Positions 1 through 64,000 of a stretch of 64,000 nucleotides of DNA are shown one piece after another (positions within the stretch are counted from its first letter, which is position 1; each line of letters opens with the position of its first letter). Both the position numbers and the translations under genes were made by a program. The DNA comes from an uncultured Acidimicrobiales bacterium (GTDB taxonomy: Bacteria > Actinomycetota > Acidimicrobiia > Acidimicrobiales > SZUA-35). The stretch covers positions 124,001 to 188,000 of the forward strand of contig CALKZY010000018.1 of NCBI GenBank assembly GCA_938002965.1, given 5' to 3'. The notes beneath the pieces are model-generated. The model had not been told where the DNA came from and searched no databases. It was given only the letters and a program-made list of their open reading frames with translations.

Positions 1-775
1 ACACGACATCACGGACCAAGCCAGCCAGCTCGGCAATCGAGTGCTCAACTCCCGAGCCGATATTGATATGCCCGGGCCCCTCAAAGCGCTGCATCAAGAA
101 GAGGCACGCATCGGCTAGGTCGTCGACGTACATAAAGTCACGGGTGGAGCTGCCCGAACCCCACAGCTCGATCCGATTGGAACCGTCCAGCTTCGCCTGA
201 TGAAATCGGCGAATTAGCGCTGGGATGACATGACTCGACTCCGGGTCAAAGTTGTCGCCGGGTCCGTACAAGTTGGTCGGCATCGCCGCCACGAACCGAC
301 ATCCGTACTGTTGACGGTAGAAGTCGCATAGGCGCATGCCGGCGATCTTGGCCAGGGAGTAGCCCTCGTTGGTTGGCTCCAACGGGCCGGTCAACAACGC
401 CTGCTCTGGAATTGGTTGGGGCGACTGCCGAGGGTAAACGCAGGCACTCCCGAGATACAGAAGCTTCTCAACCCCGTGGATCCGGCTCGCCTCAATCACA
501 TTGGCGTGAATCATCATGTTGTCGTAGAGGAACTCGGCCTGCCTGGTGGCGTTGGCTTTGATCCCACCGACGGTTCCGGCAGCCAGATAGACGTACTTCG
601 GTTGGTGTTGGGTAAACCACTGGTCTACGTCATCTTGACGGCGCAGGTCAAGGCGCCTTCGATCCTCGACAAGCACATTGTTGTGACCCGCCCGGAGTAG
701 AGCGCGGCAAATAGCCGAACCAACCAGACCCTGGTGGCCGGCAACATACACTGGTGCGTCGGCGTCGACAGTCAT
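1..775 (-). CDS. fcl: GDP-L-fucose synthase-like NAD-dependent epimerase/reductase (3' end cut by window edge)
   Basis: Read on the minus strand from the ATG at 775, the protein opens with a Rossmann motif (VAGHQGLVGSAICRAL) and runs unbroken off the window start. The SDR active site YSLAK is visible at about residue 140, after SACVYPRQSPQPIPE, which is characteristic of GDP-4-keto-6-deoxymannose epimerase/reductase. The family makes GDP-L-fucose in the cytosol for exopolysaccharide or glycoconjugate synthesis. About 258 residues are present of a usual 310-320. The polyprenyl sugar transferase at 8.8-10.3 kb is another surface-polysaccharide gene but is not in the same operon. The family call is firm; the exact nucleotide sugar is inferred. 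Confidence 0.85.
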   Translation of the reverse strand, partial: MTVDADAPVYVAGHQGLVGSAICRALLRAGHNNVLVEDRRRLDLRRQDDVDQWFTQHQPKYVYLAAGTVGGIKANATRQAEFLYDNMMIHANVIEASRIHGVEKLLYLGSACVYPRQSPQPIPEQALLTGPLEPTNEGYSLAKIAGMRLCDFYRQQYGCRFVAAMPTNLYGPGDNFDPESSHVIPALIRRFHQAKLDGSNRIELWGSGSSTRDFMYVDDLADACLFLMQRFEGPGHINIGSGVEHSIAELAGLVRDVV

Positions 776-969
776 GTAGGGATACCGTCCTCCGGTACCG
801 CCGGGTTGTGCGCATGACGTTGCCGCCGTCAGCCCGACCAACCATAGCGGCTTTAATCTGGCTCCGTTTGCATGGACTGTGTTTGTGGCCGATGTCCGTT
901 GGGGAGATACCCCAGCGGCCCAGACTCGCTGTGCGATCCCTCTTGCTTCGACCACTGAAGCGGCGTGAG
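776..969. other. Intergenic gap with no recognisable gene
   Basis: These 194 bases separate the epimerase start from the SpoIID stop. I see no conserved reading frame, tRNA-like fold or strong intrinsic terminator. It presumably holds the promoter of the epimerase gene on the minus strand. Confidence 0.4.
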
Positions 970-2916
970 CTAGGACTCTTCTACCGCTCCCAGCAAACGA
1001 TGGGCCAGGCGATCCGCCGCCGCCAGATCCCCCGCTTTGGCGATAATGGAGGCCGTTTCTGCCAGCTCGGAGCGAGAAGGTTCCTCATCCAGTATGCGCT
1101 GGTGAAGTGCCTGCGCCCGGGTCTTCTCTGACTCGGCCGACCGGAAGAAGCTGGCAGCGACTGAGCGACGAGAACTCGACCCTGTATCCAAAAGGCCGAC
1201 CCAGTGCCGACGTCCCGAATCCGCGGCCGGGCGGCCCAGAATCTTGTCGTACAGCGCCTCGACGAAGGCGTCATTCGTGCCACCGGCCCTGCGATAGAAC
1301 TCGGGTGAGGCGAAAAATGACGTGCCAACGCTGTCCACTCCGAACCCAGGTGAGGCGACAAGACGGCTGCGCCAATATGCCAAGCCCACCTCGGCCGGTG
1401 ATCGACCGAACGCCCGCCGGTAGAGATCTTGGACCAGGTCACCAGCGAAGTCTTCACCACGCACCAGATCGGAGACCAAACGCCGTCCGGCGTCGACCTG
1501 GTCGGCCCCGTAAGCCGACTGCCAGAGCTCCAGTTCGGCTGGCTCAGGCGAACGATCAGCAAGCCGATCGAAGAGCAACTCAATCTCGGCAAGCACTGCT
1601 TCATCGGAAACGTCCGACGTAGAAGTGTCGGAGTTGGTAGTAGCGGAAGTCGGGTCGAGGAACTCGACGTTGAACAGGTCTGACTTGAGCCCGAACGAAC
1701 GGCGGGCATCGTCCCCCGATATGGTCCTACTCCCCGACTCAAAGTCGAGTCGGAGCTCGACCACCCGGCCACCCCACGGCCCGGCACCGTTGCGGGCTGT
1801 AACCCCAGCCCCGGTTAGTGGGCCGAGGCCGTATCGCCCCTCAAGAGAGCTTGATGTCAATGAAGCAGACCACCGATGGTTCGGGTTGATGGAAACGTCA
1901 TCGCCGTCATCGACAACTGCCGGAAAGTCGCCTCCGGCCGTGTGGCCGCCGGTTGAGGACGAAAACTCAGTGCGGGCCACCGAACCGCTGTCGTAAAGCC
2001 TGACCATTCCAGCGGTAGCGGCAATGGCCGCATCGGTTCGCTCGTGCGTCGAGCCCCGAACCGATGAAGAACCCCGGGTGGTAAAACGACCGTCGTAGAC
2101 CTGACACCAAATCGTGTCGCAGGTGTCGGCCCAGGGCTGCCAGCGAGTGTCACCGGCCAAAGCATACGAACGGGCGGCCACCGACTGGGCCTCAAGGGCG
2201 GCCGATGACCAACTTGCCGGCATCTCATTGGGGACTACCCCACGAAGGTACTCTTCGATGGAGACCACGTTCACCGTGCGTTGGGCACCGCCGCTCACAA
2301 CTGTCCGCAGCTCCCCCCCGTACCACGTTGATTGGCTTGTTCCGCACACTCTCATCAACGTGCCAGGCTCGCCGCCAAAGCTGCCTGGAGGGCTGCCTCC
2401 AGGCAACGACCGCAGCGCCACAGCCGGGGTGGTTACCACCTGAGGATCGCTCCAGGGGCCAGCGCACGACATCGACGTCGAGATGGCAAAGCCCGATCCG
2501 GTATGTCGAACCCGAACGGCACCGGTCGCCACGTCGGCGATCGACGAGCCGGTGGCGTCAAAGACCCCAATGATCCCCGACGCAAGTGAAACGGTGGTCG
2601 CCCGTCCATGCATGAACTGGAGGTCTACCCGAACCCGGTTTGGGTCGAGCGACAAGTTCGAGGGAGGCGGCCCCTGGGAGGTGTTGCCATAGAAGTGATC
2701 GAGGATTTGATCCGATGACCAGCCTTGGTCCCGGGCATATCCCTCGGCACCGTACTGGCCAAGTCCCCGTCCGTGGCCCCAACCGCCACCTTCGATTTCC
2801 AAGACCGCTTCGTCTCCGGACGCCGACGCAACTCCAGCAGATAGCGGTATGACAACAGCCGAGGCCAGGGCCAGGCCAAGTGAGGCGCGGGCGAGCGCCG
2901 ATCGGAAACTCTTCAT
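970..2916 (-). CDS. Secreted SpoIID/LytB-domain cell-wall protein with C-terminal DUF4214 repeats
   Basis: A 648-residue protein starting at the ATG at 2916, which has a GGGTGAGG ribosome-binding site; an upstream in-frame start would run into the neighbouring gene. It has an N-terminal signal peptide (MKSFRSALARASLGLAL...AGVASA). Next comes the GGGWGHGRGLGQYGAEG motif, then the SpoIID core (VNVVSIEEYLRGVVPNEMP, SWSSAALEAQSVAARSYAL) with its likely catalytic Glu. The last ~200 residues carry DUF4214 units (PAEVGLAYWRSRL, GRPAADSGRRHW). SpoIID is a lytic transglycosylase acting on stem-peptide-free glycan strands in Bacillus; in non-sporulating actinobacteria the role is wall remodelling by inference. 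It follows the amidase gene with a 4-bp gap. Confidence 0.87.
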   Translation of the reverse strand: MKSFRSALARASLGLALASAVVIPLSAGVASASGDEAVLEIEGGGWGHGRGLGQYGAEGYARDQGWSSDQILDHFYGNTSQGPPPSNLSLDPNRVRVDLQFMHGRATTVSLASGIIGVFDATGSSIADVATGAVRVRHTGSGFAISTSMSCAGPWSDPQVVTTPAVALRSLPGGSPPGSFGGEPGTLMRVCGTSQSTWYGGELRTVVSGGAQRTVNVVSIEEYLRGVVPNEMPASWSSAALEAQSVAARSYALAGDTRWQPWADTCDTIWCQVYDGRFTTRGSSSVRGSTHERTDAAIAATAGMVRLYDSGSVARTEFSSSTGGHTAGGDFPAVVDDGDDVSINPNHRWSASLTSSSLEGRYGLGPLTGAGVTARNGAGPWGGRVVELRLDFESGSRTISGDDARRSFGLKSDLFNVEFLDPTSATTNSDTSTSDVSDEAVLAEIELLFDRLADRSPEPAELELWQSAYGADQVDAGRRLVSDLVRGEDFAGDLVQDLYRRAFGRSPAEVGLAYWRSRLVASPGFGVDSVGTSFFASPEFYRRAGGTNDAFVEALYDKILGRPAADSGRRHWVGLLDTGSSSRRSVAASFFRSAESEKTRAQALHQRILDEEPSRSELAETASIIAKAGDLAAADRLAHRLLGAVEES

Positions 2917-2920
2917 AACC

Positions 2921-5704
2921 TCACCCTTCGGCAACAATCCGATAAAACTCAGTACTGCTGGCAAGCTCGGCGGCCAGGTCCCCATCGTCGGCTGTGGTGA
3001 GAAGACGTGCTCCGTCGGTCAATTCGCTTGAATTCGGTGTCCGAGAGAGGATCTCGCCGTACAGCCGAACCGTCCTGTCCCGTCGTGACTCCAACGAACG
3101 ATAGAACTGGCCCGCCACACCGGCCGGTTGCAGCTGCCCACTGCCCAACAGTCCAGTCCAATACGCAAGCCCACCTTCAGCCGGTTCCCTGTCGAGCAAC
3201 GCTCGGAACAGGCGACGGACGAACTCATCGTTACTTCCGGCCGAACGGTAATACTCGGGTGATCCGTAGAACATTGTTCCCAACTGTTCGAAACTCATTC
3301 CGCCTGCCAAGCGACTCAGCCAATACTGTCGCCCAGTACCTGCTGGAGCCCGCCTCAGTACACGCTGGTAGACGTCGTCGACACGAGTACCGGCCCAGCC
3401 TGGACCGGCAACCAGTGGACTGATCACTTCGAGGCGGGTCGTTCCGATCTCCAGTTCGCGCACCGCCTCACTGATCTCGCCCGGAGGAGCCTGCCGACCT
3501 TCAAACAGCTGGTAGAGCGCACTGATGTACCGGGCGTCTTCACTAGACAAGAAGTTCTCATCAGCAACGAGGCCCAAAAGGGCCACGTCAACCACGTCGC
3601 CGAACGCCGACCGGGTGGAGACGGGTGTGAGAAGTCTGGCGTCACCAACCGGCCAGAGCTGTCCGAATTGGTCAAGCACCCAGGCCCCACCCTCGTCGGT
3701 TGAGGCGACTAATGCCTGCGCTTTGAGCGATGAGAGGTCAACCGACCCAAGCTCGAGGCCCTGACGTCGCGGTCCGGCCAAAACGTCCAAGAAGTGATGG
3801 CTGGACCGATGACCGCTCGGGCTGACAACATGAACCCGTCCGGAGTCGTCCAAGACCCAAACAGTCTCGGTTAAGGTCGGACCCGTCGGCGAATCGTCCT
3901 CAGGAGCGGGATAGGCCCGTTCATTGACCGCCACATCGACAAGTCGGGCGCCCTGCTCAAACGTCGCCTCGATCGTTGCGGCCTCCCCCACCGACAGGAG
4001 TCGACCAGACGCAGTGGCGACGTAGCCGCTACCCGATGAATTGAGGCTGAGCGCCACGGGACCACCGGCCCTAACCCCGACTGGGCCCAGAACCGGTGGA
4101 GCGCCACCGAGGTGGTGAATCACACCGTCTGAAGTCAAGACCCACACTCCACCAGCCTCAGCCACAGCAAGGTCGACTGGATTCACGCCTGGCGGGAGCC
4201 AAGCACTACCCACGGCCAGATCAACTGCGGTCCCAAACGGCGCCAGCGAGCCGTTGTCATAAAGCCGGTACCCGCCGCTTGCCCCACCGGCCACGGCGAT
4301 AACCTCACCAGTGATTTCAGTACCCGGGCCGGACCCAGTGAGGTCGTTGGTGGCTGCCCCGGCGGTCATCAGGCCGCCGTCCGAGGTTGATGTCACTACA
4401 GCCGGACCGTGCGTCGCATGGATCCACTGAGGACGATTGAAGATCGCATGGGAACCTTGCGCACGCTGAATACCTACACCCATAACGTGGACATGGGTGT
4501 AGCTCAGGTCACCGGGACAGCTGGTTACTCCTAGATCCCGGTGTCCAAGAATGGTTGGCACGTAGTGCCAGTCGGTTCCAGCCAGTCGCAGAGGTTCGGA
4601 ATCGGACCTGTTCCTCAGCCATGTGCGGCCGGTGGGATCAACCCCATGAGACGCTAGCTTCCAGGCCGCTACCCGCTGAACGGCGGATCGAGCCGCCGAG
4701 GCGGGCTCAACACCCGATCCGGCAGAGGTGGAGCCACTCTGGTGTTGGCCCAACAGCGCTACCCCAACTGTGGTCGTGTTGAAGCCGCGGGTATGGCCGC
4801 CGATGATCTGACCGCCGAGACTGCCCGATCGGCCTTCCCATATGGTGCCGAACCGGTCGACCACAAAGTTGTAGCCGATGTCGCACCATCCGTTGATGAC
4901 GGTGTGGGTGAAGTGAATGGCCCGCAGAATATCGTCGACCTGATCGGCCGCATAGTTGTTGGAAGTAACGGTGTGGTGAACCACCGCCGCACGTAGCGAC
5001 GATGCCGATCGAGGTCCCGACTCACAACCCTCGGTATCGGATGCCCATGTCCGCGTCGTCCAGGAACTCCGGGGACGAATCGCCGGAGCCTGTAGCAGCT
5101 GACGTACCGGGAGAAAGCGAACTGCCGTCGCAGCGGAGGCAGAGAAACCGCCGGACGGCCCCGCCCCTGGAAAGCCGGAGGACAGCGATCCGCTACGGTC
5201 ATCGGCGGGACCTGCGATGTCCTCGGCGCTGATCGAATGGACGGTCGGCGCCTCGAATGTTGGCGTTGGGTCTAGCGTCGCCCCTCGTCGACGTATCTCG
5301 AGACGATCGGCGGTGCCTCCGAGCCAGACAGGGCCAAACGACGGACTCCCATCAGGCTCACCGGGCGCATCGTGGTCAGGAGCCTCGTCAACCGGGGGCT
5401 CGACCGGCATCCACTCACCCCAGCCCGACCGAGTATGGAATCGCAACTCAACACCCGATTCGGTGATGTCGGACACCGCGACGGCAAGCGTCGATTCCGA
5501 CAGCGAGCGCTCGACCAGCATCACCTGGCCGGCCTCGACTTGGGCCACCGCCTTCGACTCGTCACCTAACAGCGCAAACGTTGCCACCGCCGCCACGAGC
5601 AGGAGTCCGGCTCTACGCCAGGGCGCGCCAGATTTTCGTCGGGCCCACGACGTAGGCCATCGTGAAGGCGGACGCGGTAGCGACCGCCCCGGAGGCGGGG
5701 ACAT
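2921..5704 (-). CDS. Secreted peptidoglycan-recognition (PGRP) N-acetylmuramoyl-L-alanine amidase with propeller-like middle and DUF4214 tail
   Basis: A 927-residue exported protein: the N-terminal hydrophobic segment RAGLLLVAAVATFALLG follows an Arg-rich stretch. The PGRP/amidase_2 domain in the first half shows zinc ligands in AAVVHHTVTSNNYAADQ, LGHRDLGVTSCPGDLSY, and the fold motif GWCDIGYNFVVDRFGTIWEGR. The middle (about 430-660) holds loosely repeated segments such as GGVWVLTSDGVIHHLGG that look like beta-propeller blades. The end carries DUF4214 units (RRAPAGTGRQYWLSRLAGG, PEYYRSAGSNDEFVRRLF). The family cuts the amide bond between muramic acid and the stem peptide. Its product, denuded glycan, is the SpoIID substrate, which fits the tight pairing with the downstream gene. 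A TTG at 5707 is an alternative start. Confidence 0.87.
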   Translation of the reverse strand: MSPPPGRSLPRPPSRWPTSWARRKSGAPWRRAGLLLVAAVATFALLGDESKAVAQVEAGQVMLVERSLSESTLAVAVSDITESGVELRFHTRSGWGEWMPVEPPVDEAPDHDAPGEPDGSPSFGPVWLGGTADRLEIRRRGATLDPTPTFEAPTVHSISAEDIAGPADDRSGSLSSGFPGAGPSGGFSASAATAVRFLPVRQLLQAPAIRPRSSWTTRTWASDTEGCESGPRSASSLRAAVVHHTVTSNNYAADQVDDILRAIHFTHTVINGWCDIGYNFVVDRFGTIWEGRSGSLGGQIIGGHTRGFNTTTVGVALLGQHQSGSTSAGSGVEPASAARSAVQRVAAWKLASHGVDPTGRTWLRNRSDSEPLRLAGTDWHYVPTILGHRDLGVTSCPGDLSYTHVHVMGVGIQRAQGSHAIFNRPQWIHATHGPAVVTSTSDGGLMTAGAATNDLTGSGPGTEITGEVIAVAGGASGGYRLYDNGSLAPFGTAVDLAVGSAWLPPGVNPVDLAVAEAGGVWVLTSDGVIHHLGGAPPVLGPVGVRAGGPVALSLNSSGSGYVATASGRLLSVGEAATIEATFEQGARLVDVAVNERAYPAPEDDSPTGPTLTETVWVLDDSGRVHVVSPSGHRSSHHFLDVLAGPRRQGLELGSVDLSSLKAQALVASTDEGGAWVLDQFGQLWPVGDARLLTPVSTRSAFGDVVDVALLGLVADENFLSSEDARYISALYQLFEGRQAPPGEISEAVRELEIGTTRLEVISPLVAGPGWAGTRVDDVYQRVLRRAPAGTGRQYWLSRLAGGMSFEQLGTMFYGSPEYYRSAGSNDEFVRRLFRALLDREPAEGGLAYWTGLLGSGQLQPAGVAGQFYRSLESRRDRTVRLYGEILSRTPNSSELTDGARLLTTADDGDLAAELASSTEFYRIVAEG

Positions 5705-5826
5705 CAACGGTATACGGCGGATGCGGTCAGGCTACCGTCGCCGCAACCTACCTGACTGAGTTGAAATCCCCGGGGCCCGCATTAAACGACCAGCAACGTG
5801 CAGCCGACGCCGACTACAAGTCTCCG

Positions 5827-6999
5827 CTATGGCGTCGCGTCGACAAGATGCGGCATGCAGAGGCCGTCTAGGTCGACGACCTCGATTCGGTGCCGGTTCT
5901 CGTAGGTCACCTGGTTCGCCGGATCAACCTCGACCTTGTACTCCCGAAATGCCAGCTCCAGAGCATCAAAGGTCAGCAGACGGCCGCGAAGCGAGTCTCC
6001 CAGATCGAGCAGTACCTTGATGGCCTCCAGGGCCTGAAGCGAGCCGATAATCCCCGGCAGGACGCCGAGCACCCCTGCCTCGGCGCAGCTTGGAGCCAGC
6101 TCCGCAGGCGGCGGCTTGGGCAACAAGTCTCGATAGGTAGGTCCCCGACGAGGATCAAAGATGGTGACTTGGCCTTCGAAGCGGAAGATCGACCCGTGAA
6201 CGACGGGGATTCCCAACTTCACCGACGCATCGTTCAACAAATACCGGCTGGGAAAGTTGTCGGCACCGTCGATGACCACGTCGAAGTCCTCCAGGATCCC
6301 TTCCACATTCGACGCCTCAAGACGCATGTCGAAGGTTCTGAAGGCGACATCGGGGTTGAGTGCCTTCAGCGTCTCGACCGCTGAGTCCACCTTCCGTTCA
6401 CCGATGCGATTCGTGTTATGGAGAACTTGGCGTTGAAGGTTCGAGCTGTCGACGACGTCCATGTCGACAATGCCAATCGTGCCGACTCCAGCGGCGGCCA
6501 AGTACAAGGCGGCCGGCGAGCCCAGGCCTCCCGCTCCGAGCAGCAGGACCTTCGACTCCAGCAATGTCTGTTGGCCCGCCTCACCTACTTCGGGCAACGA
6601 CAGGTGGCGGTTGTACCGGTTTCGCTGTTCGGCTGAAAGCACGGTGGGAATCTCCCATTGGCGCCCCTCGTCCTTCCAACGGTTGAACCCGCCGTCCATC
6701 GAGGCGACGCTTGTGTAGCCCAGCTCAGCTAGCGTCTTGGCCGCAAACGCCGAGCGGACGCCGCCTGCGCACATCACGACAAGGCTTTGGTCTTTGTCGC
6801 CAAGGCGGCCCTCGACCTGAGCCTCAAGGTTGCCTCGCGCAATGTGCACCGAGCCGGGCACGACACCCTGAGCGATCTCGTCGGGCTCGCGAACGTCTAG
6901 CAATAGAGCACCGCCTCCGATGAGTGTCTCGGCATCAGAAGGGTCAACCTCGTTGATCTCCGCCTTGGTGGCGGCCAACAGTTCTCGAAAAGCAGTCAC
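5827..6999 (-). CDS. Rhodanese-ThiF fusion, MoeB/MoeZ-like adenylyltransferase-sulfurtransferase
   Basis: A 390-residue cytosolic protein. Residues 20-115 are a rhodanese domain with active-site loop VVMCAGGVRS (Cys77). From residue 120 follows an E1-like ThiF/MoeB domain with the ATP-binding loop LLLGAGGLGSPAALYLAAAG (about 153-170), VDMDVVDSSNLQRQVLH, and the C-terminal PSCAEAGVLGVLPG. The CxxC zinc pairs of classical MoeB are absent, as in MoeZ-type proteins. The family adenylates and thiolates the C-terminus of small sulfur carriers (MoaD, ThiS, CysO) for molybdopterin, thiamine or cysteine synthesis. Domain order is reversed relative to MoeZ, where rhodanese is C-terminal. It lies 37 bp downstream of the sirtuin gene on the same strand. 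Which carrier it serves cannot be told. Confidence 0.88.
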   Translation of the reverse strand: MTAFRELLAATKAEINEVDPSDAETLIGGGALLLDVREPDEIAQGVVPGSVHIARGNLEAQVEGRLGDKDQSLVVMCAGGVRSAFAAKTLAELGYTSVASMDGGFNRWKDEGRQWEIPTVLSAEQRNRYNRHLSLPEVGEAGQQTLLESKVLLLGAGGLGSPAALYLAAAGVGTIGIVDMDVVDSSNLQRQVLHNTNRIGERKVDSAVETLKALNPDVAFRTFDMRLEASNVEGILEDFDVVIDGADNFPSRYLLNDASVKLGIPVVHGSIFRFEGQVTIFDPRRGPTYRDLLPKPPPAELAPSCAEAGVLGVLPGIIGSLQALEAIKVLLDLGDSLRGRLLTFDALELAFREYKVEVDPANQVTYENRHRIEVVDLDGLCMPHLVDATP

Positions 7000-7036
7000 G
7001 TAATCGCCTGTCCTCGCTCGACGTCTTCGGTGTGTG

Positions 7037-7852
7037 TCACGGTCCTTCGATCATGACCGGAAGCACGTCGCTTATCGAACCTCGCACCACGAGGTCGGCC
7101 AGATCGTCCATCTCCGTGGGTGAACCATTGACGATAACCACCCCTGCCCCGCCACGCTTGGCCATCGGCACCACGTTGGCGATCGGATACACACCAAGCG
7201 TGGTGCCGACCGCCAAGATCAGATCGCAGCTTTCGGCCGCTTCGCCCGCTCGGCTGAGATCGTCTTGAATCAGCGACTGACCGAAGCTGATGGTCGCCGA
7301 CTTCAACAAGCCGCCGCAGTTCGGGCAACCGGGGTCCTCCTCACCGGCTCGGACCCGGTCAAGCGCCACCTGCATGTCGGCCCGGTAATCACAAGCCAGG
7401 CACTGCACTTCGCGTACCGTGCCGTGGACCTCGACGATCTTTTGTGGGTCGGAGCCTGCAGCGTGATGGAGGCCGTCGACATTTTGAGTAATCAACAGCT
7501 GGAGTTTGCGCTGTCTCTCCAACCCAAGTAGTGCCCGATGACCAGGATTGGGTTCGGCAGCCCATACGGGGCTGTCTAGCCTGGTACGCCACGCCATTCG
7601 TCTGACCTCGGGGTCAGCCATGTAGTTCTGAATCGTTGCTGACTTCTCGGCCTTCGGGTTCTTAGTCCAAACGCCGTTGGGGCCCCGATAGTCGGGGATA
7701 CGGGAATCGGTCGAAATACCGGCGCCGGTCAGAACAACGATACGTCGCGAGTCGGTCAACATCCGCGCCGCCTCGACCAACGACTCGTGTTCTGACCACT
7801 GACCGGCCGAGGTCGAGTTGTTCGTGTTGGCATCCGAATCTGGTTGGTTCAT
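7037..7852 (-). CDS. cobB: Sir2-family NAD-dependent protein deacylase
   Basis: A 271-residue protein from the ATG at 7852; longer in-frame extensions lack family similarity. NAD-binding motifs are LTGAGISTDSRIPDYRG (41-57) and ITQNVDGLHH (121-130). The catalytic His is 143 in EVHGTV. Four zinc cysteines are visible: CLAC (151, 154) and CPNC (176, 179). The family removes acyl groups from protein lysines using NAD+, releasing nicotinamide and O-acyl-ADP-ribose. It usually controls acetyl-CoA synthetase and other metabolic enzymes. It is followed on the same strand by the rhodanese-ThiF gene, so the two are probably co-transcribed. The symbol is given for the family. Confidence 0.9.
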   Translation of the reverse strand: MNQPDSDANTNNSTSAGQWSEHESLVEAARMLTDSRRIVVLTGAGISTDSRIPDYRGPNGVWTKNPKAEKSATIQNYMADPEVRRMAWRTRLDSPVWAAEPNPGHRALLGLERQRKLQLLITQNVDGLHHAAGSDPQKIVEVHGTVREVQCLACDYRADMQVALDRVRAGEEDPGCPNCGGLLKSATISFGQSLIQDDLSRAGEAAESCDLILAVGTTLGVYPIANVVPMAKRGGAGVVIVNGSPTEMDDLADLVVRGSISDVLPVMIEGP

Positions 7853-8152
7853 GGTCTCCGTTCGAACTACGCGCCTACACAGGCGGCGGACAAGTTGCCT
7901 ACCTGCCTCTCCAGTACTAGCGTAGGTCACCTCTTCCCCGGATTCTTCCCCGGTTGGGTCGACTTCTACGTCGCCCCCGTCGACGACATAGTCGGCAGGA
8001 ACAACAGACGAACATCGGGCCAATGGCTGTGATGTGGTCAACAGGCGGGTTGTGGGCTTCGGCTCTTCGGCGTTTTTCCTGTTCCGGAAATTCGCTCGGC
8101 GACCTGGTTGGCAACGCCGCGAGCTTCCCGAAAAGTAGAAACGAGTACATCA

Positions 8153-8767
8153 GTGACAACAAACCCCAAATCCTCCGGCACCTCCGCCAGTGGTTCATCC
8201 CACGACGCGGCCAATAGCTCGGATATCCTGCCGGCTGGTCAAGCATCACAACGGTCGAGTCCACCCGATCCAGTATTTCCCGAGTCGAGCCTGCTGATCC
8301 GGTCGTGGCCCGACACCGTGTTGGACGAACTCGGGCACGACCCACGGTCGAACTACGCCGAGCGCTTCTGGGTCTGCGTCGTCGGGCCGTCGTGCTACCT
8401 GGCCCTCCGCCGGTTTGCCGAGCAACTCGACCGCCAACCGCAGGGCTTCGAAATCGCTACCGGTGACCTTGCTCTCGAACTCGGACTAGGGGCTAAAGGT
8501 GGCCGTCACGGCCCTATGTGGCGGGCCATCGAACGGGCCTGTCACTTTCGCCTGGCTCATCGTCAAGGTGCTCTGCTGGCGGTGCGGCGTCGGTTTCCTC
8601 CGCTTTCGAGTCGGCAGCTCAAGCGGATGCCGGATCACCTGGTAGCGGCCCACGATCAGTGGCAGGCTGAACGCCTTGCGCTGTCGAAGCGCAAGACCAT
8701 CGCCCTCCCCCACGAGGCATTGAGACCACGCAACGTTGCCAGCGCTCCGGGCGACCGGGCGGCATAG
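8153..8767 (+). CDS. Conserved actinobacterial protein of unknown function
   Basis: The conserved core runs from SYAERFWV-like text (NYAERFWVCVVGPSCYLALRRF) through LALELGLGAKGGRHGPMWRAIERACHF to RRRFPPLSSRQLKRMPDHLVAAHDQW. I recognise this as resembling a family of small proteins widespread in actinobacteria whose function I do not know. No transmembrane segment or catalytic motif is evident; the repeated Arg/His content suggests a nucleic-acid or partner-binding role, but this is speculation. Start is uncertain: a GTG at 8153 gives 204 residues and a TTG at 8108 gives 219, with no strong ribosome-binding site for either. It converges with the sugar transferase gene. Confidence 0.62.
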   Translation: MTTNPKSSGTSASGSSHDAANSSDILPAGQASQRSSPPDPVFPESSLLIRSWPDTVLDELGHDPRSNYAERFWVCVVGPSCYLALRRFAEQLDRQPQGFEIATGDLALELGLGAKGGRHGPMWRAIERACHFRLAHRQGALLAVRRRFPPLSSRQLKRMPDHLVAAHDQWQAERLALSKRKTIALPHEALRPRNVASAPGDRAA

Positions 8768-8790
8768 ACGACACAGCGTCTACCTGATGC

Positions 8791-8814
8791 GCCCGGGTTG
8801 CTGGACGCCCGGGC
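8791..8814. terminator. Hairpin between convergent genes
   Basis: A perfect 7-bp GC stem (GCCCGGG/CCCGGGC) with a 10-nt loop lies in the 63-bp gap between two convergent genes. No clear U-run follows on either strand, so it may be a weak bidirectional terminator. Confidence 0.45.
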
Positions 8815-8830
8815 CGTGTTGGCGTCGCTG

Positions 8831-10255
8831 CTAGAACGCTCCGTCGCTCTTGACGACCGCAGGAATCGTGCGAGCCAAGATCGACAGATCAAACCAGAGT
8901 GACCAGTTGTTCACGTAGTACAGATCGAGGCGCGAATACTCCTCGAATGATGTACCGCTACGTCCTGACACCTGCCATTGACCGGTGATTCCAGGTTTTA
9001 CGTCCAGGCGGTCGAACAATGCCGACTCCCAATGCGACATCTCTTCTCGCAGGGCCGGCCGAGGCCCGACAAGACTCATCTCGTTCTTGAGCACGTTGAT
9101 CAGCTGGGGAAGCTCATCGAGTGATGTCTTGCGCATGAACCGGCCGAGGGTCGTGACCCGCGGATCGTCCTTCATTTTGAACAGCGGACCGGAGCCCTCG
9201 TTCTCTGCCGAAAGGTCCTCCAGGAGCTTCTCGGCATCAACAACCATCGATCGAAACTTGAGCATGTCAAACGACTCGCCATACCGACCGACTCGTTCCT
9301 GGCGGAAGAAGACCGGACCGGGTGAGGTGAGTCGAACAGCCAACGTCAGGACCAGGAATATCGGGGAGACAGCCAGCAGAACCCCGGATGACAGAATCAG
9401 ATCGAACAGCCGCTTGGCCCGTCCTCTCCAGCCGGACTTCGGACGAGGAGCGATCCATGTGGCAACACCCGAACCAAGAGTTCGGGTCGCCAGACGATCA
9501 GCCGAGATGTCAACAACCGAGGATGCCAGGTCGACATAGAGGTGCGATCGCAGCAGCCCCCGCACCAGAGCATTAGCCGTCTCGGAGTCCAGGAAGGATT
9601 CTACGACGATCACGCCATTGGCCGAATTGGCCCGGGCCAACGCCAGAACCTCCGTGAGCAGATGTTCGCTGTTCTTAGCCACCTTGGGGTCAATGTGGGC
9701 GACCACGGCGTGTGGACTCGACGTATCGGCTGCTATCTGCGTCTCGAATCGAACGGCCTCACTTGACTCGCAGACCAGAACCGAATTCCAGAGACCTTGG
9801 CCTGATCGCCGACGCCTCCCGAACCACCAGCGCCAGACCTCACGACCGATCAGCACCGCGACGAGGCAGCAAGCCAACAGACCGAGGGCGGAACGGAACG
9901 GAACCTCAACGCGAAGCACAAGGGCCACGGCACCGATGAGTAACAACGAGCGAGAGCCACACCGAGCAAGGCGAGTGAACTCCTCCCCTCGCAGAGTCAC
10001 CAACCGTGAGTTGTATAAGTTGCTGGCAAACATGAAGAGCCAAAAGGCACCTACGTACAACGCCGAAAGCCAGACAGGCATGGCAACGGAGCCGGACAGC
10101 CAAGCGGCGACAAAGGCACCTACAGCCAGGGCCACAAGGTCGGAGCCCGACACCATGTGGCGTCGCAGTCTAGACCGGGCACTGGGTCGTGCGGGGCTCT
10201 CGTCCGGCTTGATGCCTTCCCGGGTCGCCTCAGGCTTATTGGTAGCTAACGTCAT
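8831..10255 (-). CDS. Polyprenyl glycosylphosphotransferase (undecaprenyl-phosphate sugar transferase, WbaP type)
   Basis: A 474-residue membrane protein. The first ~130 residues have about four hydrophobic helices (VALAVGAFVAAWLSG, LYVGAFWLFMFASNLY, SLLLIGAVALVLRV, LGLLACCLVAVLIG). A CoA-binding-like middle domain follows, then another helix (ILSSGVLLAVSPIFLVLTLAV). The C-terminal catalytic domain carries the family landmarks FFRQERVGRYGESFDMLKFR, SLDELPQLINVLKNEMSLVGPRPA and KPGITGQWQVSGR. The enzyme transfers a sugar 1-phosphate to undecaprenyl phosphate at the inner face of the membrane, starting exopolysaccharide or capsule repeat-unit synthesis. The sugar cannot be read from sequence. 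Transcribed alone; it converges with the gene at 8.2-8.8 kb. Confidence 0.92.
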   Translation of the reverse strand: MTLATNKPEATREGIKPDESPARPSARSRLRRHMVSGSDLVALAVGAFVAAWLSGSVAMPVWLSALYVGAFWLFMFASNLYNSRLVTLRGEEFTRLARCGSRSLLLIGAVALVLRVEVPFRSALGLLACCLVAVLIGREVWRWWFGRRRRSGQGLWNSVLVCESSEAVRFETQIAADTSSPHAVVAHIDPKVAKNSEHLLTEVLALARANSANGVIVVESFLDSETANALVRGLLRSHLYVDLASSVVDISADRLATRTLGSGVATWIAPRPKSGWRGRAKRLFDLILSSGVLLAVSPIFLVLTLAVRLTSPGPVFFRQERVGRYGESFDMLKFRSMVVDAEKLLEDLSAENEGSGPLFKMKDDPRVTTLGRFMRKTSLDELPQLINVLKNEMSLVGPRPALREEMSHWESALFDRLDVKPGITGQWQVSGRSGTSFEEYSRLDLYYVNNWSLWFDLSILARTIPAVVKSDGAF

Positions 10256-10385
10256 TTGAGCCTCGGGTACGTCGACAAAGACCGATTCCTAAAGATGATC
10301 GGCAGAAGTCGCCGGGCCATGATGCGTTTTTGAGCATTGGCCTTGGCTCACGGGTCCTGCTCGGCCCGCTGGTGGGTTGGTTGGA

Positions 10386-11894
10386 CTAGCTCCAGTTGCG
10401 AAGCGTGTCGACCAGAAGTCGAACACCGAACCCTGTGGCTCCCTTGGACACGAGGCCCTTGGTCGTATCGGAGTAGACCGACAACCCAACGTCGATGTGG
10501 GCCCACGGCTTGCCATCGACGAACTCTTTCAGAAACAACCCGGCGATCAAGGCACCGCCGAAGGGTTTGCTACCGACGTTGCGCAGGTCGGCGACCGCCG
10601 AATCAAGCTCGGTCCGGTATTCCGTCGGCAATGGCAGCCGCCAAACCTTCTCCCCGGTGCGGGCCGAGGCATCCTCCAACCGAGCGGCCAAAGCATCGTT
10701 GGTAGCCATGAGAGCGGCGTAACCGGTTCCAAGTGCCGCGGTGGCCGATCCAGTCAGGGTGGCGATATCGATGATGGCGTCCACTGAAGACTCCGAAGCG
10801 ATTGACAGCGCATCAGCCAGAATCAGGCGACCCTCGGCGTCGGTGTTTAGTACCTCGACGCTCTTCCCGTTGCGAGCGACGAACACATCACCTGGGCGCT
10901 GGGCGTTCGGGCCCGTCATGTTGTCGGTGAGCGGAATATAGGCCGTGACGTCAATGGACGTACCAACCGCCGGTAAAGCCGACATGGCGGCCAGCACGGC
11001 GGCGGCGCCGGCCATGTCGATCTTCATGGTCATCATTCCCTGAGCCGTCTTCAGCGAAAGCCCACCTGAATCGAAGGTGACGCCCTTTCCGACTAGAGCC
11101 ACGTGCGGCACCTTGGCCTTCGACTTGGCCGGGCGCGTCGGACGGTAGGTGAGCGTCACGAACTGCGGTGGGTGTTCCGAGCCCTGATTAACGGCCATCA
11201 AACCGCCAAGGCGTTCCTTCCTTATTCGAGCTTCGCTCCACACGGTGCAGCGAAGTCGCTCATCTTGGCGAGCAACGTCGCGAGCCTGCTCAACAAACTT
11301 CTGAGGCGTCATTGAGCCGCCGGGCTCGTTGACCATGTCACGAGCGAGGAGGACTGCATCAACGACCTGATCAGCGGTGGACAGACGGTTTCGCAGACCG
11401 CGGCCTTTGGCCACGATTGTCATCTTCTCGATCTTCGGCGCACCCTTGGATCGGGTGTAGTCCGACTTCAAGTCCCGGTAGCGATAAGTGGACAGTCGAA
11501 GTCCCTCGACGGCTGCAGCCAATATCTGGTCGTCGTTCAACGTCAACTTGGCATTGTCGGCGGCTCGTTGGGTCACGACCGAGACCAGTGTTGACGCCAC
11601 GGCCTTATGGTTGAAGACGGTTCGGCTGAAGGCGGCGGCAGCTTTGCGAACTCGTTCCTCGGTGAGGTCCGATGCCTTCCCTAGCCCGACCAAGACCTCG
11701 GTCGATCCGCTGCCGGTATCCACGATCGGCATTGTTTGACCGACCTTGGCGGTGAAGCCGTGTTGGCCCGCCGCCTTCCGGAGTCCGGCTTCTAGTGTGG
11801 CGAGGTCTTCGGCGAACAAGGGGCGATCCACAGCCGTTGCCGATTTAGGCACGGAGGCGGCTGTGGTCAGGGTCATTGCAGCGGCCTTTGGCAT
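10386..11894 (-). CDS. pepA: Leucyl aminopeptidase (M17 family)
   Basis: A 502-residue cytosolic metallopeptidase. The family signature NTDAEGRLILADAL is present, as are metal and substrate residues in LVGKGVTFDSGGLSLK and KIDMAGAAAVLAAM. Family members form hexamers with two metal ions and release N-terminal leucine and other residues from peptides in protein turnover. The ATG at 11894 is chosen because residues encoded upstream are poorly conserved-looking and Pro/Arg rich; an ATG at 11876 is equally possible and neither has a strong ribosome-binding site. It sits 87 bp downstream of the LigD polymerase gene on the same strand. Confidence 0.92.
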   Translation of the reverse strand: MPKAAAMTLTTAASVPKSATAVDRPLFAEDLATLEAGLRKAAGQHGFTAKVGQTMPIVDTGSGSTEVLVGLGKASDLTEERVRKAAAAFSRTVFNHKAVASTLVSVVTQRAADNAKLTLNDDQILAAAVEGLRLSTYRYRDLKSDYTRSKGAPKIEKMTIVAKGRGLRNRLSTADQVVDAVLLARDMVNEPGGSMTPQKFVEQARDVARQDERLRCTVWSEARIRKERLGGLMAVNQGSEHPPQFVTLTYRPTRPAKSKAKVPHVALVGKGVTFDSGGLSLKTAQGMMTMKIDMAGAAAVLAAMSALPAVGTSIDVTAYIPLTDNMTGPNAQRPGDVFVARNGKSVEVLNTDAEGRLILADALSIASESSVDAIIDIATLTGSATAALGTGYAALMATNDALAARLEDASARTGEKVWRLPLPTEYRTELDSAVADLRNVGSKPFGGALIAGLFLKEFVDGKPWAHIDVGLSVYSDTTKGLVSKGATGFGVRLLVDTLRNWS

Positions 11895-11981
11895 ACGAGT
11901 GAGCCTAAAGGGCCCTGGTCGAAACGCCTCGGTTTGAGAATGTCTCGGCAGTCTTAGGCCACCACCTGACACCCGGACGGT

Positions 11982-12905
11982 TTAGTCGTCGGTGCTGCCC
12001 GGAAGCTGCTGGGTCTCGGTGGCCACCGCGGCAAAGAGATCTCCGACTTGCGGCACTCGCTCCAGTACATCGACCGGAGCAAAACTCAACGGCCCGCCGT
12101 CGGCCCCCTCCGCCACCTCGGCCCAGGTGACCGGCGTCGACACGGTGGGCACCGGGCCGGCCCGAAGTGAATAGGGCGAGATCGTCGTCTTGTGCCGGGA
12201 ATTCTGCGACCAATCGACAAAGACTTTGCCCACCCGCACCGACTTCTTCATCTCGACCACCACCAGCTTGGGCAGCTCCTTTGCCGCCAAATGTCCGACG
12301 GCCAGGGCGAAGCGCGAGGCGTGAACATGAGTGTGCGGCGAGTTGAGCGGAACATACACCTGGAGGCCCTTGCCCCCTGAGGTCTTGGCCACACCGGTCA
12401 ACCCGACAGCGCCAAGCAGTTCCCTCACAACCAACGCCACCTGGCAGCACTCAACGATCGTTGCCGGCTCGCCGGGGTCAAAGTCAAACACCAAGATTGA
12501 CGGCGACTCGATGTCGTCGCAGTGCGCCATCGGTCCGTGCAGCTCAAGTGCAGCCAGGTTGGCAGTCCAAATGAGCGAGGCCGGCTCGTCGATTCGACAG
12601 TACCCAATGTCACCGTCTCGGTCGCCAGGCCCGATACCCACGTCGAGCCATTCCGGGCGATGCCCTGGACAACGTTTGTTGAAGAATGATGGTTTGTCGA
12701 CCCCGTCGGGCCACCTTCGAAGCGTCATGCAACGATTCGAGACGTGAGGCAGCATGTAGGGGGCGATGCGAGCGTAGTAGTCGATCACCTGAGCCTTGGT
12801 GAATCCAGCCTCTGGGTAGAGGACCTTGTCGAGATTCGACAGCGATAGCGTTCGCCCGCCGACATCGACCGAAACTCGTGACCCTTTGGATCCTGCGGTG
12901 CTCAT
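11982..12905 (-). CDS. LigD-type NHEJ polymerase domain, stand-alone
   Basis: A 307-residue protein matching the LigD primase-polymerase (PolDom) module: LSNLDKVLYPEAGFTKAQVI, HVSNRCMTLRRWPDG, FFNKRCPGHRPEW, the catalytic acidic pair in SILVFDFDPGEPA, and KTSGGKGLQVYVPL. It lacks the ligase and phosphoesterase domains found fused to it in mycobacterial LigD. The family fills gaps and adds ribonucleotides at double-strand break ends during bacterial non-homologous end joining. The Ku gene lies just upstream on the same strand (60-bp gap), giving a two-gene repair operon. A partner ligase must be elsewhere. Family call is secure. Confidence 0.92.
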   Translation of the reverse strand: MSTAGSKGSRVSVDVGGRTLSLSNLDKVLYPEAGFTKAQVIDYYARIAPYMLPHVSNRCMTLRRWPDGVDKPSFFNKRCPGHRPEWLDVGIGPGDRDGDIGYCRIDEPASLIWTANLAALELHGPMAHCDDIESPSILVFDFDPGEPATIVECCQVALVVRELLGAVGLTGVAKTSGGKGLQVYVPLNSPHTHVHASRFALAVGHLAAKELPKLVVVEMKKSVRVGKVFVDWSQNSRHKTTISPYSLRAGPVPTVSTPVTWAEVAEGADGGPLSFAPVDVLERVPQVGDLFAAVATETQQLPGSTDD

Positions 12906-12965
12906 TGTTGCCAGGTGCCGATTCGGCCGCGTCGAGAGGAGTCGCTACGCTGATGCCGGGGATGG

Positions 12966-13853
12966 CTAGGCCGACTTCGCCTCTTCCTCAAATGCTTCGT
13001 CTCCGTCATCAGAGTCTTTGGCTCGGCCTGAACGCCGAGCTCTCTTCGTGCCTGCTCCACCGGACTTGCGTGCTTGTTTGGCCGCACTGACGCTGGCTTC
13101 GAGGGCAGCCAAGAGGTCTACAACCGCCGCCTCCTCGTCGCCATCGCTGGTTTCGATCGCTCGGACCTCACCTGAGGCCTTCTGCTCGATCAAGTCGAGG
13201 ACCTGGTCACGATAGGAATCGCGGTATTGCTCAGCGTCGAACTCGGCGGCCAACGATTCGATCAGCTGATTGGCCATGGCCAGTTCGGCCTCGGAAACGT
13301 CAATCTCATTGAGTTCCTCGAGCCCTGGGATCTCCTCGGCTGCCACCACCTCGTCGGCGTAGACCATGGTTGACATCATCAACGTTCCGTCGATCGGCCG
13401 GATGGCCACAAGGTATTGCTTGGTCCGCATCACGAAGGTAGCGATGGCGACCCGGCCACTGTCGTGCATGGCCTGGGACAACAGCGTGTAGGACTTGCGC
13501 GCCAGTTCGTCGGGTACCAGGTAGTAAGCCGAATCGTAGAAGACGGGATCAATATCAACCTGGTCGACGAAGTCGGTAATGTCGATCATCCGTGACGCCT
13601 TCGGCGAGAGCGCCGCCAGCTCGTCTTCGGTAACGATGACATAGGAATCTTTGGAGATCTCGTACCCCTTGACGATCTGGTCGTAGGAGACTTCTTCGCC
13701 TTCGGCGTTGACCCGCTTTTGCTTCACCCGACTGTTGGTGGTCGAATCAATCTGATTGAATCTCACGGTTTTGCGGCTGACAGCCGAGTACAGCTTCACC
13801 GGCACCGAAACGAGACCGAAGCTGATGGCGCCGCTCCAAATGGCTCGAGGCAT
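12966..13853 (-). CDS. ku: Ku, DNA-end-binding protein of non-homologous end joining
   Basis: A 295-residue protein starting MPRAIWSGAISFGLVSVPVKL, the typical bacterial Ku opening. The core contains EVSYDQIVKGYEISKDSYV, ARKSYTLLSQAMHDSGRVAI and the bridge region MANQLIESL. The C-terminus is a charged tail, alternately basic (KRARRSGRAK) and acidic (DSDDGDEAFEEEAK), of the kind that contacts DNA or LigD. Ku forms a homodimeric ring on broken DNA ends and recruits LigD. It is the first gene of a two-gene operon with the polymerase domain downstream. Confidence 0.94.
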   Translation of the reverse strand: MPRAIWSGAISFGLVSVPVKLYSAVSRKTVRFNQIDSTTNSRVKQKRVNAEGEEVSYDQIVKGYEISKDSYVIVTEDELAALSPKASRMIDITDFVDQVDIDPVFYDSAYYLVPDELARKSYTLLSQAMHDSGRVAIATFVMRTKQYLVAIRPIDGTLMMSTMVYADEVVAAEEIPGLEELNEIDVSEAELAMANQLIESLAAEFDAEQYRDSYRDQVLDLIEQKASGEVRAIETSDGDEEAAVVDLLAALEASVSAAKQARKSGGAGTKRARRSGRAKDSDDGDEAFEEEAKSA

Positions 13854-13989
13854 TCCTTGCTCCTTCTCCTGTGGACTTCGTGGCGAACGTCTGGATCACT
13901 GTTTCCGCCGTGGCGGTTGCAACGTGATCACCCTAATAGCCAATCATGTTGTCGGCAGCGCCTCAACAAGGTTGACCGCAGTCAGTGCC

Positions 13990-14844
13990 CTAGGCCGACG
14001 CAAGAAGCGCCCTGGCCACCAAGTCAGTTCCGAAGGCGGTGAGGATGGCAAGGTACAACAGACCTGTCGCTGCCATCACCGCCGCGTACTGACGCTCCCG
14101 CAGGGCCGCAGTGGTGGCGGCCACAAGGGCGATGGTTGTTACAGCGCAAGCCACCCAGAACCAGCCGAGCATGCCTCCCCACCCATCATCAATGGCTCCG
14201 CTCAGCACCGATTGCATCCCGGTGGGCACCAAGAGCAGTCCTACGACCGGTAGCCAGAAAATCCCCGTCCACCTAACAAGCTCAGAGAGAAACCGACGGT
14301 CGAGACCCGGCTGTACCAGGTACCAGTGACCTAACAACATGGCGGCTGTCACTGCTCCAAGAAACAGGCTGCCGAACACCAGTCGTGCCGTGGTAAGTAG
14401 CGGCGAGACCGACACCAACCCGGCGACGATCACGCCGACGAGAGCAAGGCAACCGGCTACGAGATCAAGACGCGGGTCGAACTCCGGGCCCTCCCCCGCC
14501 TTGGCTCGTTCGCTGCGGTCGATTCCCGTCATCTGCGCTACCCGTTCGGTTCGTTGCTCGGCCAGCGCCTGCTGGTTTCGAACTCCGACCTCCCGCCGAA
14601 GAATCGACTGGGCAAGCCCGGCGGCTGTAACCATGACCGTAGCGACCGCCAGCAGATCCCGAGCCCCGACTGGATCGTACAACAGCCCAGTGGCCACGGC
14701 ACCGAGCGCGGAGAGCCCAAAGGTAGCCCTCATCATCCATCCATACCCCAGCCCGACATGCCGGTGCCGAGTAGTGACCCAGGTGAACAAAAGTCCTCCG
14801 GCAGCCCACTGGAGAAGAACGGTTGCGGCCGATAGCTCAGGCAA
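13990..14844 (-). CDS. Multi-pass membrane protein of unknown function
   Basis: A 284-residue protein with about eight hydrophobic helices, for example in TVLLQWAAGGLLFTWV, LSALGAVATGLLYD, LVAGCLALVGVIVAGLV, WVACAVTTIALVAATTAAL and VMAATGLLYLAILTAFG. A hydrophilic segment at about residues 85-120, with ARG/GLU-rich text, separates the first three helices from the rest. No catalytic or transport motif is recognisable. It begins 6 bp after the M24 peptidase stop, so the two are probably co-transcribed. I recall similar uncharacterised membrane proteins in Acidimicrobiia but cannot name a family. Confidence 0.7.
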   Translation of the reverse strand: MPELSAATVLLQWAAGGLLFTWVTTRHRHVGLGYGWMMRATFGLSALGAVATGLLYDPVGARDLLAVATVMVTAAGLAQSILRREVGVRNQQALAEQRTERVAQMTGIDRSERAKAGEGPEFDPRLDLVAGCLALVGVIVAGLVSVSPLLTTARLVFGSLFLGAVTAAMLLGHWYLVQPGLDRRFLSELVRWTGIFWLPVVGLLLVPTGMQSVLSGAIDDGWGGMLGWFWVACAVTTIALVAATTAALRERQYAAVMAATGLLYLAILTAFGTDLVARALLASA

Positions 14845-14850
14845 CGGTAG

Positions 14851-15969
14851 CTAGGCCTCGACGATGGCCAGATTGTGATCGGCCTGGTTGAGTGGACGCG
14901 GACCATCAGTCGTGCAGGCCACGATGTCTTCAATCCTGGCGCCCCATTTGCCAGCGATGTAGAAGCCAGGTTCAATCGAAAACACGTTGCCGGCCGCCAG
15001 TGGGGCGTCATTGCCCTCAACCAGGTAGGGGTCCTCGTGGGCCTCAACGCCTATCCCATGGCCGAGGCGGTGCAGGAACCATTGGTCCAAGCCTGCATCG
15101 GCCAAGTGACCGCGGGCCACGGCATCGACGCTTTGCGCAGCGCTGCCTTCAGTGGCCGCCTCTACCGCCAGACGTTGCGATTCGAAGAGTGCGTCGAACT
15201 GCTCTCTAAACTCGGCCGGTGGCTCGCCGGTGTAGACGCAGCGAGTGATATCAGAGCAGTACCCCGGCTCACCATGAGGCTCGGCAGTGGTTCCACCAAA
15301 GTCACACAACACGACCTCACCGGCTTTGATCACTCGGTCACCCGGATGGTGATGGGGACTTGAGGCGTTCTCACCGGCAGCCACAATGGCGAAGTTGACC
15401 GCGGCATGACCTTCAGCAAGAATGCGCCGACCAAGCTCGGCCGAGACGTCAGCCTCGGTTCGTCCGATCAAAGCAATGTCACCGCCCTGCAGCGCAGCGG
15501 CCACCCGGTCGACTCCGGCCGCGGCAGCAGCGAGACGGTCAAGTTCGTGTGGCTCCTTAACCGCCCGCAGATCCCCGACGACGGTGCCCGACGACACCCA
15601 ATCGTGACCCGGCATCCGGTGCTGCAAAGCTACAAGGAATCGGCTCCACGTATGATCGCCGATAGCTACCGTTCCACTGGCGCCCAGACCCTCCAGCTCT
15701 GCGGCCACCAGTTCGACGGGGTCCTCGGTTTCGCCCCACCCTTGGACGGTGAATACATCGGGCCGCTCAACAACGCGAGGGACCTCGAACGACGGAATCA
15801 CCAACTTTGGCTGATCACGGCGGGTTACCACCAGCATCGTCAGCCGTTCTAAGGCCATGGCCTCGTAACCGATCATCCACGGCAGGTCGGGACCGACCGA
15901 CAGCAACAGAGCGTCGACTTCCGCGGTCTCCATTGCCTCGCGGACCCGATTCAGGCGAGTTTCGAACAT
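14851..15969 (-). CDS. Xaa-Pro aminopeptidase-like M24 metallopeptidase
   Basis: A 372-residue protein with a creatinase-like N-terminal domain and a C-terminal pita-bread M24 domain. Likely metal ligands are in VLCDFGG and YCSDITR, HRLGHGIGVEAHEDP, FSIEPGFYI and ARIEDIVACT, the expected D-D-H-E-E series. The family splits N-terminal X-Pro bonds with two metal ions; some members act on dipeptides (prolidase), and sequence alone does not separate these. The start is the ATG at 15969. It is divergent from the gene at 16159 and precedes a membrane-protein gene by 6 bp. Confidence 0.9.
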   Translation of the reverse strand: MFETRLNRVREAMETAEVDALLLSVGPDLPWMIGYEAMALERLTMLVVTRRDQPKLVIPSFEVPRVVERPDVFTVQGWGETEDPVELVAAELEGLGASGTVAIGDHTWSRFLVALQHRMPGHDWVSSGTVVGDLRAVKEPHELDRLAAAAAGVDRVAAALQGGDIALIGRTEADVSAELGRRILAEGHAAVNFAIVAAGENASSPHHHPGDRVIKAGEVVLCDFGGTTAEPHGEPGYCSDITRCVYTGEPPAEFREQFDALFESQRLAVEAATEGSAAQSVDAVARGHLADAGLDQWFLHRLGHGIGVEAHEDPYLVEGNDAPLAAGNVFSIEPGFYIAGKWGARIEDIVACTTDGPRPLNQADHNLAIVEA

Positions 15970-16158
15970 AGTTCGATCCTAGGAGGTTCCTCCGCCCATC
16001 GGACCAACGCAATGGAGGTGTGGTAAACCCAGCTTTCAACCCGTTCGGCGGCGACAACAGCGAATGAGCCGTTGACCCCTTGCACGCCACAGCTGAACAT
16101 CCGATGTGTATGGGGACGGACGTAGTCTCGGTCCGGCGGACTTCTATCGAGATTCACT

Positions 16159-16881
16159 ATGCCCCTGCTGATACCCACCACCGACGCTGCATTAGTAGGC
16201 CTTTCCGGCCGCGACGACGCCGATCTTGAACAAAGAGCGGAAGCCATTGGATCGTCGGCTGCCCATGAATTGGGCGATCTGCACCGTCATGCCGGCGTCA
16301 ATTTGGAGATGCTCTCTACGTTGTCGAACAATCTGGGCGTCGCCCGAGACTGGCGGTTCCAGCCATCGATGGAGCATTTCTGGTCATCGGTGGCCGAACC
16401 TCGCTACGACGAACTCCTCGTGCAGTGCCGGCTGATACTTTCCGATGCCGGCGACCGCATGGTGGATCTACTGGAGGAAGGAGGCCAGCGTCAGACCGAA
16501 CTGGCAGCCAGGCAGGCAGCAGTGGAACACTTCGCTCGGGCCCTTGAACTCCCACAAACCACATTAAGGACCGGCGAAATGTGGCACCGACACCTCCAGC
16601 TGCGGGCCATCGCCCGAGTCGCCTATAACTGGCCCCGGACCTACCGACAGAGTTCGACCAACCGCTATCGACAAGCCAAGTTGGAGATCCTCGACTCGTC
16701 ACCGTGGTGCTATCAGGACCGCCTCTTATCAGCCTTTGAAGCGGCACACCGAGAGTTGGTTGATGGCCGAAGTGATCTCATATCCGAGCTTCGCTTCGTG
16801 GCATCAGCTGACGGTGTGCTCCCGTATCTAGGATTCCGCCCTTCACCAGTCCGTTCAACCCGACAAGACGTGCACACTTAA
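16159..16881 (+). CDS. Conserved hypothetical protein, helical
   Basis: A 240-residue soluble protein without a recognised domain. It is rich in predicted helix (LEQRAEAIGSSAAHELGDL, VDLLEEGGQRQTELAARQ, AVEHFARALELP) and contains scattered Trp/Tyr/Arg residues (WHRHLQLRAIARVAYNWPRTYRQ). No signal peptide. It is divergent from the M24 peptidase and is followed after 3 bp by a small membrane protein, so the two are likely one operon. Real-gene status rests on consistent codon use and its operon spacing; function unknown. Confidence 0.6.
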   Translation: MPLLIPTTDAALVGLSGRDDADLEQRAEAIGSSAAHELGDLHRHAGVNLEMLSTLSNNLGVARDWRFQPSMEHFWSSVAEPRYDELLVQCRLILSDAGDRMVDLLEEGGQRQTELAARQAAVEHFARALELPQTTLRTGEMWHRHLQLRAIARVAYNWPRTYRQSSTNRYRQAKLEILDSSPWCYQDRLLSAFEAAHRELVDGRSDLISELRFVASADGVLPYLGFRPSPVRSTRQDVHT

Positions 16882-16884
16882 CGA

Positions 16885-17139
16885 GTGCACCCACTCTCAA
16901 CCGCCCTGATCCTCCTTGGCTCGGCCCTGTGGCTTCCCATCGCCGTCAAATTCAGCGGCGTGGTCAGAACCGGCAACCGCATGGCCTTCATTGGGAACCA
17001 AGCCGGGGTGTTGATCGCCATGGCCGGTTGGTTGGTCTCGGGCCGCGTATGGGTGGCCGCAGTCCATGCCATTTGGTTCGCCGCCGCTCAGGGTTGGTTC
17101 GTTGTGGTCGGCAAGAACCAGATCCGATCCGGCGTTTAA
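16885..17139 (+). CDS. Small membrane protein, unknown function
   Basis: An 84-residue protein from a GTG start, three bases after the preceding stop. Three hydrophobic segments are visible: TALILLGSALWLPIAV, GVLIAMAGWLVSG and VHAIWFAAAQGWFVVVG. The stop overlaps the 3' end of the convergent LipB-LipA gene. No family recognised. Confidence 0.6.
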   Translation: MHPLSTALILLGSALWLPIAVKFSGVVRTGNRMAFIGNQAGVLIAMAGWLVSGRVWVAAVHAIWFAAAQGWFVVVGKNQIRSGV

Positions 17140-18926
17140 CCTAGCGAGACCGTCCTGGCCACCGAACCGGCGTGATGGCTTGATCGGGTAAGGGGACTTG
17201 CCTCGACGTGTGGAAGCCCGATGTCGCGTTCACCGATTTCTTTAAGTTCGGCAAACTCCCCGGGGGTCCACCACCGAGCGATTGGAAGGTGGTTCGAGGT
17301 CGGCCGCAAATACTGCCCGATGGTGACGATGCTCACCCCGACGGCGTGCAAGTCAGCCATCGTGGAGACAACCTCGTCGCGGGTCTCGCCCATCCCAAGG
17401 ATGATCCCCGACTTGGTGGTCGCCCGCTGCTCGGCCGCCCTGGCAAGGACCGTCAGACTGCGGGCGTAGCCAGCGGAGGGCCTGACGGCTCGCTGCAGAC
17501 GAGCCGTGGTCTCGATGTTGTGATTGAAGATGTCGGGTGAGGACTCGCAAACAGTTCTGACCGACGTCTCGTTTCCGGCGAAGTCGGAGACCAGCACCTC
17601 GATTCCCGCCGACGGTGTCCGTTGACGAATAGCCGAGACAGTCCGGGCCACAAGTCCCGCACCACCGTCCGCAAGATCGTCGCGTGCGACCATTGTCAAC
17701 ACGGCAAAACTGAGATCAAGATCGTGAACCGCTTGGGCGATACGCTCCGACTCGGCCTCATCGACTTCGTTAGGCTTGCGGGTGTCGACTAGACAAAACC
17801 CGCAGGCTCGGGTGCATCGCTCGCCCAGCAGCATGAACGTCGCGGTCCCTTCGTTCCAGCAGTCGAAGATGTTGGGGCAACCGGCCTCCTCACACACGGT
17901 GTGGAGATCGAGTTGGCGCGACACCTTCTTGAGCCGCCGATAGTTCTCGCCGGTCTGGACCTTGACCTTCATCCAATCCGGTTTGCGGGTGGCCAGTTCC
18001 ATCCCGCCGGTCACCCCGGCTTCAGTGAGTCGTCGCCCAAGGCGTACCGGCACTCCACTCGGTGCCTCGGCGGCCTCGTTGGAGGAAGGACCAGGTCCGC
18101 TGCCTGGCGGCGAAGGTTCTCCAGGCCCGAGGCCTTGTGAAAACGGCGACAAATCTGAAACAGCAGTACGAAACACTACGTTGCTGGTTTCAACCGCCAT
18201 CGGCGTCGCGTTGGCCGACTCCTCGCCACTGTGTTCCCGGGCGCCAGTCAAGGCACGAGACATGTGTTTGGCCACTAGGCCGACAAGCTGTTCCAAGTCC
18301 ACATTGACGCCCTCGGCGGTCAGCGAAGTGACGGCCTTATCAGCTATTCCGCATGGAACGATCTTGTCGAACCAGGTGAGGTCAACGTCGTTGTTGAGCG
18401 CAAACCCATGCATTGTTCGTCGACGCTGCAGCCGCACGCCTACGGCGGCGATTTTCCTGGGCGTTGCCCCGTCGGCCTCGATCCAAACACCCGGTTCGCC
18501 TTTCACGCGGCCGCCGCTCAAACCGAGCTCGGCCAAAACAGCGATCAACCCGTCCTCGATGGACGAGACATAGGCCGCGGTGTCGGCCAAGCCGCCGCCG
18601 CGTTTGCCCGGCGCTGTCAGAATTGGATAGCCGACAAGCTGACCCGGACCATGGAACGTGACGTCACCGCCGCGATCGGCTTCAAGAATCGGTGCACCCA
18701 ACTCGCTCACGCCGGTTGTCAGGCTCGGGTAGGGACGTATCTCATCGCCAGTTCGAGACGCCGCTCCTCTGCGCCCAATGGTGTAGACCGGTGGGTGCTC
18801 TAGGAGCAGCAGATGATTGTGAGCCCCGGCGTGGAGCCGACGCTGCAGATCCCATGCCTCGTTGTAGGCAACACGGCCCAGCCAGCGCACTCGCAACGTG
18901 TCGCTGATGGGGCCGGCTGCCGTCAT
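17136..18926 (-). CDS. lipB-lipA: LipB-LipA fusion: octanoyltransferase and lipoyl synthase in one polypeptide
   Basis: A 596-residue protein. Residues 1-228 are LipB, with GGDVTFHGPGQLVGYPIL, the lysine in RKIAAVGV (Lys159) and the catalytic Cys192 in IVPCGIADK. Residues 229-308 form a Pro/Gly/Ser-rich linker. From about 309 comes complete LipA, a radical-SAM enzyme with the auxiliary-cluster cysteines CEEAGCPNIFDC (345, 350, 356), the SAM-cluster motif CTRACGFC (371, 375, 378) and the terminal RSS. Together these domains load octanoate on apo-lipoyl proteins and insert two sulfurs. The ATG lies 2 bp after the E2 stop, so the fusion is co-transcribed with its own substrate. A TTG at 18932 is an alternative start. 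An internal ATG before RKPDW could also yield free LipA. Confidence 0.93.
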   Translation of the reverse strand: MTAAGPISDTLRVRWLGRVAYNEAWDLQRRLHAGAHNHLLLLEHPPVYTIGRRGAASRTGDEIRPYPSLTTGVSELGAPILEADRGGDVTFHGPGQLVGYPILTAPGKRGGGLADTAAYVSSIEDGLIAVLAELGLSGGRVKGEPGVWIEADGATPRKIAAVGVRLQRRRTMHGFALNNDVDLTWFDKIVPCGIADKAVTSLTAEGVNVDLEQLVGLVAKHMSRALTGAREHSGEESANATPMAVETSNVVFRTAVSDLSPFSQGLGPGEPSPPGSGPGPSSNEAAEAPSGVPVRLGRRLTEAGVTGGMELATRKPDWMKVKVQTGENYRRLKKVSRQLDLHTVCEEAGCPNIFDCWNEGTATFMLLGERCTRACGFCLVDTRKPNEVDEAESERIAQAVHDLDLSFAVLTMVARDDLADGGAGLVARTVSAIRQRTPSAGIEVLVSDFAGNETSVRTVCESSPDIFNHNIETTARLQRAVRPSAGYARSLTVLARAAEQRATTKSGIILGMGETRDEVVSTMADLHAVGVSIVTIGQYLRPTSNHLPIARWWTPGEFAELKEIGERDIGLPHVEASPLTRSSHHAGSVARTVSLG

Positions 18927-18928
18927 GG

Positions 18929-20374
18929 TCAAGTCAGCTCCGGCTCCCAGTCACGGGTCTCGATGATCTCTTTGACCCGTGCCAGGAAGGCAGCGGCATA
19001 GGCGCCGTCGATAGCTCGATGATCCCAAGCCATAGCCAGAACACCGACCGAGTGAATAGCGATGGACTCGTTGCCGAAGTCATCTTCAACCACCACCGGC
19101 TTCCGCTTGACTGCGTCGGTGGACAGAATTGCCACCTGCGGCTGATTGATGATCGGGAACTGCATCATGGTGCCGTAGGCACCGGCGTTTGTCAGGGTGA
19201 AGGTTCCACCTGTCAACTCGTCCGGCGACAGTTGCTTGGATCGAGCCCGGGTGGCCAGGTCCTTGATGTCACGGGCGATGGACCGCATGCGTTTGCCGTC
19301 GGCGTCGCGAACGACCGGGGCAAGCAGACCTTGGAAGTCCAAGTCGACGGCCACGGCCACGTTGACATAGTTGTGAACGATCAGCTCCCTGTCCCCAACG
19401 GATGCGTTCAGATGGGGATACTCGCGAAGAGCATCGATTGTTGCCCGAGTGATGAACGGGAGATAGGTGAGGCTGAAGCCCTCTTGAGCCTTGAAGTCAG
19501 CACCATGGCGGGTACGAACCTGCTCGACACTTTCGTAGTCGATCTCAATAGCTGTCAGTGTGTGCGGGGCCACGGTTTTGGACATCACCATGTGCTCACC
19601 GGTACGGATTCGGATGTTCGACAGAGGCACGACGACATCGCGGATACCGGCCTCGGAGGCAGGAACAGGAGCGGCGCTGGGGGCGGCCACCGGAGCGGAG
19701 GCGGCGGCAGGCTGTGGAGGCGGCGGGGATGCGGCCGCGGCAACCGGGGCCTGGGGGGCCGGAGCCGGGACCTCGGTCGGCGCCGAAGTCAGTTTGTTGC
19801 CCTCGATGTACCGCTGAACGTCATCTCGACTAATACGTCCACCCAGACCCGTGCCTTCAATCTGGCTCGGGTCGATCTTGTATTCGCTGATCAGCCTGCG
19901 CACAACCGGGGAAAGGACCATCGATGCCGCCGACGACGACTCAGTCGCCACCGGCTCGGCAGCGGGCGCAGCAGCAGGGGCCGGCGCCGGGGCAGGAGTC
20001 GGAGCAGGCGCCGGTGCAGGGGCAGGAGCAGGAGCAGGAGCAGGCGCAGGCGCCTGTACCGTCTCGGCAGCGGCCGGAGCGGGATCCGGTGCAGGCGGTT
20101 CTTCGGACGCCGGTGTCGGATCAGCAACCGGCGCAGCACCGCCATCACCAAGGACAGCCAACACGGTTCCAACTTCGACCGTTTCGCCTTCCGGAACCAG
20201 GATCTCGGTGAGGGTGCCAGCCGCTGGCGATGGCACCTCTGAGTCGACTTTGTCGGTGGAAACTTCGAACAGGACCTCGTCCTGGGCGACGGTGTCACCA
20301 ATGGACTTGAACCATCGGGTGATGGTGCCTTCGGTTACGGTCTCTCCGAGCTGGGGCATCTCGACTTGGGCCAC
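18929..20374 (-). CDS. Dihydrolipoyllysine acyltransferase, E2 of a 2-oxoacid dehydrogenase complex
   Basis: A 481-residue protein from a GTG start. One lipoyl domain (1-78) carries the modified lysine in STDKVDSEV (Lys42). A long Ala-Pro linker follows (about 80-145), then the peripheral subunit-binding domain (VVRRLISEYKIDPSQIEGTGLGGRISRDDV), a second Ala/Pro linker, and the catalytic domain with the active-site WDHRAIDGA (His452). It could be the pyruvate-complex E2 (the AceE gene is 5 kb away) or the 2-oxoglutarate E2, called sucB in related genomes; sequence alone does not decide. E3 is encoded upstream and LipB-LipA downstream, so the cluster makes and lipoylates the complex. Confidence 0.92.
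   Translation of the reverse strand: MAQVEMPQLGETVTEGTITRWFKSIGDTVAQDEVLFEVSTDKVDSEVPSPAAGTLTEILVPEGETVEVGTVLAVLGDGGAAPVADPTPASEEPPAPDPAPAAAETVQAPAPAPAPAPAPAPAPAPTPAPAPAPAAAPAAEPVATESSSAASMVLSPVVRRLISEYKIDPSQIEGTGLGGRISRDDVQRYIEGNKLTSAPTEVPAPAPQAPVAAAASPPPPQPAAASAPVAAPSAAPVPASEAGIRDVVVPLSNIRIRTGEHMVMSKTVAPHTLTAIEIDYESVEQVRTRHGADFKAQEGFSLTYLPFITRATIDALREYPHLNASVGDRELIVHNYVNVAVAVDLDFQGLLAPVVRDADGKRMRSIARDIKDLATRARSKQLSPDELTGGTFTLTNAGAYGTMMQFPIINQPQVAILSTDAVKRKPVVVEDDFGNESIAIHSVGVLAMAWDHRAIDGAYAAAFLARVKEIIETRDWEPELT
19968..20054. repeat. Low-complexity Ala-Pro codon repeat inside the E2 gene
   Basis: Imperfect 6-bp repeats (GGAGCA/GGTGCA/GGCGCC on the plus strand) encode the flexible Ala-Pro linker that lets the lipoyl domain swing between active sites. 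The tract is prone to length change by slippage. Confidence 0.8.
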
Positions 20375-20425
20375 TGGCTGCTAACTCCTACGAAACAAAT
20401 GAGGTGGATGGATGTGTTCGAAATT

Positions 20426-20452
20426 CACTATCGATAGGTGTGGATTGTGTAG
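20426..20452. promoter_or_regulatory. Possible operator upstream of the E2-lipBA unit, resembling the suf motif
   Basis: The text CACTATCGATAG followed after 5 bp by GATTGTGTA resembles the suf-promoter motif (CACTACGTAG...ATTGTGTA) but with a wider palindrome and a longer spacer. It lies in the 93-bp gap between the E3 and E2 genes, about 50 bp before the E2 start. The similarity is partial and could be chance. Confidence 0.25.
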
Positions 20453-20467
20453 ATGTCGCTGCCGGCG

Positions 20468-21898
20468 TCAGCCATGAAGTGACCGACCGGTCAGCGCCAA
20501 CACACTTTCGCCAAAGAGTTCGCTCATGGTCGGGTGTGGCTGGATGAACTGGGCTACTTCGTCAACCGTAGCCTCCCAGTTGACGGCCAGGTAACCCTGA
20601 CCGAGCTGTTCAGTAACCCAGGGACCGACCATGTGCACGCCCAGGATGCGACCGCCGGTTCCGTCAGCCCGTTTCTCTGCGATGATCTTGACTAAGCCAT
20701 CGGTTTCACCGACGATCATTGCCCGCCCGTTTCCGGCGAATCGATGCTTGGATACCACGACATCGAAACCGGCTTCCTTCGCCGATTCTTCCGAGTGGCC
20801 GGCAAAGGCCACCTCCGGATGGCAGTAGATGCACCATGGCACCTTGTCGTATTCAATTGGGACGGCGGCCTCACCCAGGATGTCGGTGATGGCGAGCATG
20901 CCTTCAGCGAACCCAATGTGAGCCAGTTGTGCAGTATTGATCACGTCGCCTGTGGCCCAAACGTTTACCTGTCGGGTACGGCAGTTCTGATCAACTTCGA
21001 TGAATCCCCGCTGGTCCACCGTGACGTCTGTGCTTTCGAGCCCTAGGGTGTCCGATGCCGGACGTCGTCCCACCGACATGACAACGGTGTCTGCGGTCAA
21101 CGATTCTCCGTCGCCGAAGAACACCGTCACTCCGTCGGGCCCGGTTTCTTGCCCGGTGACGGCAACACCGGTCTTGATCTCGATGTCGCGCCGCTTGAAC
21201 GATCGCTCGACCACTTTGGTGACATCCAGATCACAGCCGGGCAGGATCTTCGGCATGTATTCAAGAATAGTGACCGATGTCCCGAGGTCGCTCATCATCG
21301 ACGCGAACTCACACCCGATGGCCCCTCCACCGATCACGATGGCCGAGGATGGCAGCTCCGGAATTGACAGCAGCTCATCGGACGTGACGATCTTCTCGCC
21401 GTCGATGGGGAATCCGTCCAGGCTCTTGGTCAATGAACCGGCGGCCAGGATCACGTTGTCGGCCGTCAGTTCGACGTTGCCTGACTCCCCTCCCGAAATA
21501 GCCACCGCATGAGGCGGGCTGCCACCACCGACGAGGCGTCCGGTACCATCAAAAACAGTGACTTTACGGCGCTTGAGGAGGCCTGCTAGCCCGCCGACCA
21601 ATTGGTCGACAATCCCCTGCTTCCTTCCTAGCGTCTTGGCCCACTCAATGCCCAAAGGCTGCACGTTCACGCCGAATTGTTCTGCGTGTTGAACCGTGCG
21701 AAACACGCTCGCCGTTTCCAGCAGCTCCTTGGCCGGAATGCAGCCAACGTTAAGGCACGTGCCGCCAAGCTTGTTGTGTTCGACCAAGGCGATGTTCAGC
21801 CCAGCTGAGGCGCCATAGAGAGCAGCGGCGTAACCAGCCGGGCCTCCTCCAACGACAACTACCTCAAAGTGGCGATCAGAGACTTGTTGATCAGAAAT
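20468..21898 (-). CDS. lpdA: Dihydrolipoamide dehydrogenase (E3)
   Basis: About 476 residues. FAD-binding Rossmann motif VVVVGGGPAGYAAALYGASAG, redox-active disulfide GGTCLNVGCIP (Cys48, Cys53), NAD-binding IVIGGGAIGCEFASM, FAD motif VWATGDV, and the C-terminal catalytic HPTMSELFGE. The enzyme reoxidises dihydrolipoyl groups of E2 using NAD+. The start is unusual: a strong GGAGG sits 8 bp before an ATT codon (21898) at the natural domain boundary, whereas the GTG at 21907 lies directly on that Shine-Dalgarno and a TTG at 21955 has none. I therefore favour ATT, with the others possible. It is upstream of the E2 gene on the same strand. Confidence 0.92.
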   Translation of the reverse strand: MSDQQVSDRHFEVVVVGGGPAGYAAALYGASAGLNIALVEHNKLGGTCLNVGCIPAKELLETASVFRTVQHAEQFGVNVQPLGIEWAKTLGRKQGIVDQLVGGLAGLLKRRKVTVFDGTGRLVGGGSPPHAVAISGGESGNVELTADNVILAAGSLTKSLDGFPIDGEKIVTSDELLSIPELPSSAIVIGGGAIGCEFASMMSDLGTSVTILEYMPKILPGCDLDVTKVVERSFKRRDIEIKTGVAVTGQETGPDGVTVFFGDGESLTADTVVMSVGRRPASDTLGLESTDVTVDQRGFIEVDQNCRTRQVNVWATGDVINTAQLAHIGFAEGMLAITDILGEAAVPIEYDKVPWCIYCHPEVAFAGHSEESAKEAGFDVVVSKHRFAGNGRAMIVGETDGLVKIIAEKRADGTGGRILGVHMVGPWVTEQLGQGYLAVNWEATVDEVAQFIQPHPTMSELFGESVLALTGRSLHG

Positions 21899-22057
21899 GG
21901 GAAGCACCTCCGCAGAGTCGTACGGGTGGAGCTTAGCCGATTGACCCCAAAGCAATGACCAATGCCGCCACCGACGTGGCGGGAGTCACGATGGCGTAAC
22001 ACCAACGTCCGAACAAGCTCCCAACCGACGGTCAAATCAGCTGCCGCGCCGACGGTG

Positions 22058-22204
22058 TCAGCGCACCATCAACAGCTGAACGGCAAAGGCGGCAAGGATG
22101 GCGATGCCACACACCAACGACAGCAGCAACAACATTCTGGTGCTCACGGTCTCGGACTCTATCGCCCGGTAGCGAGAGCCGCAGCCAATGGCGTTCGACC
22201 GCAT
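22058..22204 (-). CDS. Possible small single-span membrane protein
   Basis: A 48-codon frame that ends with a clean hydrophobic helix, MLLLLSLVCGIAILAAFAVQ, and a positively charged end (LLMVR). An internal GTG at 22147 would give a 29-residue form consisting of little but the helix. The ribosome-binding site is weak. It lies upstream of the E3 gene on the same strand with a gap of about 160 bp. Supported only by the hydrophobic pattern. Confidence 0.35.
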   Translation of the reverse strand: MRSNAIGCGSRYRAIESETVSTRMLLLLSLVCGIAILAAFAVQLLMVR

Positions 22205-22396
22205 CCGCGATGACGCCGAGGACGTACAACCACATGTCGTCTTCTATCGATCTGGCTGATGACCATCGATTGACCCCCGGAGATTGGACTCACCACCTAG
22301 AATCGTGGGCACACCCGCCACCTCTGACCTCGGCACGGCGTTGTCTGTGCGCGGCTGACACAACTACGGGCCTGTCAGGGCTCCCAAGGACCATTC

Positions 22397-23302
22397 ATGG
22401 ACATCGCCATTACCGGATCAAGCGGACTTATCGGCTCGGCTCTTCGAGACGAACTCACCCGAACGGGTCACCGCCCGATTCGGGTAGTACGGCGACCGCC
22501 AAAGTCGGGAGCAGATGAGATTCAATGGGACCCGGCCACTGGGCAGATCGATGCCGAGTCGCTGGAAGGCGTTGATGCCGTGGTCAACCTGGCGGGCGCC
22601 GGCATCGGCGATAGCCGCTGGACCGACAAGTACCGTTCGCTGGTCGTCTCAAGCCGGGTGGACGGAACGTCTCTCTTGGCGTCGACTTTGGCTTCGTTGA
22701 AGGCGCCACCGGCAGTATTCGCTTCCGGCTCGGCTATCGGCATCTACGGATCTCGAGGAGACGAGGAGCTGACCGAAGCCAGCAGGCGAGGTGAGGGCTT
22801 TCTGGCCGACCTGTGCAAGGACTGGGAAGCGGCCGCTCAACCGGCCGCCGACAGCGGCATTCGGACAGTCTTCCTACGGACTGGCATTGTCCTGTCACCA
22901 GATGGTGGTGCCATGGGTAAGCTTCTGCCGCTGTTTAAGCTCGGTGTCGGGGGCAAGTTCGGTTCAGGCGACCAGTACATGTCGTGGATCAGCATCGATG
23001 ACATGGTGGGCGCCGTTGTCCACCTCCTTGGTAACGACGACGCCTCCGGGGCCTACAACGTGACAGCTCCCAATCCGGTAACTAATGGCGATTTCACCAA
23101 GTCGCTGGGGGAAGCCGTCAATCGGCCAGCATTCGTACCGGTGCCGTCGTTCGGTCCCCGCTTACTCCTCGGCCGCGACAGGGCCGACGCGTTGCTTTTT
23201 GATAGCGCACGAGTCCTTCCTGAACGGTTGCTCGGTGGCGGGTACCGCTTTGACCATGCCGACATCGATTCCGCCCTGGCCGACATTCTTGGTGAGAGGT
23301 AG
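22397..23302 (+). CDS. TIGR01777-type NAD-dependent epimerase/dehydratase (YfcH-like)
   Basis: A 301-residue protein. It has an N-terminal Rossmann motif (ITGSSGLIGSALRDEL) and the family marker VNLAGAGIGDSRWT. Also present are SGSAIGIYGSRGDEELTE (with the usual YG in place of a classical YxxxK), FLRTGIVLSPDGGAMGKLLPLFKLGVGGKFGSG and SWISIDDM. The C-terminal DUF1731 region ends in PERLLGGGYRFDHADIDSALADIL. The biochemical role of the family is poorly defined; some relatives affect cell division or cell shape. It is followed after 2 bp by the SRPBCC protein, a pairing that also occurs as a fusion in other organisms as far as I recall. Confidence 0.88.
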   Translation: MDIAITGSSGLIGSALRDELTRTGHRPIRVVRRPPKSGADEIQWDPATGQIDAESLEGVDAVVNLAGAGIGDSRWTDKYRSLVVSSRVDGTSLLASTLASLKAPPAVFASGSAIGIYGSRGDEELTEASRRGEGFLADLCKDWEAAAQPAADSGIRTVFLRTGIVLSPDGGAMGKLLPLFKLGVGGKFGSGDQYMSWISIDDMVGAVVHLLGNDDASGAYNVTAPNPVTNGDFTKSLGEAVNRPAFVPVPSFGPRLLLGRDRADALLFDSARVLPERLLGGGYRFDHADIDSALADILGER

Positions 23303-23304
23303 CT

Positions 23305-23757
23305 GTGACCGACAAACGAACTAACAGAGACCGGCAGGTCTCGGTCACCAAAGCCATCCGGGCCGGAGCTGGCGTCATCTTTGACCTTCTCGCCGACCCG
23401 GCCAGCCATCATCTCATAGATGGTTCCGAGACTGTCGTCAAGAGTGCATCGTCCGATCCGGGACGTCTCTCCTTGGGAGCGCGCTTCGGGATGGAAATGA
23501 AACTTGTAGTGCCGTACAAGATAAGTAACGAAGTTGTGGAGTTCGAGGAGAACCGACTAATCGCATGGCGTCATTTCGGCAACCACATCTGGCGGTACGA
23601 ACTTGAGCCGCTGTCAGACAGCGAGACTCAGGTAACCGAGACATTCGACTGGGGTTCCGCCCGTCTCCCGGTGTTCTACGAATTGGTCGGCTACCCCGAT
23701 CGGCACGTCGTAAACATGACCAAGACACTCGAACGACTGGCCTCGGTCGTCGAGTAG
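23305..23757 (+). CDS. SRPBCC-family (polyketide cyclase/START-like) protein
   Basis: A 150-residue single-domain protein from a GTG start two bases after the previous stop. The SRPBCC pattern is visible: AGVIFDLLADPASHHLIDGS near the N-terminus, the helix-grip strands LGARFGMEMKL, YKISNEVVEFEENRLIAWRHFG, TQVTETFDWGSARLP, and the C-terminal helix NMTKTLERLA. The fold encloses a hydrophobic cavity that binds lipids or small aromatic ligands. The ligand is unknown. It is the second gene of an operon with the epimerase. Confidence 0.82.
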   Translation: MTDKRTNRDRQVSVTKAIRAGAGVIFDLLADPASHHLIDGSETVVKSASSDPGRLSLGARFGMEMKLVVPYKISNEVVEFEENRLIAWRHFGNHIWRYELEPLSDSETQVTETFDWGSARLPVFYELVGYPDRHVVNMTKTLERLASVVE

Positions 23758-24083
23758 CGACTGACGGTCACTGCTAAATCGATAGCCGCTGATGTGTTTC
23801 TACAAGCATGTTGATGGGAAATCTTGCTCATATTCAAGAAAATCTGCCACCGATCAACGATCATAAGCGTCACATACATGTGAGACATCGAAAGTTCGTG
23901 GCTCTGTCCGTTAGATCAAGCTGAGGGACAGGGGATGGGACCAACGGATTCAACGATGTCGAGAGACGCAGTTCCGGTTGCCTCTAGAGACCATCTTGGA
24001 CCTGCGGAACCACCAACGGGAAGTGCCTTGGGTGGCACATCTTGAACTAGTTGCAGGCGTAAGGAAAGGCCGTGGGAGAGAAT
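23758..24083. other. AT-richer intergenic stretch with weak features only
   Basis: These 326 bp are noticeably less GC-rich than the surroundings. They contain a short inverted repeat (CACATacATGTG near 23872-23883). A possible 36-codon frame starts at the ATG at 23935 behind GAGGGACAGGGG and ends at 24045; its translation is hydrophilic and unremarkable. I see no terminator or tRNA. It may simply hold the promoter for the following gene. Confidence 0.3.
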
Positions 24084-24434
24084 ATGTTCGGCGCGGTAGA
24101 ACAACCAGTAGTAGGAAGCCAAAGGGTGCGTAATGTCGCACCTGGCCAAGACGTCCGAAAGATGAGCCGAGAGTGGTCATCATTGGCGCTGATAGAACCC
24201 GGTGATCAACTGGGCGACCGTCTCCGCTACGAATCGGAAGCAGTCTGTCGATCCATTCTTGGCGTTTCCGACGACGCATCGTGGGAGCAGATCTGCGAAG
24301 CCCACGCACGCCTGGTTGCCGACATGACCCCAGGTCCGAAGGCCGACCATCAGCGGGTCACACTTGCATTGGCCATGCTTGATGAGGCGAACCTGGCGTT
24401 CGCGTCATTGCAGCGACAAGCCGCCGTGGCCTGA
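24084..24434 (+). CDS. Small protein with a J-domain-like helical core, unknown function
   Basis: A 116-residue protein from the ATG at 24084, which follows GGGAGAGA; a GTG at 24072 with its own AGGAAAGG is also possible. The C-terminal half (SILGVSDDASWEQICEAHARLVADMTPG...LAMLDEANLAFASLQ) follows the helix pattern of a DnaJ J-domain, in which a 'LGV...a.W..I..A.R.L....HPD' segment is followed by 'A...lneAya.L'. The HPD signature itself is absent (MTPG in its place), so stimulation of DnaK is not expected. It converges with the RNase HI fusion gene. Confidence 0.55.
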   Translation: MFGAVEQPVVGSQRVRNVAPGQDVRKMSREWSSLALIEPGDQLGDRLRYESEAVCRSILGVSDDASWEQICEAHARLVADMTPGPKADHQRVTLALAMLDEANLAFASLQRQAAVA

Positions 24435-24443
24435 ACCCAGGCA

Positions 24444-25373
24444 CTATCCGCAATCGTCAGGCGGACTCATCACGGCTAGGCCATCTTCATCCAGCCGGTC
24501 GGCAAGTGGCGTGTCGTTGACCACAATCGCGCCAGCGACCGAACCGGTCAAGTAGAGATTTCTTGTCTTGAGCGCGTTGACCACGTCCGACCGCTCAAGG
24601 TCCATGTCCACCACCCAGCTGGCTGCTCGCAAGGCGGCTTCAAAACGTTGACGCATTCCTGGAGACCAGCTCTGAGCCGGATCGGCGAACGGCACCACAA
24701 CGCCAAGGGGAATCTTGCGGGCCAAAGCCAGCTCGCCTCCGAACAGTTCCGCACCTCTCCTAAGGCCGGAGATGACGATGTCGGTAGCGGGGTCGAGGCC
24801 TCCAACCGTGCGCTCCAACCAGTCCTGTTGGCCACTGGTCAGCTCTCGGGCGCCGAGTATGACAACAGCTCGCTCGCTTACCCAAGGCACATCGACATCG
24901 GCAACAATTTCAGCTACAGAAGCAACCGCCGTAGACCCCTTAGCGCCACGGATCCGGTCGACTTCGGCGACAGCCATGGCATCCACAACGTCGTTCATCT
25001 TGTCGCCGGAATGACCCTTGACCCACGTGAACTGGAGTTCATCTCGTCGCTCCAAGAAGTGGGCAACAACGGGTTCCCACAAGTCTCGGTTGGCAACAGG
25101 TTTGCGATTCGAGTTCCGCCAATCACGCTTGAGCCAGCCGTCGTACCAACGATCGTTGAAGCACTTCACGACATAGGTGGAGTCAGAAACAATTTCCACC
25201 GGTCCGGTGACGGTATCAAGGGCTTTCAAAACCGCGGTGAGTTCCATCCGTTGGTTGGTGGTGTCGGCATCGCTACCTGAATCGGATCGACCCCCGTCGA
25301 TAGCCCAAGCCCATCCACCGGGTCCAGGGTTTCCCGAGCAGGCACCATCGGTGTACACGACACTTCTCTTCAC
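24444..25373 (-). CDS. RNase HI fused to a C-terminal SLOG-like (YpsA/DUF1273-type) domain
   Basis: A 309-residue protein; the GTG at 25373 follows GGAGAAAGG and fits the usual RNase HI opening (RSVVYTDGACSGNPGPGG). Catalytic residues are all present: Asp9, Glu44, Asp64, Asp131, with His121 in VKGHSGD. This part should cut RNA in RNA-DNA hybrids. After a linker (142-165), residues 168-287 show AVVILGARELTSG, DIVISGLRRGAELFGGELALARKIPLGVVVPFADPAQSW and TRNLYLTGSVAGAIVV. These resemble the nucleotide-binding SLOG fold of YpsA, where a 'SGgalGvD..aaevAl...ip...v.PF..q..kW' pattern and an 'RN..m...aD..iav' motif recur. The second assignment is by eye and less certain. Confidence 0.8.
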   Translation of the reverse strand: MKRSVVYTDGACSGNPGPGGWAWAIDGGRSDSGSDADTTNQRMELTAVLKALDTVTGPVEIVSDSTYVVKCFNDRWYDGWLKRDWRNSNRKPVANRDLWEPVVAHFLERRDELQFTWVKGHSGDKMNDVVDAMAVAEVDRIRGAKGSTAVASVAEIVADVDVPWVSERAVVILGARELTSGQQDWLERTVGGLDPATDIVISGLRRGAELFGGELALARKIPLGVVVPFADPAQSWSPGMRQRFEAALRAASWVVDMDLERSDVVNALKTRNLYLTGSVAGAIVVNDTPLADRLDEDGLAVMSPPDDCG

Positions 25374-25618
25374 ACTCGACCTTTCTCCGGGCTCTCTACC
25401 GAGCTGACCAGGGGCGTTGGGTACCGAACCTGGCAACCTCAACATGCTGGCAGGCCAGCCTCTCACACCCTCCAGCCACCCTAGGAGGGGCCGAAAGATT
25501 CCGCAGAGAAGACCGGTGTCACGAATCCGGCAACCATCAGGTCAAAAGTTAGGGATCAGGTAGCGATATCCGCCACCTCGATGAGTGAATGTAAGCATCC
25601 GCTAGCAGAATGGTGGCC
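25374..25618. other. Divergent intergenic region between the RNase HI fusion and aceE
   Basis: This 245-bp region must contain both outward promoters. I see only short GC-rich hairpin-capable segments (CTGGCAGGCCAG near 25447-25458) and no clear -35/-10 pair or regulator site. Confidence 0.3.
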
Positions 25619-28306
25619 ATGTCCGAAAGCTTTCTTGCCCAGCTACCCGACATCGATCCAGAAGAGACCGCTGAGTGGCTTGAGTCGCTGTCGGCCGTCA
25701 ACGATGCCGCTGGCAAAACTCGGGCCCGATACGTCCTCGGTCGACTGAATCAGCACGCCCGAAGCCTCCAGTTGGGCAACACCGACTCAATTTCCACCGA
25801 CTACATCAACACCATTCCGACCGAGCAGCAGCCGTTCTTTCCTGGAGACGAACACGTCGAACGGCGCATCCGGGCGTTCATCCGCTGGAACGCGGCGGCA
25901 ATGGTGATTCGGGCCAACAAGAAGTCGGACGGGATTGGTGGCCACCTCTCAACGTTCGCCTCCTCCGCCGCACTCTACGAGGTTGGCTTCAACTGGTTCT
26001 TCCACGGCAAAGAAGACGGTCGAGTCGGCGACGCGGTGTACTTCCAGGGTCACGCTGCACCCGGCATCTACGCCAGGGCCTTCATGGAGGGGCGACTCGA
26101 CGAAGAACAACTGGACAACTTCCGGTTCGAGGTCAACGGCAATGGCCTGTCGAGCTATCCGCATCCGCGATTGATGCCGGATTTCTGGGAATACCCGACG
26201 GTGTCCATGGGCCTCGGCCCCATCAACTCGATCTACCATGCCCGATTCTTGCGGTACCTTCACGGACGTCGGATCGAAGACACCTCAGCCCCTCGGGTCT
26301 TCGCCTTCCTAGGTGATGGCGAGTGCGATGAACCTGAAACCCTGGGCTCGATCTCACTCGCCGGCCGCAGCGGCCTGGACAATCTCACATGGATCGTCAA
26401 TTGCAACCTCCAGCGCCTGGACGGACCGGTGCGAGGTAACGGCAAGATCATCCAGGAGCTCGAAGCAGTCTTTCGCGGCGCCGGTTGGAACGTAATCAAA
26501 GTCGTGTGGGGCTCCCGGTGGGACGAACTCCTCCAACGAGACGTTGACGGTGTCCTCCTCAACAAGATGAATACCACGGTCGACGGCGACTTTCAGCGCT
26601 ACGCGGTGGAGTCCGGGGGACACATTCGGGAAGACTTCTTCGGACCTGACCCCAGACTCCGCAAGATGGTCGAACACCTGTCAGATGATGAGCTACGGGC
26701 ACTTCCCCGCGGCGGTCACGACTACCAGAAGGTCTTCGCCGCATACAAGGCGGCTACCGAGCACACCGGCCAGCCGACCGTCATCTTGGCCAAAACCATC
26801 AAGGGCTGGACTCTCGGCGAGGGCTTCGAAGCACGAAACGCCACCCACCAAATCAAGAAAATGACTCAAGCCCAGCTCCTGGAGCTGCGCGATCGCCTCC
26901 AACTACACGACGAGATTCCGGAAGCGGCGCTGGCCGACGGCGTTCCGCCGTACTTCCGGCCGGATCCCGAGTCACCCGAGTTCCAGTACATGATGGGGCG
27001 GCGCAAGGCTCTGGACGGCCCCCTACCTCAGAGGCTCACCACGGTGAGGCGCCCGCTGGAGATCCCGTCGGACACACCGTTCAAGGCGGCGAAGGAAGGC
27101 TCAGGTGGCCGCGAGGTTTCAACCACGATGGCCTTCACCGCCCTGCTACGCGAGTTAATGAGGGAAGAGGGCTTCGGAGAGCGCGTTGTCCCAATCGTGC
27201 CCGACGAAGCCAGAACGTTCGGCATGGACTCCCTCTTCAGAGAGTTCGAGATCTACGCCCCGTTCGGTCAGCTCTATGAACCAGTTGATCACGAGCTCCT
27301 ACTCTCCTATTCCGAAGACAGCGACGGCCAGATTCTCGAAGAAGGAATCACCGAAGCCGGATCGACCGCCAGCTGGATCGCAGCAGCCACCAGCTACGCC
27401 CACCTCGGCATACCGATGGTCCCGTTCTACACCTTCTATTCGATGTTCGGCTTTCAGCGGGTCGGCGACCTCATTTGGTCGGCCGCCGACTCTCGAGCCA
27501 GAGGCTTCTTGATGGGAGCGACCGCCGGGCGGACCACGCTTGAAGGAGAAGGCCTACAGCACCAAGACGGCCACTCTCCCCTACTGGCCTCAACCGTCCC
27601 GCCCTGCGAGGTGTACGACCCGGCCTTTGCCTACGAACTTGCCGTGCTCATCCAAGACGGCATCCGCCGGATGTACGTCGACAACGAGGACGTCTTCTAC
27701 TACCTGACCATCTACAACGAGAACTACGCCCAGCCGCCGATGCCCGAAGGTGTCGAAGACGGGATCACTCGAGGTCTGTACAAGTGGGCCGACAGCCCTG
27801 AAGGTCTCCCCCACCTCTCGACCATCTTGTTCTCCGGCCCGTCACAGGGGGCAGCCCGTGCCGCTCAAGCCGAGCTAGCCGAACGGTGGAATGTTGGAGT
27901 CGACCTCTGGAGCGCTACCAGCTACAAGCGTCTGCGCGAGGACGCGCTACGGATTGAGCGCGAGAACCGACTACACCCCGCCGAAGAGCCGAAGGTCCCG
28001 ATTGTCACCGAGCTTCTGAGCGAAGTTCCGGGACCCGTCGTCGCCGTGTCTGATTACGTCCGAGCTGTTCCTGAGCAGATCGCCAGGTTTGTGCCAGGGA
28101 GGTTCATGGTCCTGGGCACCGATGGGTTCGGACGCTCAGACGACCGGGAAACGCTTCGTACCTTCTTTGAGACCGACACCAACAATGTCGTACTCACGGT
28201 GTTGTCGGAACTTGCGACCGACGGATCATTCGATCGGTCCAAGCTGGCCCAAGCCATCGAGGACTATCAGATCGATACTGATCGCCCGGCTCCCTGGACC
28301 CACTAG
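25619..28306 (+). CDS. aceE: Pyruvate dehydrogenase E1 component, homodimeric type
   Basis: An 895-residue protein, normal for AceE. Thiamine diphosphate-binding motif FAFLGDGECDEPETLGSIS ending in LTWIVNCNLQRLDG, the N-terminal segment DGIGGHLSTFASSA, and the transketolase-like region EGITEAGSTASWIAAATSYA are all present. The enzyme decarboxylates pyruvate and reductively acetylates the lipoyl group of E2. Actinobacteria use this single-chain E1 with a shared E2, and E2/E3 are 5-7 kb upstream on the other strand. An ATG at 25610 would add three residues; neither start has a clear Shine-Dalgarno. Confidence 0.95.
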   Translation: MSESFLAQLPDIDPEETAEWLESLSAVNDAAGKTRARYVLGRLNQHARSLQLGNTDSISTDYINTIPTEQQPFFPGDEHVERRIRAFIRWNAAAMVIRANKKSDGIGGHLSTFASSAALYEVGFNWFFHGKEDGRVGDAVYFQGHAAPGIYARAFMEGRLDEEQLDNFRFEVNGNGLSSYPHPRLMPDFWEYPTVSMGLGPINSIYHARFLRYLHGRRIEDTSAPRVFAFLGDGECDEPETLGSISLAGRSGLDNLTWIVNCNLQRLDGPVRGNGKIIQELEAVFRGAGWNVIKVVWGSRWDELLQRDVDGVLLNKMNTTVDGDFQRYAVESGGHIREDFFGPDPRLRKMVEHLSDDELRALPRGGHDYQKVFAAYKAATEHTGQPTVILAKTIKGWTLGEGFEARNATHQIKKMTQAQLLELRDRLQLHDEIPEAALADGVPPYFRPDPESPEFQYMMGRRKALDGPLPQRLTTVRRPLEIPSDTPFKAAKEGSGGREVSTTMAFTALLRELMREEGFGERVVPIVPDEARTFGMDSLFREFEIYAPFGQLYEPVDHELLLSYSEDSDGQILEEGITEAGSTASWIAAATSYAHLGIPMVPFYTFYSMFGFQRVGDLIWSAADSRARGFLMGATAGRTTLEGEGLQHQDGHSPLLASTVPPCEVYDPAFAYELAVLIQDGIRRMYVDNEDVFYYLTIYNENYAQPPMPEGVEDGITRGLYKWADSPEGLPHLSTILFSGPSQGAARAAQAELAERWNVGVDLWSATSYKRLREDALRIERENRLHPAEEPKVPIVTELLSEVPGPVVAVSDYVRAVPEQIARFVPGRFMVLGTDGFGRSDDRETLRTFFETDTNNVVLTVLSELATDGSFDRSKLAQAIEDYQIDTDRPAPWTH

Positions 28307-28322
28307 ATTCGCCTGCCCCGGG

Positions 28323-28342
28323 GGTGGCCTGACGGGGCCACC
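28323..28342. terminator. Hairpin between convergent aceE and alpha/beta hydrolase genes
   Basis: A perfect 7-bp stem GGTGGCC/GGCCACC with a 6-nt loop lies 16 bp after the aceE stop. No T-run follows, so termination strength is uncertain. Confidence 0.45.
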
Positions 28343-28352
28343 GGCCGTGGAT

Positions 28353-29174
28353 CTAGATGAGCTGGTCTCTGGACTGACCGGACTGCGAGAGCGCAGTTCG
28401 ATCCAGCCAGGCCAATAGCACCGACACCGCTCTGGGGTCGTGGCGCAATTGATGGCCTCCACCTTGGACGAATCTCAATTCGGCTAAGCCATGGGCGTCG
28501 GCAACCACTCGGGCATCAAAGTGCGGCACGGCTTCGTCCTCGGATCCGTGCAGCACAAGTAGGGGGCGGTCTCTAAATCGCTCGGCCGCCTCGACCGCTC
28601 GAACTTCCTTTAGCTCTGCATCCCACCGCTGGCGGTCGGGTGGGAACCGGGTGGATGAAATTACGCCTGCCTTGCGGGCGTGCGCCAAAAGCTGGTCGGG
28701 GTCGGCAGCCCAATCATCGAAGTCGGCAGGCGCTCCGACGACGACGGCCCCCGTCACATCGTCGCTATCGACTCCTGCAACCAACCCAACCGAGCCTCCG
28801 GTTCCAAAGCCACAGATCCAAAGCGTGTCCGGCTGGACTTCCGCCTTCAAGAAGCGGATGGCCGAAGCCGCATCGTCGACCCAGCGAGCCAGGCTGAACT
28901 CCCCACCTGACTGGCCACAACCTCTGAATCGGACCGTCATAGCGTCCCAGCCGAAGTCAACACAGATTCGCTGGCAGAGCTCCGGCATATCGCGTCCTGT
29001 ATCGGCGGACGATACATCAGCGCTGGGGAAGCCATGGAAGAAGATCACGGCGTTGCTCTTTCGCCGCCCGACTGAGGGGGCACGCACCAACTCGCCTTCG
29101 AGCGAGACCCCACCCGCCGAGCGCACCTCGATAGGTTCCAAGGCTGGCTCTGGGCTCTTGGATAGCTGAGTCAT
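28353..29174 (-). CDS. Alpha/beta-hydrolase-fold protein with Gly at the nucleophile position
   Basis: A 273-residue protein with the alpha/beta hydrolase layout: the oxyanion strand AVIFFHGFPS (43-51), VRFRGCGQSGGEFS (81-94), a nucleophile elbow, then LVLHGSEDEAVP with the acidic residue and GGGHQLRHDP with the His. At the elbow the usual G-x-S-x-G reads ICGFGTGGS, placing Gly124 where the catalytic Ser belongs. Ser128 is four residues later and not in the elbow. It may be non-hydrolytic or use another nucleophile. Overall shape resembles COG2945-like or serine-aminopeptidase-like enzymes. It converges with aceE. Confidence 0.78.
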   Translation of the reverse strand: MTQLSKSPEPALEPIEVRSAGGVSLEGELVRAPSVGRRKSNAVIFFHGFPSADVSSADTGRDMPELCQRICVDFGWDAMTVRFRGCGQSGGEFSLARWVDDAASAIRFLKAEVQPDTLWICGFGTGGSVGLVAGVDSDDVTGAVVVGAPADFDDWAADPDQLLAHARKAGVISSTRFPPDRQRWDAELKEVRAVEAAERFRDRPLLVLHGSEDEAVPHFDARVVADAHGLAELRFVQGGGHQLRHDPRAVSVLLAWLDRTALSQSGQSRDQLI

Positions 29175-29233
29175 CGCTCTCCGCTGCTCGACATCTTCGC
29201 TGCCCCCAACTGCTGCGACGACACTACGCCGCC

Positions 29234-29437
29234 CTAGTCGTGTCCCGTGCCGTTAAACGGACGGTAGCCACGATTGCGGGCTTCCGCCAGCGTGTCGGGT
29301 GCAAACGACGCATAGGTTCCGGCGTCCATCAACTCGTCGACGAGGCCGGTGTCAACCATGTTGTCGACGTCATAAACAATCTGCGACCTCTTGTCGCCCA
29401 CCCAACGAAAATGCTCGAACTTGCCCGGTCGTTTCAC
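29234..29437 (-). CDS. Small conserved-looking protein, unknown function
   Basis: A 67-residue hydrophilic protein, starting KRPGKFEHFRWVGDKRSQ and ending APDTLAEARNRGYRPF. The sequence has the balanced charge and Trp/Tyr content of a real small protein, and I have an impression of similar short proteins in other actinobacteria but cannot name a family. No Cys or membrane segment. Its start is only 28 bp from a perfect intrinsic terminator on the same strand, so an upstream RNA leader may control it. Confidence 0.6.
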   Translation of the reverse strand: MKRPGKFEHFRWVGDKRSQIVYDVDNMVDTGLVDELMDAGTYASFAPDTLAEARNRGYRPFNGTGHD

Positions 29438-29464
29438 GCCCCCAACGTATCAGCCGGTCTGGGC

Positions 29465-29503
29465 AAAAAAGAAGACCGGACCGGGTCAAAGCCCGGTCCG
29501 GTC
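29465..29503 (-). terminator. Perfect intrinsic terminator on the minus strand
   Basis: On the minus strand, GGACCGGACCGGG-like text forms a perfect 12-bp stem (29492-29503 with 29474-29485) around a 6-nt loop, followed by UUCUUUUUU. No annotated minus-strand gene lies immediately upstream, and the small gene at 29437 begins just after it. This makes it either the end of an unrecognised RNA or an attenuator in the leader of that gene. Confidence 0.85.
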
Positions 29504-29829
29504 CACACATTTCTGGAAACCGACACCCTGACGCCCTTGCGGGCCGATTCGAGCGGGACTTGCTCAAGTCAGGGAATCGTGGTGGCTGGTTGGTTTACAC
29601 CAACCATCCAGACCTGGTTAGCGGTCAGCCACCCCCAAGGTCCCAAATCGTATTCCGTGCAAGTTGGACCACCTCCTTCCTCTTGGTGACCACATTGTTG
29701 CACAGGCGTCGAAGATGTGCCGGGCTTTTGTCGACCCTGGCAACATGGCCACTACTGTTTGGACACGAACCAACCAGTCGGCGGTCTGCCGTCGGAGTTC
29801 CAAACAGGCACAAGAGAGACGGAGAGAAC
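29504..29829. other. Non-coding stretch with hairpins, candidate RNA leader on the minus strand
   Basis: No convincing protein gene. It contains a perfect 8-bp hairpin with a 4-nt loop at 29587-29606 (TGGTTGGT/ACCAACCA), and on the minus strand a GGAAGGAGGTGG segment at about 29670-29681. Behind that segment a short frame ends ...NTIWDLGGG before a TGA. The right end contains the ribosome-binding site (GGAGAG) of the SDR gene at 29830. I could not match it to SRP RNA, tmRNA, RNase P or a known riboswitch. Confidence 0.4.
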
Positions 29830-30684
29830 ATGGACATCAAAAACTCGGTCGCAGTGGTCACCGGTGGAGGCTCGGGAATCGGCGAGTCGTTGTGTCACGC
29901 CTTCGCCGCTGGCGGAGCCAGGCACGTCGTGGCCATTGACCTGGACGGCGACGGCGCTCGGGAGGTGGCAAACGCCATCGGCGGCTCATCATGCACAGCC
30001 GAAGGCGTTGAACTTGATGTTTCCAACGAACAGGGCATCGCTGACCTCGTGTCAGACATAGAGGACGCTCATGGCCCTATCGGAGTCTTTTGTTCGAACG
30101 CTGGATTCGTTACAACAGGTGGTGTCGAAGAGTCGAATGACATCATCAGCTCCATGTGGGACGTTCACGTCTTGTCGCATATCTACGCCGCCAGAGCTGT
30201 TCTGCCTTCGATGATCGCCGCCGGTCAAGGCCATCTGCTTAACACTGCGTCGGCAGCTGGGCTGCTGTCTCAGATTGGCTCCATGAGCTACACCGTGACC
30301 AAACACGCCGCCGTTGGCCTGGCCGAGTGGCTGGCCATTACTCACCACCACCAGGGAATAGGAGTGTCAGTTCTGTGCCCCCAGGCGGTTCGCACCAACA
30401 TCTTGGCCAACAGCCCCGACAACCGCGACGTCTCGTCGATAGACGACATCGACGGTGGCGTAGCCGGTGGAGATGGAGTTCTTGAGCCGGGTGAGGTCGC
30501 CCAACAATGTCTAGACGCGATCGCCAACGATCGTTTCTGGGTACTCCCCCACCCCGAGGTGGCCGAGTACGTGACTCGTAAAGCCACCGATGTTGAGCGC
30601 TGGCTTAACGGCATGAGGCGTTTCCAGGCTGCGATCTATCAAGATCAGCCGCTGCCCGGTGACGGTATCGCCCCCGACGTGTAG
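29830..30684 (+). CDS. Short-chain dehydrogenase/reductase
   Basis: A 284-residue protein starting at the ATG at 29830 behind GGAGAG. NAD(P)-binding TGGGSGIGESL near the N-terminus, NAG motif CSNAGFV, catalytic Ser in NTASAAGLLSQ and the active site YTVTK. The acidic residue after the second strand (VAIDLDG) suggests NAD rather than NADP. SDR enzymes oxidise or reduce alcohols and ketones; the substrate cannot be inferred. It stands alone between a non-coding stretch and a convergent toxin gene. Confidence 0.9.
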   Translation: MDIKNSVAVVTGGGSGIGESLCHAFAAGGARHVVAIDLDGDGAREVANAIGGSSCTAEGVELDVSNEQGIADLVSDIEDAHGPIGVFCSNAGFVTTGGVEESNDIISSMWDVHVLSHIYAARAVLPSMIAAGQGHLLNTASAAGLLSQIGSMSYTVTKHAAVGLAEWLAITHHHQGIGVSVLCPQAVRTNILANSPDNRDVSSIDDIDGGVAGGDGVLEPGEVAQQCLDAIANDRFWVLPHPEVAEYVTRKATDVERWLNGMRRFQAAIYQDQPLPGDGIAPDV

Positions 30685-30716
30685 CCGGGCCTCCATCCGG
30701 ACGTGGACTCGGTGGG

Positions 30717-31157
30717 TCAGGCCTGCAACATTTCGTGGGCCGAGCGTGCGACCTTCACTTGATCAACCTCGAACCCTAGGTCGGCGGCGGCAGCGGCTTG
30801 GCGTCCGTCGAGGGTGACGAACCGAAGCGGGCGTTCTATGCGGTCGAACGCCGCAAGGTGGATGGCGGGAGAAAGCGGAATTCCGTAGGAGACGGCCAGG
30901 TCGGTCGCCAGGTCAAGACATTCACCGTCGACGGGAACCACCCAGAACGTTTCCCACAGTCGTCCTACCTTGTCTGCGATGCGCTGGGCTGAGAGGCTGT
31001 CGGCCACGACCTCGTCGAGGACCACTGATACTTCGGGCCGGCACAACGCTGAGACTACGACATCGTCGGCCTCTTCGATCAAGGCCTGTACACGATCATC
31101 GCCATACCCGGGGAAGAGGCTGAGGGCGGCGGAGGAGTCAAGAGCCAGAATCATCAT
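30717..31157 (-). CDS. vapC: VapC-like PIN-domain toxin with an altered active site
   Basis: A 146-residue PIN protein. The first acidic residue Asp7 (LALDSSA), Glu42 (CRPEVSV) and the late Asp117 (VTLDGRQ) are in place. The usual 'DAIHLA' Asp is replaced: the text reads LSPAIHLAAF, with Pro97 at that position. VapC toxins cut tRNA or rRNA with Mg2+ held by the acidic cluster; this change may weaken activity. The ATG overlaps the antitoxin stop by one base (TGATG), so the two are translationally coupled. Confidence 0.85.
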   Translation of the reverse strand: MMILALDSSAALSLFPGYGDDRVQALIEEADDVVVSALCRPEVSVVLDEVVADSLSAQRIADKVGRLWETFWVVPVDGECLDLATDLAVSYGIPLSPAIHLAAFDRIERPLRFVTLDGRQAAAAADLGFEVDQVKVARSAHEMLQA

Positions 31158-31516
31158 CAGCCCCGAATTCGCGCCAGAAGCCGCGTTGTATCTATACCAA
31201 TCGCCGGGCCGGCTGGCAGGTGACGTCCCCGCCGGGGCCTATCGAGCGATGGAGTCGAGGAGCCGTTAGCGCCGGGGCGTCCAATGCCACCGCTGCGGGC
31301 CAGAGCTTCGAGCGAACTGGCGCCGTCACGCTCCAGCGGTGCAAGGCGGGCACGGGGCTCACCGTCGACGGTCACGACAATGGTTTCGCCGGCCGACGCT
31401 CGAGCAACATAGCTCGACAGACCAGACCGAAGCTGCCGTACTCCGACTCGGGACTTCACCGTTGGCCGTTCTTCAGTTGGCTGATGAGCTGTCGGCTGTT
31501 CTTCGATTGACTTCAC
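31157..31516 (-). CDS. Phd/YefM-type antitoxin of the VapC-like toxin
   Basis: From the GTG at 31516, 119 residues; a second in-frame GTG at 31459 before KSRVGVRQL would give 100. The antitoxin DNA-binding domain is clear: VGVRQLRSGLSSYVARASAGETIVVTVDGEPRARLAPL. The C-terminal tail (Pro/Arg-rich) should wrap the toxin. Such proteins repress their own operon by binding a palindrome, and one lies just upstream. An extension upstream of 31516 would run through that palindrome and is unlikely. Confidence 0.82.
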   Translation of the reverse strand: MKSIEEQPTAHQPTEERPTVKSRVGVRQLRSGLSSYVARASAGETIVVTVDGEPRARLAPLERDGASSLEALARSGGIGRPGANGSSTPSLDRPRRGRHLPAGPAIGIDTTRLLARIRG

Positions 31517-31544
31517 GAGCTCAAACAGTAGCAATGATCTCGAC

Positions 31545-31566
31545 AATGTGTACACACGTGTACACA
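31545..31566. promoter_or_regulatory. Palindromic operator between the toxin-antitoxin unit and an acyl-CoA dehydrogenase gene
   Basis: Eight-base arms ATGTGTAC and GTACACAT flank a 6-bp centre (ACACGT). The site is 29 bp upstream of the antitoxin GTG and 43 bp upstream of the dehydrogenase ATG. Its position fits autoregulation by the antitoxin, and it could also influence the divergent gene. Confidence 0.7.
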
Positions 31567-31608
31567 TCAGGACTTGCATCTGACGTTCCGCCGTCTACCA
31601 TCGAAGCC

Positions 31609-32721
31609 ATGAACTTCGCATTCTCCGAGGAACAAGACCAGCTCCGACAATTCGTCCGTTCGTTCTTGGAGGACAAGTCCTCCGAGACCACCGTCAGGGA
31701 ACTGATGGACACAGAGCAGGGTTACGACCCTGAGATCTGGTCCCAAATGGCCGAGCAGCTGGGGCTGCAAAGCTTGATCGTGCCAGAGGAATTCGGGGGT
31801 CAGGGATACGGATTCGTCGAACTCGGTATCGTCTTGGAAGAGATGGGCCGCGTCCTTCTGTGCGCTCCGTTCTTCTCGACGCTGATGGCCACAAACGCCC
31901 TGCTGCAATCGGGCGACGAGGCAGCAAAGAAAGAGCACCTTCCGGGAATCGCATCAGGCGAGACGTTAGCAACAGTGGCGTTCACCGAAGAGTCGGGCAA
32001 GTGGGACGAAGCCGGCATCACGATGGAGGCCACGGCCGCCGGTGGCGGTCACACATTGTCAGGTGTCAAGTCCTTCGTTATCGATGGTCACGTAGCCAAC
32101 ATGATCATTGTGGCCGCCCGGGCCGGGTCAGGTCTCAGTCTGTTCGCCGTCGCCGGTGATGCCTCAGGACTCACACGAGAGTCTCTCTCCACAATGGACC
32201 AGACTCGCAAGCAGGCACGGCTCACCTTCGACAACACTCCGGCCGCACTGATCGGTACCGAAGGCCAAGGGTGGGACACTATGGCAACCGCGCTCGATCT
32301 GGCCGCCGTCGCCCTGGCCGCCGAACAAGTGGGTGGTGCCGAATTCGTCATGCAGATGGCCGTCCAGTACGCCAAAGACCGCGTCCAGTTCGGTCGGCCT
32401 ATCGGCTCCTTCCAGGCCATCAAACACAAGTGTGCGGACATGCTGCTCGAAGTTGAGTCAGCCAAGTCGGCTGCCTACTACGCCATGTGGTGTGCAGCGG
32501 AAATGAACGATGAGCTGCCTTCGGTTGCGTCAATGGCCAAGGCGTACTGCTCGGAGGCGTACTTCCATTGCGCGGCCGAGAACATTCAGATCCATGGTGG
32601 CATCGGGTTCACGTGGGAGCATCCGGCTCACCTCTACTTCAAGCGGGCCAAGAGCTCAGAGCTCCTGTTCGGTGACCCGACCTATCATCGCGAACTGCTG
32701 GCTCAGAGAATCGGACTCTAG
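31609..32721 (+). CDS. Acyl-CoA dehydrogenase
   Basis: A 370-residue flavoprotein starting MNFAFSEEQDQLRQFVRSFL. Family motifs: VPEEFGGQGYGFVELGIVLEEMGR, ATVAFTEESG, QYAKDRVQFGRPIGSFQAIKHKCADM and IQIHGGIGFTWEHPAHLYFKRA. These enzymes form a trans-2-enoyl-CoA and pass electrons to ETF; the C-terminal GG(I)GFTWEHP pattern is the usual one in steroid/long-chain-type actinobacterial members. Substrate unknown. It is monocistronic, followed by a strong terminator, and its upstream region is shared with the toxin-antitoxin operator. Confidence 0.93.
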   Translation: MNFAFSEEQDQLRQFVRSFLEDKSSETTVRELMDTEQGYDPEIWSQMAEQLGLQSLIVPEEFGGQGYGFVELGIVLEEMGRVLLCAPFFSTLMATNALLQSGDEAAKKEHLPGIASGETLATVAFTEESGKWDEAGITMEATAAGGGHTLSGVKSFVIDGHVANMIIVAARAGSGLSLFAVAGDASGLTRESLSTMDQTRKQARLTFDNTPAALIGTEGQGWDTMATALDLAAVALAAEQVGGAEFVMQMAVQYAKDRVQFGRPIGSFQAIKHKCADMLLEVESAKSAAYYAMWCAAEMNDELPSVASMAKAYCSEAYFHCAAENIQIHGGIGFTWEHPAHLYFKRAKSSELLFGDPTYHRELLAQRIGL

Positions 32722-32726
32722 TGCGG

Positions 32727-32761
32727 ATGGCCGGATGGTGGCGGACGCCACATCCGGCCAT
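32727..32761 (+). terminator. Intrinsic terminator after the acyl-CoA dehydrogenase gene
   Basis: Stem ATGGCCGGAT/ATCCGGCCAT, one bulged G, then a further 5-bp inner stem with a GGAC loop, followed by TTGTTAG. It lies 5 bp after the stop. Confidence 0.8.
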
Positions 32762-32799
32762 TTGTTAGTTCATTCCGGAACCGCCGGTACGTTGAGTTG

Positions 32800-33333
32800 G
32801 TGGATGTTGCCCTTGCAGTAGCGGTCATTGCCGCCCTCGCCGTGATCGCAGCAATTGCGTTTGTGTCCGTTGGGCATGCGGTGGGGGCAACCGAGTCCAT
32901 GCCGGCCCAAATCATCATCGACGTCGAAGAGTCGGTCGAGTTCTGCGCCCAAGCTCTGCCAGACCATGTCACCGCCTCGCTGAGCTACGACGATCTTCGT
33001 CGATTACTTAGACTTCACCTGGAATGGATCCAGGCTTACCATTGGGCCCCAGCGTCTCGCGACTCAACCCCAATCGTCTTCGAGCAGTTCGATCCAGTGG
33101 CCTATGTGATGGAGCGCTGTCACGTCATCCGACTCGAGGTCACGGCCGAAGAGGCCGCTGCGGTCATTCAGGCCCACTCCGACTACCTTCAGGTCGCTGG
33201 AGCACTACATATCGACGATCCAGTCAACGTTGAGGCCGACCTCTCGGCCATAGGCCTTCTCGGCGATGGCCCCGACGAATCTCCGATGCTTCCGACTACG
33301 CCGAGGTCCGACGAAGATCCCACCGACCCGTAG
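32800..33333 (+). CDS. Membrane-anchored hypothetical protein
   Basis: A 177-residue protein with one N-terminal membrane segment (VALAVAVIAALAVIAAIAFVSV) and a soluble part with two regular helical regions (SLSYDDLRRLLRLHLEWIQ, VTAEEAAAVIQAHSDYLQV). The C-terminus is acidic and proline-rich. A GTG start at 32800 is used; a TTG at 32797 is immediately before it. No recognised domain. It appears monocistronic. Confidence 0.6.
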   Translation: MDVALAVAVIAALAVIAAIAFVSVGHAVGATESMPAQIIIDVEESVEFCAQALPDHVTASLSYDDLRRLLRLHLEWIQAYHWAPASRDSTPIVFEQFDPVAYVMERCHVIRLEVTAEEAAAVIQAHSDYLQVAGALHIDDPVNVEADLSAIGLLGDGPDESPMLPTTPRSDEDPTDP

Positions 33334-33491
33334 CGAAGCCAGGGTCTCCTGGCGGCTGCGGCCTTCGCGTCGGGCGAAATCCCGCCGGATCTTCGCTTTC
33401 GCCGATTCGGCCGTGTACTCTGTGTCCACCTCGTCGGTCGACATTGTTGATCAATGGGCTGCAGTGACTGAAGAAATTCAGAGGGGAGACA

Positions 33492-33530
33492 ATGGTGCCA
33501 TCGAGGCGCGTAACGGGCTGGATCACATGA
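33492..33530 (+). CDS. Twelve-codon upstream ORF overlapping the dctQ start
   Basis: A micro-ORF (MVPSRRVTGWIT) begins behind an excellent ribosome-binding site (AGAGGGGAGAC) and ends with a TGA that overlaps the ATG of the TRAP small-permease gene (ATGA). The downstream gene's own ribosome-binding site is weak, so translation of this peptide probably feeds ribosomes into it. Not demonstrated. Confidence 0.5.
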   Translation: MVPSRRVTGWIT

Positions 33531-34450
33531 CGGGATCTGGTGAAGCATCTGACATCGACATTGACGATGTAGGCAACGCAGGAGACGGTGTTGACGAGGC
33601 GGCCGCCATCGCCATCGCCATCGATGACGCCAATCCGACCACTACGAACGAAGCGGCTAAAGCCAATCCGCTTTTTGAACGTCTTCATCCGATTGGATGG
33701 GCAGCCGCCATTTTGGCCGCTATGGCTGTAATCGCCACGATTCTCGACGCCGATCTCTTGATCGGACGGATGCCCTGGTGGATGTGGGTTCTTACGTTGG
33801 CCGCCATCGCCATCGCCACGGCACCCCAGGTTCTCCACCGCGTCCGGCTCGGCATTGAGCGGATCTCAACTCTCACCGGCTACGTCGCCTTCGTGTTGGC
33901 TTGGCTGGTCTTCTTCATCCAAGTATTCAATGTGGTGACCAGGTACTCAAACGACTGGTTCGACGCTGATATTCTCTTCGGGCAGACAGTCTCGATGGCC
34001 TGGATGGGCTTCGGCCTGCTGTTCCTCCTCGGCGCCAACTACGGGGTCAAGGCAGCCGTGAATCCCCGAGTCGACTTCTGGTGGGCCGAATGGTCGAACA
34101 AGCGCAAAGCCTGGCTCGACTTCATCATGCACTCACTCTTCTTCTTTCCTTTCCTGCTTCTCGGCATCAGGGTTCTGCTGCCCTACGCCAAAATCTCTCT
34201 GGGTTTCCGCCCCTTCGCCAATGACGGCATGGGTGAATGGCCCTCCGGCTGGCGAGTGTGGGAGACATGGGAGCAGTCGGTGAACGCCGGCGAGCTTCCG
34301 GTCGGACCGATCCAGGCCTTTCTCCTCGTCGGTTTTGTACTGTGGGCAGCACAGATCTTCGCCGAGATGATCAAGACCGGCTTTATCATCGCCGGTCGAA
34401 ACGATCTGGCAGACATTGCCGCCGCCGACGCACCAGTGAGGGTCGAATAG
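33527..34450 (+). CDS. dctQ: TRAP transporter small permease subunit (DctQ-like), with long N-terminal extension
   Basis: A 307-residue membrane protein. The first ~45 residues are acidic and hydrophilic (DIDIDDVGNAGDGVDEAAA), followed by helices GWAAAILAAMAVIATIL, WWMWVLTLAAIAIATAPQVL and the DctQ core. That core comprises LTGYVAFVLAWLVFFIQVFNVVTRY, QTVSMAWMGFGLLFLLGANYGV, the conserved HSLFFFPFLLLGIRV and IQAFLLVGFVLWAAQIFAEMIK. It forms the membrane complex with DctM for sodium-driven uptake of an acid or polar substrate. It is the first gene of a DctQ-DctM-DctP unit, with 2 bp to dctM. About 300 residues is longer than typical DctQ (about 170) but is known in the mannitol/chloroaromatic-type systems as far as I recall. 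Confidence 0.85.
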   Translation: MTGSGEASDIDIDDVGNAGDGVDEAAAIAIAIDDANPTTTNEAAKANPLFERLHPIGWAAAILAAMAVIATILDADLLIGRMPWWMWVLTLAAIAIATAPQVLHRVRLGIERISTLTGYVAFVLAWLVFFIQVFNVVTRYSNDWFDADILFGQTVSMAWMGFGLLFLLGANYGVKAAVNPRVDFWWAEWSNKRKAWLDFIMHSLFFFPFLLLGIRVLLPYAKISLGFRPFANDGMGEWPSGWRVWETWEQSVNAGELPVGPIQAFLLVGFVLWAAQIFAEMIKTGFIIAGRNDLADIAAADAPVRVE

Positions 34451-34452
34451 AC

Positions 34453-36153
34453 ATGATTGCTGCACAGCTCATTCAAGTACTGGGGCTCGACTTCGGCGTC
34501 TTTCTCTCGCTGCTCATGTTCATCGCCTTCATGGTGCTGATCCTGACCGGCTACAACGTGGCGTTTTCGTTCGCCTCAACTGCGCTGGCCTTCGCCTTCA
34601 TCGGTGACATGGCCAATGCCATCAGCGTCAATACGTTCGATCCTGGCACGCTCTCTGGCCAGTTGCCGTCCAACTGGTCGAAGTCAATTGAGAGTCCGGA
34701 GTTGTTGGCCGTTCCGCTCTTCGTACTCATGGGGGCCATCCTCGAGCGGTCCGGTCTGGCTGAACGACTACTGAACGCCTTTGGCCTGTTGATGGGGTCT
34801 ATTCGGGGCGGCGTTGCCGCCGCGGTTATCGTGGTGGGAACGCTGTTGGCTGCTGCCACCGGTGTCGTGGCAGCCACCGTGATCGTGATGGGCTTGTTGT
34901 CCCTGCCGTCGATGGTCAAACTCGGCTACGACCACAAGCTGGCGACCGGGGCGATCATTGCCTCCGGCACATTGGCTCAAATGCTCCCGCCGAGCATTGT
35001 GTTGATTCTCTTGGCTCAAGAACTTGGTGTTGGCATTCTCGGCTTGTTTGCCGGCGCGTTGATCCCAGGGCTGCTGCTAAGTGGGCTCTACATCGCCTAC
35101 ACCTTGGGGATCTCGCTCATCCGACCGGAGGTGGGCCCGGTCATGCCACCCGAACAGCGCCAGCTGAAAGGCAAGCCCAGCGTCCAATCGGCCCTGATCA
35201 TCGCCATCAGCCTTGCCGCCACTGTTTTCCTGGTGGGACTTCTCATCGGACTCAGGACAGCCATCATCGGGGCCATCGGCACCTTCGTGTTGTCCTTCGT
35301 CGTTGTGTCGGTTGGCAACATGTTGATTGCCGAGGTCCTCATCTCGATCGTCCCGGTGTTGGTGTTGATTGCCGGTGTGCTGGTTTCCATCTTCAGCGGT
35401 ACGGCCACACCGTCGGAGTCAGGGGCCGTCGGCGTTCTCGGCGCCCTCATTCTCTCGGCCCTCAACTATCTGTTCGATCGCATTCTCGCTAAGGATGGAG
35501 CCGAACACATCGATCCGAGGTGGCGCCTGGATTGGACGGCGATCAAAGAGTCCGCTGGGTCTACAGCCAACATCACCATTTTGGTTATGACGTTGCTGTT
35601 CTGCTCATTGTTCTTCCGGCTCATGTTCCAAGAGCTCGGTGGTTCAGCCCAGGTAGCTCAATGGCTCTCGGACATCCCCGGTGGTAAGGCCGGCTTTGTG
35701 CTGGTGGCCATGGTTGCCATCTTCTTGTTGGGTATCAACCTGGAATTCTTGGAAATCACGTTCATCGTGGTTCCGATCTTCGTTCCAGCATTCGAAATCC
35801 TCCAATTCACTCAGCAGGAAATCGTGTGGTTCGCAGTGCTGATGGCGGTGAACCTGAACATGGCCTTCATCTCTCCCCCGGTCGGCTTCTCCCTCTTCTA
35901 TCTCCAGAGCGTCGCCCCACCCGAAGTTAAAACGGCCGACATTCATAAGGGGGCGTTCCCCTTCATGGGCCTCCAGATTCTGGCCCTGTTCATCCTCGGC
36001 TTCATCCCAGGCATCACAAACTTCTCGTACTGCTTCTTCAACCCGAACGCCCCAGCATCGCTGTGCGAATCGGACGTGACCGAAGCTGACGTCGGTGATG
36101 AGGACGCGCTCGGTCCGCCAGCGATGACCACCATCACCATCCGCAGCGGTTAA
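34453..36153 (+). CDS. dctM: TRAP transporter large permease subunit
   Basis: A 566-residue protein with 12-14 predicted helices throughout. Family landmarks include LAVPLFVLMGAILERSGLAERLL, GSIRGGVAAAVIVVGTLLAAATGVVAATVIVMGL, IIASGTLAQMLPPSIVLILLAQELGVGILGLFAGALIPGLLL and AVLMAVNLNMAFISPPVGFSLFY. It forms the transport channel of the TRAP system. The start is the ATG at 34453, two bases after dctQ. The reading frame continues upstream but inside dctQ and is not coding there. Confidence 0.92.
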   Translation: MIAAQLIQVLGLDFGVFLSLLMFIAFMVLILTGYNVAFSFASTALAFAFIGDMANAISVNTFDPGTLSGQLPSNWSKSIESPELLAVPLFVLMGAILERSGLAERLLNAFGLLMGSIRGGVAAAVIVVGTLLAAATGVVAATVIVMGLLSLPSMVKLGYDHKLATGAIIASGTLAQMLPPSIVLILLAQELGVGILGLFAGALIPGLLLSGLYIAYTLGISLIRPEVGPVMPPEQRQLKGKPSVQSALIIAISLAATVFLVGLLIGLRTAIIGAIGTFVLSFVVVSVGNMLIAEVLISIVPVLVLIAGVLVSIFSGTATPSESGAVGVLGALILSALNYLFDRILAKDGAEHIDPRWRLDWTAIKESAGSTANITILVMTLLFCSLFFRLMFQELGGSAQVAQWLSDIPGGKAGFVLVAMVAIFLLGINLEFLEITFIVVPIFVPAFEILQFTQQEIVWFAVLMAVNLNMAFISPPVGFSLFYLQSVAPPEVKTADIHKGAFPFMGLQILALFILGFIPGITNFSYCFFNPNAPASLCESDVTEADVGDEDALGPPAMTTITIRSG

Positions 36154-36260
36154 CGGCTGCGGTCGGGCGTTCGCCAAAACGCACATCAACTAGTTTCCAA
36201 CAACTATCTTCTTCAAACAACATCAACCCATACTGCTGAAATCCTAGGGAGGCCCCAAGT

Positions 36261-37502
36261 ATGACCGTAGAAAATGAAAGTGAAGACAGGCTGATCAATC
36301 GCCGATCATTCCTGGCTCAAGCAGGCGTTGGCGTCGCCGGATTTGCCGCTAGTTCGGCTGTACTGGCAGCGTGTTCGACCACAACGGTGGACGACGAAAC
36401 CGGCGCAGCTACCGATTCTGAGACCGAGGACACGTCAGACACGGCAAGCGACAGCAGTGACGCGGAAGAAACCGAGACTGTTACCGAGGTCCAAAGTGAC
36501 GGACCCGAGCTGGAATGGAACATGGCCACCAGCTGGCCTACATCTCTGGTGACTCTGTTCGGTTCGGCTGAGACGTTCGCCGCTGAAGTTGGTCGGCTGA
36601 CTGGCGGCAAGTTTCAGGTCAACCCCAAGCCGGCAGGCGAGATCGTCGGTGGCCTCGAGGTTCTACCCGCCGTCCGCGATGGTGGCGCCGAGATGGGCCA
36701 CACGGCGTCCTACTATTACGTTGGCATCAGCCCAGTGCAGCAGTTCGGCACGGCGGTTCCCTTCGGCCTGAATCAGCGCCAGCAGAACGCTTGGCTGTAC
36801 GAAGGTGGCGGAATCGACCTTCTCAACGAGTTCTATGCCGAGGAGCATGGCATCATTGCCTTCCCATGTGGCGCGACAGGTTGCCAAATGGGCGGCTGGT
36901 TCAGCAAAGAAATCAACACCGTGGCTGATCTCCAGGGTTTGAAGATGCGCATTCCCGGTATCGCCGGCACTGTACTGAACAACCTTGGGGGCGAGCAGGT
37001 CACCGTGGCTGGCGGCGAGATTCTTACCTCAATTGAAACCGGCGCCATCGACGCCGCCGAGTTCGTCGGCCCCACCGACGACTTGATCCTCGGCCTGAAC
37101 GAACTTGGATCACAGCTGTTCTACTACCATCCCGGTTGGTGGGAGCCAGGAACGGCCCTTGAAGTCCAGATTCCGCTAACACTGTGGAACGATCTTCCCG
37201 AGACCTACCAGGCGGCGATCGAAAACGCTGCGGCTCACGCCAACATGCGGACGATGGCCACTTACGATGTGCTGAACCCGCGTGACCTTCAGGAGATCAA
37301 GGAATTCGCCGAGATCCGTGAGTTCTCTCCGGAGCTCATGTCAGCGTTCAAGGAAGAGACCGAGAACGTTCTCGACACCATCGCCGCCGACGACCCTCGC
37401 TTCGCCGCCATTCTTGGCCCATGGCGAGAATTCCGCGACGGCATCTTCGAGTGGCACGGTCTGGCCGAGCGGTCATATCTCAATCAGCAGACACAAATCT
37501 AG
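36261..37502 (+). CDS. dctP: TRAP transporter substrate-binding lipoprotein, mannitol/chloroaromatic type
   Basis: A 413-residue protein with a twin-arginine signal (NRRSFLAQAGVG) ending in a lipobox (VLAAC, near residue 38), so it is likely a lipid-anchored Tat substrate. A Thr/Ser/Asp/Glu-rich linker follows. The binding domain begins MATSWPTSLVTLFGSAE and has ALGEDTAG-free features of the COG4663 group: GAEMGHTASYYYVGISP, IAFPCGATGCQMGGWFS, RIPGIAGTVLNNLGGEQV and IDAAEFVGPTDDLILGLNE. It captures the ligand outside the membrane and delivers it to DctQM. AGGGAGG is a strong ribosome-binding site. The ligand is unknown; relatives bind keto acids, sugars acids or aromatic acids. Confidence 0.9.
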   Translation: MTVENESEDRLINRRSFLAQAGVGVAGFAASSAVLAACSTTTVDDETGAATDSETEDTSDTASDSSDAEETETVTEVQSDGPELEWNMATSWPTSLVTLFGSAETFAAEVGRLTGGKFQVNPKPAGEIVGGLEVLPAVRDGGAEMGHTASYYYVGISPVQQFGTAVPFGLNQRQQNAWLYEGGGIDLLNEFYAEEHGIIAFPCGATGCQMGGWFSKEINTVADLQGLKMRIPGIAGTVLNNLGGEQVTVAGGEILTSIETGAIDAAEFVGPTDDLILGLNELGSQLFYYHPGWWEPGTALEVQIPLTLWNDLPETYQAAIENAAAHANMRTMATYDVLNPRDLQEIKEFAEIREFSPELMSAFKEETENVLDTIAADDPRFAAILGPWREFRDGIFEWHGLAERSYLNQQTQI

Positions 37503-37539
37503 TTGCTCGGTGGCGGAAGCCGCCAACAAGCTGTTTGTC

Positions 37540-37574
37540 GACGGGCCGTCATCCTCTAGGGGAGGCGGCCCGTC
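37540..37574. terminator. Hairpin after the TRAP operon
   Basis: A 9-bp perfect stem GACGGGCCG/CGGCCCGTC with a loop that can pair internally (CCTC/GAGG) lies 37 bp after dctP and overlaps the 3' end of the convergent gene. It is not followed by a clear T-run. Confidence 0.5.
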
Positions 37575-38014
37575 AGCATTTCCTCTAGCGACTTGTCGGC
37601 CCTCTTCGTCGCGGTGTAGATGCGGTCGCCGATACGCCATTGTGAGCTCACAAAGCTGGAACCTGTCTTCTCGATATATCCGGGTGCTTCGTCGATCCAC
37701 TCAACGAACCCAACGGCTGCCTGGCGGATACGCGATCCTCGCAGGAAAGCCAAGCGACCACCGACGTCGGCTACCACCCGGGCGTCGGTTGTCATTGCCG
37801 CCACCATCAATAGAACACCGAAACCGGCAAGCACCGCTGTGGCTTCAACGAGTCCAGCCAAAGTCACGGCTGCGAATGTCGCCACGCCGCCTACAAACGC
37901 CGCCAGCAGGCCCCGGCCGGATGCGGAGAACAACACGGCTCCAGCCGTGGCCGGTCCGCCACCGGGAAGATGCTTGTCGATTGATCGAAGAAGTACTCGA
38001 CGCCTCACCTTCAT
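37556..38014 (-). CDS. Small membrane protein, unknown function
   Basis: 152 residues from the ATG at 38014. Two central hydrophobic helices (GLLAAFVGGVATFAAVTLAG and ATAVLAGFGVLLMVAAMTT) are flanked by basic N-terminal text (MKVRRRVLLRSID) and a soluble tail (VEWIDEAPGYIEKTGSSFVSSQWRIGDRIYTATKRA). No motif recognised. It is divergent from the protease gene and converges with dctP. Confidence 0.6.
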   Translation of the reverse strand: MKVRRRVLLRSIDKHLPGGGPATAGAVLFSASGRGLLAAFVGGVATFAAVTLAGLVEATAVLAGFGVLLMVAAMTTDARVVADVGGRLAFLRGSRIRQAAVGFVEWIDEAPGYIEKTGSSFVSSQWRIGDRIYTATKRADKSLEEMLTGRLP

Positions 38015-38053
38015 CAGCCTATGGTCGGATGCTGCTCCCAACCGCAGGTTTCC

Positions 38054-38827
38054 GTGAAGCTCACCTCAATTGCCACTAGCTTGATTGCTGTCATCGCTCT
38101 GGCCGCAGGCTGCCTGGATCCATCGGCAACGGCTGATGAAGGCCAGGAACTGGCAGAGGTGACACCGGTCTCTGAAGGTGGGCGCACCGTTGCAATCCAC
38201 ACCTCAGGCTGTGGAGCGGCCAATGACGGATTTGGTACGGGTGTTCTTATCGACGACCAGATGATTTTAACTGCAGCCCATGTTGTGGCCAGCTCGATGT
38301 CGGTGACTGTGGACGGCCGTGACGGTCTACTTGACGGCGCACCGGGCACAGTCGTGGCCATGGACCGCGCCGCCGACCTGGCGCTCATCAGCATCGTCGG
38401 GGACGTTAGCGCTTCGTCGCCGTCCCGTTGGGTTCGATCGACGGGAGCGGTCGACATCGGCCGGGCAAAGCCTGCCGATGTTGTCACCATCGCCTTAGAC
38501 GGCGATCTGCTGTCGGCATCAGTTGTCGAGCGCTCGCTGCTTCGCACAGCTGAGGTTCGGGGCACGGCACCGGTCGAACGGGTCGGATACCGACTCGATG
38601 TGGAAACCGACACCGGTGATAGCGGCGCCGGTGTCTACCTGATGTCGCCGGGGGAAGACAACGTTCGGCTGGTCGGTCTCGTCTTCGCCAACTCAGCCGA
38701 CGTTGTCAATACCAGCTGGGCCGTGGCTGGCAGCGAAATTGAGATGTTCCTCGCTGAGGTCGAATCAGCCATGGCCCGAAGCTATCAGTGTGACGAGGCG
38801 ATATCCCGACTCGTTCTCGTGGAGTAG
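38054..38827 (+). CDS. Trypsin-like serine protease, lipoprotein
   Basis: 257 residues from a GTG start. The signal ends in a lipobox (ALAAGC, Cys20). Catalytic residues fit an S1/HtrA-type protease: His76 in ILTAAHVV, Asp108 in RAADLALIS, and Ser190 in TDTGDSGAGVY. No PDZ domain follows, and the protein ends soon after the catalytic Ser, so it is a minimal protease. Its likely location is the outer face of the cell membrane. No neighbour suggests a substrate. Confidence 0.85.
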   Translation: MKLTSIATSLIAVIALAAGCLDPSATADEGQELAEVTPVSEGGRTVAIHTSGCGAANDGFGTGVLIDDQMILTAAHVVASSMSVTVDGRDGLLDGAPGTVVAMDRAADLALISIVGDVSASSPSRWVRSTGAVDIGRAKPADVVTIALDGDLLSASVVERSLLRTAEVRGTAPVERVGYRLDVETDTGDSGAGVYLMSPGEDNVRLVGLVFANSADVVNTSWAVAGSEIEMFLAEVESAMARSYQCDEAISRLVLVE

Positions 38828-38860
38828 CTTCGGCCGCCGGTGGTCCCTAGACGACGATGA

Positions 38861-39664
38861 CTAGACGGCGATGACTCCGTCTTCATCCATGGCCAGCTCA
38901 TGCACGACACCGCTTTCACCCAGAACCGAGGTTATGGCCTGAACTGTCTCGTCGGTGACGACAACGGCCAGTGTCGGCCCGGATCCACTGAGCCAAACCG
39001 CCGAGGCGCCGGACTGATAGGCGGCCTCATAGGCTTTGGCGGTCAATTCGCTATCAGCCAACCTGGCCGCTTGGTGCAGGCGATCCTCGGTCGCTGTGCG
39101 AAGCAAGTCGATCCGTTGCTCGTAGCACGCCGACAGCAACAGCCCGAGGCGTCCGAGATTGAACACTGCATCAGCTCGGTCGACCACCGGCGCCAGTGCG
39201 GCTCGGGACTCGTCGGTCGACGTCTCGATATCAGGCACCCAAAAGAACGTGCGCCCGGGGATGGTGGCCTCAACTTGGTGGCGAATAGCACCGGCAATGA
39301 CGTGTAGACCCCCGAATACACACGGGGCGGCGTTGTCGCCATGACCTTCGATCTCGTTCACGAGTTCATAGCTGCGCTGTTGGGCACCGGCGTGGTCCAC
39401 TCCAAGCCGGCGATAAGCAAGGTACGCTCCGGCGGCTCTGGCTGCGGCCGAGAATCCCAGACCTCTTCCAGGCTCAAGTTCGAACTCGAACCAGATGTCG
39501 CCACGGCCGCCGGCGGCTTCGAAGGCCTGGCGGGCAATGTGATCCTCCCAACACAACTCGCCTCGTCCTTCGTCGTTAGCCCAGACGTATCGGGAAACGG
39601 CAAGTCCGAGGACGTCGAATCCGGGGCCCAAATTGGCCGATGATCCTGGTGCTCGCACGCGCAT
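38861..39664 (-). CDS. thrB: Homoserine kinase (GHMP family)
   Basis: A 267-residue GHMP kinase that starts RVRAPGSSANLGPGFDVLGLAV, the usual ThrB opening. The phosphate-binding loop reads GRGLGFSAAARAAGAYL, with Phe where ThrB normally has a Ser (GLGSSAAA). GHGDNAAPCVFGGL and WLSGSGPTLAVVV are the later GHMP motifs. The enzyme phosphorylates homoserine in threonine synthesis. No thrA or thrC lies nearby, so assignment relies on the sequence; mevalonate-pathway kinases are a less likely alternative. Confidence 0.8.
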   Translation of the reverse strand: MRVRAPGSSANLGPGFDVLGLAVSRYVWANDEGRGELCWEDHIARQAFEAAGGRGDIWFEFELEPGRGLGFSAAARAAGAYLAYRRLGVDHAGAQQRSYELVNEIEGHGDNAAPCVFGGLHVIAGAIRHQVEATIPGRTFFWVPDIETSTDESRAALAPVVDRADAVFNLGRLGLLLSACYEQRIDLLRTATEDRLHQAARLADSELTAKAYEAAYQSGASAVWLSGSGPTLAVVVTDETVQAITSVLGESGVVHELAMDEDGVIAV

Positions 39665-39792
39665 AGTGAAATGGTACTGCTACGGCGCTCTAGTTGAGAC
39701 CCGTTTTGCCTCACGCCAGTGGCTTCAGCGGTTGTGTTACAACGGGAACCACCTTCCAGCCCCCTGAGCGCTGGGCTTGGTACCATCGCTGC

Positions 39793-40503
39793 GTGACGAA
39801 ACCGATCATCGGACTACCTGGGCGGCGCAAGAAAGTCTTGGATTTAGCCGGGTTTCCGGCGGCCCTCGGCGACGTTGATCTCGACGTCTACTTTGCCGGC
39901 TACGCCCGTGAGGTCATCGCCGCCGGCGGCCTGCCGGTTCATCTGCCGACCGATGCCGACCCCCATGATTTTGTGGACTCGCTCGACGGCGTTGTGCTCT
40001 CCGGCGGGGCGGACATTGTGCCCGGCCTTTACGGGGCCGAGCCTGACGGCAATGGCGACTACGAAAAGCACCGAGACGATTTCGAATTCGCTTTGCTCGA
40101 GGCAGCAGTCAAGCGCCAGCTGCCGGTTCTCGGCATCTGCCGCGGCATTCAAGTCATCAATGTGTTCTTCGGTGGCACGCTCCACCAACACAAGCCAGAG
40201 CATGCACGCTACGACGTCGATCCTGACACACGGGTACACAACGTTCGTTTGGAGCCAGGCTCGATTCTCAGCGCGGTGTACGGCCGCAAAGAGCTCCCAG
40301 TCAACTCGCTTCACCATCAGGCCGTGGACCAGCCAGGCGCCGACCTCCGAGTCACGGCAAGCTGTCCAGACGACGGTGTCATTGAGGCGCTCGAACACCA
40401 GCGCTGCTCCATTGTCGGCGTCCAGTGGCACCCAGAGATGCACAATGGCCACGAAGAGATATTCGATTGGCTGGTCAAGCAAGCGGAGAACCGGGCCGCG
40501 TAG
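39793..40503 (+). CDS. Class-I glutamine amidotransferase-like hydrolase, peptidase C26 (PuuD-like)
   Basis: 236 residues from a GTG start. The catalytic nucleophile is Cys116 in VLGICRGIQVIN, with His213 and Glu215 in VQWHPEM. HQHKPEHARYDV and VNSLHHQAVDQPG are typical of the gamma-glutamyl-gamma-aminobutyrate hydrolase family. These enzymes hydrolyse gamma-glutamyl amides in polyamine catabolism or similar pathways. No other polyamine genes are nearby, so the substrate is open. Confidence 0.87.
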   Translation: MTKPIIGLPGRRKKVLDLAGFPAALGDVDLDVYFAGYAREVIAAGGLPVHLPTDADPHDFVDSLDGVVLSGGADIVPGLYGAEPDGNGDYEKHRDDFEFALLEAAVKRQLPVLGICRGIQVINVFFGGTLHQHKPEHARYDVDPDTRVHNVRLEPGSILSAVYGRKELPVNSLHHQAVDQPGADLRVTASCPDDGVIEALEHQRCSIVGVQWHPEMHNGHEEIFDWLVKQAENRAA

Positions 40504-40548
40504 CACGCGCCCGTTACCGGCCACGCCGCAAGAAAGCGAACGACCCCA

Positions 40549-41241
40549 GTGACCGTCCTGCCCGACAATAACAGCGACGAGATCTTGGATGTGCTCGACT
40601 CCAAAGGAACCGTTGTCGGCAACGCCACTCGCCAAGAGGTCCACGCCAAAGGACTTTGGCATCGGACCTTTCATTGTCTGATCCTACGATCGACCCTTGC
40701 ACACCGCAGCGGCGCCGAGGCGGTGGACGTCATTCTCCAAAGGCGGTCCCACACTTCGCGAACGTTCCCTGGCCGACTTGACCTGACCGCTTCTGGTCAT
40801 CTGATAGCCGGAGAGACGCCCCGCATGGGCGTTCGGGAACTAGCCGAGGAGACAGGTCTCGTCGTTGCCCCTGACCGCCTGACCCCTCTCGGGGTACAGC
40901 TCATCGTCGACGAGCGTCCAGGCCGGCTAAACCGGGAACACGTTCACGTCTTCCTACTCACTGAAGACTTGCCGTTGACCGACTTCTCACCCAACGCCGA
41001 TGAGGTGGAAGGCCTGATAGAAGCCAGCTCGGCCGACTTGTTGAAACTGTTCCACCGCCAGCGGCTGGGCGATCAGGAGTTCACCATCACAGCCCGCCAG
41101 TCATCGGCACGCCAACCGGGCACAGCGACAACTGTCGAACTCTCGATCGACGATCTGATTCCAGGCGGATTCAACTACTTCGTCAAGGTGCTGATCATGG
41201 CCGAACGACATGCCCGTGGGGAACACCCCATCGCCATCTAG
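40549..41241 (+). CDS. Nudix hydrolase
   Basis: A 230-residue protein, GTG start. The Nudix box is complete: GHLIAGETPRMGVRELAEETGL (G-x5-E-x7-REL-x-EE-x-G). The preceding GRLDLTASGHL and the N-terminal VVGNATRQEVHAKGLWHRTFH resemble IPP-isomerase-like Nudix proteins. Nudix enzymes cleave nucleoside-diphosphate-linked substrates or related pyrophosphates; the substrate is not evident. Confidence 0.85.
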   Translation: MTVLPDNNSDEILDVLDSKGTVVGNATRQEVHAKGLWHRTFHCLILRSTLAHRSGAEAVDVILQRRSHTSRTFPGRLDLTASGHLIAGETPRMGVRELAEETGLVVAPDRLTPLGVQLIVDERPGRLNREHVHVFLLTEDLPLTDFSPNADEVEGLIEASSADLLKLFHRQRLGDQEFTITARQSSARQPGTATTVELSIDDLIPGGFNYFVKVLIMAERHARGEHPIAI

Positions 41242-41268
41242 ATCAAGACCAACTGTTGCCGTGGAAGA

Positions 41269-41829
41269 TCAACCGCGAATGAGGCGCAAAGCCTCCGCCC
41301 GCGTCGCCGGATTCTTCTTGATCAAGCCGCGCAACGCTGACGTGACGGTGACAGCGCCAGGCTTTTGCACACCGCGCATCGTCATGCAGAGATGCTCAGC
41401 TTCCATGGTCACCAAGACACCAGTGGCATTCAAGCGCTGAACCATGGCGTCTGCCACTTGTACCGTGAGTCGCTCCTGTACCTGGAGCCGCTTTGCGTAG
41501 CCGTCTACTACTCGGGCCAGTTTGGACAGGCCACACACCTTGCCGTCCCGACCGGGGATATAGGCAACATGGGCGCGGCCGATGAACGGCAACATATGGT
41601 GCTCGCACAGCGAGCTGAAGGCAATGTCACGAACAATCACCATCTCGTCGTGGTCGACCTCAAACTGACGATCAAGGTGGTCACCGGGGTCTTCCTGGTA
41701 GCCACCGAGCAGATCGGTGTATGAACGGGCGACGCGTGCTGGTGTATCGAGCAGTCCGTCTCTCGTCGGGTCCTCGCCGACTGCGGCCAGGATTTCACGG
41801 ACGGCGTTCTCAATTCTCTTTTGATCCAT
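41269..41829 (-). CDS. folE: GTP cyclohydrolase I
   Basis: A 186-residue protein with all family marks: [14 protein letters not shown], zinc ligands Cys75 and His78 in [11 protein letters not shown], Cys148 in [11 protein letters not shown], and [23 protein letters not shown]. It converts GTP to 7,8-dihydroneopterin triphosphate, the first step of folate and pterin synthesis. Monocistronic as far as visible; the acetoacetyl-CoA synthetase gene on the same strand ends 64 bp before it... in transcription order it precedes that gene's stop. Confidence 0.95.
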
Positions 41830-41892
41830 GAGCTCTCTTTCGACAGCTCAAGACTACCGACCACTCTCGCCCGCCAGAGACGGAGGTGCCAT

Positions 41893-43845
41893 TCACCACT
41901 CAAGCTCACTTCGACCCGAGAAGTGTTCCAGTGCTTCAGCATTGGCAAGTGCCTCAGCATTCTTGACCGGACGTCCATGCACGACTTCTGTTACTGCCAG
42001 CTCCACAATCTTTCCCGAACGGGTTCTGGGAATGTCCGGCACCTCAAGTACTACGGCAGGAACATGTCGGGGCGAGGCCTTGGCCCTTAGGTTGCGGCGC
42101 AGCTCGTCGATGATGTCGGCCGAGAGCGATCCCGGCTCCACCATCTTCACGAACAGGATGATGCGGGTGTCGTTGTCCCATTCCTGGGCGATGGCAATGG
42201 CCTCGGCCACAGCCTCGTGTTGTTCAACGATTCGATAGATTTCCGCCGTTCCGATGCGAACTCCAGAGGCATTGAGCGTGGCGTCCGAGCGACCGTAGAT
42301 AATCATCCCGTCGGTGGCCGTCCAGGCGGCATAGTCTCCGTGTGCCCATACGTTTTCGAAACGCTCGAAGTAGGCGGCAAGATAGCGGGAATCACCATCG
42401 TCGTTCCAGAACTCCAGCGGCATCGACGGGAACGGCTGGGTGCAGACCAGCTCACCTTTGGCTCCTGGCCCGCATGAACTACCGTCGTCGTCGAACACGT
42501 CCATCGCCATTCCCAGCGCCTTGGCCTGTATCTCGCCGGCATACACAGGCTTCGTCGGATCGCTGGTCATGAGACAGCCGCACAGATCGGTTCCACCGGA
42601 GATCGATGCCAGATGCACTTCCGGGCTAAGTGCGTCATAGACCCACGCGAACCCCTCCTGGCTGAGCGGTGAGCCGGTCGAACAAATCGTGCGAATGGAC
42701 GCCAAGTCGTGATGTTCGGCTGGGCGATACCCGGACTTCATCACTGAGTCGATGAACTTGGCCGAGACCCCGAACAGTGAGATTCCGTACCGCTCAGCCA
42801 GTTCGAACAGCGTTGAGATCGACGGATGGGCCGGATTGCCGTCGTAGAGGACGATGGTGGCACCGGTACCAAGCACGGAAACCAACCAGTTCCACATCAT
42901 CCAGCCGCAGGTCGTGAAATAGAAGACGGCGTCGCCGGGCCGAATGTCGGAGTGCAACCTCTGTTCAGTCATGTGCTTGAGGAGCACGCCACCAGCTCGG
43001 TGAACGATGCACTTCGGCTTACCCGTTGTGCCGGAGGAATACAGGATGTAAATCGGATGGTCACCGGGCAGCCGCTTGTACTGTTCCTGGGCCCCCTGGT
43101 GTTCCCTCATGAGGTCAGTCCAGTGAACGTAGTCGGCACGGATCTGCGGACGTCGGTTGCAGACACCAACGACAATCACCGTTTCGAGCGAATCCAGCTG
43201 ATCGACAATGTCGTCGAGACGCTCAAGCGTGTCGAATTCCCGACCGCCGTAGCGGTAGCCGTCGGCGGCGACCAGAACTTTCGGTCGGGTCTGACCAAAA
43301 CGGTCGACCACCCCATCGGTCCCGAAGTCAGATGAGGTCGAGGTAAAGACCGCACCAATGGCCGAGGCAGCCAGAAAGGCAATGACGGTTTCGACCCGAT
43401 GCGGCATCCAGGCGGCCACCCGATCGCCGGGGCCAACGCCGCGGGCGACAAGTGCGGCGGCCATTGCAGCCGTCATATCCCGCAGATCTTGACGGCTGTA
43501 TCGCTGCTCCTGTCCTGTTTCATCTGCTACCACGATCGCCGTAGCCGGACCACCGCGGTCGGCCAAGAGATTCTCGGCGAAATTCAGCGTGGCATCGGGC
43601 AGAAAGCGGTGATGGCGGAAGACTTCGGACTCTTCCTCCAAGCGCTCCCCTGGTTCCCCCACAATCTCGGACCAGTCCCAAACGGCCTTCCAGAAGGAGG
43701 CGGGCTCGTCAACCGACCATTGCCAGAGCTCCGAGCTGTCACCAGCCTCCGGGTACATCTCGCGCCTGAACCGCTCGATTTCAGTTGTCGCCACCCGTTC
43801 CGGAGATGGACTCCAAAGCGGCTTGCCTTGCTCTACGTCAGTCAT
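41893..43845 (-). CDS. acsA: Acetoacetyl-CoA synthetase
   Basis: A 650-residue AMP-forming ligase. The N-terminus has the AACS-type text (EMYPEAGDSSELWQWSVDEP...FWKAVWDWSEIVG). The AMP-binding core is ILYSSGTTGKPKCIVHRAGGVLL, with later GDYAAWTATDGMIIYGRSDATLNASGVRIGTAEIYRIVE, IPRTRSGKIVELAVTEVVHG and the catalytic lysine in SGKIVEL. It activates acetoacetate to acetoacetyl-CoA, linking ketone-body or polyhydroxybutyrate use to lipid metabolism. It is directly downstream of the acyltransferase gene on the same strand (59-bp gap). The symbol is a family label (also written aacS). Confidence 0.92.
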   Translation of the reverse strand: MTDVEQGKPLWSPSPERVATTEIERFRREMYPEAGDSSELWQWSVDEPASFWKAVWDWSEIVGEPGERLEEESEVFRHHRFLPDATLNFAENLLADRGGPATAIVVADETGQEQRYSRQDLRDMTAAMAAALVARGVGPGDRVAAWMPHRVETVIAFLAASAIGAVFTSTSSDFGTDGVVDRFGQTRPKVLVAADGYRYGGREFDTLERLDDIVDQLDSLETVIVVGVCNRRPQIRADYVHWTDLMREHQGAQEQYKRLPGDHPIYILYSSGTTGKPKCIVHRAGGVLLKHMTEQRLHSDIRPGDAVFYFTTCGWMMWNWLVSVLGTGATIVLYDGNPAHPSISTLFELAERYGISLFGVSAKFIDSVMKSGYRPAEHHDLASIRTICSTGSPLSQEGFAWVYDALSPEVHLASISGGTDLCGCLMTSDPTKPVYAGEIQAKALGMAMDVFDDDGSSCGPGAKGELVCTQPFPSMPLEFWNDDGDSRYLAAYFERFENVWAHGDYAAWTATDGMIIYGRSDATLNASGVRIGTAEIYRIVEQHEAVAEAIAIAQEWDNDTRIILFVKMVEPGSLSADIIDELRRNLRAKASPRHVPAVVLEVPDIPRTRSGKIVELAVTEVVHGRPVKNAEALANAEALEHFSGRSELEW

Positions 43846-43904
43846 AGCCAGACCTCCTCAATACGTCACCAGATGTACGCGTCATTGCCCACATCCGCCG
43901 ATTG

Positions 43905-44597
43905 TCACTTCTTGGTGGACAGCTCCACCGCTCGATCCTGGGCCTTCTGCAGGTGAACGCCCAGCGTTTCGGTGAACGCCGCCAACTGGACTCGGTCGGC
44001 TCGCTTCCCATCGGGACCGACGGGTGGGTCGAGGGGATCGCCAACGACAATGGCGGCATGGCTCCGCCTGAGCCACTTGGCTCCCTGTGGCATAGCGGTC
44101 TCTGTTCCAGCTACGCCGATCGGCACTACCCGGGCCCCTGACCGGGCGGCCAGCCAGGCGGCGCCGTCAAACAGCTCGCCGACACTGTTGCCGTACTGTC
44201 GCCCGCCTTCGGGAAAGACAATCATCGACTCGCCGTCTTTAAGCAGGGTCATGGCCGCCTTGAGGGCGTCCCGATCAGCCTCACCACGCCGAACGGGAAT
44301 AGCCCCAAGGGCAGCACAGAAATAGCTGACCACCGGTGTTGTGAAGAGCGACTCTTTACCCAGAGCCCTAATCCGCCGGTTGCTGAGCGTGGCGATCAGA
44401 ATACTGTCGAGGTGCGAACGGTGGACCGGCGCCAGAATGGTCGGCCCGGGAAGGTTCAGAATCTCGGTATTCTCCGCCCGCAAACGCAGGTACGGGTTTA
44501 CCGCCCGACGCAGAAAGCCCCGGAATCCCCGATACACCACCATCGAGGACGGTTTGGCTCCTCGCTCCAACGCCTGCTGACGCAGTTCAGCACTCAC
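43905..44597 (-). CDS. plsC: 1-acyl-sn-glycerol-3-phosphate acyltransferase family protein
   Basis: A 230-residue protein with the PlsC signatures: HX4D in APVHRSHLDSIL, RRIRALGKESLF, the substrate motif IPVRRGEADRDAL and FPEGGR. The family transfers acyl groups to lysophosphatidic acid at the membrane. N-terminal basic and hydrophobic residues suggest membrane association but no strong helix is seen. It is followed by acetoacetyl-CoA synthetase on the same strand, but functional coupling is unproven. Confidence 0.87.
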   Translation of the reverse strand: MSAELRQQALERGAKPSSMVVYRGFRGFLRRAVNPYLRLRAENTEILNLPGPTILAPVHRSHLDSILIATLSNRRIRALGKESLFTTPVVSYFCAALGAIPVRRGEADRDALKAAMTLLKDGESMIVFPEGGRQYGNSVGELFDGAAWLAARSGARVVPIGVAGTETAMPQGAKWLRRSHAAIVVGDPLDPPVGPDGKRADRVQLAAFTETLGVHLQKAQDRAVELSTKK

Positions 44598-44696
44598 CGC
44601 ATCTAGTACACCAGAATCGCTCTCAGGATGCGAGCATCGGGCACGTCCAAAAGCTGAACAGTTGCAGTCGACCAGGCGACGACTGAGAGCACAGGG

Positions 44697-44939
44697 CTAG
44701 CGACGTCGGCTGCGCTCGACTAGGGCCAAGTAGTAAACGCCGAAGACAATCGAAAGGGTAAACCGACCGACGACCGCCCATTGGTTTCCAGCCAGAACCG
44801 CTTGTCCGGTCCAGACAGCCCCGAGGCAGATCGAACCGACAAGTCCCAACCAGGCGAGGATGGGCTCAAGGATGCTTACCCCAACCCTGAACTCATCTCT
44901 TAGCTCCTTGCGGCTTATCTCGGACGCGGTCTCGAACAC
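44697..44939 (-). CDS. Small membrane protein, unknown function
   Basis: 80 residues from the GTG at 44939. An N-terminal hydrophilic helix (TASEISRKELRDEFRVG) is followed by two hydrophobic segments (ILEPILAWLGLVGSICLGAV and VVGRFTLSIVFGVYYLALVE) and a basic end (RSRRR). A longer frame extends upstream but the extra text is poor in hydrophobic regularity and overlaps the divergent MBL gene. No family recognised. Confidence 0.55.
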   Translation of the reverse strand: MFETASEISRKELRDEFRVGVSILEPILAWLGLVGSICLGAVWTGQAVLAGNQWAVVGRFTLSIVFGVYYLALVERSRRR

Positions 44940-45054
44940 AAGACTTAGAGTACGGGTGCCCCCACCATCGGTCCAAGGGCAAAGTGTCCGCCAATACTGG
45001 TTCAATCGGCTGCTGGGGCTGGTGCAGCAGAACCAGCGCCCGTAGGGTGGTTTC

Positions 45055-45675
45055 ATGGTCGACATCTCCTCCACCCTGCATTGGAACGACACCGATATCG
45101 AGGTTCACAAGGTTGTCGTGGGCCCTTACGACAACAACGTCTTCGTAGTCCGCTGCCGTCATACCGGCGACGCTGTGATGTTGGACGCCGCCAACGAACA
45201 TGAACTGCTGCTCGACCTTTGCAAAACGTTGGGCGTTCGAACCGTGTTGGAGACTCACGGACACTGGGATCACATCCAAGCGGTTCCACAGGTCCGAGAT
45301 GCGGGCTACATGGTCGGCGTGACCGCGGCGGACGCAGCGATGCTCCCGTCCTACGACTACCTCTTAGAAGACGACACGATGATCGAGGTCGGTCGCAGCC
45401 GGCTTCACACCATCACCACTCCAGGACACACACCAGGCTCAATCTGCTTCAAGCTGGTCGACAAGCCGCTCTTGTTCAGCGGCGACACGCTGTTTCCCGG
45501 TGGGCCAGGCGCCACCAAGTTCGAAGACAGCGACTTCACGACGATCATCGACTCAATCGACCGGCGTCTCTTCACACTTCCGGCCGAAACCATCGTTCTT
45601 CCAGGCCACGGAGACGACACAACCATCGGCACTGAACGACCGCACCTTCAAGCGTGGGTCGACCGCGGTTGGTAG
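45055..45675 (+). CDS. Metallo-beta-lactamase-fold hydrolase (glyoxalase II-like)
   Basis: A 206-residue protein with the MBL zinc motif ETHGHWDHIQAV, TPGHTPGSI, a SGDTLFPGGPG strand and LPGHGDDTTIG. The overall plan (DNNVFVVRC...DAANEHELLLDL) matches hydroxyacylglutathione-hydrolase-like proteins. Actinobacteria lack glutathione, so a mycothiol conjugate or another thioester is a likelier substrate; this is inferred. It stands 112 bp before the suf unit. Confidence 0.87.
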   Translation: MVDISSTLHWNDTDIEVHKVVVGPYDNNVFVVRCRHTGDAVMLDAANEHELLLDLCKTLGVRTVLETHGHWDHIQAVPQVRDAGYMVGVTAADAAMLPSYDYLLEDDTMIEVGRSRLHTITTPGHTPGSICFKLVDKPLLFSGDTLFPGGPGATKFEDSDFTTIIDSIDRRLFTLPAETIVLPGHGDDTTIGTERPHLQAWVDRGW

Positions 45676-45725
45676 CCTGCCGTCACCCAGATTTGACCTG
45701 GCGGACAGGGTCGGGCGACGGAATT

Positions 45726-45746
45726 AACACTACGTAGATTGTGTAA
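45726..45746. promoter_or_regulatory. Candidate Suf-regulon operator 1
   Basis: AACACTACGTAGATTGTGTAA, 41-61 bp upstream of the sufC start. Its core CTACGTAG is a perfect palindrome, with ACAC and GTGT as outer inverted repeats. The first 17 bases recur exactly upstream of sufB at 57987-58003. TGTAAT at 45742-45747 is close to a -10 element, so the motif may overlap the promoter. Binding protein unknown; SufR- or RirA-type regulators are candidates from other bacteria. Confidence 0.65.
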
Positions 45747-45786
45747 TTTCCACCTCCTCAGAAGACGTCCCTCATAAACTGGAGCC

Positions 45787-46563
45787 ATGACCGACGCCCC
45801 CCTCTTCCAGATTGAGGACCTGCACGTCTCGACGCCGGAAATCGAGACGGATACAGGCATGGAACCCGGCACCGACATATTGCGTGGTGTCTCGTTAACT
45901 ATTCAGGCCGGAGAGGTCCACGCTCTCATGGGCCCCAACGGGTCAGGCAAATCTACGCTGGCCAATGCGCTGCTCGGCTCCCCGGAATACGAGATCACCA
46001 GCGGACGGGTCCTGTTCAAAGGTGACGACATCACCGAATGGGATACCGACGTGCGAGGCAAGGCAGGAATGTTCCTGGCTTTCCAGTACCCCCAGGAAAT
46101 TTCGGGGGTGTCCGTTTTGAACTTTCTTCGCCAGGCTCTGAGCGCCCGCAAGGGCATTGAGATGAGCGTCCTTGAACTCCGACTGTCGCTAATGGAGTGG
46201 ATGGATCGGTTGTCCATGGATGCGTCGTTCATGGAGCGCTACGTGAACGAAGGCTTCTCCGGCGGTGAGAAGAAGCGCAACGAAATTCTACAAATGGCGG
46301 TGTTGGAGCCTGAGATGGCCGTGCTCGACGAGACAGACTCGGGTCTGGACATCGATGCGCTGAAGACCGTGGCTGAAGGCGTCCACCTCATTCGGGAGGA
46401 ACGCAAAGGGCTTGGAACGTTGGCCATCACCCACTACCAGCGGCTTCTCGACCACCTACAGCCCGATCACGTGCACATCCTCATAGACGGGCGAATCGTG
46501 GCCTCGGGCGGCATGAAGTTAGCCGCTCGGCTGGAGCAGGACGGATACGAGAGCTTCAAATGA
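45787..46563 (+). CDS. sufC: SufC, Fe-S assembly ATPase (copy 1)
   Basis: A 258-residue ABC ATPase. Walker A GPNGSGKST, the SufC motif FLAFQYPQEISGV, signature FSGGEKKRNEILQM and Walker B MAVLDETDSGLDID, then TLAITHYQRLLDHLQPDHVH. SufC powers the SufBCD scaffold that builds clusters. Its last bases overlap the SufS start (ATGA), so it is coupled to sufS and sufU. A second, different SufC is encoded at 49139. Likely controlled through the palindromic motif upstream. Confidence 0.94.
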   Translation: MTDAPLFQIEDLHVSTPEIETDTGMEPGTDILRGVSLTIQAGEVHALMGPNGSGKSTLANALLGSPEYEITSGRVLFKGDDITEWDTDVRGKAGMFLAFQYPQEISGVSVLNFLRQALSARKGIEMSVLELRLSLMEWMDRLSMDASFMERYVNEGFSGGEKKRNEILQMAVLEPEMAVLDETDSGLDIDALKTVAEGVHLIREERKGLGTLAITHYQRLLDHLQPDHVHILIDGRIVASGGMKLAARLEQDGYESFK

Positions 46564-47798
46564 CGAACGCTCTCGACGTCTCGGCCATCAAGAAGGACTT
46601 CCCGGTACTCGATCAGGTCCAGAATGGTCGACGGCTGGTGTTTCTCGACTCCGCAGCCTCCTCGCAGCGGCCGAGCCAAGTCATCGACGCCATGTCGGAC
46701 TTCTACAACACGACCTACGCCAATGTTCACCGGGGGGTGTACCGGTTGGCGGAGGAGTCGACCAACCGCTACGAGCATGCCCGGCGCAACGTCGCCCGAT
46801 TCATCGGTGCACAAAACCCCAACGAGGTGGTGTTCACCAAGAACGCCACTGAAGCAGTAAACCTGGTCGCCAACAGTTGGGGGCGAGCGAACTTACGGGC
46901 TGGCGACGTGATCGTGCTTTCGATGCTCGAACATCATGCCAACATCGTGCCCTGGCAGATGATCGCCGCCGAACGCGGAGCCGAGATCCGTTGGATTCCG
47001 GTAACTCCAGACGGACAGCTTGACCTGTCGAACCTCGAAAGCCTGATGGACGGAGCGAATGTCCTGGCCGTCACGGCCATGTCAAACGTCACCGGCTCGA
47101 TCACCCCAGTCGAGATGCTTGTTTCCGCCGCCAAAGCCGCCGGTGCCATTACCGTTCTCGACGCCTGCCAATACGTGCCCCACCTGCCGACCGATGTGTT
47201 GGCCTTAGGCGCCGACTTCGTTTGCTTCAGCGGTCACAAGATGCTGGGACCCAGCGGAATTGGTGTTCTTTGGGCCCGAATGGAGCTGCTAGACGCCATG
47301 CCGCCATTCATGGGAGGCGGAGGCATGATTCTGAATGTGACTGTCGACGGGTTCACTCCGGACGCTCCCCCGGGCCGCTTCGAGGCCGGCACGCCACCGA
47401 TCGCCGAAGCCATCGGGCTTAGTGCCGCCATTGACTATCTCGACGACATCGGCATGGAAGAGATTCGTGCCCACGAGGTGTCCCTAACGGCCTATGCGAT
47501 GCGCAAGCTGACTAGCGAGCTGGGTGACTCGCTGCGCATCCTTGGACCGAGCGAACCGGCCCAGCGAGGCGGCGTTCTGTCCATCGAGTTGGACGGCGTC
47601 CATGCCCACGACGTCAGCCAGGTTCTCGATGAGCATGCCGTGTGCATACGGCCGGGCCATCACTGTGCGAAGCCCCTGATGAAGCATTTTGGCGTGGCAG
47701 CCACAGCCCGAGCCAGTTTCTATATGTATAACGACGAGTCTGATGCCGATGCCCTGGCCGACGCGCTCGTGGCGGCCAGAGACTTCTTCGCCCTCTAA
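46560..47798 (+). CDS. sufS: Cysteine desulfurase SufS
   Basis: A 412-residue PLP enzyme. The PLP lysine is Lys227 in CFSGHKMLGPSGIG, and the persulfide-forming cysteine is Cys369 in IRPGHHCAKPLM. EHHANIVPWQM and DACQYVPHLP (PLP phosphate and Asp) are typical of the SufS/CsdA group. It takes sulfur from cysteine and passes it to SufU. The start overlaps sufC by 4 bp. Confidence 0.95.
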   Translation: MTNALDVSAIKKDFPVLDQVQNGRRLVFLDSAASSQRPSQVIDAMSDFYNTTYANVHRGVYRLAEESTNRYEHARRNVARFIGAQNPNEVVFTKNATEAVNLVANSWGRANLRAGDVIVLSMLEHHANIVPWQMIAAERGAEIRWIPVTPDGQLDLSNLESLMDGANVLAVTAMSNVTGSITPVEMLVSAAKAAGAITVLDACQYVPHLPTDVLALGADFVCFSGHKMLGPSGIGVLWARMELLDAMPPFMGGGGMILNVTVDGFTPDAPPGRFEAGTPPIAEAIGLSAAIDYLDDIGMEEIRAHEVSLTAYAMRKLTSELGDSLRILGPSEPAQRGGVLSIELDGVHAHDVSQVLDEHAVCIRPGHHCAKPLMKHFGVAATARASFYMYNDESDADALADALVAARDFFAL

Positions 47799-47897
47799 CC
47801 GTCGTCGGCCCCGCCGCCGACGCTGTAGCGTGAAGCCGGCGTCAAAGTACGTGTATCCAGTTTCCGGGCGACACCAGTAGGAAAGGCAGTTCAACAT

Positions 47898-48404
47898 ATG
47901 TCGAGCCTTGAGGACCTGTACCGCGAGATCATTCTCGATCACTACCGAAATCCTCGCAACAAGGGTGAGTTGGCAGCCCCGCCAGCACACCGAACCGAAG
48001 GTTTCAACCCACTCTGTGGTGATGAAATCGTTGTGTACCTGGAGATCGAAGACGACGTCGTGTCCGACGTCAAGATCGGTGGTCAGGGGTGTTCGATCTC
48101 CCAGTCGTCGGCATCGATGATGTCAGCCGCCGTCAAAGGCAAGTCACTTGAAGACGTGAACACTCTTGTGACGCAATTCAAGTCGATGATGTCCATCCAC
48201 GAGACGGAAATCGGTGGCGACGGATCCGAAACCGAAGAAGGTCTCGGTGGACAAGGCGAAAACGACTCTGCGATCGCCGAGCTCCCCCTCGGTGACCTAG
48301 AGGCGCTGCGGGGCGTGGTGAAGTTTCCGGTGCGCATCAAGTGCGCAACCCTCGGTTGGAACACACTGACTCAGGCCATTGAGGAAATGGCCGAATCTGC
48401 CTGA
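47898..48404 (+). CDS. sufU: SufU, zinc-dependent sulfurtransferase of the Suf system
   Basis: A 168-residue protein with the three SufU cysteines: Cys40 in NPLCGDEI, Cys65 in GQGCSISQSS, and Cys149 in IKCATLGW. The insert of about 18 acidic residues (TEIGGDGSETEEGLGGQGE) between the second and third Cys marks SufU-like proteins of Gram-positive bacteria. It accepts persulfide from SufS and delivers it to SufBCD. Its stop overlaps the next start (TGATG). Confidence 0.93.
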   Translation: MSSLEDLYREIILDHYRNPRNKGELAAPPAHRTEGFNPLCGDEIVVYLEIEDDVVSDVKIGGQGCSISQSSASMMSAAVKGKSLEDVNTLVTQFKSMMSIHETEIGGDGSETEEGLGGQGENDSAIAELPLGDLEALRGVVKFPVRIKCATLGWNTLTQAIEEMAESA

Positions 48405-49111
48405 TGGGCTCCACATCCGACGAGCAACAAACGAAGTCCCCGATCGAACAGGCCTTCTTGATCCGAGACGGCGAGGCTGGCGAGCTAATTCTCGTTCGCC
48501 ACGGTCAGCAAGTCTGGCCCGACCAGAGCGCATCAAACGGCGAGTGGGTTAATCCACCGCTGTCGGAGCTGGGTCTGAAACAGGCTGAGGCCGTGGCCGA
48601 GTACCTTGCCCCGGAGCCGATTTCAGCCGTGTACTCCTCTAATCTCGATCGGGCGAACGTCACCGGGCGACGCATAGCAGAGCGGCATGAGCTAGACGTA
48701 GAGGTTGTCCCCGACCTGGCCGAATTCCACTTCTACGGCCAACTCGATCCCAATGAGCGGCCCAGGGACGTGCTTGGCGAAAAGATCATTCGAGGAACCC
48801 AGGAACGGTTCGTCCAAACCCGTAAGTGGGACAGTTTCCCAGCCAGCGAGTCATCGATCGACTTCCGTCGTCGGGTCGGCTTCGCCGTGGAATCGGCGGT
48901 GGCAAGCCACCCGGGCGAGCGAATTGTCGTTGCCTGTCACGGCGGCGTGATCAACGCCTATCTGGCCGAGATCCTCGGCCTACCGCAGGACATGTTCTTT
49001 CCGGCCAGCCATGCGTCGATTCATCGGGTCCGCTACAACGCCGGGCGACGCGTCATCACAAGCCTCAACGAGGATCGCTTTCTCGACGACGCCGGATTGC
49101 TATCCCAATAG
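48404..49111 (+). CDS. Histidine phosphatase family protein
   Basis: A 235-residue protein with the RHG catalytic motif (LILVRHGQQVW), an Arg pocket (SSNLDRANVTGRRIAE) and a second His in VVACHGGVINAYLAEILGLP. The family is broad (phosphoglycerate-mutase-like phosphatases acting on sugars or nucleotides). Being translationally coupled to SufU suggests co-regulation with Fe-S assembly, but no role there is known to me. Confidence 0.82.
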   Translation: MGSTSDEQQTKSPIEQAFLIRDGEAGELILVRHGQQVWPDQSASNGEWVNPPLSELGLKQAEAVAEYLAPEPISAVYSSNLDRANVTGRRIAERHELDVEVVPDLAEFHFYGQLDPNERPRDVLGEKIIRGTQERFVQTRKWDSFPASESSIDFRRRVGFAVESAVASHPGERIVVACHGGVINAYLAEILGLPQDMFFPASHASIHRVRYNAGRRVITSLNEDRFLDDAGLLSQ

Positions 49112-49138
49112 AGCCCGAGCGATATGAGTCGCTGTAGA

Positions 49139-49885
49139 TCAGGCAGCGTCAGGCTCGGCGTAATCGGCGTAGCCCGATTCTTCCAGCTCCAACGCCAGTT
49201 CCGGACCCCCTGAGGCGGCGATACGGCCACCGGCCAGCACGTGAACCCGATCAGGCTTGAGCTCTGACAACAAGCGATTGTAGTGGGTGATGACCAATAC
49301 TCCCAGTTGGTCTTCGTTGGTGGCGACCTCAACCCGGCGAGAAACAACTCGCAGAGCGTCGATATCCAGACCGGAGTCCAGCTCGTCGAGAATTGCGTAC
49401 TTCGGCTTAAGAACCGTCAGCTGCAAGGTCTCGTTTCGCTTCCGCTCGCCGCCACTCATATCGACGTTCAGCGGCCGCTCGAGGAACTCCCGACCAAATG
49501 CCAGCCTGTCAGCTTCGGTGCTGAGCGCCTCGGAAAGGCCTTCGGTTGAACGTCCGGCAGCGTCGAACGAGTTGGACAACATGTCGTCAAGCGACACCCC
49601 TGGGACCTCAGTTGGGTACTGCATAGCCAAGAACAAGCCGGTTTGAGCTCTCTGCCATGTCGGCAACGACAGCACATCGACTCCGTCGACGGTGACCGAA
49701 CCGGCAGTGGCTTCGTAGCCGGGTTTGCCCATGACGACATGGGACAACGTGGACTTACCTGCCCCGTTTGGACCCATCACGGCATGCACTTCTCCCGGTC
49801 GGACCTCAAGGTCGACGCCGGAAAGGATTTGAGTGCCTGCCACGGAGGCAGCCAAACCTGAGATGGTGAAAGATCGTTCGCTCAC
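49139..49885 (-). CDS. sufC: SufC, Fe-S assembly ATPase (copy 2)
   Basis: A 248-residue ABC ATPase that closes the minus-strand sufD-Rieske-sufC unit. Walker A GPNGAGKST, SufC-type FLAMQYPTEVPGVSL, signature MSGGERKRNETLQL and Walker B YAILDELDSGLDID are all intact. It is clearly diverged from copy 1 and the two are about 1.5 kb apart by their ends. Its position with sufD suggests it is the partner of SufB-SufD; copy 1 may serve another complex. Two 18-bp tandem repeats lie just upstream. Confidence 0.93.
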   Translation of the reverse strand: MSERSFTISGLAASVAGTQILSGVDLEVRPGEVHAVMGPNGAGKSTLSHVVMGKPGYEATAGSVTVDGVDVLSLPTWQRAQTGLFLAMQYPTEVPGVSLDDMLSNSFDAAGRSTEGLSEALSTEADRLAFGREFLERPLNVDMSGGERKRNETLQLTVLKPKYAILDELDSGLDIDALRVVSRRVEVATNEDQLGVLVITHYNRLLSELKPDRVHVLAGGRIAASGGPELALELEESGYADYAEPDAA

Positions 49886-49920
49886 TGGGTTGCTCTTCTT
49901 CGTTGTGGTCGGTCGCCTGT

Positions 49921-49956
49921 GCTTCGCTGTGTAACCGCGCTTCGCTGTGTAACCAC
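49921..49956. repeat. Tandem 18-bp repeat before the second sufC
   Basis: Two copies of GCTTCGCTGTGTAACC(G/A)C, 17 of 18 bases identical, lie end to end in the 72-bp gap between the Rieske stop and the sufC start. A recent slippage duplication or a pair of protein-binding half-sites are both possible. Confidence 0.85.
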
Positions 49957-49957
49957 G

Positions 49958-50293
49958 TCAGTTCTGGTCGCTATCAGGTGTCGTGGCGATGGCGTAAATG
50001 ATTCCGTCAATGACTTCGACGTTGTAAACAGGCACGGGCTTCGTGGCTGGAAAACTGTTCGGCTCGCCGGTGACCAGCGAGAACATTGAGCCGTGCTTCC
50101 AGCACTCAATGGTCTTGTCCTCCGGTTCGATCTCGCCCTCGGCCAACGAGTAGTCGGCGTGAGAGCAGCGATCACCGATAGCAAAGTAGTCGTCTCCCAG
50201 CCGCACCAAGGCAATTCGATGGCCCTCGGCGTCAAAACGCTTGGCCGAATCCGGAGCGACGTCGTCAACTGGACACAGTTTGATCTTGGTCAC
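49958..50293 (-). CDS. Rieske-type ferredoxin of the Suf unit
   Basis: A 111-residue protein with the Rieske [2Fe-2S] ligands CSHADY and CWKHGSMF (two Cys, two His). Small Rieske ferredoxins are commonly encoded between sufD and sufC in actinobacteria, where they are thought to serve cluster assembly or electron supply; the exact job is not established. It follows SufD with a 12-bp gap. Confidence 0.9.
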   Translation of the reverse strand: MTKIKLCPVDDVAPDSAKRFDAEGHRIALVRLGDDYFAIGDRCSHADYSLAEGEIEPEDKTIECWKHGSMFSLVTGEPNSFPATKPVPVYNVEVIDGIIYAIATTPDSDQN

Positions 50294-50304
50294 GTTGAGT
50301 CCTC

Positions 50305-51600
50305 CTACGCCTGGGCTGACTGTTCGCCCACTCGGCGATCAAGTTTGGAGTTGATCAACTCCTGGACTCGCTGCCGCGCCGGTTCCGACGGCAATCGACT
50401 CAACACCTCGTCGTAGAAGCCGGCAACTATGAGACGGTCGGCCGCAGTCGGTGGAACGCCGCGAGCATGCAAATAGAAGCGCTGATCATCATCCACGGGG
50501 CTGACAGTCGAGGCGTGACTGCAATGAACCTCGTTGTTCTCGATCTCGAGGTTCGGCACCGACCAGGCCCAGGCATCCTCGCTGAGCTTGACGTTTCGGT
50601 TCGTCTGGAATGCATTTGTGCCCGCGCCGTCGGGATGGATGTGGATCAGCCCGGTGTAGATCGACCCGGACCGGTCGTCCTGCGTACCCTTAAACAACAG
50701 ATCGCTCCGAGTATCCCGGGCTTCATGGTGTTGGAAGGTTCGGAAGTCATGAATCTGATCGCCGTCACCGTAATAGGCGGCGATCAGCGAAGCGGTGGCT
50801 CCTCGACCGACAAGACGCGAGTCAGTCCGAAGCCGTAGGTACCGACCACCGAACGCCGCCACACCCGAAGTCAGGCTGGCCTGGCCGTCGATGCTGGACA
50901 GTTGACGACCGATCTGGAGATGATCGTCATTGTTCTCTTGGACGACCGTGTACCGGAGACGGCTGGCCTTGTTCGCCGTCAGCTCGGTAACTGGGAGTTG
51001 AAGTCCGGCACCTGGGCTTGACGTTTGGTGTTCGACCACAGTCAGCTCGCCTGCTTCTGCTGTTTCCACGATCAGATGTGGGCACGAGAGCGTTGACGGC
51101 GAGTCGTGATGGGTGACGACCACCACCGGCTCAGTCACAGCCACCTGGCCGGTTGAGCGGATCACGAGCGGACCAGGGCTGAACGCCTGATGCAGCTGAT
51201 CGAATTTGGTCGGCTCCGTCGGCGGTGTGGCCAGCCAGCGGCCGTCGTCCACTTCAACCGAGAGGCCCTTGGCCGCCCACCCTGGATCGAGCTGCACGTC
51301 AACGACATAGCCGTCGAGGATCAGTACAGACGCTGCAACTGACCCGAAACGGGCCAGAATCGCCTGACGGCTCTGTTCGGCACGCTCGACCGCCGCTGCC
51401 GATGGAGCATTCAACACCGGCTGAAGACCGTTCAGCAGCTCAACAAAGTCCGAATCGGAGATGGGGCTATAGCGCCATTCCTCGGTCTCGGTGGTTGGTA
51501 GCTCGGCGGCAACTGCCGCAGCCGCCGCATCGGCACGCCCAGGCCGGGCTGAGAGGCCAGCGGCGCCATCCAAAACAGTAGGAAAAAAGCGCTCATTCAC
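50305..51600 (-). CDS. sufD: SufD, Fe-S scaffold subunit
   Basis: A 431-residue protein from a GTG start. The SufB/SufD family beta-helix core is visible in FQHHEARDTRSDLLFKGTQDDRSGSIYTGLIHIHPDGAGTNAFQTNRN and NNEVHCSHASTVSPVDDDQRFYLHARG. The N-terminus (LPTTETEEWRYSPI) is SufD-like. SufD pairs with SufB and SufC to assemble clusters. It is the second gene of a minus-strand unit led by a small unknown protein. Confidence 0.92.
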   Translation of the reverse strand: MNERFFPTVLDGAAGLSARPGRADAAAAAVAAELPTTETEEWRYSPISDSDFVELLNGLQPVLNAPSAAAVERAEQSRQAILARFGSVAASVLILDGYVVDVQLDPGWAAKGLSVEVDDGRWLATPPTEPTKFDQLHQAFSPGPLVIRSTGQVAVTEPVVVVTHHDSPSTLSCPHLIVETAEAGELTVVEHQTSSPGAGLQLPVTELTANKASRLRYTVVQENNDDHLQIGRQLSSIDGQASLTSGVAAFGGRYLRLRTDSRLVGRGATASLIAAYYGDGDQIHDFRTFQHHEARDTRSDLLFKGTQDDRSGSIYTGLIHIHPDGAGTNAFQTNRNVKLSEDAWAWSVPNLEIENNEVHCSHASTVSPVDDDQRFYLHARGVPPTAADRLIVAGFYDEVLSRLPSEPARQRVQELINSKLDRRVGEQSAQA

Positions 51601-51617
51601 GGCCTAAACGATAGCGG

Positions 51618-51980
51618 CTACCGCTTGCCGAAAGGCCACCACTTGCGTCGAGTGTCACGTTGCCTTCGAGCCTCCTGCTCAGCGGCGTCAACCTCAGCCC
51701 TAACTTCGGGCCCAACGGCGTTGATAATGTTCTCGGCCTCGTCGAGCAGCGCTCCAATCGCAGGGTCGTCGCCAACGCTCGTAGGTGGCTCGGGGGTGGG
51801 TGGTGTAACCAGGGACCCGTGTCGCCAGTTAACGTCAGCCATTCGCCGCTCGTAGCTTCCACAATCGGCCGGACAATTCCATGGAGCTTCCGGTGCCAAG
51901 TCCAGAGCGCACTTCCTCATGGTGTCACCGCTCGGATACGACCGGCTCTGGAAGTGCTTGCAATCCTGACGCATAGCCAT
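51618..51980 (-). CDS. Small Cys-rich conserved protein preceding sufD
   Basis: A 120-residue protein from the ATG at 51980. The first half carries five cysteines in a conserved-looking frame (MAMRQDCKHFQSRSYPSGD, RKCALDLAPEAPWNCPADC), compatible with metal or cluster binding. The rest is helical and ends in a basic, Trp-containing tail (RKWWPFGKR). I recall similar proteins in actinobacteria, function unknown. The 17-bp gap to sufD suggests one unit; it may be linked to Fe-S assembly. Confidence 0.65.
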   Translation of the reverse strand: MAMRQDCKHFQSRSYPSGDTMRKCALDLAPEAPWNCPADCGSYERRMADVNWRHGSLVTPPTPEPPTSVGDDPAIGALLDEAENIINAVGPEVRAEVDAAEQEARRQRDTRRKWWPFGKR

Positions 51981-52103
51981 AGAACCATTTTGGCCCAAGC
52001 CGGCTGTCAATCCGCACCGCAAATGCCAATATCCCGTTTGATATCCGGGGCGAATGACTGCGGCCCCTACAAGCCGCCTGATGGCAACTAGGCTGGCCGA
52101 ACT

Positions 52104-52820
52104 ATGGCAACCATTCATCTGGACGCAAAGCCCGACGACTATGCCCCGTTGGTTCTCATGCCCGGTGACCCACTACGGGCAAAGTTCGTAGCCGAGAGCT
52201 ACCTCGACGACGTCCGCCAGGTTTCCTCGGTGCGGAACATGCTCGGATTCACAGGCAGCTACAACGGCCACCCTGTATCGGTCCAAGGATCGGGGATGGG
52301 GATCCCCTCAATGCAGATTTACGCCACCGAACTCATCAAAGACTTTGGGGCGAAGAAGATCGTTCGCATCGGCTCCTGCGGCGCACTCCTCGATGATGTT
52401 TCACTGGGCGACGTCATCATCGCCATGACGGCCGGTACGGACTCGCAGGTCAACCGCCGACGTCTTCATGGCCATGACTTCCCACCGGCCGCTTCCTGGG
52501 ACTTGTTGCGCAGCGTTGTCAATCAGGCTGAGATTGTCGGTGCTCCGCACCGTGTCGGCCCAATCTTCACCTCGGACTTCTTCTACGAGCCTGACGACTC
52601 CGGGCTGTTCGCTCTGCTCGAACGATACGGATTCCTGGCAGTCGAGATGGAGGCGGCCGGCCTCTATGGCGTTGCCGCCGAATATGGAGTTGAAGCCCTA
52701 GTGGTAGCCACGGTCAGCGATCACATCAAACATCACGAAGCAATGAGCGCCGAGGAGCGGCAAACCACATTTCACAACATGATCGCCGTCGTCCTCGACG
52801 CCCTGTGCCCGTCGAATTAG
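52104..52820 (+). CDS. deoD: Purine-nucleoside phosphorylase, DeoD type
   Basis: A 238-residue protein with the hexameric PNP motifs: LMPGDPLRAKFVAESYLDD, GSGMGIPSMQIYATEL, RIGSCGALLDDVSLGDVIIA, EMEAAGLYGVAAEYGVEALVVATVSDHI. It reversibly splits purine nucleosides to base and ribose 1-phosphate. It is divergent from the sufD unit. The VWA lipoprotein gene, on the other strand, ends 4 bp after its stop. Confidence 0.95.
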   Translation: MATIHLDAKPDDYAPLVLMPGDPLRAKFVAESYLDDVRQVSSVRNMLGFTGSYNGHPVSVQGSGMGIPSMQIYATELIKDFGAKKIVRIGSCGALLDDVSLGDVIIAMTAGTDSQVNRRRLHGHDFPPAASWDLLRSVVNQAEIVGAPHRVGPIFTSDFFYEPDDSGLFALLERYGFLAVEMEAAGLYGVAAEYGVEALVVATVSDHIKHHEAMSAEERQTTFHNMIAVVLDALCPSN

Positions 52821-52824
52821 GGGT

Positions 52825-54582
52825 CTAGCTTCGATCTCGGGCGATCCGAATCAGATCAACCAGCTCAGCCACTCGATCTGAGGTGCCGGCCAGCGACTCG
52901 GCTTCGGCCTCGATCTGTGACAACGAGACTTCGCCTCGGTGTGGGCTGTCTCGGAGCACCTCGGCGAACGATGCCACGGTCACGGCCAGACGGAAGTCGT
53001 TGCTGGTATCGGCCCAGCGATCCTCCAACATTGACGCCGTCAGCTCCAGCCTGGTTTCGCGTACCGAGCGCTCCTCAGGATCCTCCCACCGGAGTTGCGC
53101 AGTACCCAAGCGGTCACGATCAGCGATACCAGCAACCAGCGTAAGTTCGTAGATCGCTGTTACCTGATGACCGGCACCAAGCTCGCCTGCATCAACGTCG
53201 TCGTTGCGGAAGTCATCGTCGAGAACCGCTCGGTTCTCGAAGCCGATCAGCCGGTAAGCCTGCACAGTGTCAGGATTGAAGTCGACTTGGATCTTCCCAT
53301 CGATGGCGGCGGTCACCAACGTTGAAACCAGCTCGTCGCTGAACAGCCGTTGGGCCTCCGAAAGCTCGTCCACATAGGCGTAGAAGCCGTCACCTTGGTC
53401 GGCCAGCTGCTCCATCATGACGTCGTTGAACCCGTCCATACCGACTCCGATAGTGACCAATTGAATCCCCTCATCGGCATCGTCGCGGATCATGGAGGCC
53501 AGGCCGTCAGGATCTACCAGGCCGACATTGGCAATGCCGTCTGATGCCAGAATGACTCGGTTGACACCGTCGGTCCGGTAATGCGAGTTGGCCACGCTGT
53601 AACCCACTTCAAGGCCCGCCTGCAGGTTGGTGGATCCGGTCGTCTGGAGCGAGTTGATGGCGTCAAGGATGACTCCCCGATCGGAAACCGGTGTCGGGTC
53701 GAGAACCACAATCCCGTCGTCGCTGTAGGTCACAATGGCGACGGTGTCGTCGTCGTTCAACTCCCGGGTCAAACCGCTGAGCGAGTCGATCACCAGCCCA
53801 AGCCGGTTCGGGCGGTCCATCGAACCTGACGTATCCACCACAAAGGTCAATGCAGCCGGAGGGCGATCGCCCCCGGCTATCTCTTCGGCCTGAACTCCCA
53901 GGCGAAGAATGACGTTGTCGCCGTTGTAGGGTGACGGACCGCCATCGGCAACGACCGTCAGACCCTCGCCGGGCGCCGGATAGTCGTAGCGGAAACTGTT
54001 GACGTACTCCTCCACTCGAACCGACTCCGGAGGCGGCAATTGCCCTTGTTCAAGCATTGCCCTCGCCACCGTGTAGCTCCCGGTGTCCACATCGAGGGCG
54101 AACGTCGAGAGCGGGTCCCGGCTTGTTTCCACGAACGACCGGATGCCATAGTCACGAAAGTTGGCATCCACCTCGCCCTCAGGCGCCTCGGCATCTTCGG
54201 AGCCGAAAAGGCCGTCGCTAGGCGCCGCAGCGCGCTGGGCGGTGGCGGCGTCTGAGTCCGCTTGGGCAAGATCTACCGCCTCGCCTGCGGACTCGTTGTC
54301 CTCCATGGCCTCTTCGTCTTCCATGGCTTCTTCCGCGACGTCGGAATCGTCCATGGCATCGGAGGCTTCTTCGTCTGCAGAGGCCTCGACCTCTTCAGCA
54401 GCAGACCCAACAGCCTCCTCGGATTCATCGGTCGTTTCTGCCGAGGTATCGGCAGAGTCCTCCGAACCGCAGGCGGCGACTAAGCCGAAGAGGGCAATAA
54501 CAAACGCCACCAGCAAGGTTGCGTTGAAGCGGCTCAGTCGGGGCGGGGCGGAACAGGTGTCAGCTGTTGGTTTCGCAGTCAT
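52825..54582 (-). CDS. VWA-domain lipoprotein (YfbK-like)
   Basis: A 585-residue protein with a signal and lipobox (LVAFVIALFGLVAAC). A strongly acidic, Glu/Asp/Ser low-complexity stretch follows (about 40-105). The N-terminal VWA-associated region is RSFVETSRDPLSTFALDVDTGSYTVARAMLEQG. The VWA domain has an intact MIDAS motif (FVVDTSGSMDRPNR), and the C-terminal DUF3520-like part is LVAGIADRDRLGTAQLRWEDPEE. It probably binds a divalent-metal-linked partner at the outer surface; function unknown. Confidence 0.9.
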   Translation of the reverse strand: MTAKPTADTCSAPPRLSRFNATLLVAFVIALFGLVAACGSEDSADTSAETTDESEEAVGSAAEEVEASADEEASDAMDDSDVAEEAMEDEEAMEDNESAGEAVDLAQADSDAATAQRAAAPSDGLFGSEDAEAPEGEVDANFRDYGIRSFVETSRDPLSTFALDVDTGSYTVARAMLEQGQLPPPESVRVEEYVNSFRYDYPAPGEGLTVVADGGPSPYNGDNVILRLGVQAEEIAGGDRPPAALTFVVDTSGSMDRPNRLGLVIDSLSGLTRELNDDDTVAIVTYSDDGIVVLDPTPVSDRGVILDAINSLQTTGSTNLQAGLEVGYSVANSHYRTDGVNRVILASDGIANVGLVDPDGLASMIRDDADEGIQLVTIGVGMDGFNDVMMEQLADQGDGFYAYVDELSEAQRLFSDELVSTLVTAAIDGKIQVDFNPDTVQAYRLIGFENRAVLDDDFRNDDVDAGELGAGHQVTAIYELTLVAGIADRDRLGTAQLRWEDPEERSVRETRLELTASMLEDRWADTSNDFRLAVTVASFAEVLRDSPHRGEVSLSQIEAEAESLAGTSDRVAELVDLIRIARDRS

Positions 54583-54778
54583 GTTGGCTTAGGCGAAGGC
54601 AATCATGGTGGTAGTTCCCATCTTCACTGTTCTGTCACACTAGTGTCTCAGGCAGGGCACACGCCCGGATGCCGCCGCAGATAACTTCGCGACAAAATGC
54701 ACCGACAGTACGTCATAACAATTGTGTCGGGCACGATCGCCTCAGCGAGCGGCCCCAACTACCAAAGGAGACACCCAA

Positions 54779-54970
54779 GTGGGATTGATGGATAACGCCA
54801 AGGACATGGCTGGTAAAGCCAAGGACGCTGTGGACCAGGCCAAGGACTTGGCTGACGAGCACGCCGACAAGCTTCCCGGCGACATGGGCGATAAAGCCCA
54901 GGAGCTGGCCGACAAGGCCGACTCAGTGACTGACAAGATTCCCGGTGGCATGGGCGACGCCGCCGAGTAG
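54779..54970 (+). CDS. Small helical Rv0909-like protein
   Basis: 63 residues from a GTG start with a strong AAAGGAG eight bases upstream. The whole protein is Lys/Asp/Ala helix repeats (DNAKDMAGKAKDAVDQAKD, DEHADKLPGDMGDKAQEL), resembling short Rv0909-type proteins annotated as putative antitoxins and also CsbD-like stress proteins. No toxin partner lies next to it. It is followed by a strong terminator, consistent with a highly expressed stress protein. Confidence 0.72.
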   Translation: MGLMDNAKDMAGKAKDAVDQAKDLADEHADKLPGDMGDKAQELADKADSVTDKIPGGMGDAAE

Positions 54971-55013
54971 GAATACTTGATTAGGGTCCCGTTTCTCCAT
55001 CGGGGCCGATTCG

Positions 55014-55041
55014 AAAGGGGTTCGGGCAACCGGACCCCTTT
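55014..55041. terminator. Bidirectional intrinsic terminator
   Basis: A 12-bp stem with one G-U pair (AAAGGGGTTCGG/CCGGACCCCTTT) closed by a GCAA tetraloop and flanked by T- and A-rich sequence. It separates the small helical gene and the convergent CoA transferase gene. Confidence 0.85.
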
Positions 55042-55066
55042 TCGGCGTTTTCAACAACGTGCCAAG

Positions 55067-56443
55067 CTAGCAACAGGACCTGAACGCAGGCTCGCTTGAA
55101 CGCAAGGTTTGAGCGGGCATCGTCCAACCCGTTTGCACCCCATCGATGGAGAACGGTGGAGGAAATCGCCGAACGTCGCCCCACGGGCTGGGTTCGATTG
55201 GTTGCCCTAACGTCGACACCGCGCCAACTGTCTCGGTCGACGTCAGCCGGGGTACCGAACCCGCCGTTACTCCAACTTCGAGCAGCAGTTGTGCCTGACG
55301 AGCCAATGACAGCCGGGCGGATTCAACAGCCACACCGAACAGACGGGCCCGAACAGCTTGAACGACGGCGGTGGCCGTGAGGTAACCAGTCGAATGGTCG
55401 AGAATCTGATACGGCAAGGCCACGACATCGTCACCAAGTTCCACCGCGAGGCCGGTGCTGCGCTGAACGAGGCTGTCGAACCCCCGGCGATTACGCCAGG
55501 CACCGGTCCAACCAAAGGCGTTTAGGCCGACCGACAGCAATCGCGGGTTGATGGCATGCAGCTTTGAGCGTCCAAAGCCGAGGCGGTCAAGGACATCAGC
55601 CCTGTACCCGTGAACTAGGACGTGAGCCTCGGCCACCAACGAGGAAAACGTGGCTTGATCATCGGCCTGGCGCAAATCCAACCCAGCGCACGCCTTGCCG
55701 ACGGTCATGTCGACTTCCAGGGCGCCGTCGGACCAATCCGGTGGATCTACGCGAAGAACCTGTGCTCCACATCCGGCAAGGAATCGGGTTGCCACCGGCC
55801 CGGCGATGACACGGGTCAAGTCGAGGACCTTCAAACCAGCGAGCGGGCGGGAGCTTCCTTCCGGAACCCAAGACATATCGTTGGACGTCCCGTGGCCCCA
55901 CTGGATTATCGGCTCGGCGGCAACGGCCTTACCCTGCTCGTGACGTTGCCACTCTTGCGCCGTCCGCAGCTGAACTGCACATCCACCGGCCCGGTAGATC
56001 GCTTCCTCCAACGCTGCAGACTTCCATTGCGCTGCCTTCTCGATGGCAGCCTCTACTGATCCAACTTCCCCCAGCACGGAGAGAGCTGCATTCCTGTGGT
56101 GAGCGGCGTTTGTATGAAACCGCACCCTACCGTCGCTGGTTCTGTAGTCTCTGGCGAAGCGATCCCAGACATCCGGAACCGTCCAGTCGACAGGCTCGAA
56201 GCCACGACGACACCATTGATCAACCAGGCCTCGGTCGATCACGACGGAGGCCTGGTTGCCCGTAAGGTCGCTCACCAAGCCGCTCACCGATGAGGCAGCG
56301 GCCACTATCGACGCGACAGCAAGATCGCTGACCTCACCGTGAGCAGACTGCCCGATGAACCGAACTTGACCGGGCTCTCCCGAAAGCTCGAGGAATCGAG
56401 CAGCAACCTGAATCTGTTGGTTGAATCGACTGAGGGCGCTCAT
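55067..56443 (-). CDS. CaiB/BaiF family III CoA transferase with permuted domain order
   Basis: A 458-residue protein. Residues 1-200 resemble the C-terminal part of family III transferases (GRVRFHTNAAHHRNAAL, YRAGGCAVQLRTAQEWQRHEQG). Then the family's usual N-terminal part starts: RPLAGLKVLDLTRVIAGPVATRFLAGCGAQVLRVDPP, VHGYRADVLDRLGFGRSKLHAINPRLL and RRGFDSLVQRSTG with the catalytic Asp. Such permuted forms are found in actinobacteria as far as I recall. The family exchanges CoA between acyl thioesters and acids. It sits 30 bp downstream of sufB, but no link to Fe-S assembly is evident. Confidence 0.82.
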   Translation of the reverse strand: MSALSRFNQQIQVAARFLELSGEPGQVRFIGQSAHGEVSDLAVASIVAAASSVSGLVSDLTGNQASVVIDRGLVDQWCRRGFEPVDWTVPDVWDRFARDYRTSDGRVRFHTNAAHHRNAALSVLGEVGSVEAAIEKAAQWKSAALEEAIYRAGGCAVQLRTAQEWQRHEQGKAVAAEPIIQWGHGTSNDMSWVPEGSSRPLAGLKVLDLTRVIAGPVATRFLAGCGAQVLRVDPPDWSDGALEVDMTVGKACAGLDLRQADDQATFSSLVAEAHVLVHGYRADVLDRLGFGRSKLHAINPRLLSVGLNAFGWTGAWRNRRGFDSLVQRSTGLAVELGDDVVALPYQILDHSTGYLTATAVVQAVRARLFGVAVESARLSLARQAQLLLEVGVTAGSVPRLTSTETVGAVSTLGQPIEPSPWGDVRRFPPPFSIDGVQTGWTMPAQTLRSSEPAFRSCC

Positions 56444-56473
56444 TGTCGCCGTCGATCGATCCGCTCCGGTGGC

Positions 56474-57877
56474 TTAACCTACCGAGCCTTCCATCTGCAG
56501 TTCAATCAACCGCGACCACTCGACCGCATACTCCATCGGCAACGTCCTGGTGACCGGCTCGATAAACCCGTTCACAACCATGCCTATGGCCTGCTCTTCG
56601 GACAGCCCTCGGCTCATCAGATAGAAAAGCTGCTCGTCGGCAACCTTTGACACTGTGGCCTCATGGCCGATCTCCGCGTCCAGCGCACCGATCTCCATGT
56701 AGGGATAGGTGTCGCTGATGGAATCCTCGTCAAGAATCAAGGCGTCGCATTGGACGTGGCTCTTGCAGCCGTAGGCGTCGTCCTCAACTCGGACGAGACC
56801 ACGATAGCTGGACCGCCCGCCATCTTTGGAGATGGATTTGGAGACGATCTTCGAGGTTGTTTCAGGAGCAGCGTGAACCATCTTTGCCCCGGTGTCTTGA
56901 TGTTGCCCGGCGCCAGCGTAAGCCACTGACAGCACCTCGCCGGTGGCCTTCGGGCCTACCAGCCAGACAGCCGGGTACTTCATCGTGAGGCGGGAACCAA
57001 TGTTGCCGTCGATCCACTCCATGTGGCCCTCGGCTTCAACCATGGCCCTCTTGGTTACCAGGTTGAATACGTTCGACGACCAGTTCTGGATGGTCGTATA
57101 GGTCACATGAGCGCTGGGCTTCACCACGATCTCGACTACGGCCGAGTGCAATGAATCGGATGTGTAAACCGGGGCGGAACAGCCCTCGATGTAATGGACC
57201 TTCGAGCCCTCATCAGCGATGATCAGCGTGCGCTCGAATTGACCCATGTTCTCGGCGTTGATTCGGAAGTACGCCTGAAGTGGCATCTCCACTTCGACGC
57301 CGGGGGGAACATAGATGAATGAACCACCGGACCACACCGAGGTGTTGAGCGCTGAAAACTTATTGTCGTTCATCGGGATGATCTTGCCGAAGTAGGGCTT
57401 GACCAGCTCGGGATACTCACGCAGGGCAGTGTCCATGTCGCAGAACACGACACCCTGACGCTCCAGGTCCTCACGATTGCGGTGGAACACGACCTCGGAC
57501 TCGTACTGAGCCGTCACGCCAGCCAGATACTTCCGCTCGGCCTCGGGGATACCAAGCTTCTCGTAGGTGTCCTTGATGGCGTCTGGAAGATCGTCCCAGT
57601 CGTTCACCTGACCTTCGGTCGGCTTGATGTAGTAGAAGATGTCGTCGAAGTAGATCTCGGACATGTCGCCGCCCCAGTTGGGCATCGGGCGTCGATCGAA
57701 GTGACGCAGCGACTTGAGGCGCATGTCGAGCATCCAGTCCGGCTCGCCCTTCATCCACGACATCTCGCGAACGATGTCTTCGTTGATGCCCTTTTTGGGC
57801 TTGAAGACATAATCTTCTTCGTCGCTCCAGCCGAGCTTGTAGCGGCCAAGGTCCAGGTTTTCAGGCGTTACCGTCAT
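56474..57877 (-). CDS. sufB: SufB, Fe-S scaffold subunit
   Basis: A 467-residue protein from the ATG at 57877 behind GGAG (a GTG at 57883 is possible). Marks of Suf[57 protein letters not shown], the core [20 protein letters not shown] (conserved Cys), [33 protein letters not shown] with the metal-binding Glu/His region. SufB forms the cluster-building core with SufC and SufD. Here it is separated from sufD by about 5 kb. Its promoter carries the same 17-bp motif as the sufC-sufS unit. Confidence 0.95.
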
Positions 57878-57952
57878 CTGCACTCCACTTCGGACATGTG
57901 TGTTGTGGGTCTCTCACCATGTCATTGCGACCGTTGTGAGACTTGACCCCAG

Positions 57953-57970
57953 GACTGACCATGGTCAGTC
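57953..57970. promoter_or_regulatory. Perfect 18-bp palindrome in the sufB leader
   Basis: GACTGACCATGGTCAGTC is identical to its reverse complement and lies between the candidate operator and the sufB start. It could be a second operator or, in RNA, a hairpin without a loop. It is not present at the other suf promoter. Confidence 0.6.
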
Positions 57971-57986
57971 AGCTCCAAGAGTAATA

Positions 57987-58003
57987 AACACTACGTAGAT
58001 TGT
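57987..58003. promoter_or_regulatory. Candidate Suf-regulon operator 2
   Basis: AACACTACGTAGATTGT, identical over 17 bp to the site at 45726-45742. On the minus strand it falls between a possible -35 (TTGTTA, 58008-58003) and -10 (TATTAC) of the sufB promoter, a position that fits repression. Confidence 0.7.
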
Positions 58004-58035
58004 AACAAACCCGGATGACGTTATGCCCGGAAAAC

Positions 58036-58557
58036 TCAGTCCAAACGACGTAGTTGTGACCGATACAACCGGGCTCGCTCTACATAAGCCTCAACGCCGG
58101 GAAGGATCATGTCGGCGGAGACCTTGTCGAGGCGCAGTTTGGCCGGTACGCCAAGGGCCATTGCCCCGCTCGGAACCTCCATGTCATTGGGCACGACGGC
58201 GTTGGACCCCACCAGGGCATTGGTTCGGATGACGGCACGGTGAAGCACTACGGCACCATTGCCGACCAAAGCCTGGTCTTCGACGATGCAGCCCTCAAGG
58301 TGAACTAAGTGGCCGATGATGCAGTCGTCGCCGACCATCGTCGGATCCTCCAGCGTGGTGTGCAGAACCGAGCCGTCTTGGATCGACGTGCGCCGACCGA
58401 TGGAGATCAGGCCATCACCGTCACCGCGGAGCACGGCCGATGGCCAAATCGACGCATCAGCGCCAATCTCGACGTTGCCGATAACCGACGCCTGAGGATG
58501 AACAAAGGCCGTCGGGTGGACCCGGGGCTCCCAACCGCCCAACGCGTAGATAGCCAT
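58036..58557 (-). CDS. Gamma-class carbonic anhydrase-like left-handed beta-helix protein
   Basis: A 173-residue hexapeptide-repeat protein. Zinc ligands fit gamma-CA: His in SVLHTT and the pair in CIIGHLVHLEGC. Repeated VIGNVEIGADASIWPSAV and ALVGNGAVVLHRAVIRTNALVGSNAV text marks the beta-helix. Some relatives are acyltransferases or act in other chemistry, so carbonic anhydrase activity is likely but not certain. Divergent from the PIG-L gene; a GTG at 58563 is an alternative start. Confidence 0.85.
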   Translation of the reverse strand: MAIYALGGWEPRVHPTAFVHPQASVIGNVEIGADASIWPSAVLRGDGDGLISIGRRTSIQDGSVLHTTLEDPTMVGDDCIIGHLVHLEGCIVEDQALVGNGAVVLHRAVIRTNALVGSNAVVPNDMEVPSGAMALGVPAKLRLDKVSADMILPGVEAYVERARLYRSQLRRLD

Positions 58558-58697
58558 CTGCACAACTTACCGGGCCCCTGCGACGCAAACTCTGCCGCCC
58601 CAGCGACGCCAAACCTGACAACTCGCAATTCGCCGCACCATTTCGAGCTGCCACTTTCGACCTGCCATTTCGCGGTGGCGACGAATAAGCTGGCGCC

Positions 58698-59459
58698 ATC
58701 ATCAATTCATCAGATGAATCCACGCCACAACTCGTCACCGCCTCCGGTTCGGTCGATGCACCCAGCCGGGTCCTCGTCGTTGTCGCCCACCCCGACGACA
58801 TCGACTTCGGATCGGCGGGAACGGTCGCCCAACTCACGGCGGCCGGGTCCTACGTCGCCTATTGCTTAGTCACATCCGGGGAGGCAGGCGAGGACGACAT
58901 GACCGTCAGCTCCACCGAGTTGGCTGAGCTTCGCGAAGCCGAACAGACCGCCGCAGCCAAGGAAGTGGGAGTCGAGTCAATCCATTGGCTTCGGTACCCG
59001 GACGGCCAAGTCGAATGCAATCTCGACTTGCGACGCGATATCTCGCGAGTAATCCGCATTGAGCAACCCGATCTGGTGATAACCCAGTCCCCCACCCGAA
59101 ACCTTGACTCGGTTTACGGTAGTCACCCTGACCACACCGAGACCGCCGAAGCGACCTTACGGGCCGTCTACCCCGACGCTAGAAATCCCAGAGCGTTCAC
59201 CGCTGAGCTGCTCGATCAGGGCTATCGCCCGCATACCGTTCCCAAGGTGTGGATCGGCCTGTCCGAGCCAAGCGTCTATATCGACATCACCGATGTGTTC
59301 GATCAGAAAATGGCGGCGCTGCGATCCCACAAGTCCCAGGTCGGCCATCGAGACAATCTGGACGACATGATGCGGCAATGGGGACAACGCCTGGCCGAAC
59401 AAGGAGACCTCCCCGAGGGCCGCCTGGCCGAAGCCTTCCGAGAGCTAGACACGCAGTAG
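58698..59459 (+). CDS. PIG-L/LmbE-type N-acetylglucosaminyl deacetylase with no canonical start codon
   Basis: The deacetylase frame extends from a TAA at 58686 through GSVDAPSRVLVVVAHPDDIDFG (zinc motif AHPDD) and GSHPDHTETAEAT (second zinc motif HPDH) to 59459. Between the TAA and AHPDD there is no ATG, GTG, TTG or CTG in frame. The only plausible initiation codons are the ATC pair at 58698 and 58701. The first ATG (58899) would delete the zinc site. I annotate from 58698 (253 residues). A frameshift or sequencing error is the alternative, but the reading in this frame looks protein-like throughout. The family removes acetyl groups from GlcNAc conjugates, as in mycothiol or bacillithiol synthesis. 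Confidence 0.78.
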   Translation: MINSSDESTPQLVTASGSVDAPSRVLVVVAHPDDIDFGSAGTVAQLTAAGSYVAYCLVTSGEAGEDDMTVSSTELAELREAEQTAAAKEVGVESIHWLRYPDGQVECNLDLRRDISRVIRIEQPDLVITQSPTRNLDSVYGSHPDHTETAEATLRAVYPDARNPRAFTAELLDQGYRPHTVPKVWIGLSEPSVYIDITDVFDQKMAALRSHKSQVGHRDNLDDMMRQWGQRLAEQGDLPEGRLAEAFRELDTQ

Positions 59460-59496
59460 AACTGACAATCGGGCTTGGCTACCGCCGCCACCCGCT

Positions 59497-60471
59497 CTAC
59501 AGCAGGTCGCGGATGTCCAGAACCAGTGCCGACACCGAAATGGCCAACAACACGCCGATGGTCAGATAGGCGACGGGAAGCAACCGGGCAACGTTCAGTT
59601 CAACCGGGCGCCGCAAAACACGTTGGAGCACTCCCTCGGCGATGGCGACAACAGCGTGCGAACCATCGAGTGGCGGTAGCGGAACTAGGTTGATCACACC
59701 TACGGCACAGGACAGAACCCCGAACCACAACAACATGCCGTCAGCCCCCATGTCGACTGCCTGACCACTGAACCGGGCCTGACCGACCGGCGACAGAAAC
59801 CGCACCGGTGCCGCTGTTTGGCCGGAGGCGTCAAAGACCGCTGATACATACGTTCCCAGGTCGGCAGCCAGTTGCCACAGTGCGAGGCCGGTCAACGAAA
59901 CGATCTGCCACACGATGGAGAGGCTGGCCCCGAGGGCGGAGATAAGTCCCTCTCCACCAGCCAGCTTGACGATGGCGAAGGCGGCTACAGCCATGACGAT
60001 GTTGACCATGGGCCCGGCGAGAATGGTGATGAGTCTCCCGCGATGAGTGGCGTTGCGGAAGGTGTCGATCTCCTCGAAGCCTTCGGGAAGCTCCGACGTC
60101 GGCGTCATGCCTTCCAACTTCACGTAGCCGCCCAAGAACAGGAGCTTGATTCCGTAACGGCAATCGCCGTGGGTCACCGCCAGAACCTCGGGGCCGAATC
60201 CCCAGAAGAACTCCGTCGGACGCATGCCGGCCGCCCTGGCAGCTACGAAGTGGCCCCCTTCATGAGCGACGATGATTACACCTAGGAACCCGAGTAGGTA
60301 CACCAACTCCGGGACCCAATACCAGGCGGCAACCATGCCGACCACAACGCCGAGGACCAGCCCGGGGCGGAAGGTGATGGCCTTTTGCTCGACCGCTCGA
60401 GGCGAAAGGTCATCAGTGATCGATTGTTGAAATCCGCCGGAAAGAGGCGGAGAAAGGTGGGCGCTCTCCAT
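59497..60471 (-). CDS. Site-2 protease (M50, RseP-like without PDZ domain)
   Basis: A 324-residue membrane protein. The zinc motif HEGGH is at residues 70-74 in IIVAHEGGHFVAAR, and the second metal motif is NLVPLPPLDGSHAV. FRNATHRGRLITILAGPMVNIVMAV is the RseP/S2P core; the usual central PDZ domain is reduced to a short segment. Several transmembrane helices are evident. S2P enzymes cut membrane-anchored anti-sigma factors and other proteins inside the membrane; the target is unknown. Confidence 0.9.
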   Translation of the reverse strand: MESAHLSPPLSGGFQQSITDDLSPRAVEQKAITFRPGLVLGVVVGMVAAWYWVPELVYLLGFLGVIIVAHEGGHFVAARAAGMRPTEFFWGFGPEVLAVTHGDCRYGIKLLFLGGYVKLEGMTPTSELPEGFEEIDTFRNATHRGRLITILAGPMVNIVMAVAAFAIVKLAGGEGLISALGASLSIVWQIVSLTGLALWQLAADLGTYVSAVFDASGQTAAPVRFLSPVGQARFSGQAVDMGADGMLLWFGVLSCAVGVINLVPLPPLDGSHAVVAIAEGVLQRVLRRPVELNVARLLPVAYLTIGVLLAISVSALVLDIRDLL

Positions 60472-60516
60472 AGCCCCAAGAGAACCACGGAGGCTACGCG
60501 TTATCGATAAACGGAA

Positions 60517-61029
60517 CTACCCGCTAAATGATCCGTATTGCCCCTTATAGAAGACCATCGGTGACTCCTCACGGTCAGTTTCCAGGCTCAGCACCCGCCC
60601 AACGACTAATTGATGGTCGCCGGCGTCGGAAACCCGGTCGACTACGCAGTCGATGATGGCATGCACATCAGGCAGGACTGGGGCGCCGCTCCCACCAGCC
60701 ACGGTGGTGTCAACGCCGTCGAACTTATCTTCGGCCTTTGAAGCCATCACTCCGCAGAGTTCGATCTGATCGTGGCAAAGAACATTCACACAGAATGAAC
60801 CGGCATCAACGATTGGACCCAAACTGCCCGAGTTCGATCCAAGGAAGAAACCCACGAGCGGGGGGTCAAGCGAGATCGACACGAATGAGCCGATGGCCAC
60901 CCCGACGGGACGATCGGCTCCGGGCGTACCTGTCGAGGTAACAACCGTGACCCCTGTGGGAAAGTGACCCAACACACGACGAAACTCGGCCGGATCGATG
61001 TCAGCATGGCTCTGGGACTCTTCGCTCAT
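60517..61029 (-). CDS. Flavin reductase-like FMN-binding protein
   Basis: A 170-residue protein starting EESQSHADIDPAEFRRVLGHFPTGVTVVTS, the usual opening of the split-barrel flavin reductases (HpaC/ActVB-like). Further marks: VGVAIGSFVSISLDPPLVGFFLGSNSGS, GSFCVNVLCHDQ and HQLVVGRVLSLE. The family supplies reduced flavin to monooxygenases. It lies on the minus strand, divergent from the thioredoxin-fold gene at 61087, and is not obviously operonic with it. Confidence 0.88.
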   Translation of the reverse strand: MSEESQSHADIDPAEFRRVLGHFPTGVTVVTSTGTPGADRPVGVAIGSFVSISLDPPLVGFFLGSNSGSLGPIVDAGSFCVNVLCHDQIELCGVMASKAEDKFDGVDTTVAGGSGAPVLPDVHAIIDCVVDRVSDAGDHQLVVGRVLSLETDREESPMVFYKGQYGSFSG

Positions 61030-61086
61030 GCAGCCGATCATAGACGAGCACACGGCTGGTGAGCTGATTCGATCTGGCTCGATTCC

Positions 61087-62601
61087 ATGGGCTGCAATAG
61101 CATTGGGGTTGTGACAACCTCCACACCGGCGCAGAGCCCGTCAACATCAGACACTCCCCGGCCGACGGATGGACTTGTCGCCGTCGTCAAACGCGACTGT
61201 CCGACGTGCGAGTTGGTGGTTCCGGCTCTAATCCAGCTACACAACGACCTGGAGAGCAAGGGGTCAATGCTGACCGTTTACACCCAGGACGACCCGACTT
61301 TTCCTTCGTTTGGCGCTTCACCCATCGACGACACCCAACTATCGTTCTCATGGCACCACGACATCGAGACCGTGCCGACGCTGCTTCGATTCGAAGACGG
61401 CAGTGAGGTCGGGCGTGTCGTGGGATGGTCCCGACCGCAGTGGGAGTCCTTCACCGGCGTAGCCAACCTCGGCCTCGATCTCCCCGAGCACCGCCCCGGC
61501 TGCGGATCACTTTCGGTCGATCCGTCCCTGACCGATGAGCTTGCGGTCCGATTTAACCAATCGGCTTTACACGCCCGTCGGGTCGAGTTCGCCGCCCTTG
61601 AAGACGAGTTCGAAGCAATGTTCGACCGAGGTTGGACCGACGGACTACCGGTTATCCCACCGACGGAGGCACGCGTTCTGAAAATGCTGACCGGCACCGA
61701 TCAGGACCCCCAGACAATCGTGGCCCGAGTGCCGCCCGATTTGAATGACGTGACGATTGAGCAGGTGGCGGTGAACGCCGTGATGGCAGGAGCCAAGCCT
61801 GAGTACCTGCCGGTAATTCTGGCAGCGGTGCAAGCTGCTTGTTCCGATAAGTTCAACATGCACGGTCTCCTGGCCACCACGTTCTTTTCCGGCCCGATCA
61901 TCGTCGTGAACGGCCCGATCACCAAACGCATCGGTATGAATAGTGAAGGAAACGTCTTCGGACAAGGGAACAGGGCCAACCTGACCATTGGTCGAACGCT
62001 TCAACTCGTGATCCGAAATCTCGGTGGGGGTCGCCCGGGTGAAATCGACATGGCCGCTCATGGCTCGCCCGGCAAGTTGGCTTTTTGCTTTGCCGAACGA
62101 GAATTCGATTCGCCCTTCGAACCTTTGGCCCAATCCCGAGGCATTGATTCGGACCAGAGCGCAATCACGTTGTTTGCCGGGCACGGTCCAAGCGGAATCG
62201 TCGATCAGCTTTCTCGAACACCGGAGTCGTTGGCCAGATCGTTGGCCGACGGTCTTCGTTCAACCCACCACTCAAAGCTGGCCATCGGATTCGACGCCAT
62301 GCTGGTCGTATCTCCCGAACATGGAAGAATATTCACCGAAGCCGGATGGGACCGCGAGCGACTGATGACCGAACTTGACACGCTGTTGACCCTGGAGGCC
62401 GACGACATGCTCCGCGGGGCGAACGGCATCGCTGAGGGCCTTCCCGAGAAGTTGGCTGGCCACAAGATCCCAAAGTTCAGACCCGGCGGTCTGCTGATCG
62501 CCCACGCCGGAGGCAATGCTGGCCTGTTCTCTTCCATCCTCGGCGGCTGGGTCGGCGGCGGTATGGGTAGCGCTCCAGTCACCGTACCGGTGGGCTCGTA
62601 G
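61087..62601 (+). CDS. Thioredoxin-fold protein with large C-terminal domain, partner of the selenoprotein
   Basis: A 504-residue protein. Residues 28-125 are thioredoxin-like, with KRDCPTCELVVPAL (Cys38, Cys41) and the cis-proline strand in IETVPTLLRFEDG. After a Cys-containing connector, residues 165-500 form a domain I cannot name. It has RGWTDGLPVIPPTEARVL, VRVPPDLNDVTIEQVAVNAVMAGAKPEYLPVILAAVQAA, FFSGPIIVVNGPITKRIGMNSE and a Gly-rich end (GGWVGGGMGSAPV). A GTG at 61111 is an alternative start. The gene is 69 bp upstream of the UGSC selenoprotein on the same strand, which suggests a redox pair; no biochemical function is known to me. Confidence 0.72.
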   Translation: MGCNSIGVVTTSTPAQSPSTSDTPRPTDGLVAVVKRDCPTCELVVPALIQLHNDLESKGSMLTVYTQDDPTFPSFGASPIDDTQLSFSWHHDIETVPTLLRFEDGSEVGRVVGWSRPQWESFTGVANLGLDLPEHRPGCGSLSVDPSLTDELAVRFNQSALHARRVEFAALEDEFEAMFDRGWTDGLPVIPPTEARVLKMLTGTDQDPQTIVARVPPDLNDVTIEQVAVNAVMAGAKPEYLPVILAAVQAACSDKFNMHGLLATTFFSGPIIVVNGPITKRIGMNSEGNVFGQGNRANLTIGRTLQLVIRNLGGGRPGEIDMAAHGSPGKLAFCFAEREFDSPFEPLAQSRGIDSDQSAITLFAGHGPSGIVDQLSRTPESLARSLADGLRSTHHSKLAIGFDAMLVVSPEHGRIFTEAGWDRERLMTELDTLLTLEADDMLRGANGIAEGLPEKLAGHKIPKFRPGGLLIAHAGGNAGLFSSILGGWVGGGMGSAPVTVPVGS

Positions 62602-62670
62602 CACACAGGTGGCAACCAGCCACTCCAGACCATTCGATCCAAACCAACGCAGAGCCGCAGGAGCCCGTCC

Positions 62671-63219
62671 ATGACCGAAGCCAAACAACATCCGGAGCAA
62701 CCGACGAACGTCGTCGTCCTCGACCCGACAGCAGGTAGAGCCGCAGCCGGCCTTTCGGCAGCCACGCGACCCGTCTCCCTGGAAGGCAAGACTGTCGGCC
62801 TGCTCGACATATCTAAACCACGGGGCGACGTGTTCCTCAGCCACCTACAGCAAGGTCTTGAACGTCGTGGCGCCGTCGTGCGCACCTACCGCAAACCGAC
62901 GTTCTCCAAACCTGCACCGGTTGATCTCCGACAAGAAATCGCCAGCCAGTGTGATGCTGTCATCGAGGCCCTAGCCGATTGAGGCAGCTGCACGTCGTGC
63001 AGTGTGCACGACTCAGTGGACTTTGAACGGCGCGGAGTCCCGGCCGTCTTCGTCTCCAGTGCTGTGTTCGACGAAGCCGCCCAACAACAGGGCGACGCCT
63101 TGGGCTTTCAGCCCCAACGGGTCTTTGTGGAGCATCCGATTCAGGATCGGACGGACGATGAAATTCGCCAGTTGGCCGATCGGGCCGTCGACAGCCTAAT
63201 CGCAGCGATAACGGCATAG
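62671..63219 (+). CDS. UGSC-type selenoprotein with in-frame UGA (Sec104)
   Basis: The frame runs from the ATG at 62671 to the TAG at 63217-63219 (182 residues) and is broken only by a TGA at 62980-62982. The text before it (VDLRQEIASQCDAVIEALAD) and after it (GSCTSCSVHDSVDFERRGVPAVFV) is in the same frame and protein-like, giving A-D-U-G-S-C-T-S-C. That is the defining motif of a selenoprotein family I recall from marine metagenomes, in which U is sometimes Cys. A SECIS-like stem-loop begins 11 nt after the TGA. N-terminal VVLDPTAGRAAAGLSA and EGKTVGLLDISKPRGDVFLSHLQQ are also typical. Taken as two pieces the halves would look like a truncated 103-residue and a 71-residue ORF. SelB, SelA, SelC and SelD are not in the window. 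Confidence 0.85.
62994..63012 (+). promoter_or_regulatory. SECIS-like stem-loop downstream of the UGA codon
   Basis: A perfect 8-bp stem (GTCGTGCA/TGCACGAC) with a 3-nt GTG loop, starting 11 nt after the TGA. Bacterial SECIS elements are short stem-loops with a G in the loop that SelB binds at this distance. A competing hairpin (CTGCAC/GTGCAG at 62988-63002) overlaps it. Confidence 0.75.
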
Positions 63220-63258
63220 ACCGAAGACAAAGACCACCTCTCGGCTCGGGATTGTCGG

Positions 63259-64000
63259 CTAGTCGGGCAATCTAAAGCTGTCGTTGTCGCGCACGACCAG
63301 ACCGTCGGCTAGGAGACCGCCCACTACCCGCTCGGCCCGCTCCGGGTCGTCACTCCAGCCCATCGCCGCCGCTACCTCTCCCCCACTGATCGATCCGCGC
63401 CGAAGAGCGTCGACCAATCGGCCACGGCCTTGGCGGTCGGAGCCTTCAAACGGCGACTGAGGGACCGAGACCGCTGCGCTGGCCAGCGCCGGGTCGGGCT
63501 CAGGATTCCCGCGTTGAAACCACGCACAGCAATCACGCAGTGGGCACTGTGCGCAGGTAACTGCCCGGGCGCAACAAAGCGACGCGCCGATGTCAAGGAG
63601 AGCCTGGTTCCAGGTCCACGGGTCATGCTCGCCCAGCGCCCGGTCGGCAACGGTCTGCACCTCGCTTCGCCCCAGTCGGACACCGGCAACCCGGGCCAAG
63701 ATCCTTCCGATGTTGGTATCAACCACGGCAGCCGGCTGCTCGAAGGCAAATACCAGCACCGCTCTAGCGGTATAGGGCCCGACGCCGGGCAGCTCGAGTA
63801 GCGCGTCGAGTGTCTCTGGAACGCTCCCTGAATGGTGGGCTACGATGCTGCCCGCCGCCCGGTGCAGGTTGATTGCTCGGCGGTTGTATCCCATCCCCGA
63901 CCAGAGCTCGATGACATCAGCTGCCCGCGCCTCAGCGCACTGACCAGGGGTGGGGAACCGGCGGAGAAAGACCGGCCACCGTTCACCGACACGTCCCACT
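63259..64000 (-). CDS. mutY: MutY, A/G-specific adenine glycosylase (N-terminus beyond window edge)
   Basis: The sequence joins the window at WPVFLRRFPTPGQCAEA, in frame to the edge. HhH and catalytic region LPGVGPYTARAVLVFAFEQPAAVVDTNIGRIL (catalytic Asp in VVDTN), and the Fe-S loop CCARAVTCAQCPLRDCC with the C-x6-C-x2-C-x5-C pattern. The N-terminal catalytic Glu motif lies outside. The enzyme removes adenine opposite 8-oxoguanine. The C-terminal domain is short, ending with a winged-helix-like segment (VDALRRGSISGGEVAAAMGWS). A gene on the opposite strand (the selenoprotein) ends 40 bp away. Confidence 0.93.
   Translation of the reverse strand, partial: VGRVGERWPVFLRRFPTPGQCAEARAADVIELWSGMGYNRRAINLHRAAGSIVAHHSGSVPETLDALLELPGVGPYTARAVLVFAFEQPAAVVDTNIGRILARVAGVRLGRSEVQTVADRALGEHDPWTWNQALLDIGASLCCARAVTCAQCPLRDCCAWFQRGNPEPDPALASAAVSVPQSPFEGSDRQGRGRLVDALRRGSISGGEVAAAMGWSDDPERAERVVGGLLADGLVVRDNDSFRLPD

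Follow-up and report, generated by a model that had tools for sequence, protein, structure and literature searches.

Background

The UGSC family of selenoproteins has been in print since at least 2008, when it appeared in the GOS survey (PMC2398784). The passages of that paper covered here assign a thioredoxin-like fold to UGSC and describe its fusion to a domain termed Unknown_1. UGSC is also included in PMC9312934, as far as the part of that publication covered here goes, and the corresponding sections of a 2026 review (PMC13188914) give it with the NCBIfam model NF041046, with functions largely uncharacterised.

The window analysed here is a stretch of 64,000 nucleotides from the genome of an uncultured Acidimicrobiales bacterium, a draft assembly (91.46% complete, 6.12% contamination). 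A reading made from its letters had proposed a UGSC-family selenoprotein hidden by an in-frame TGA. On the gene directly upstream, the main way into the function, this sequence-only reading was silent. Here, we show that UGSC is paired, and in many Cys-form relatives naturally fused, with the product of this gene, the partner, and that Cys and Sec are exchanged at position 139 of the partner. The window protein itself is a new member of the UGSC family already known. Coordinates of the features are collected in Table 1.

Table 1. Features of the UGSC locus (positions in the window)
Feature	Position	Strand	Basis or remark
Divergent flavin reductase-like gene	60517..61053	-	Syntenic in many relatives; functional link is a candidate
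Partner P0002, 504 aa, Trx-like N-terminus and ~330-residue domain	61087..62601	+	Profiles, model, synteny
Codon TGC of partner Cys139	61501..61503	+	TGA at this position in nine related genomes
UGSC-family selenoprotein, 182 aa, Sec at residue 104	62671..63219	+	Both halves match PF24696
In-frame TGA read as selenocysteine (U104)	62980..62982	+	Homologues and sel genes
SECIS-like hairpin, 8-bp stem	62994..63012	+	11 nt past TGA

Results

The UGSC reading frame

A single frame runs from the ATG at 62671 to the TAG at 63217-63219, interrupted by the TGA at 62980-62982 alone. On readthrough, U104 stands in the context ALAD-U-GSCTSC; frame and translation thereby confirm the motif A-D-U-G-S-C-T-S-C. 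A plain ORF list gives two ORFs instead, 62671-62982 (103 aa) and 63004-63219 (71 aa), the truncated protein and spurious downstream ORF that had been foreseen for automated annotation. Against cut-offs of 25 and 125 bits, the readthrough protein scores 157 bits with PF24696 and 154 bits with NF041046, respectively, and the proposed family assignment stands. Moreover, each half matches PF24696 alone: residues 16-103 before the TGA with 63.7 bits (3.1e-17) at profile positions 2-92, and the 78 residues after it with 72.8 bits (5e-20) at positions 94-171. Conservation therefore continues past residue 103; its loss there had been named by the sequence-only reading as speaking against selenocysteine.

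The window protein and its relatives carry Sec or Cys within U/C-G-S-C. Dozens of distinct homologues likewise have TGA at this codon, and relatives with Cys in place of U104, the search for which had been suggested, were found at 48 loci from named genomes. One subfamily has the second Cys of UxxCxxC replaced by Trp (UGSCTSW). A 3.4-Mb relative (G050) has ten UGSC matches, pointing to family expansion.

A sequence search for solved-structure relatives of UGSC returned none. The structure model of a natural fusion of Cys-form UGSC and partner (L098, from Phytohabitans suffuscus) shows alternating strands and helices in the UGSC domain, with weak matches to other alpha/beta folds; no thioredoxin is among the 50 fold matches listed.

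Selenocysteine machinery and distribution among relatives

The genome of the window contains the genes for selenocysteine synthesis and insertion that the sequence-only reading had proposed to look for: selA, selB, selC and selD are all present, and the absence of selB and selC that would have counted against it did not occur. The tRNA-Sec scores 66.3 bits, over the Rfam cut-off, is called tRNA-SeC with anticodon tca by ARAGORN and sits near the end of contig C57 (bases 142-233). SelA reaches 392.9 bits; SelB adjoins it and, scored together with its neighbours in the frame, reaches 253.7 bits (contig of 125,538 bases). SelD, on a contig of 130,164 bases, reaches 364.9 bits with one in-frame TGA (G000:C17:47905-48840, L018). 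This enzyme of Sec synthesis thus probably contains Sec itself.

UGSC is present in 82 of 148 related genomes, and among the matches listed only two, one in G056 and one in G090, are devoid of an internal stop; both read DCGSC. SelA was matched in 98 of the 148 relatives (E <= 0.001), in 93 over cut-off. At this E-value, fragments included, and among genomes that are related and not independent, a SelA match accompanies UGSC in 78 of 82 relatives, as compared to 20 of the 66 lacking UGSC. The four UGSC genomes without a SelA match are G039 and G100, draft genomes that are 84% and 78% complete, G055, whose UGSC match is weak (9.2e-7), and G090, where the one UGSC match read of two is the Cys form.

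A SECIS-like hairpin

The perfect 8-bp stem-loop described 11 nt after the TGA is present, with strands 62994-63001 and 63005-63012 and the loop GUG at 63002-63004. The RNA from 62980 to 63020, folded as had been suggested, has no unusual energy (z -0.43; 58 of 200 shuffles as good or better). Longer stretches gave z -0.86 (62980-63030; 39/200) and z -2.16 (62960-63040; 7/200), and the short stretch 62977-63012 folds otherwise than the described stem. Hairpin energy was rejected as proof of a SECIS on account of the z of -0.43, and covariation was used in its place.

In an alignment of 64 distinct UGSC sequences, 97.7% of the 512 cells of the stem are paired, and both sides are changed in 13 cells, at three of the eight pairs. 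None of 500 shuffles equals the stem in paired percentage, cell count or covariation score, 4 of 500 attain each of two further measures, and slid stems score worse. The Trp-bearing subfamily contributes a C-G to G-C double change. Pair 16-32 is broken in eight of the sequences and pair 15-33 in four, and in 10 of the 64 homologues, with 42 nt folded alone, the stem is not the minimum fold. We conclude that the stem is under selection at the RNA level, its compensatory changes marking it as a SECIS-like element despite an ordinary energy. A divergent UGSC paralogue (L133, G136:C17; motif UGSCSSSSVLD) has a SECIS stem with a U-A to A-U double change.

The upstream gene encodes a thioredoxin-fused partner

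The stop codon of the partner gene P0002 lies 69 nt upstream of the UGSC start on the same strand. Its N-terminus (residues about 29-125) contains C38-P-T-C41, takes a thioredoxin fold in the structure model (mean pLDDT 89.9) and matches thioredoxins both by profile (best 6.2e-5) and by Foldseek (best 4.4e-4). A conserved Cys139 lies beyond it. As a single sequence, P0002 reached no Pfam or NCBIfam cut-off, and the domain of about 330 residues, large and conserved, was matched by no model of either collection. Outside the thioredoxin part, fold searches with the models of P0002 and L098 returned nothing stronger than weak matches, and searches by sequence for solved-structure relatives of the domain gave chance-level matches only. 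Class I fumarase came up as a fold relative with E 9.3e-4 but a TM of 0.21, and was not relied on.

P0002 was matched in 84 of 148 relatives and covers 80 of the 82 UGSC genomes; two genomes have UGSC without a partner match and four a partner without UGSC. At the level of loci, the partner domain was found at 27 of 30 UGSC loci with flanks of up to 1.5 kb (none in L020, L024 and L030), and beside UGSC at all 48 Cys-homologue loci, with the matches at most 429 nt apart. The latter include loci of actinobacteria, sphingomonads, haloarchaea and a Gracilibacteraceae MAG, the culturable Sphingobium wenxiniae (L091) being one Cys-form carrier, and at 23 of the 48 UGSC and partner share one uninterrupted frame. 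The model of one such fusion (L098; mean pLDDT 86.3, pTM 0.88) fits two domains that are placed in a defined way relative to each other. C38, C41 and C139 are kept in 31 of 31 aligned partner rows with a fused thioredoxin domain, two of them with a TGA at 139 that was read as C; 17 other aligned rows have no thioredoxin domain. At three loci, from haloarchaea and a Gracilibacteraceae MAG (L081, L082, L106), a DUF6282 gene follows the UGSC-partner pair.

Selenocysteine in the partner

Among the matches listed for 395 genomes from the class, at least nine partner genes have a single in-frame TGA (G091, G132, G329, G358, G404, G435, G447, G467, G479). These genomes share one family label (f54) and comprise four genera. 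In all nine the TGA aligns with Cys139 of the window partner (PG-U-GSL) and the aligned frame is otherwise open on both sides. The UGSC genes of the same nine genomes are TGA-bearing too, so that two adjacent genes each have a Sec codon. G383, with two TGA listed, was not counted as a Sec partner since its aligned region is open, and the same applies to the four TAG rows that were read (G225, G281, G166 and G310).

An 8-bp stem 3' of the partner TGA has on average 7.7 of 8 pairs in the nine Sec genes versus 5.1 of 8 at the corresponding place in 45 Cys genes. Its covariation consists of one double change, and 50 of 500 shuffles did as well, which with nine related sequences is a weak test. Seven NCBIfam models touch the 48 partners at E <= 0.1, with no selenoprotein family among them. 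The sections of PMC13188914 covered contain 'PGU' twice, both times as VPGUxxT of another family, and list no PG-U-GS partner that we found. The Sec-form partner may be a selenoprotein not yet listed, or may have an earlier listing such as GOS_A of the 2008 survey.

Gene neighbourhood

In the lineage of the window, the UGSC-partner pair is flanked by the flavin reductase-like gene and, at its opposite end, by mutY, an order mostly kept though not in every relative looked at. The neighbourhood of this subfamily is housekeeping-like (mutY, an RseP-like gene and a hexapeptide gene). The flavin reductase gene directly adjoins the partner in the window and in L183; a metallo-beta-lactamase-fold gene lies between the two in L185, L187, L190 and L127.

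The neighbours of the Cys form are of catabolic type. Central plus-strand and very long ORFs were removed, which left 187 candidates with some restored by hand, and 132 ORFs from 31 of the 48 Cys-form loci were hand-chosen out of the filtered ORFs. Given as raw counts without a background from random loci, they include CoA-transferase III (7), FCD regulators (7), acyl-CoA dehydrogenase (6), LysR (6), ABC permease (5) and 2-hydroxyacid dehydrogenase (4). Counted likewise without background, genes for thioredoxin reductase and/or thioredoxin lie beside the pair at 5 of the 48 named loci (L088, L093, L095, L112, L119), with more distant matches in L098 and L115; 86 loci in all were searched for these genes.

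Relationship to GrdB and PrdB

GrdB-like proteins from the same class were read through their own TGA and profile-aligned to UGSC by hhalign. Ten short PrdB/GrdB-like proteins, one of them of the window's own genome (L162), aligned Sec on Sec with an E-value of 4.3e-7 and a probability of 92.7, and five full-length GrdB-like proteins with 1.4e-4 and 53; these E-values come from chosen pairs, uncorrected for a database search, and the full-length set has five rows. PF24696 touches one protein in each of the two groups, below cut-off (E 0.03 and 0.08). The GrdB/PrdB model PF07355 does not match the window protein, GrdE (PF09338) has no match in the window's genome, and a sequence search for solved-structure relatives of the GrdB-like proteins returned none. 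The partner was considered as a GrdE or GrdB homologue and rejected, as the comparisons gave no kinship. By these profile alignments, UGSC has a remote kinship with the Sec-bearing part of the GrdB/PrdB reductases.

The frame of L162 (G000:C32:75457-75696) halts at a TGA that is followed by conserved sequence (VPV-U-PVC); judged by this, it is probably another selenoprotein of the window's genome. A second PrdB/GrdB-like match lies at G000:C1:45819-46121.

Discussion

The sel genes, the conservation of both halves and the covariation of the stem support decoding of the UGA as selenocysteine, and we hold it as nearly certain that the window protein is a UGSC selenoprotein. Alternatively, translation could truly end at the TGA, or the TGA could be an error of sequencing, and what follows it in frame a relic; the source is indeed a draft assembly with 6.12% contamination and its tRNA-Sec near a contig end, and the energy of the hairpin alone is not significant. 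An error or relic would have to recur at this codon in dozens of homologues, with both halves conserved and compensatory changes in the stem, and the Cys in the one UGSC match read of G090 goes together with the missing SelA match; we give this explanation next to no weight.

Its earlier description as a redox protein of unknown substrate is a fair one. As to what the protein does, we lean towards a two-protein, thioredoxin-driven selenol reductase of a small substrate, in which direct contact between UGSC and partner, the electron route and the reductive chemistry are the portions that we infer. In this mechanism U104 would be the catalytic selenocysteine of UGSC and C107 the likely resolving thiol, and the domain of about 330 residues would probably supply the substrate site. 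The U104 selenolate would attack a small organic substrate bound at the interface with the partner, and the resulting selenenyl species or adduct would be resolved by C107. Electrons would arrive via the thioredoxin-like CPTC domain fused to the partner, and Cys139 would serve as a relay or carrier in between: Cys139 and then C38/C41 of the partner would reduce the resolved UGSC, and cellular thioredoxin reductase would close the cycle. Going further, and with more reserve, UGSC and partner could represent a class of its own among selenol/thiol reductases, new, GrdB-like and driven by thioredoxin, in actinobacteria, proteobacteria and haloarchaea, the partner being an unlisted selenoprotein (PG-U-GS) in some lineages and the two Sec residues from adjacent genes constituting one relay.

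A general thiol:selenol antioxidant function, with UGSC and its thioredoxin-fused partner as a disulfide or peroxide reductase without a dedicated small-molecule substrate, would likewise suit the UxxC motif and the thioredoxin fusion. It would also suit the housekeeping-like surroundings of the window's subfamily, and the 2026 review, in the sections covered, puts UGSC in one sentence with thioredoxin-like proteins (PMC13188914). We regard it as rather unlikely, since the partner brings a large, conserved domain, Cys-form relatives lie among genes of catabolic type (by raw counts) and several UGSC copies occur per genome in relatives, which suggests different substrates. Handling of a metal or metalloid, for instance an organomercurial or arsenical, by the Sec and Cys of UGSC has a counterpart in another multi-selenoprotein operon (SAO), which the covered part of PMC13188914 reports as proposed for organometallics; as none of the 25 Pfam families found most often in the 132 neighbouring ORFs is a metal-resistance family, we consider it highly improbable here. 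The thioredoxin-driven reduction of a small substrate is the reading that we favour. The near-constant partner, the fusion, the thioredoxin domain and the Cys/Sec exchange make the function of UGSC directly testable.

Compared with known systems, the locus is closest to the UGSC family as described (PF24696/NF041046): the motif is the same, Sec or Cys stands at the same place, and the window protein itself shows no difference. A thioredoxin-fused partner is, however, not described in the passages of the UGSC literature covered; the Unknown_1 domain of the GOS fusion may correspond to the partner domain found here. With GrdB/PrdB (PF07355) the locus shares a remote profile homology, Sec on Sec, and a thioredoxin link, according to the role given to thioredoxin in the part of PMC13188914 covered, and UGSC may work like GrdB although it is not classed as GrdB. 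It differs in that the window protein lacks PF07355, the genome lacks GrdE and the partner is unrelated to GrdE, and the chemistry may therefore differ from that of glycine reductase. The partner resembles thioredoxin in its CPTC motif and in the modelled fold, yet carries, joined to this fold, a domain that no Pfam or NCBIfam model matches, and has an additional conserved Cys/Sec at 139. What appears to be new compared to these systems is the partner and its Sec form, which offer a concrete lead to the function of the functionally unexplained UGSC family.
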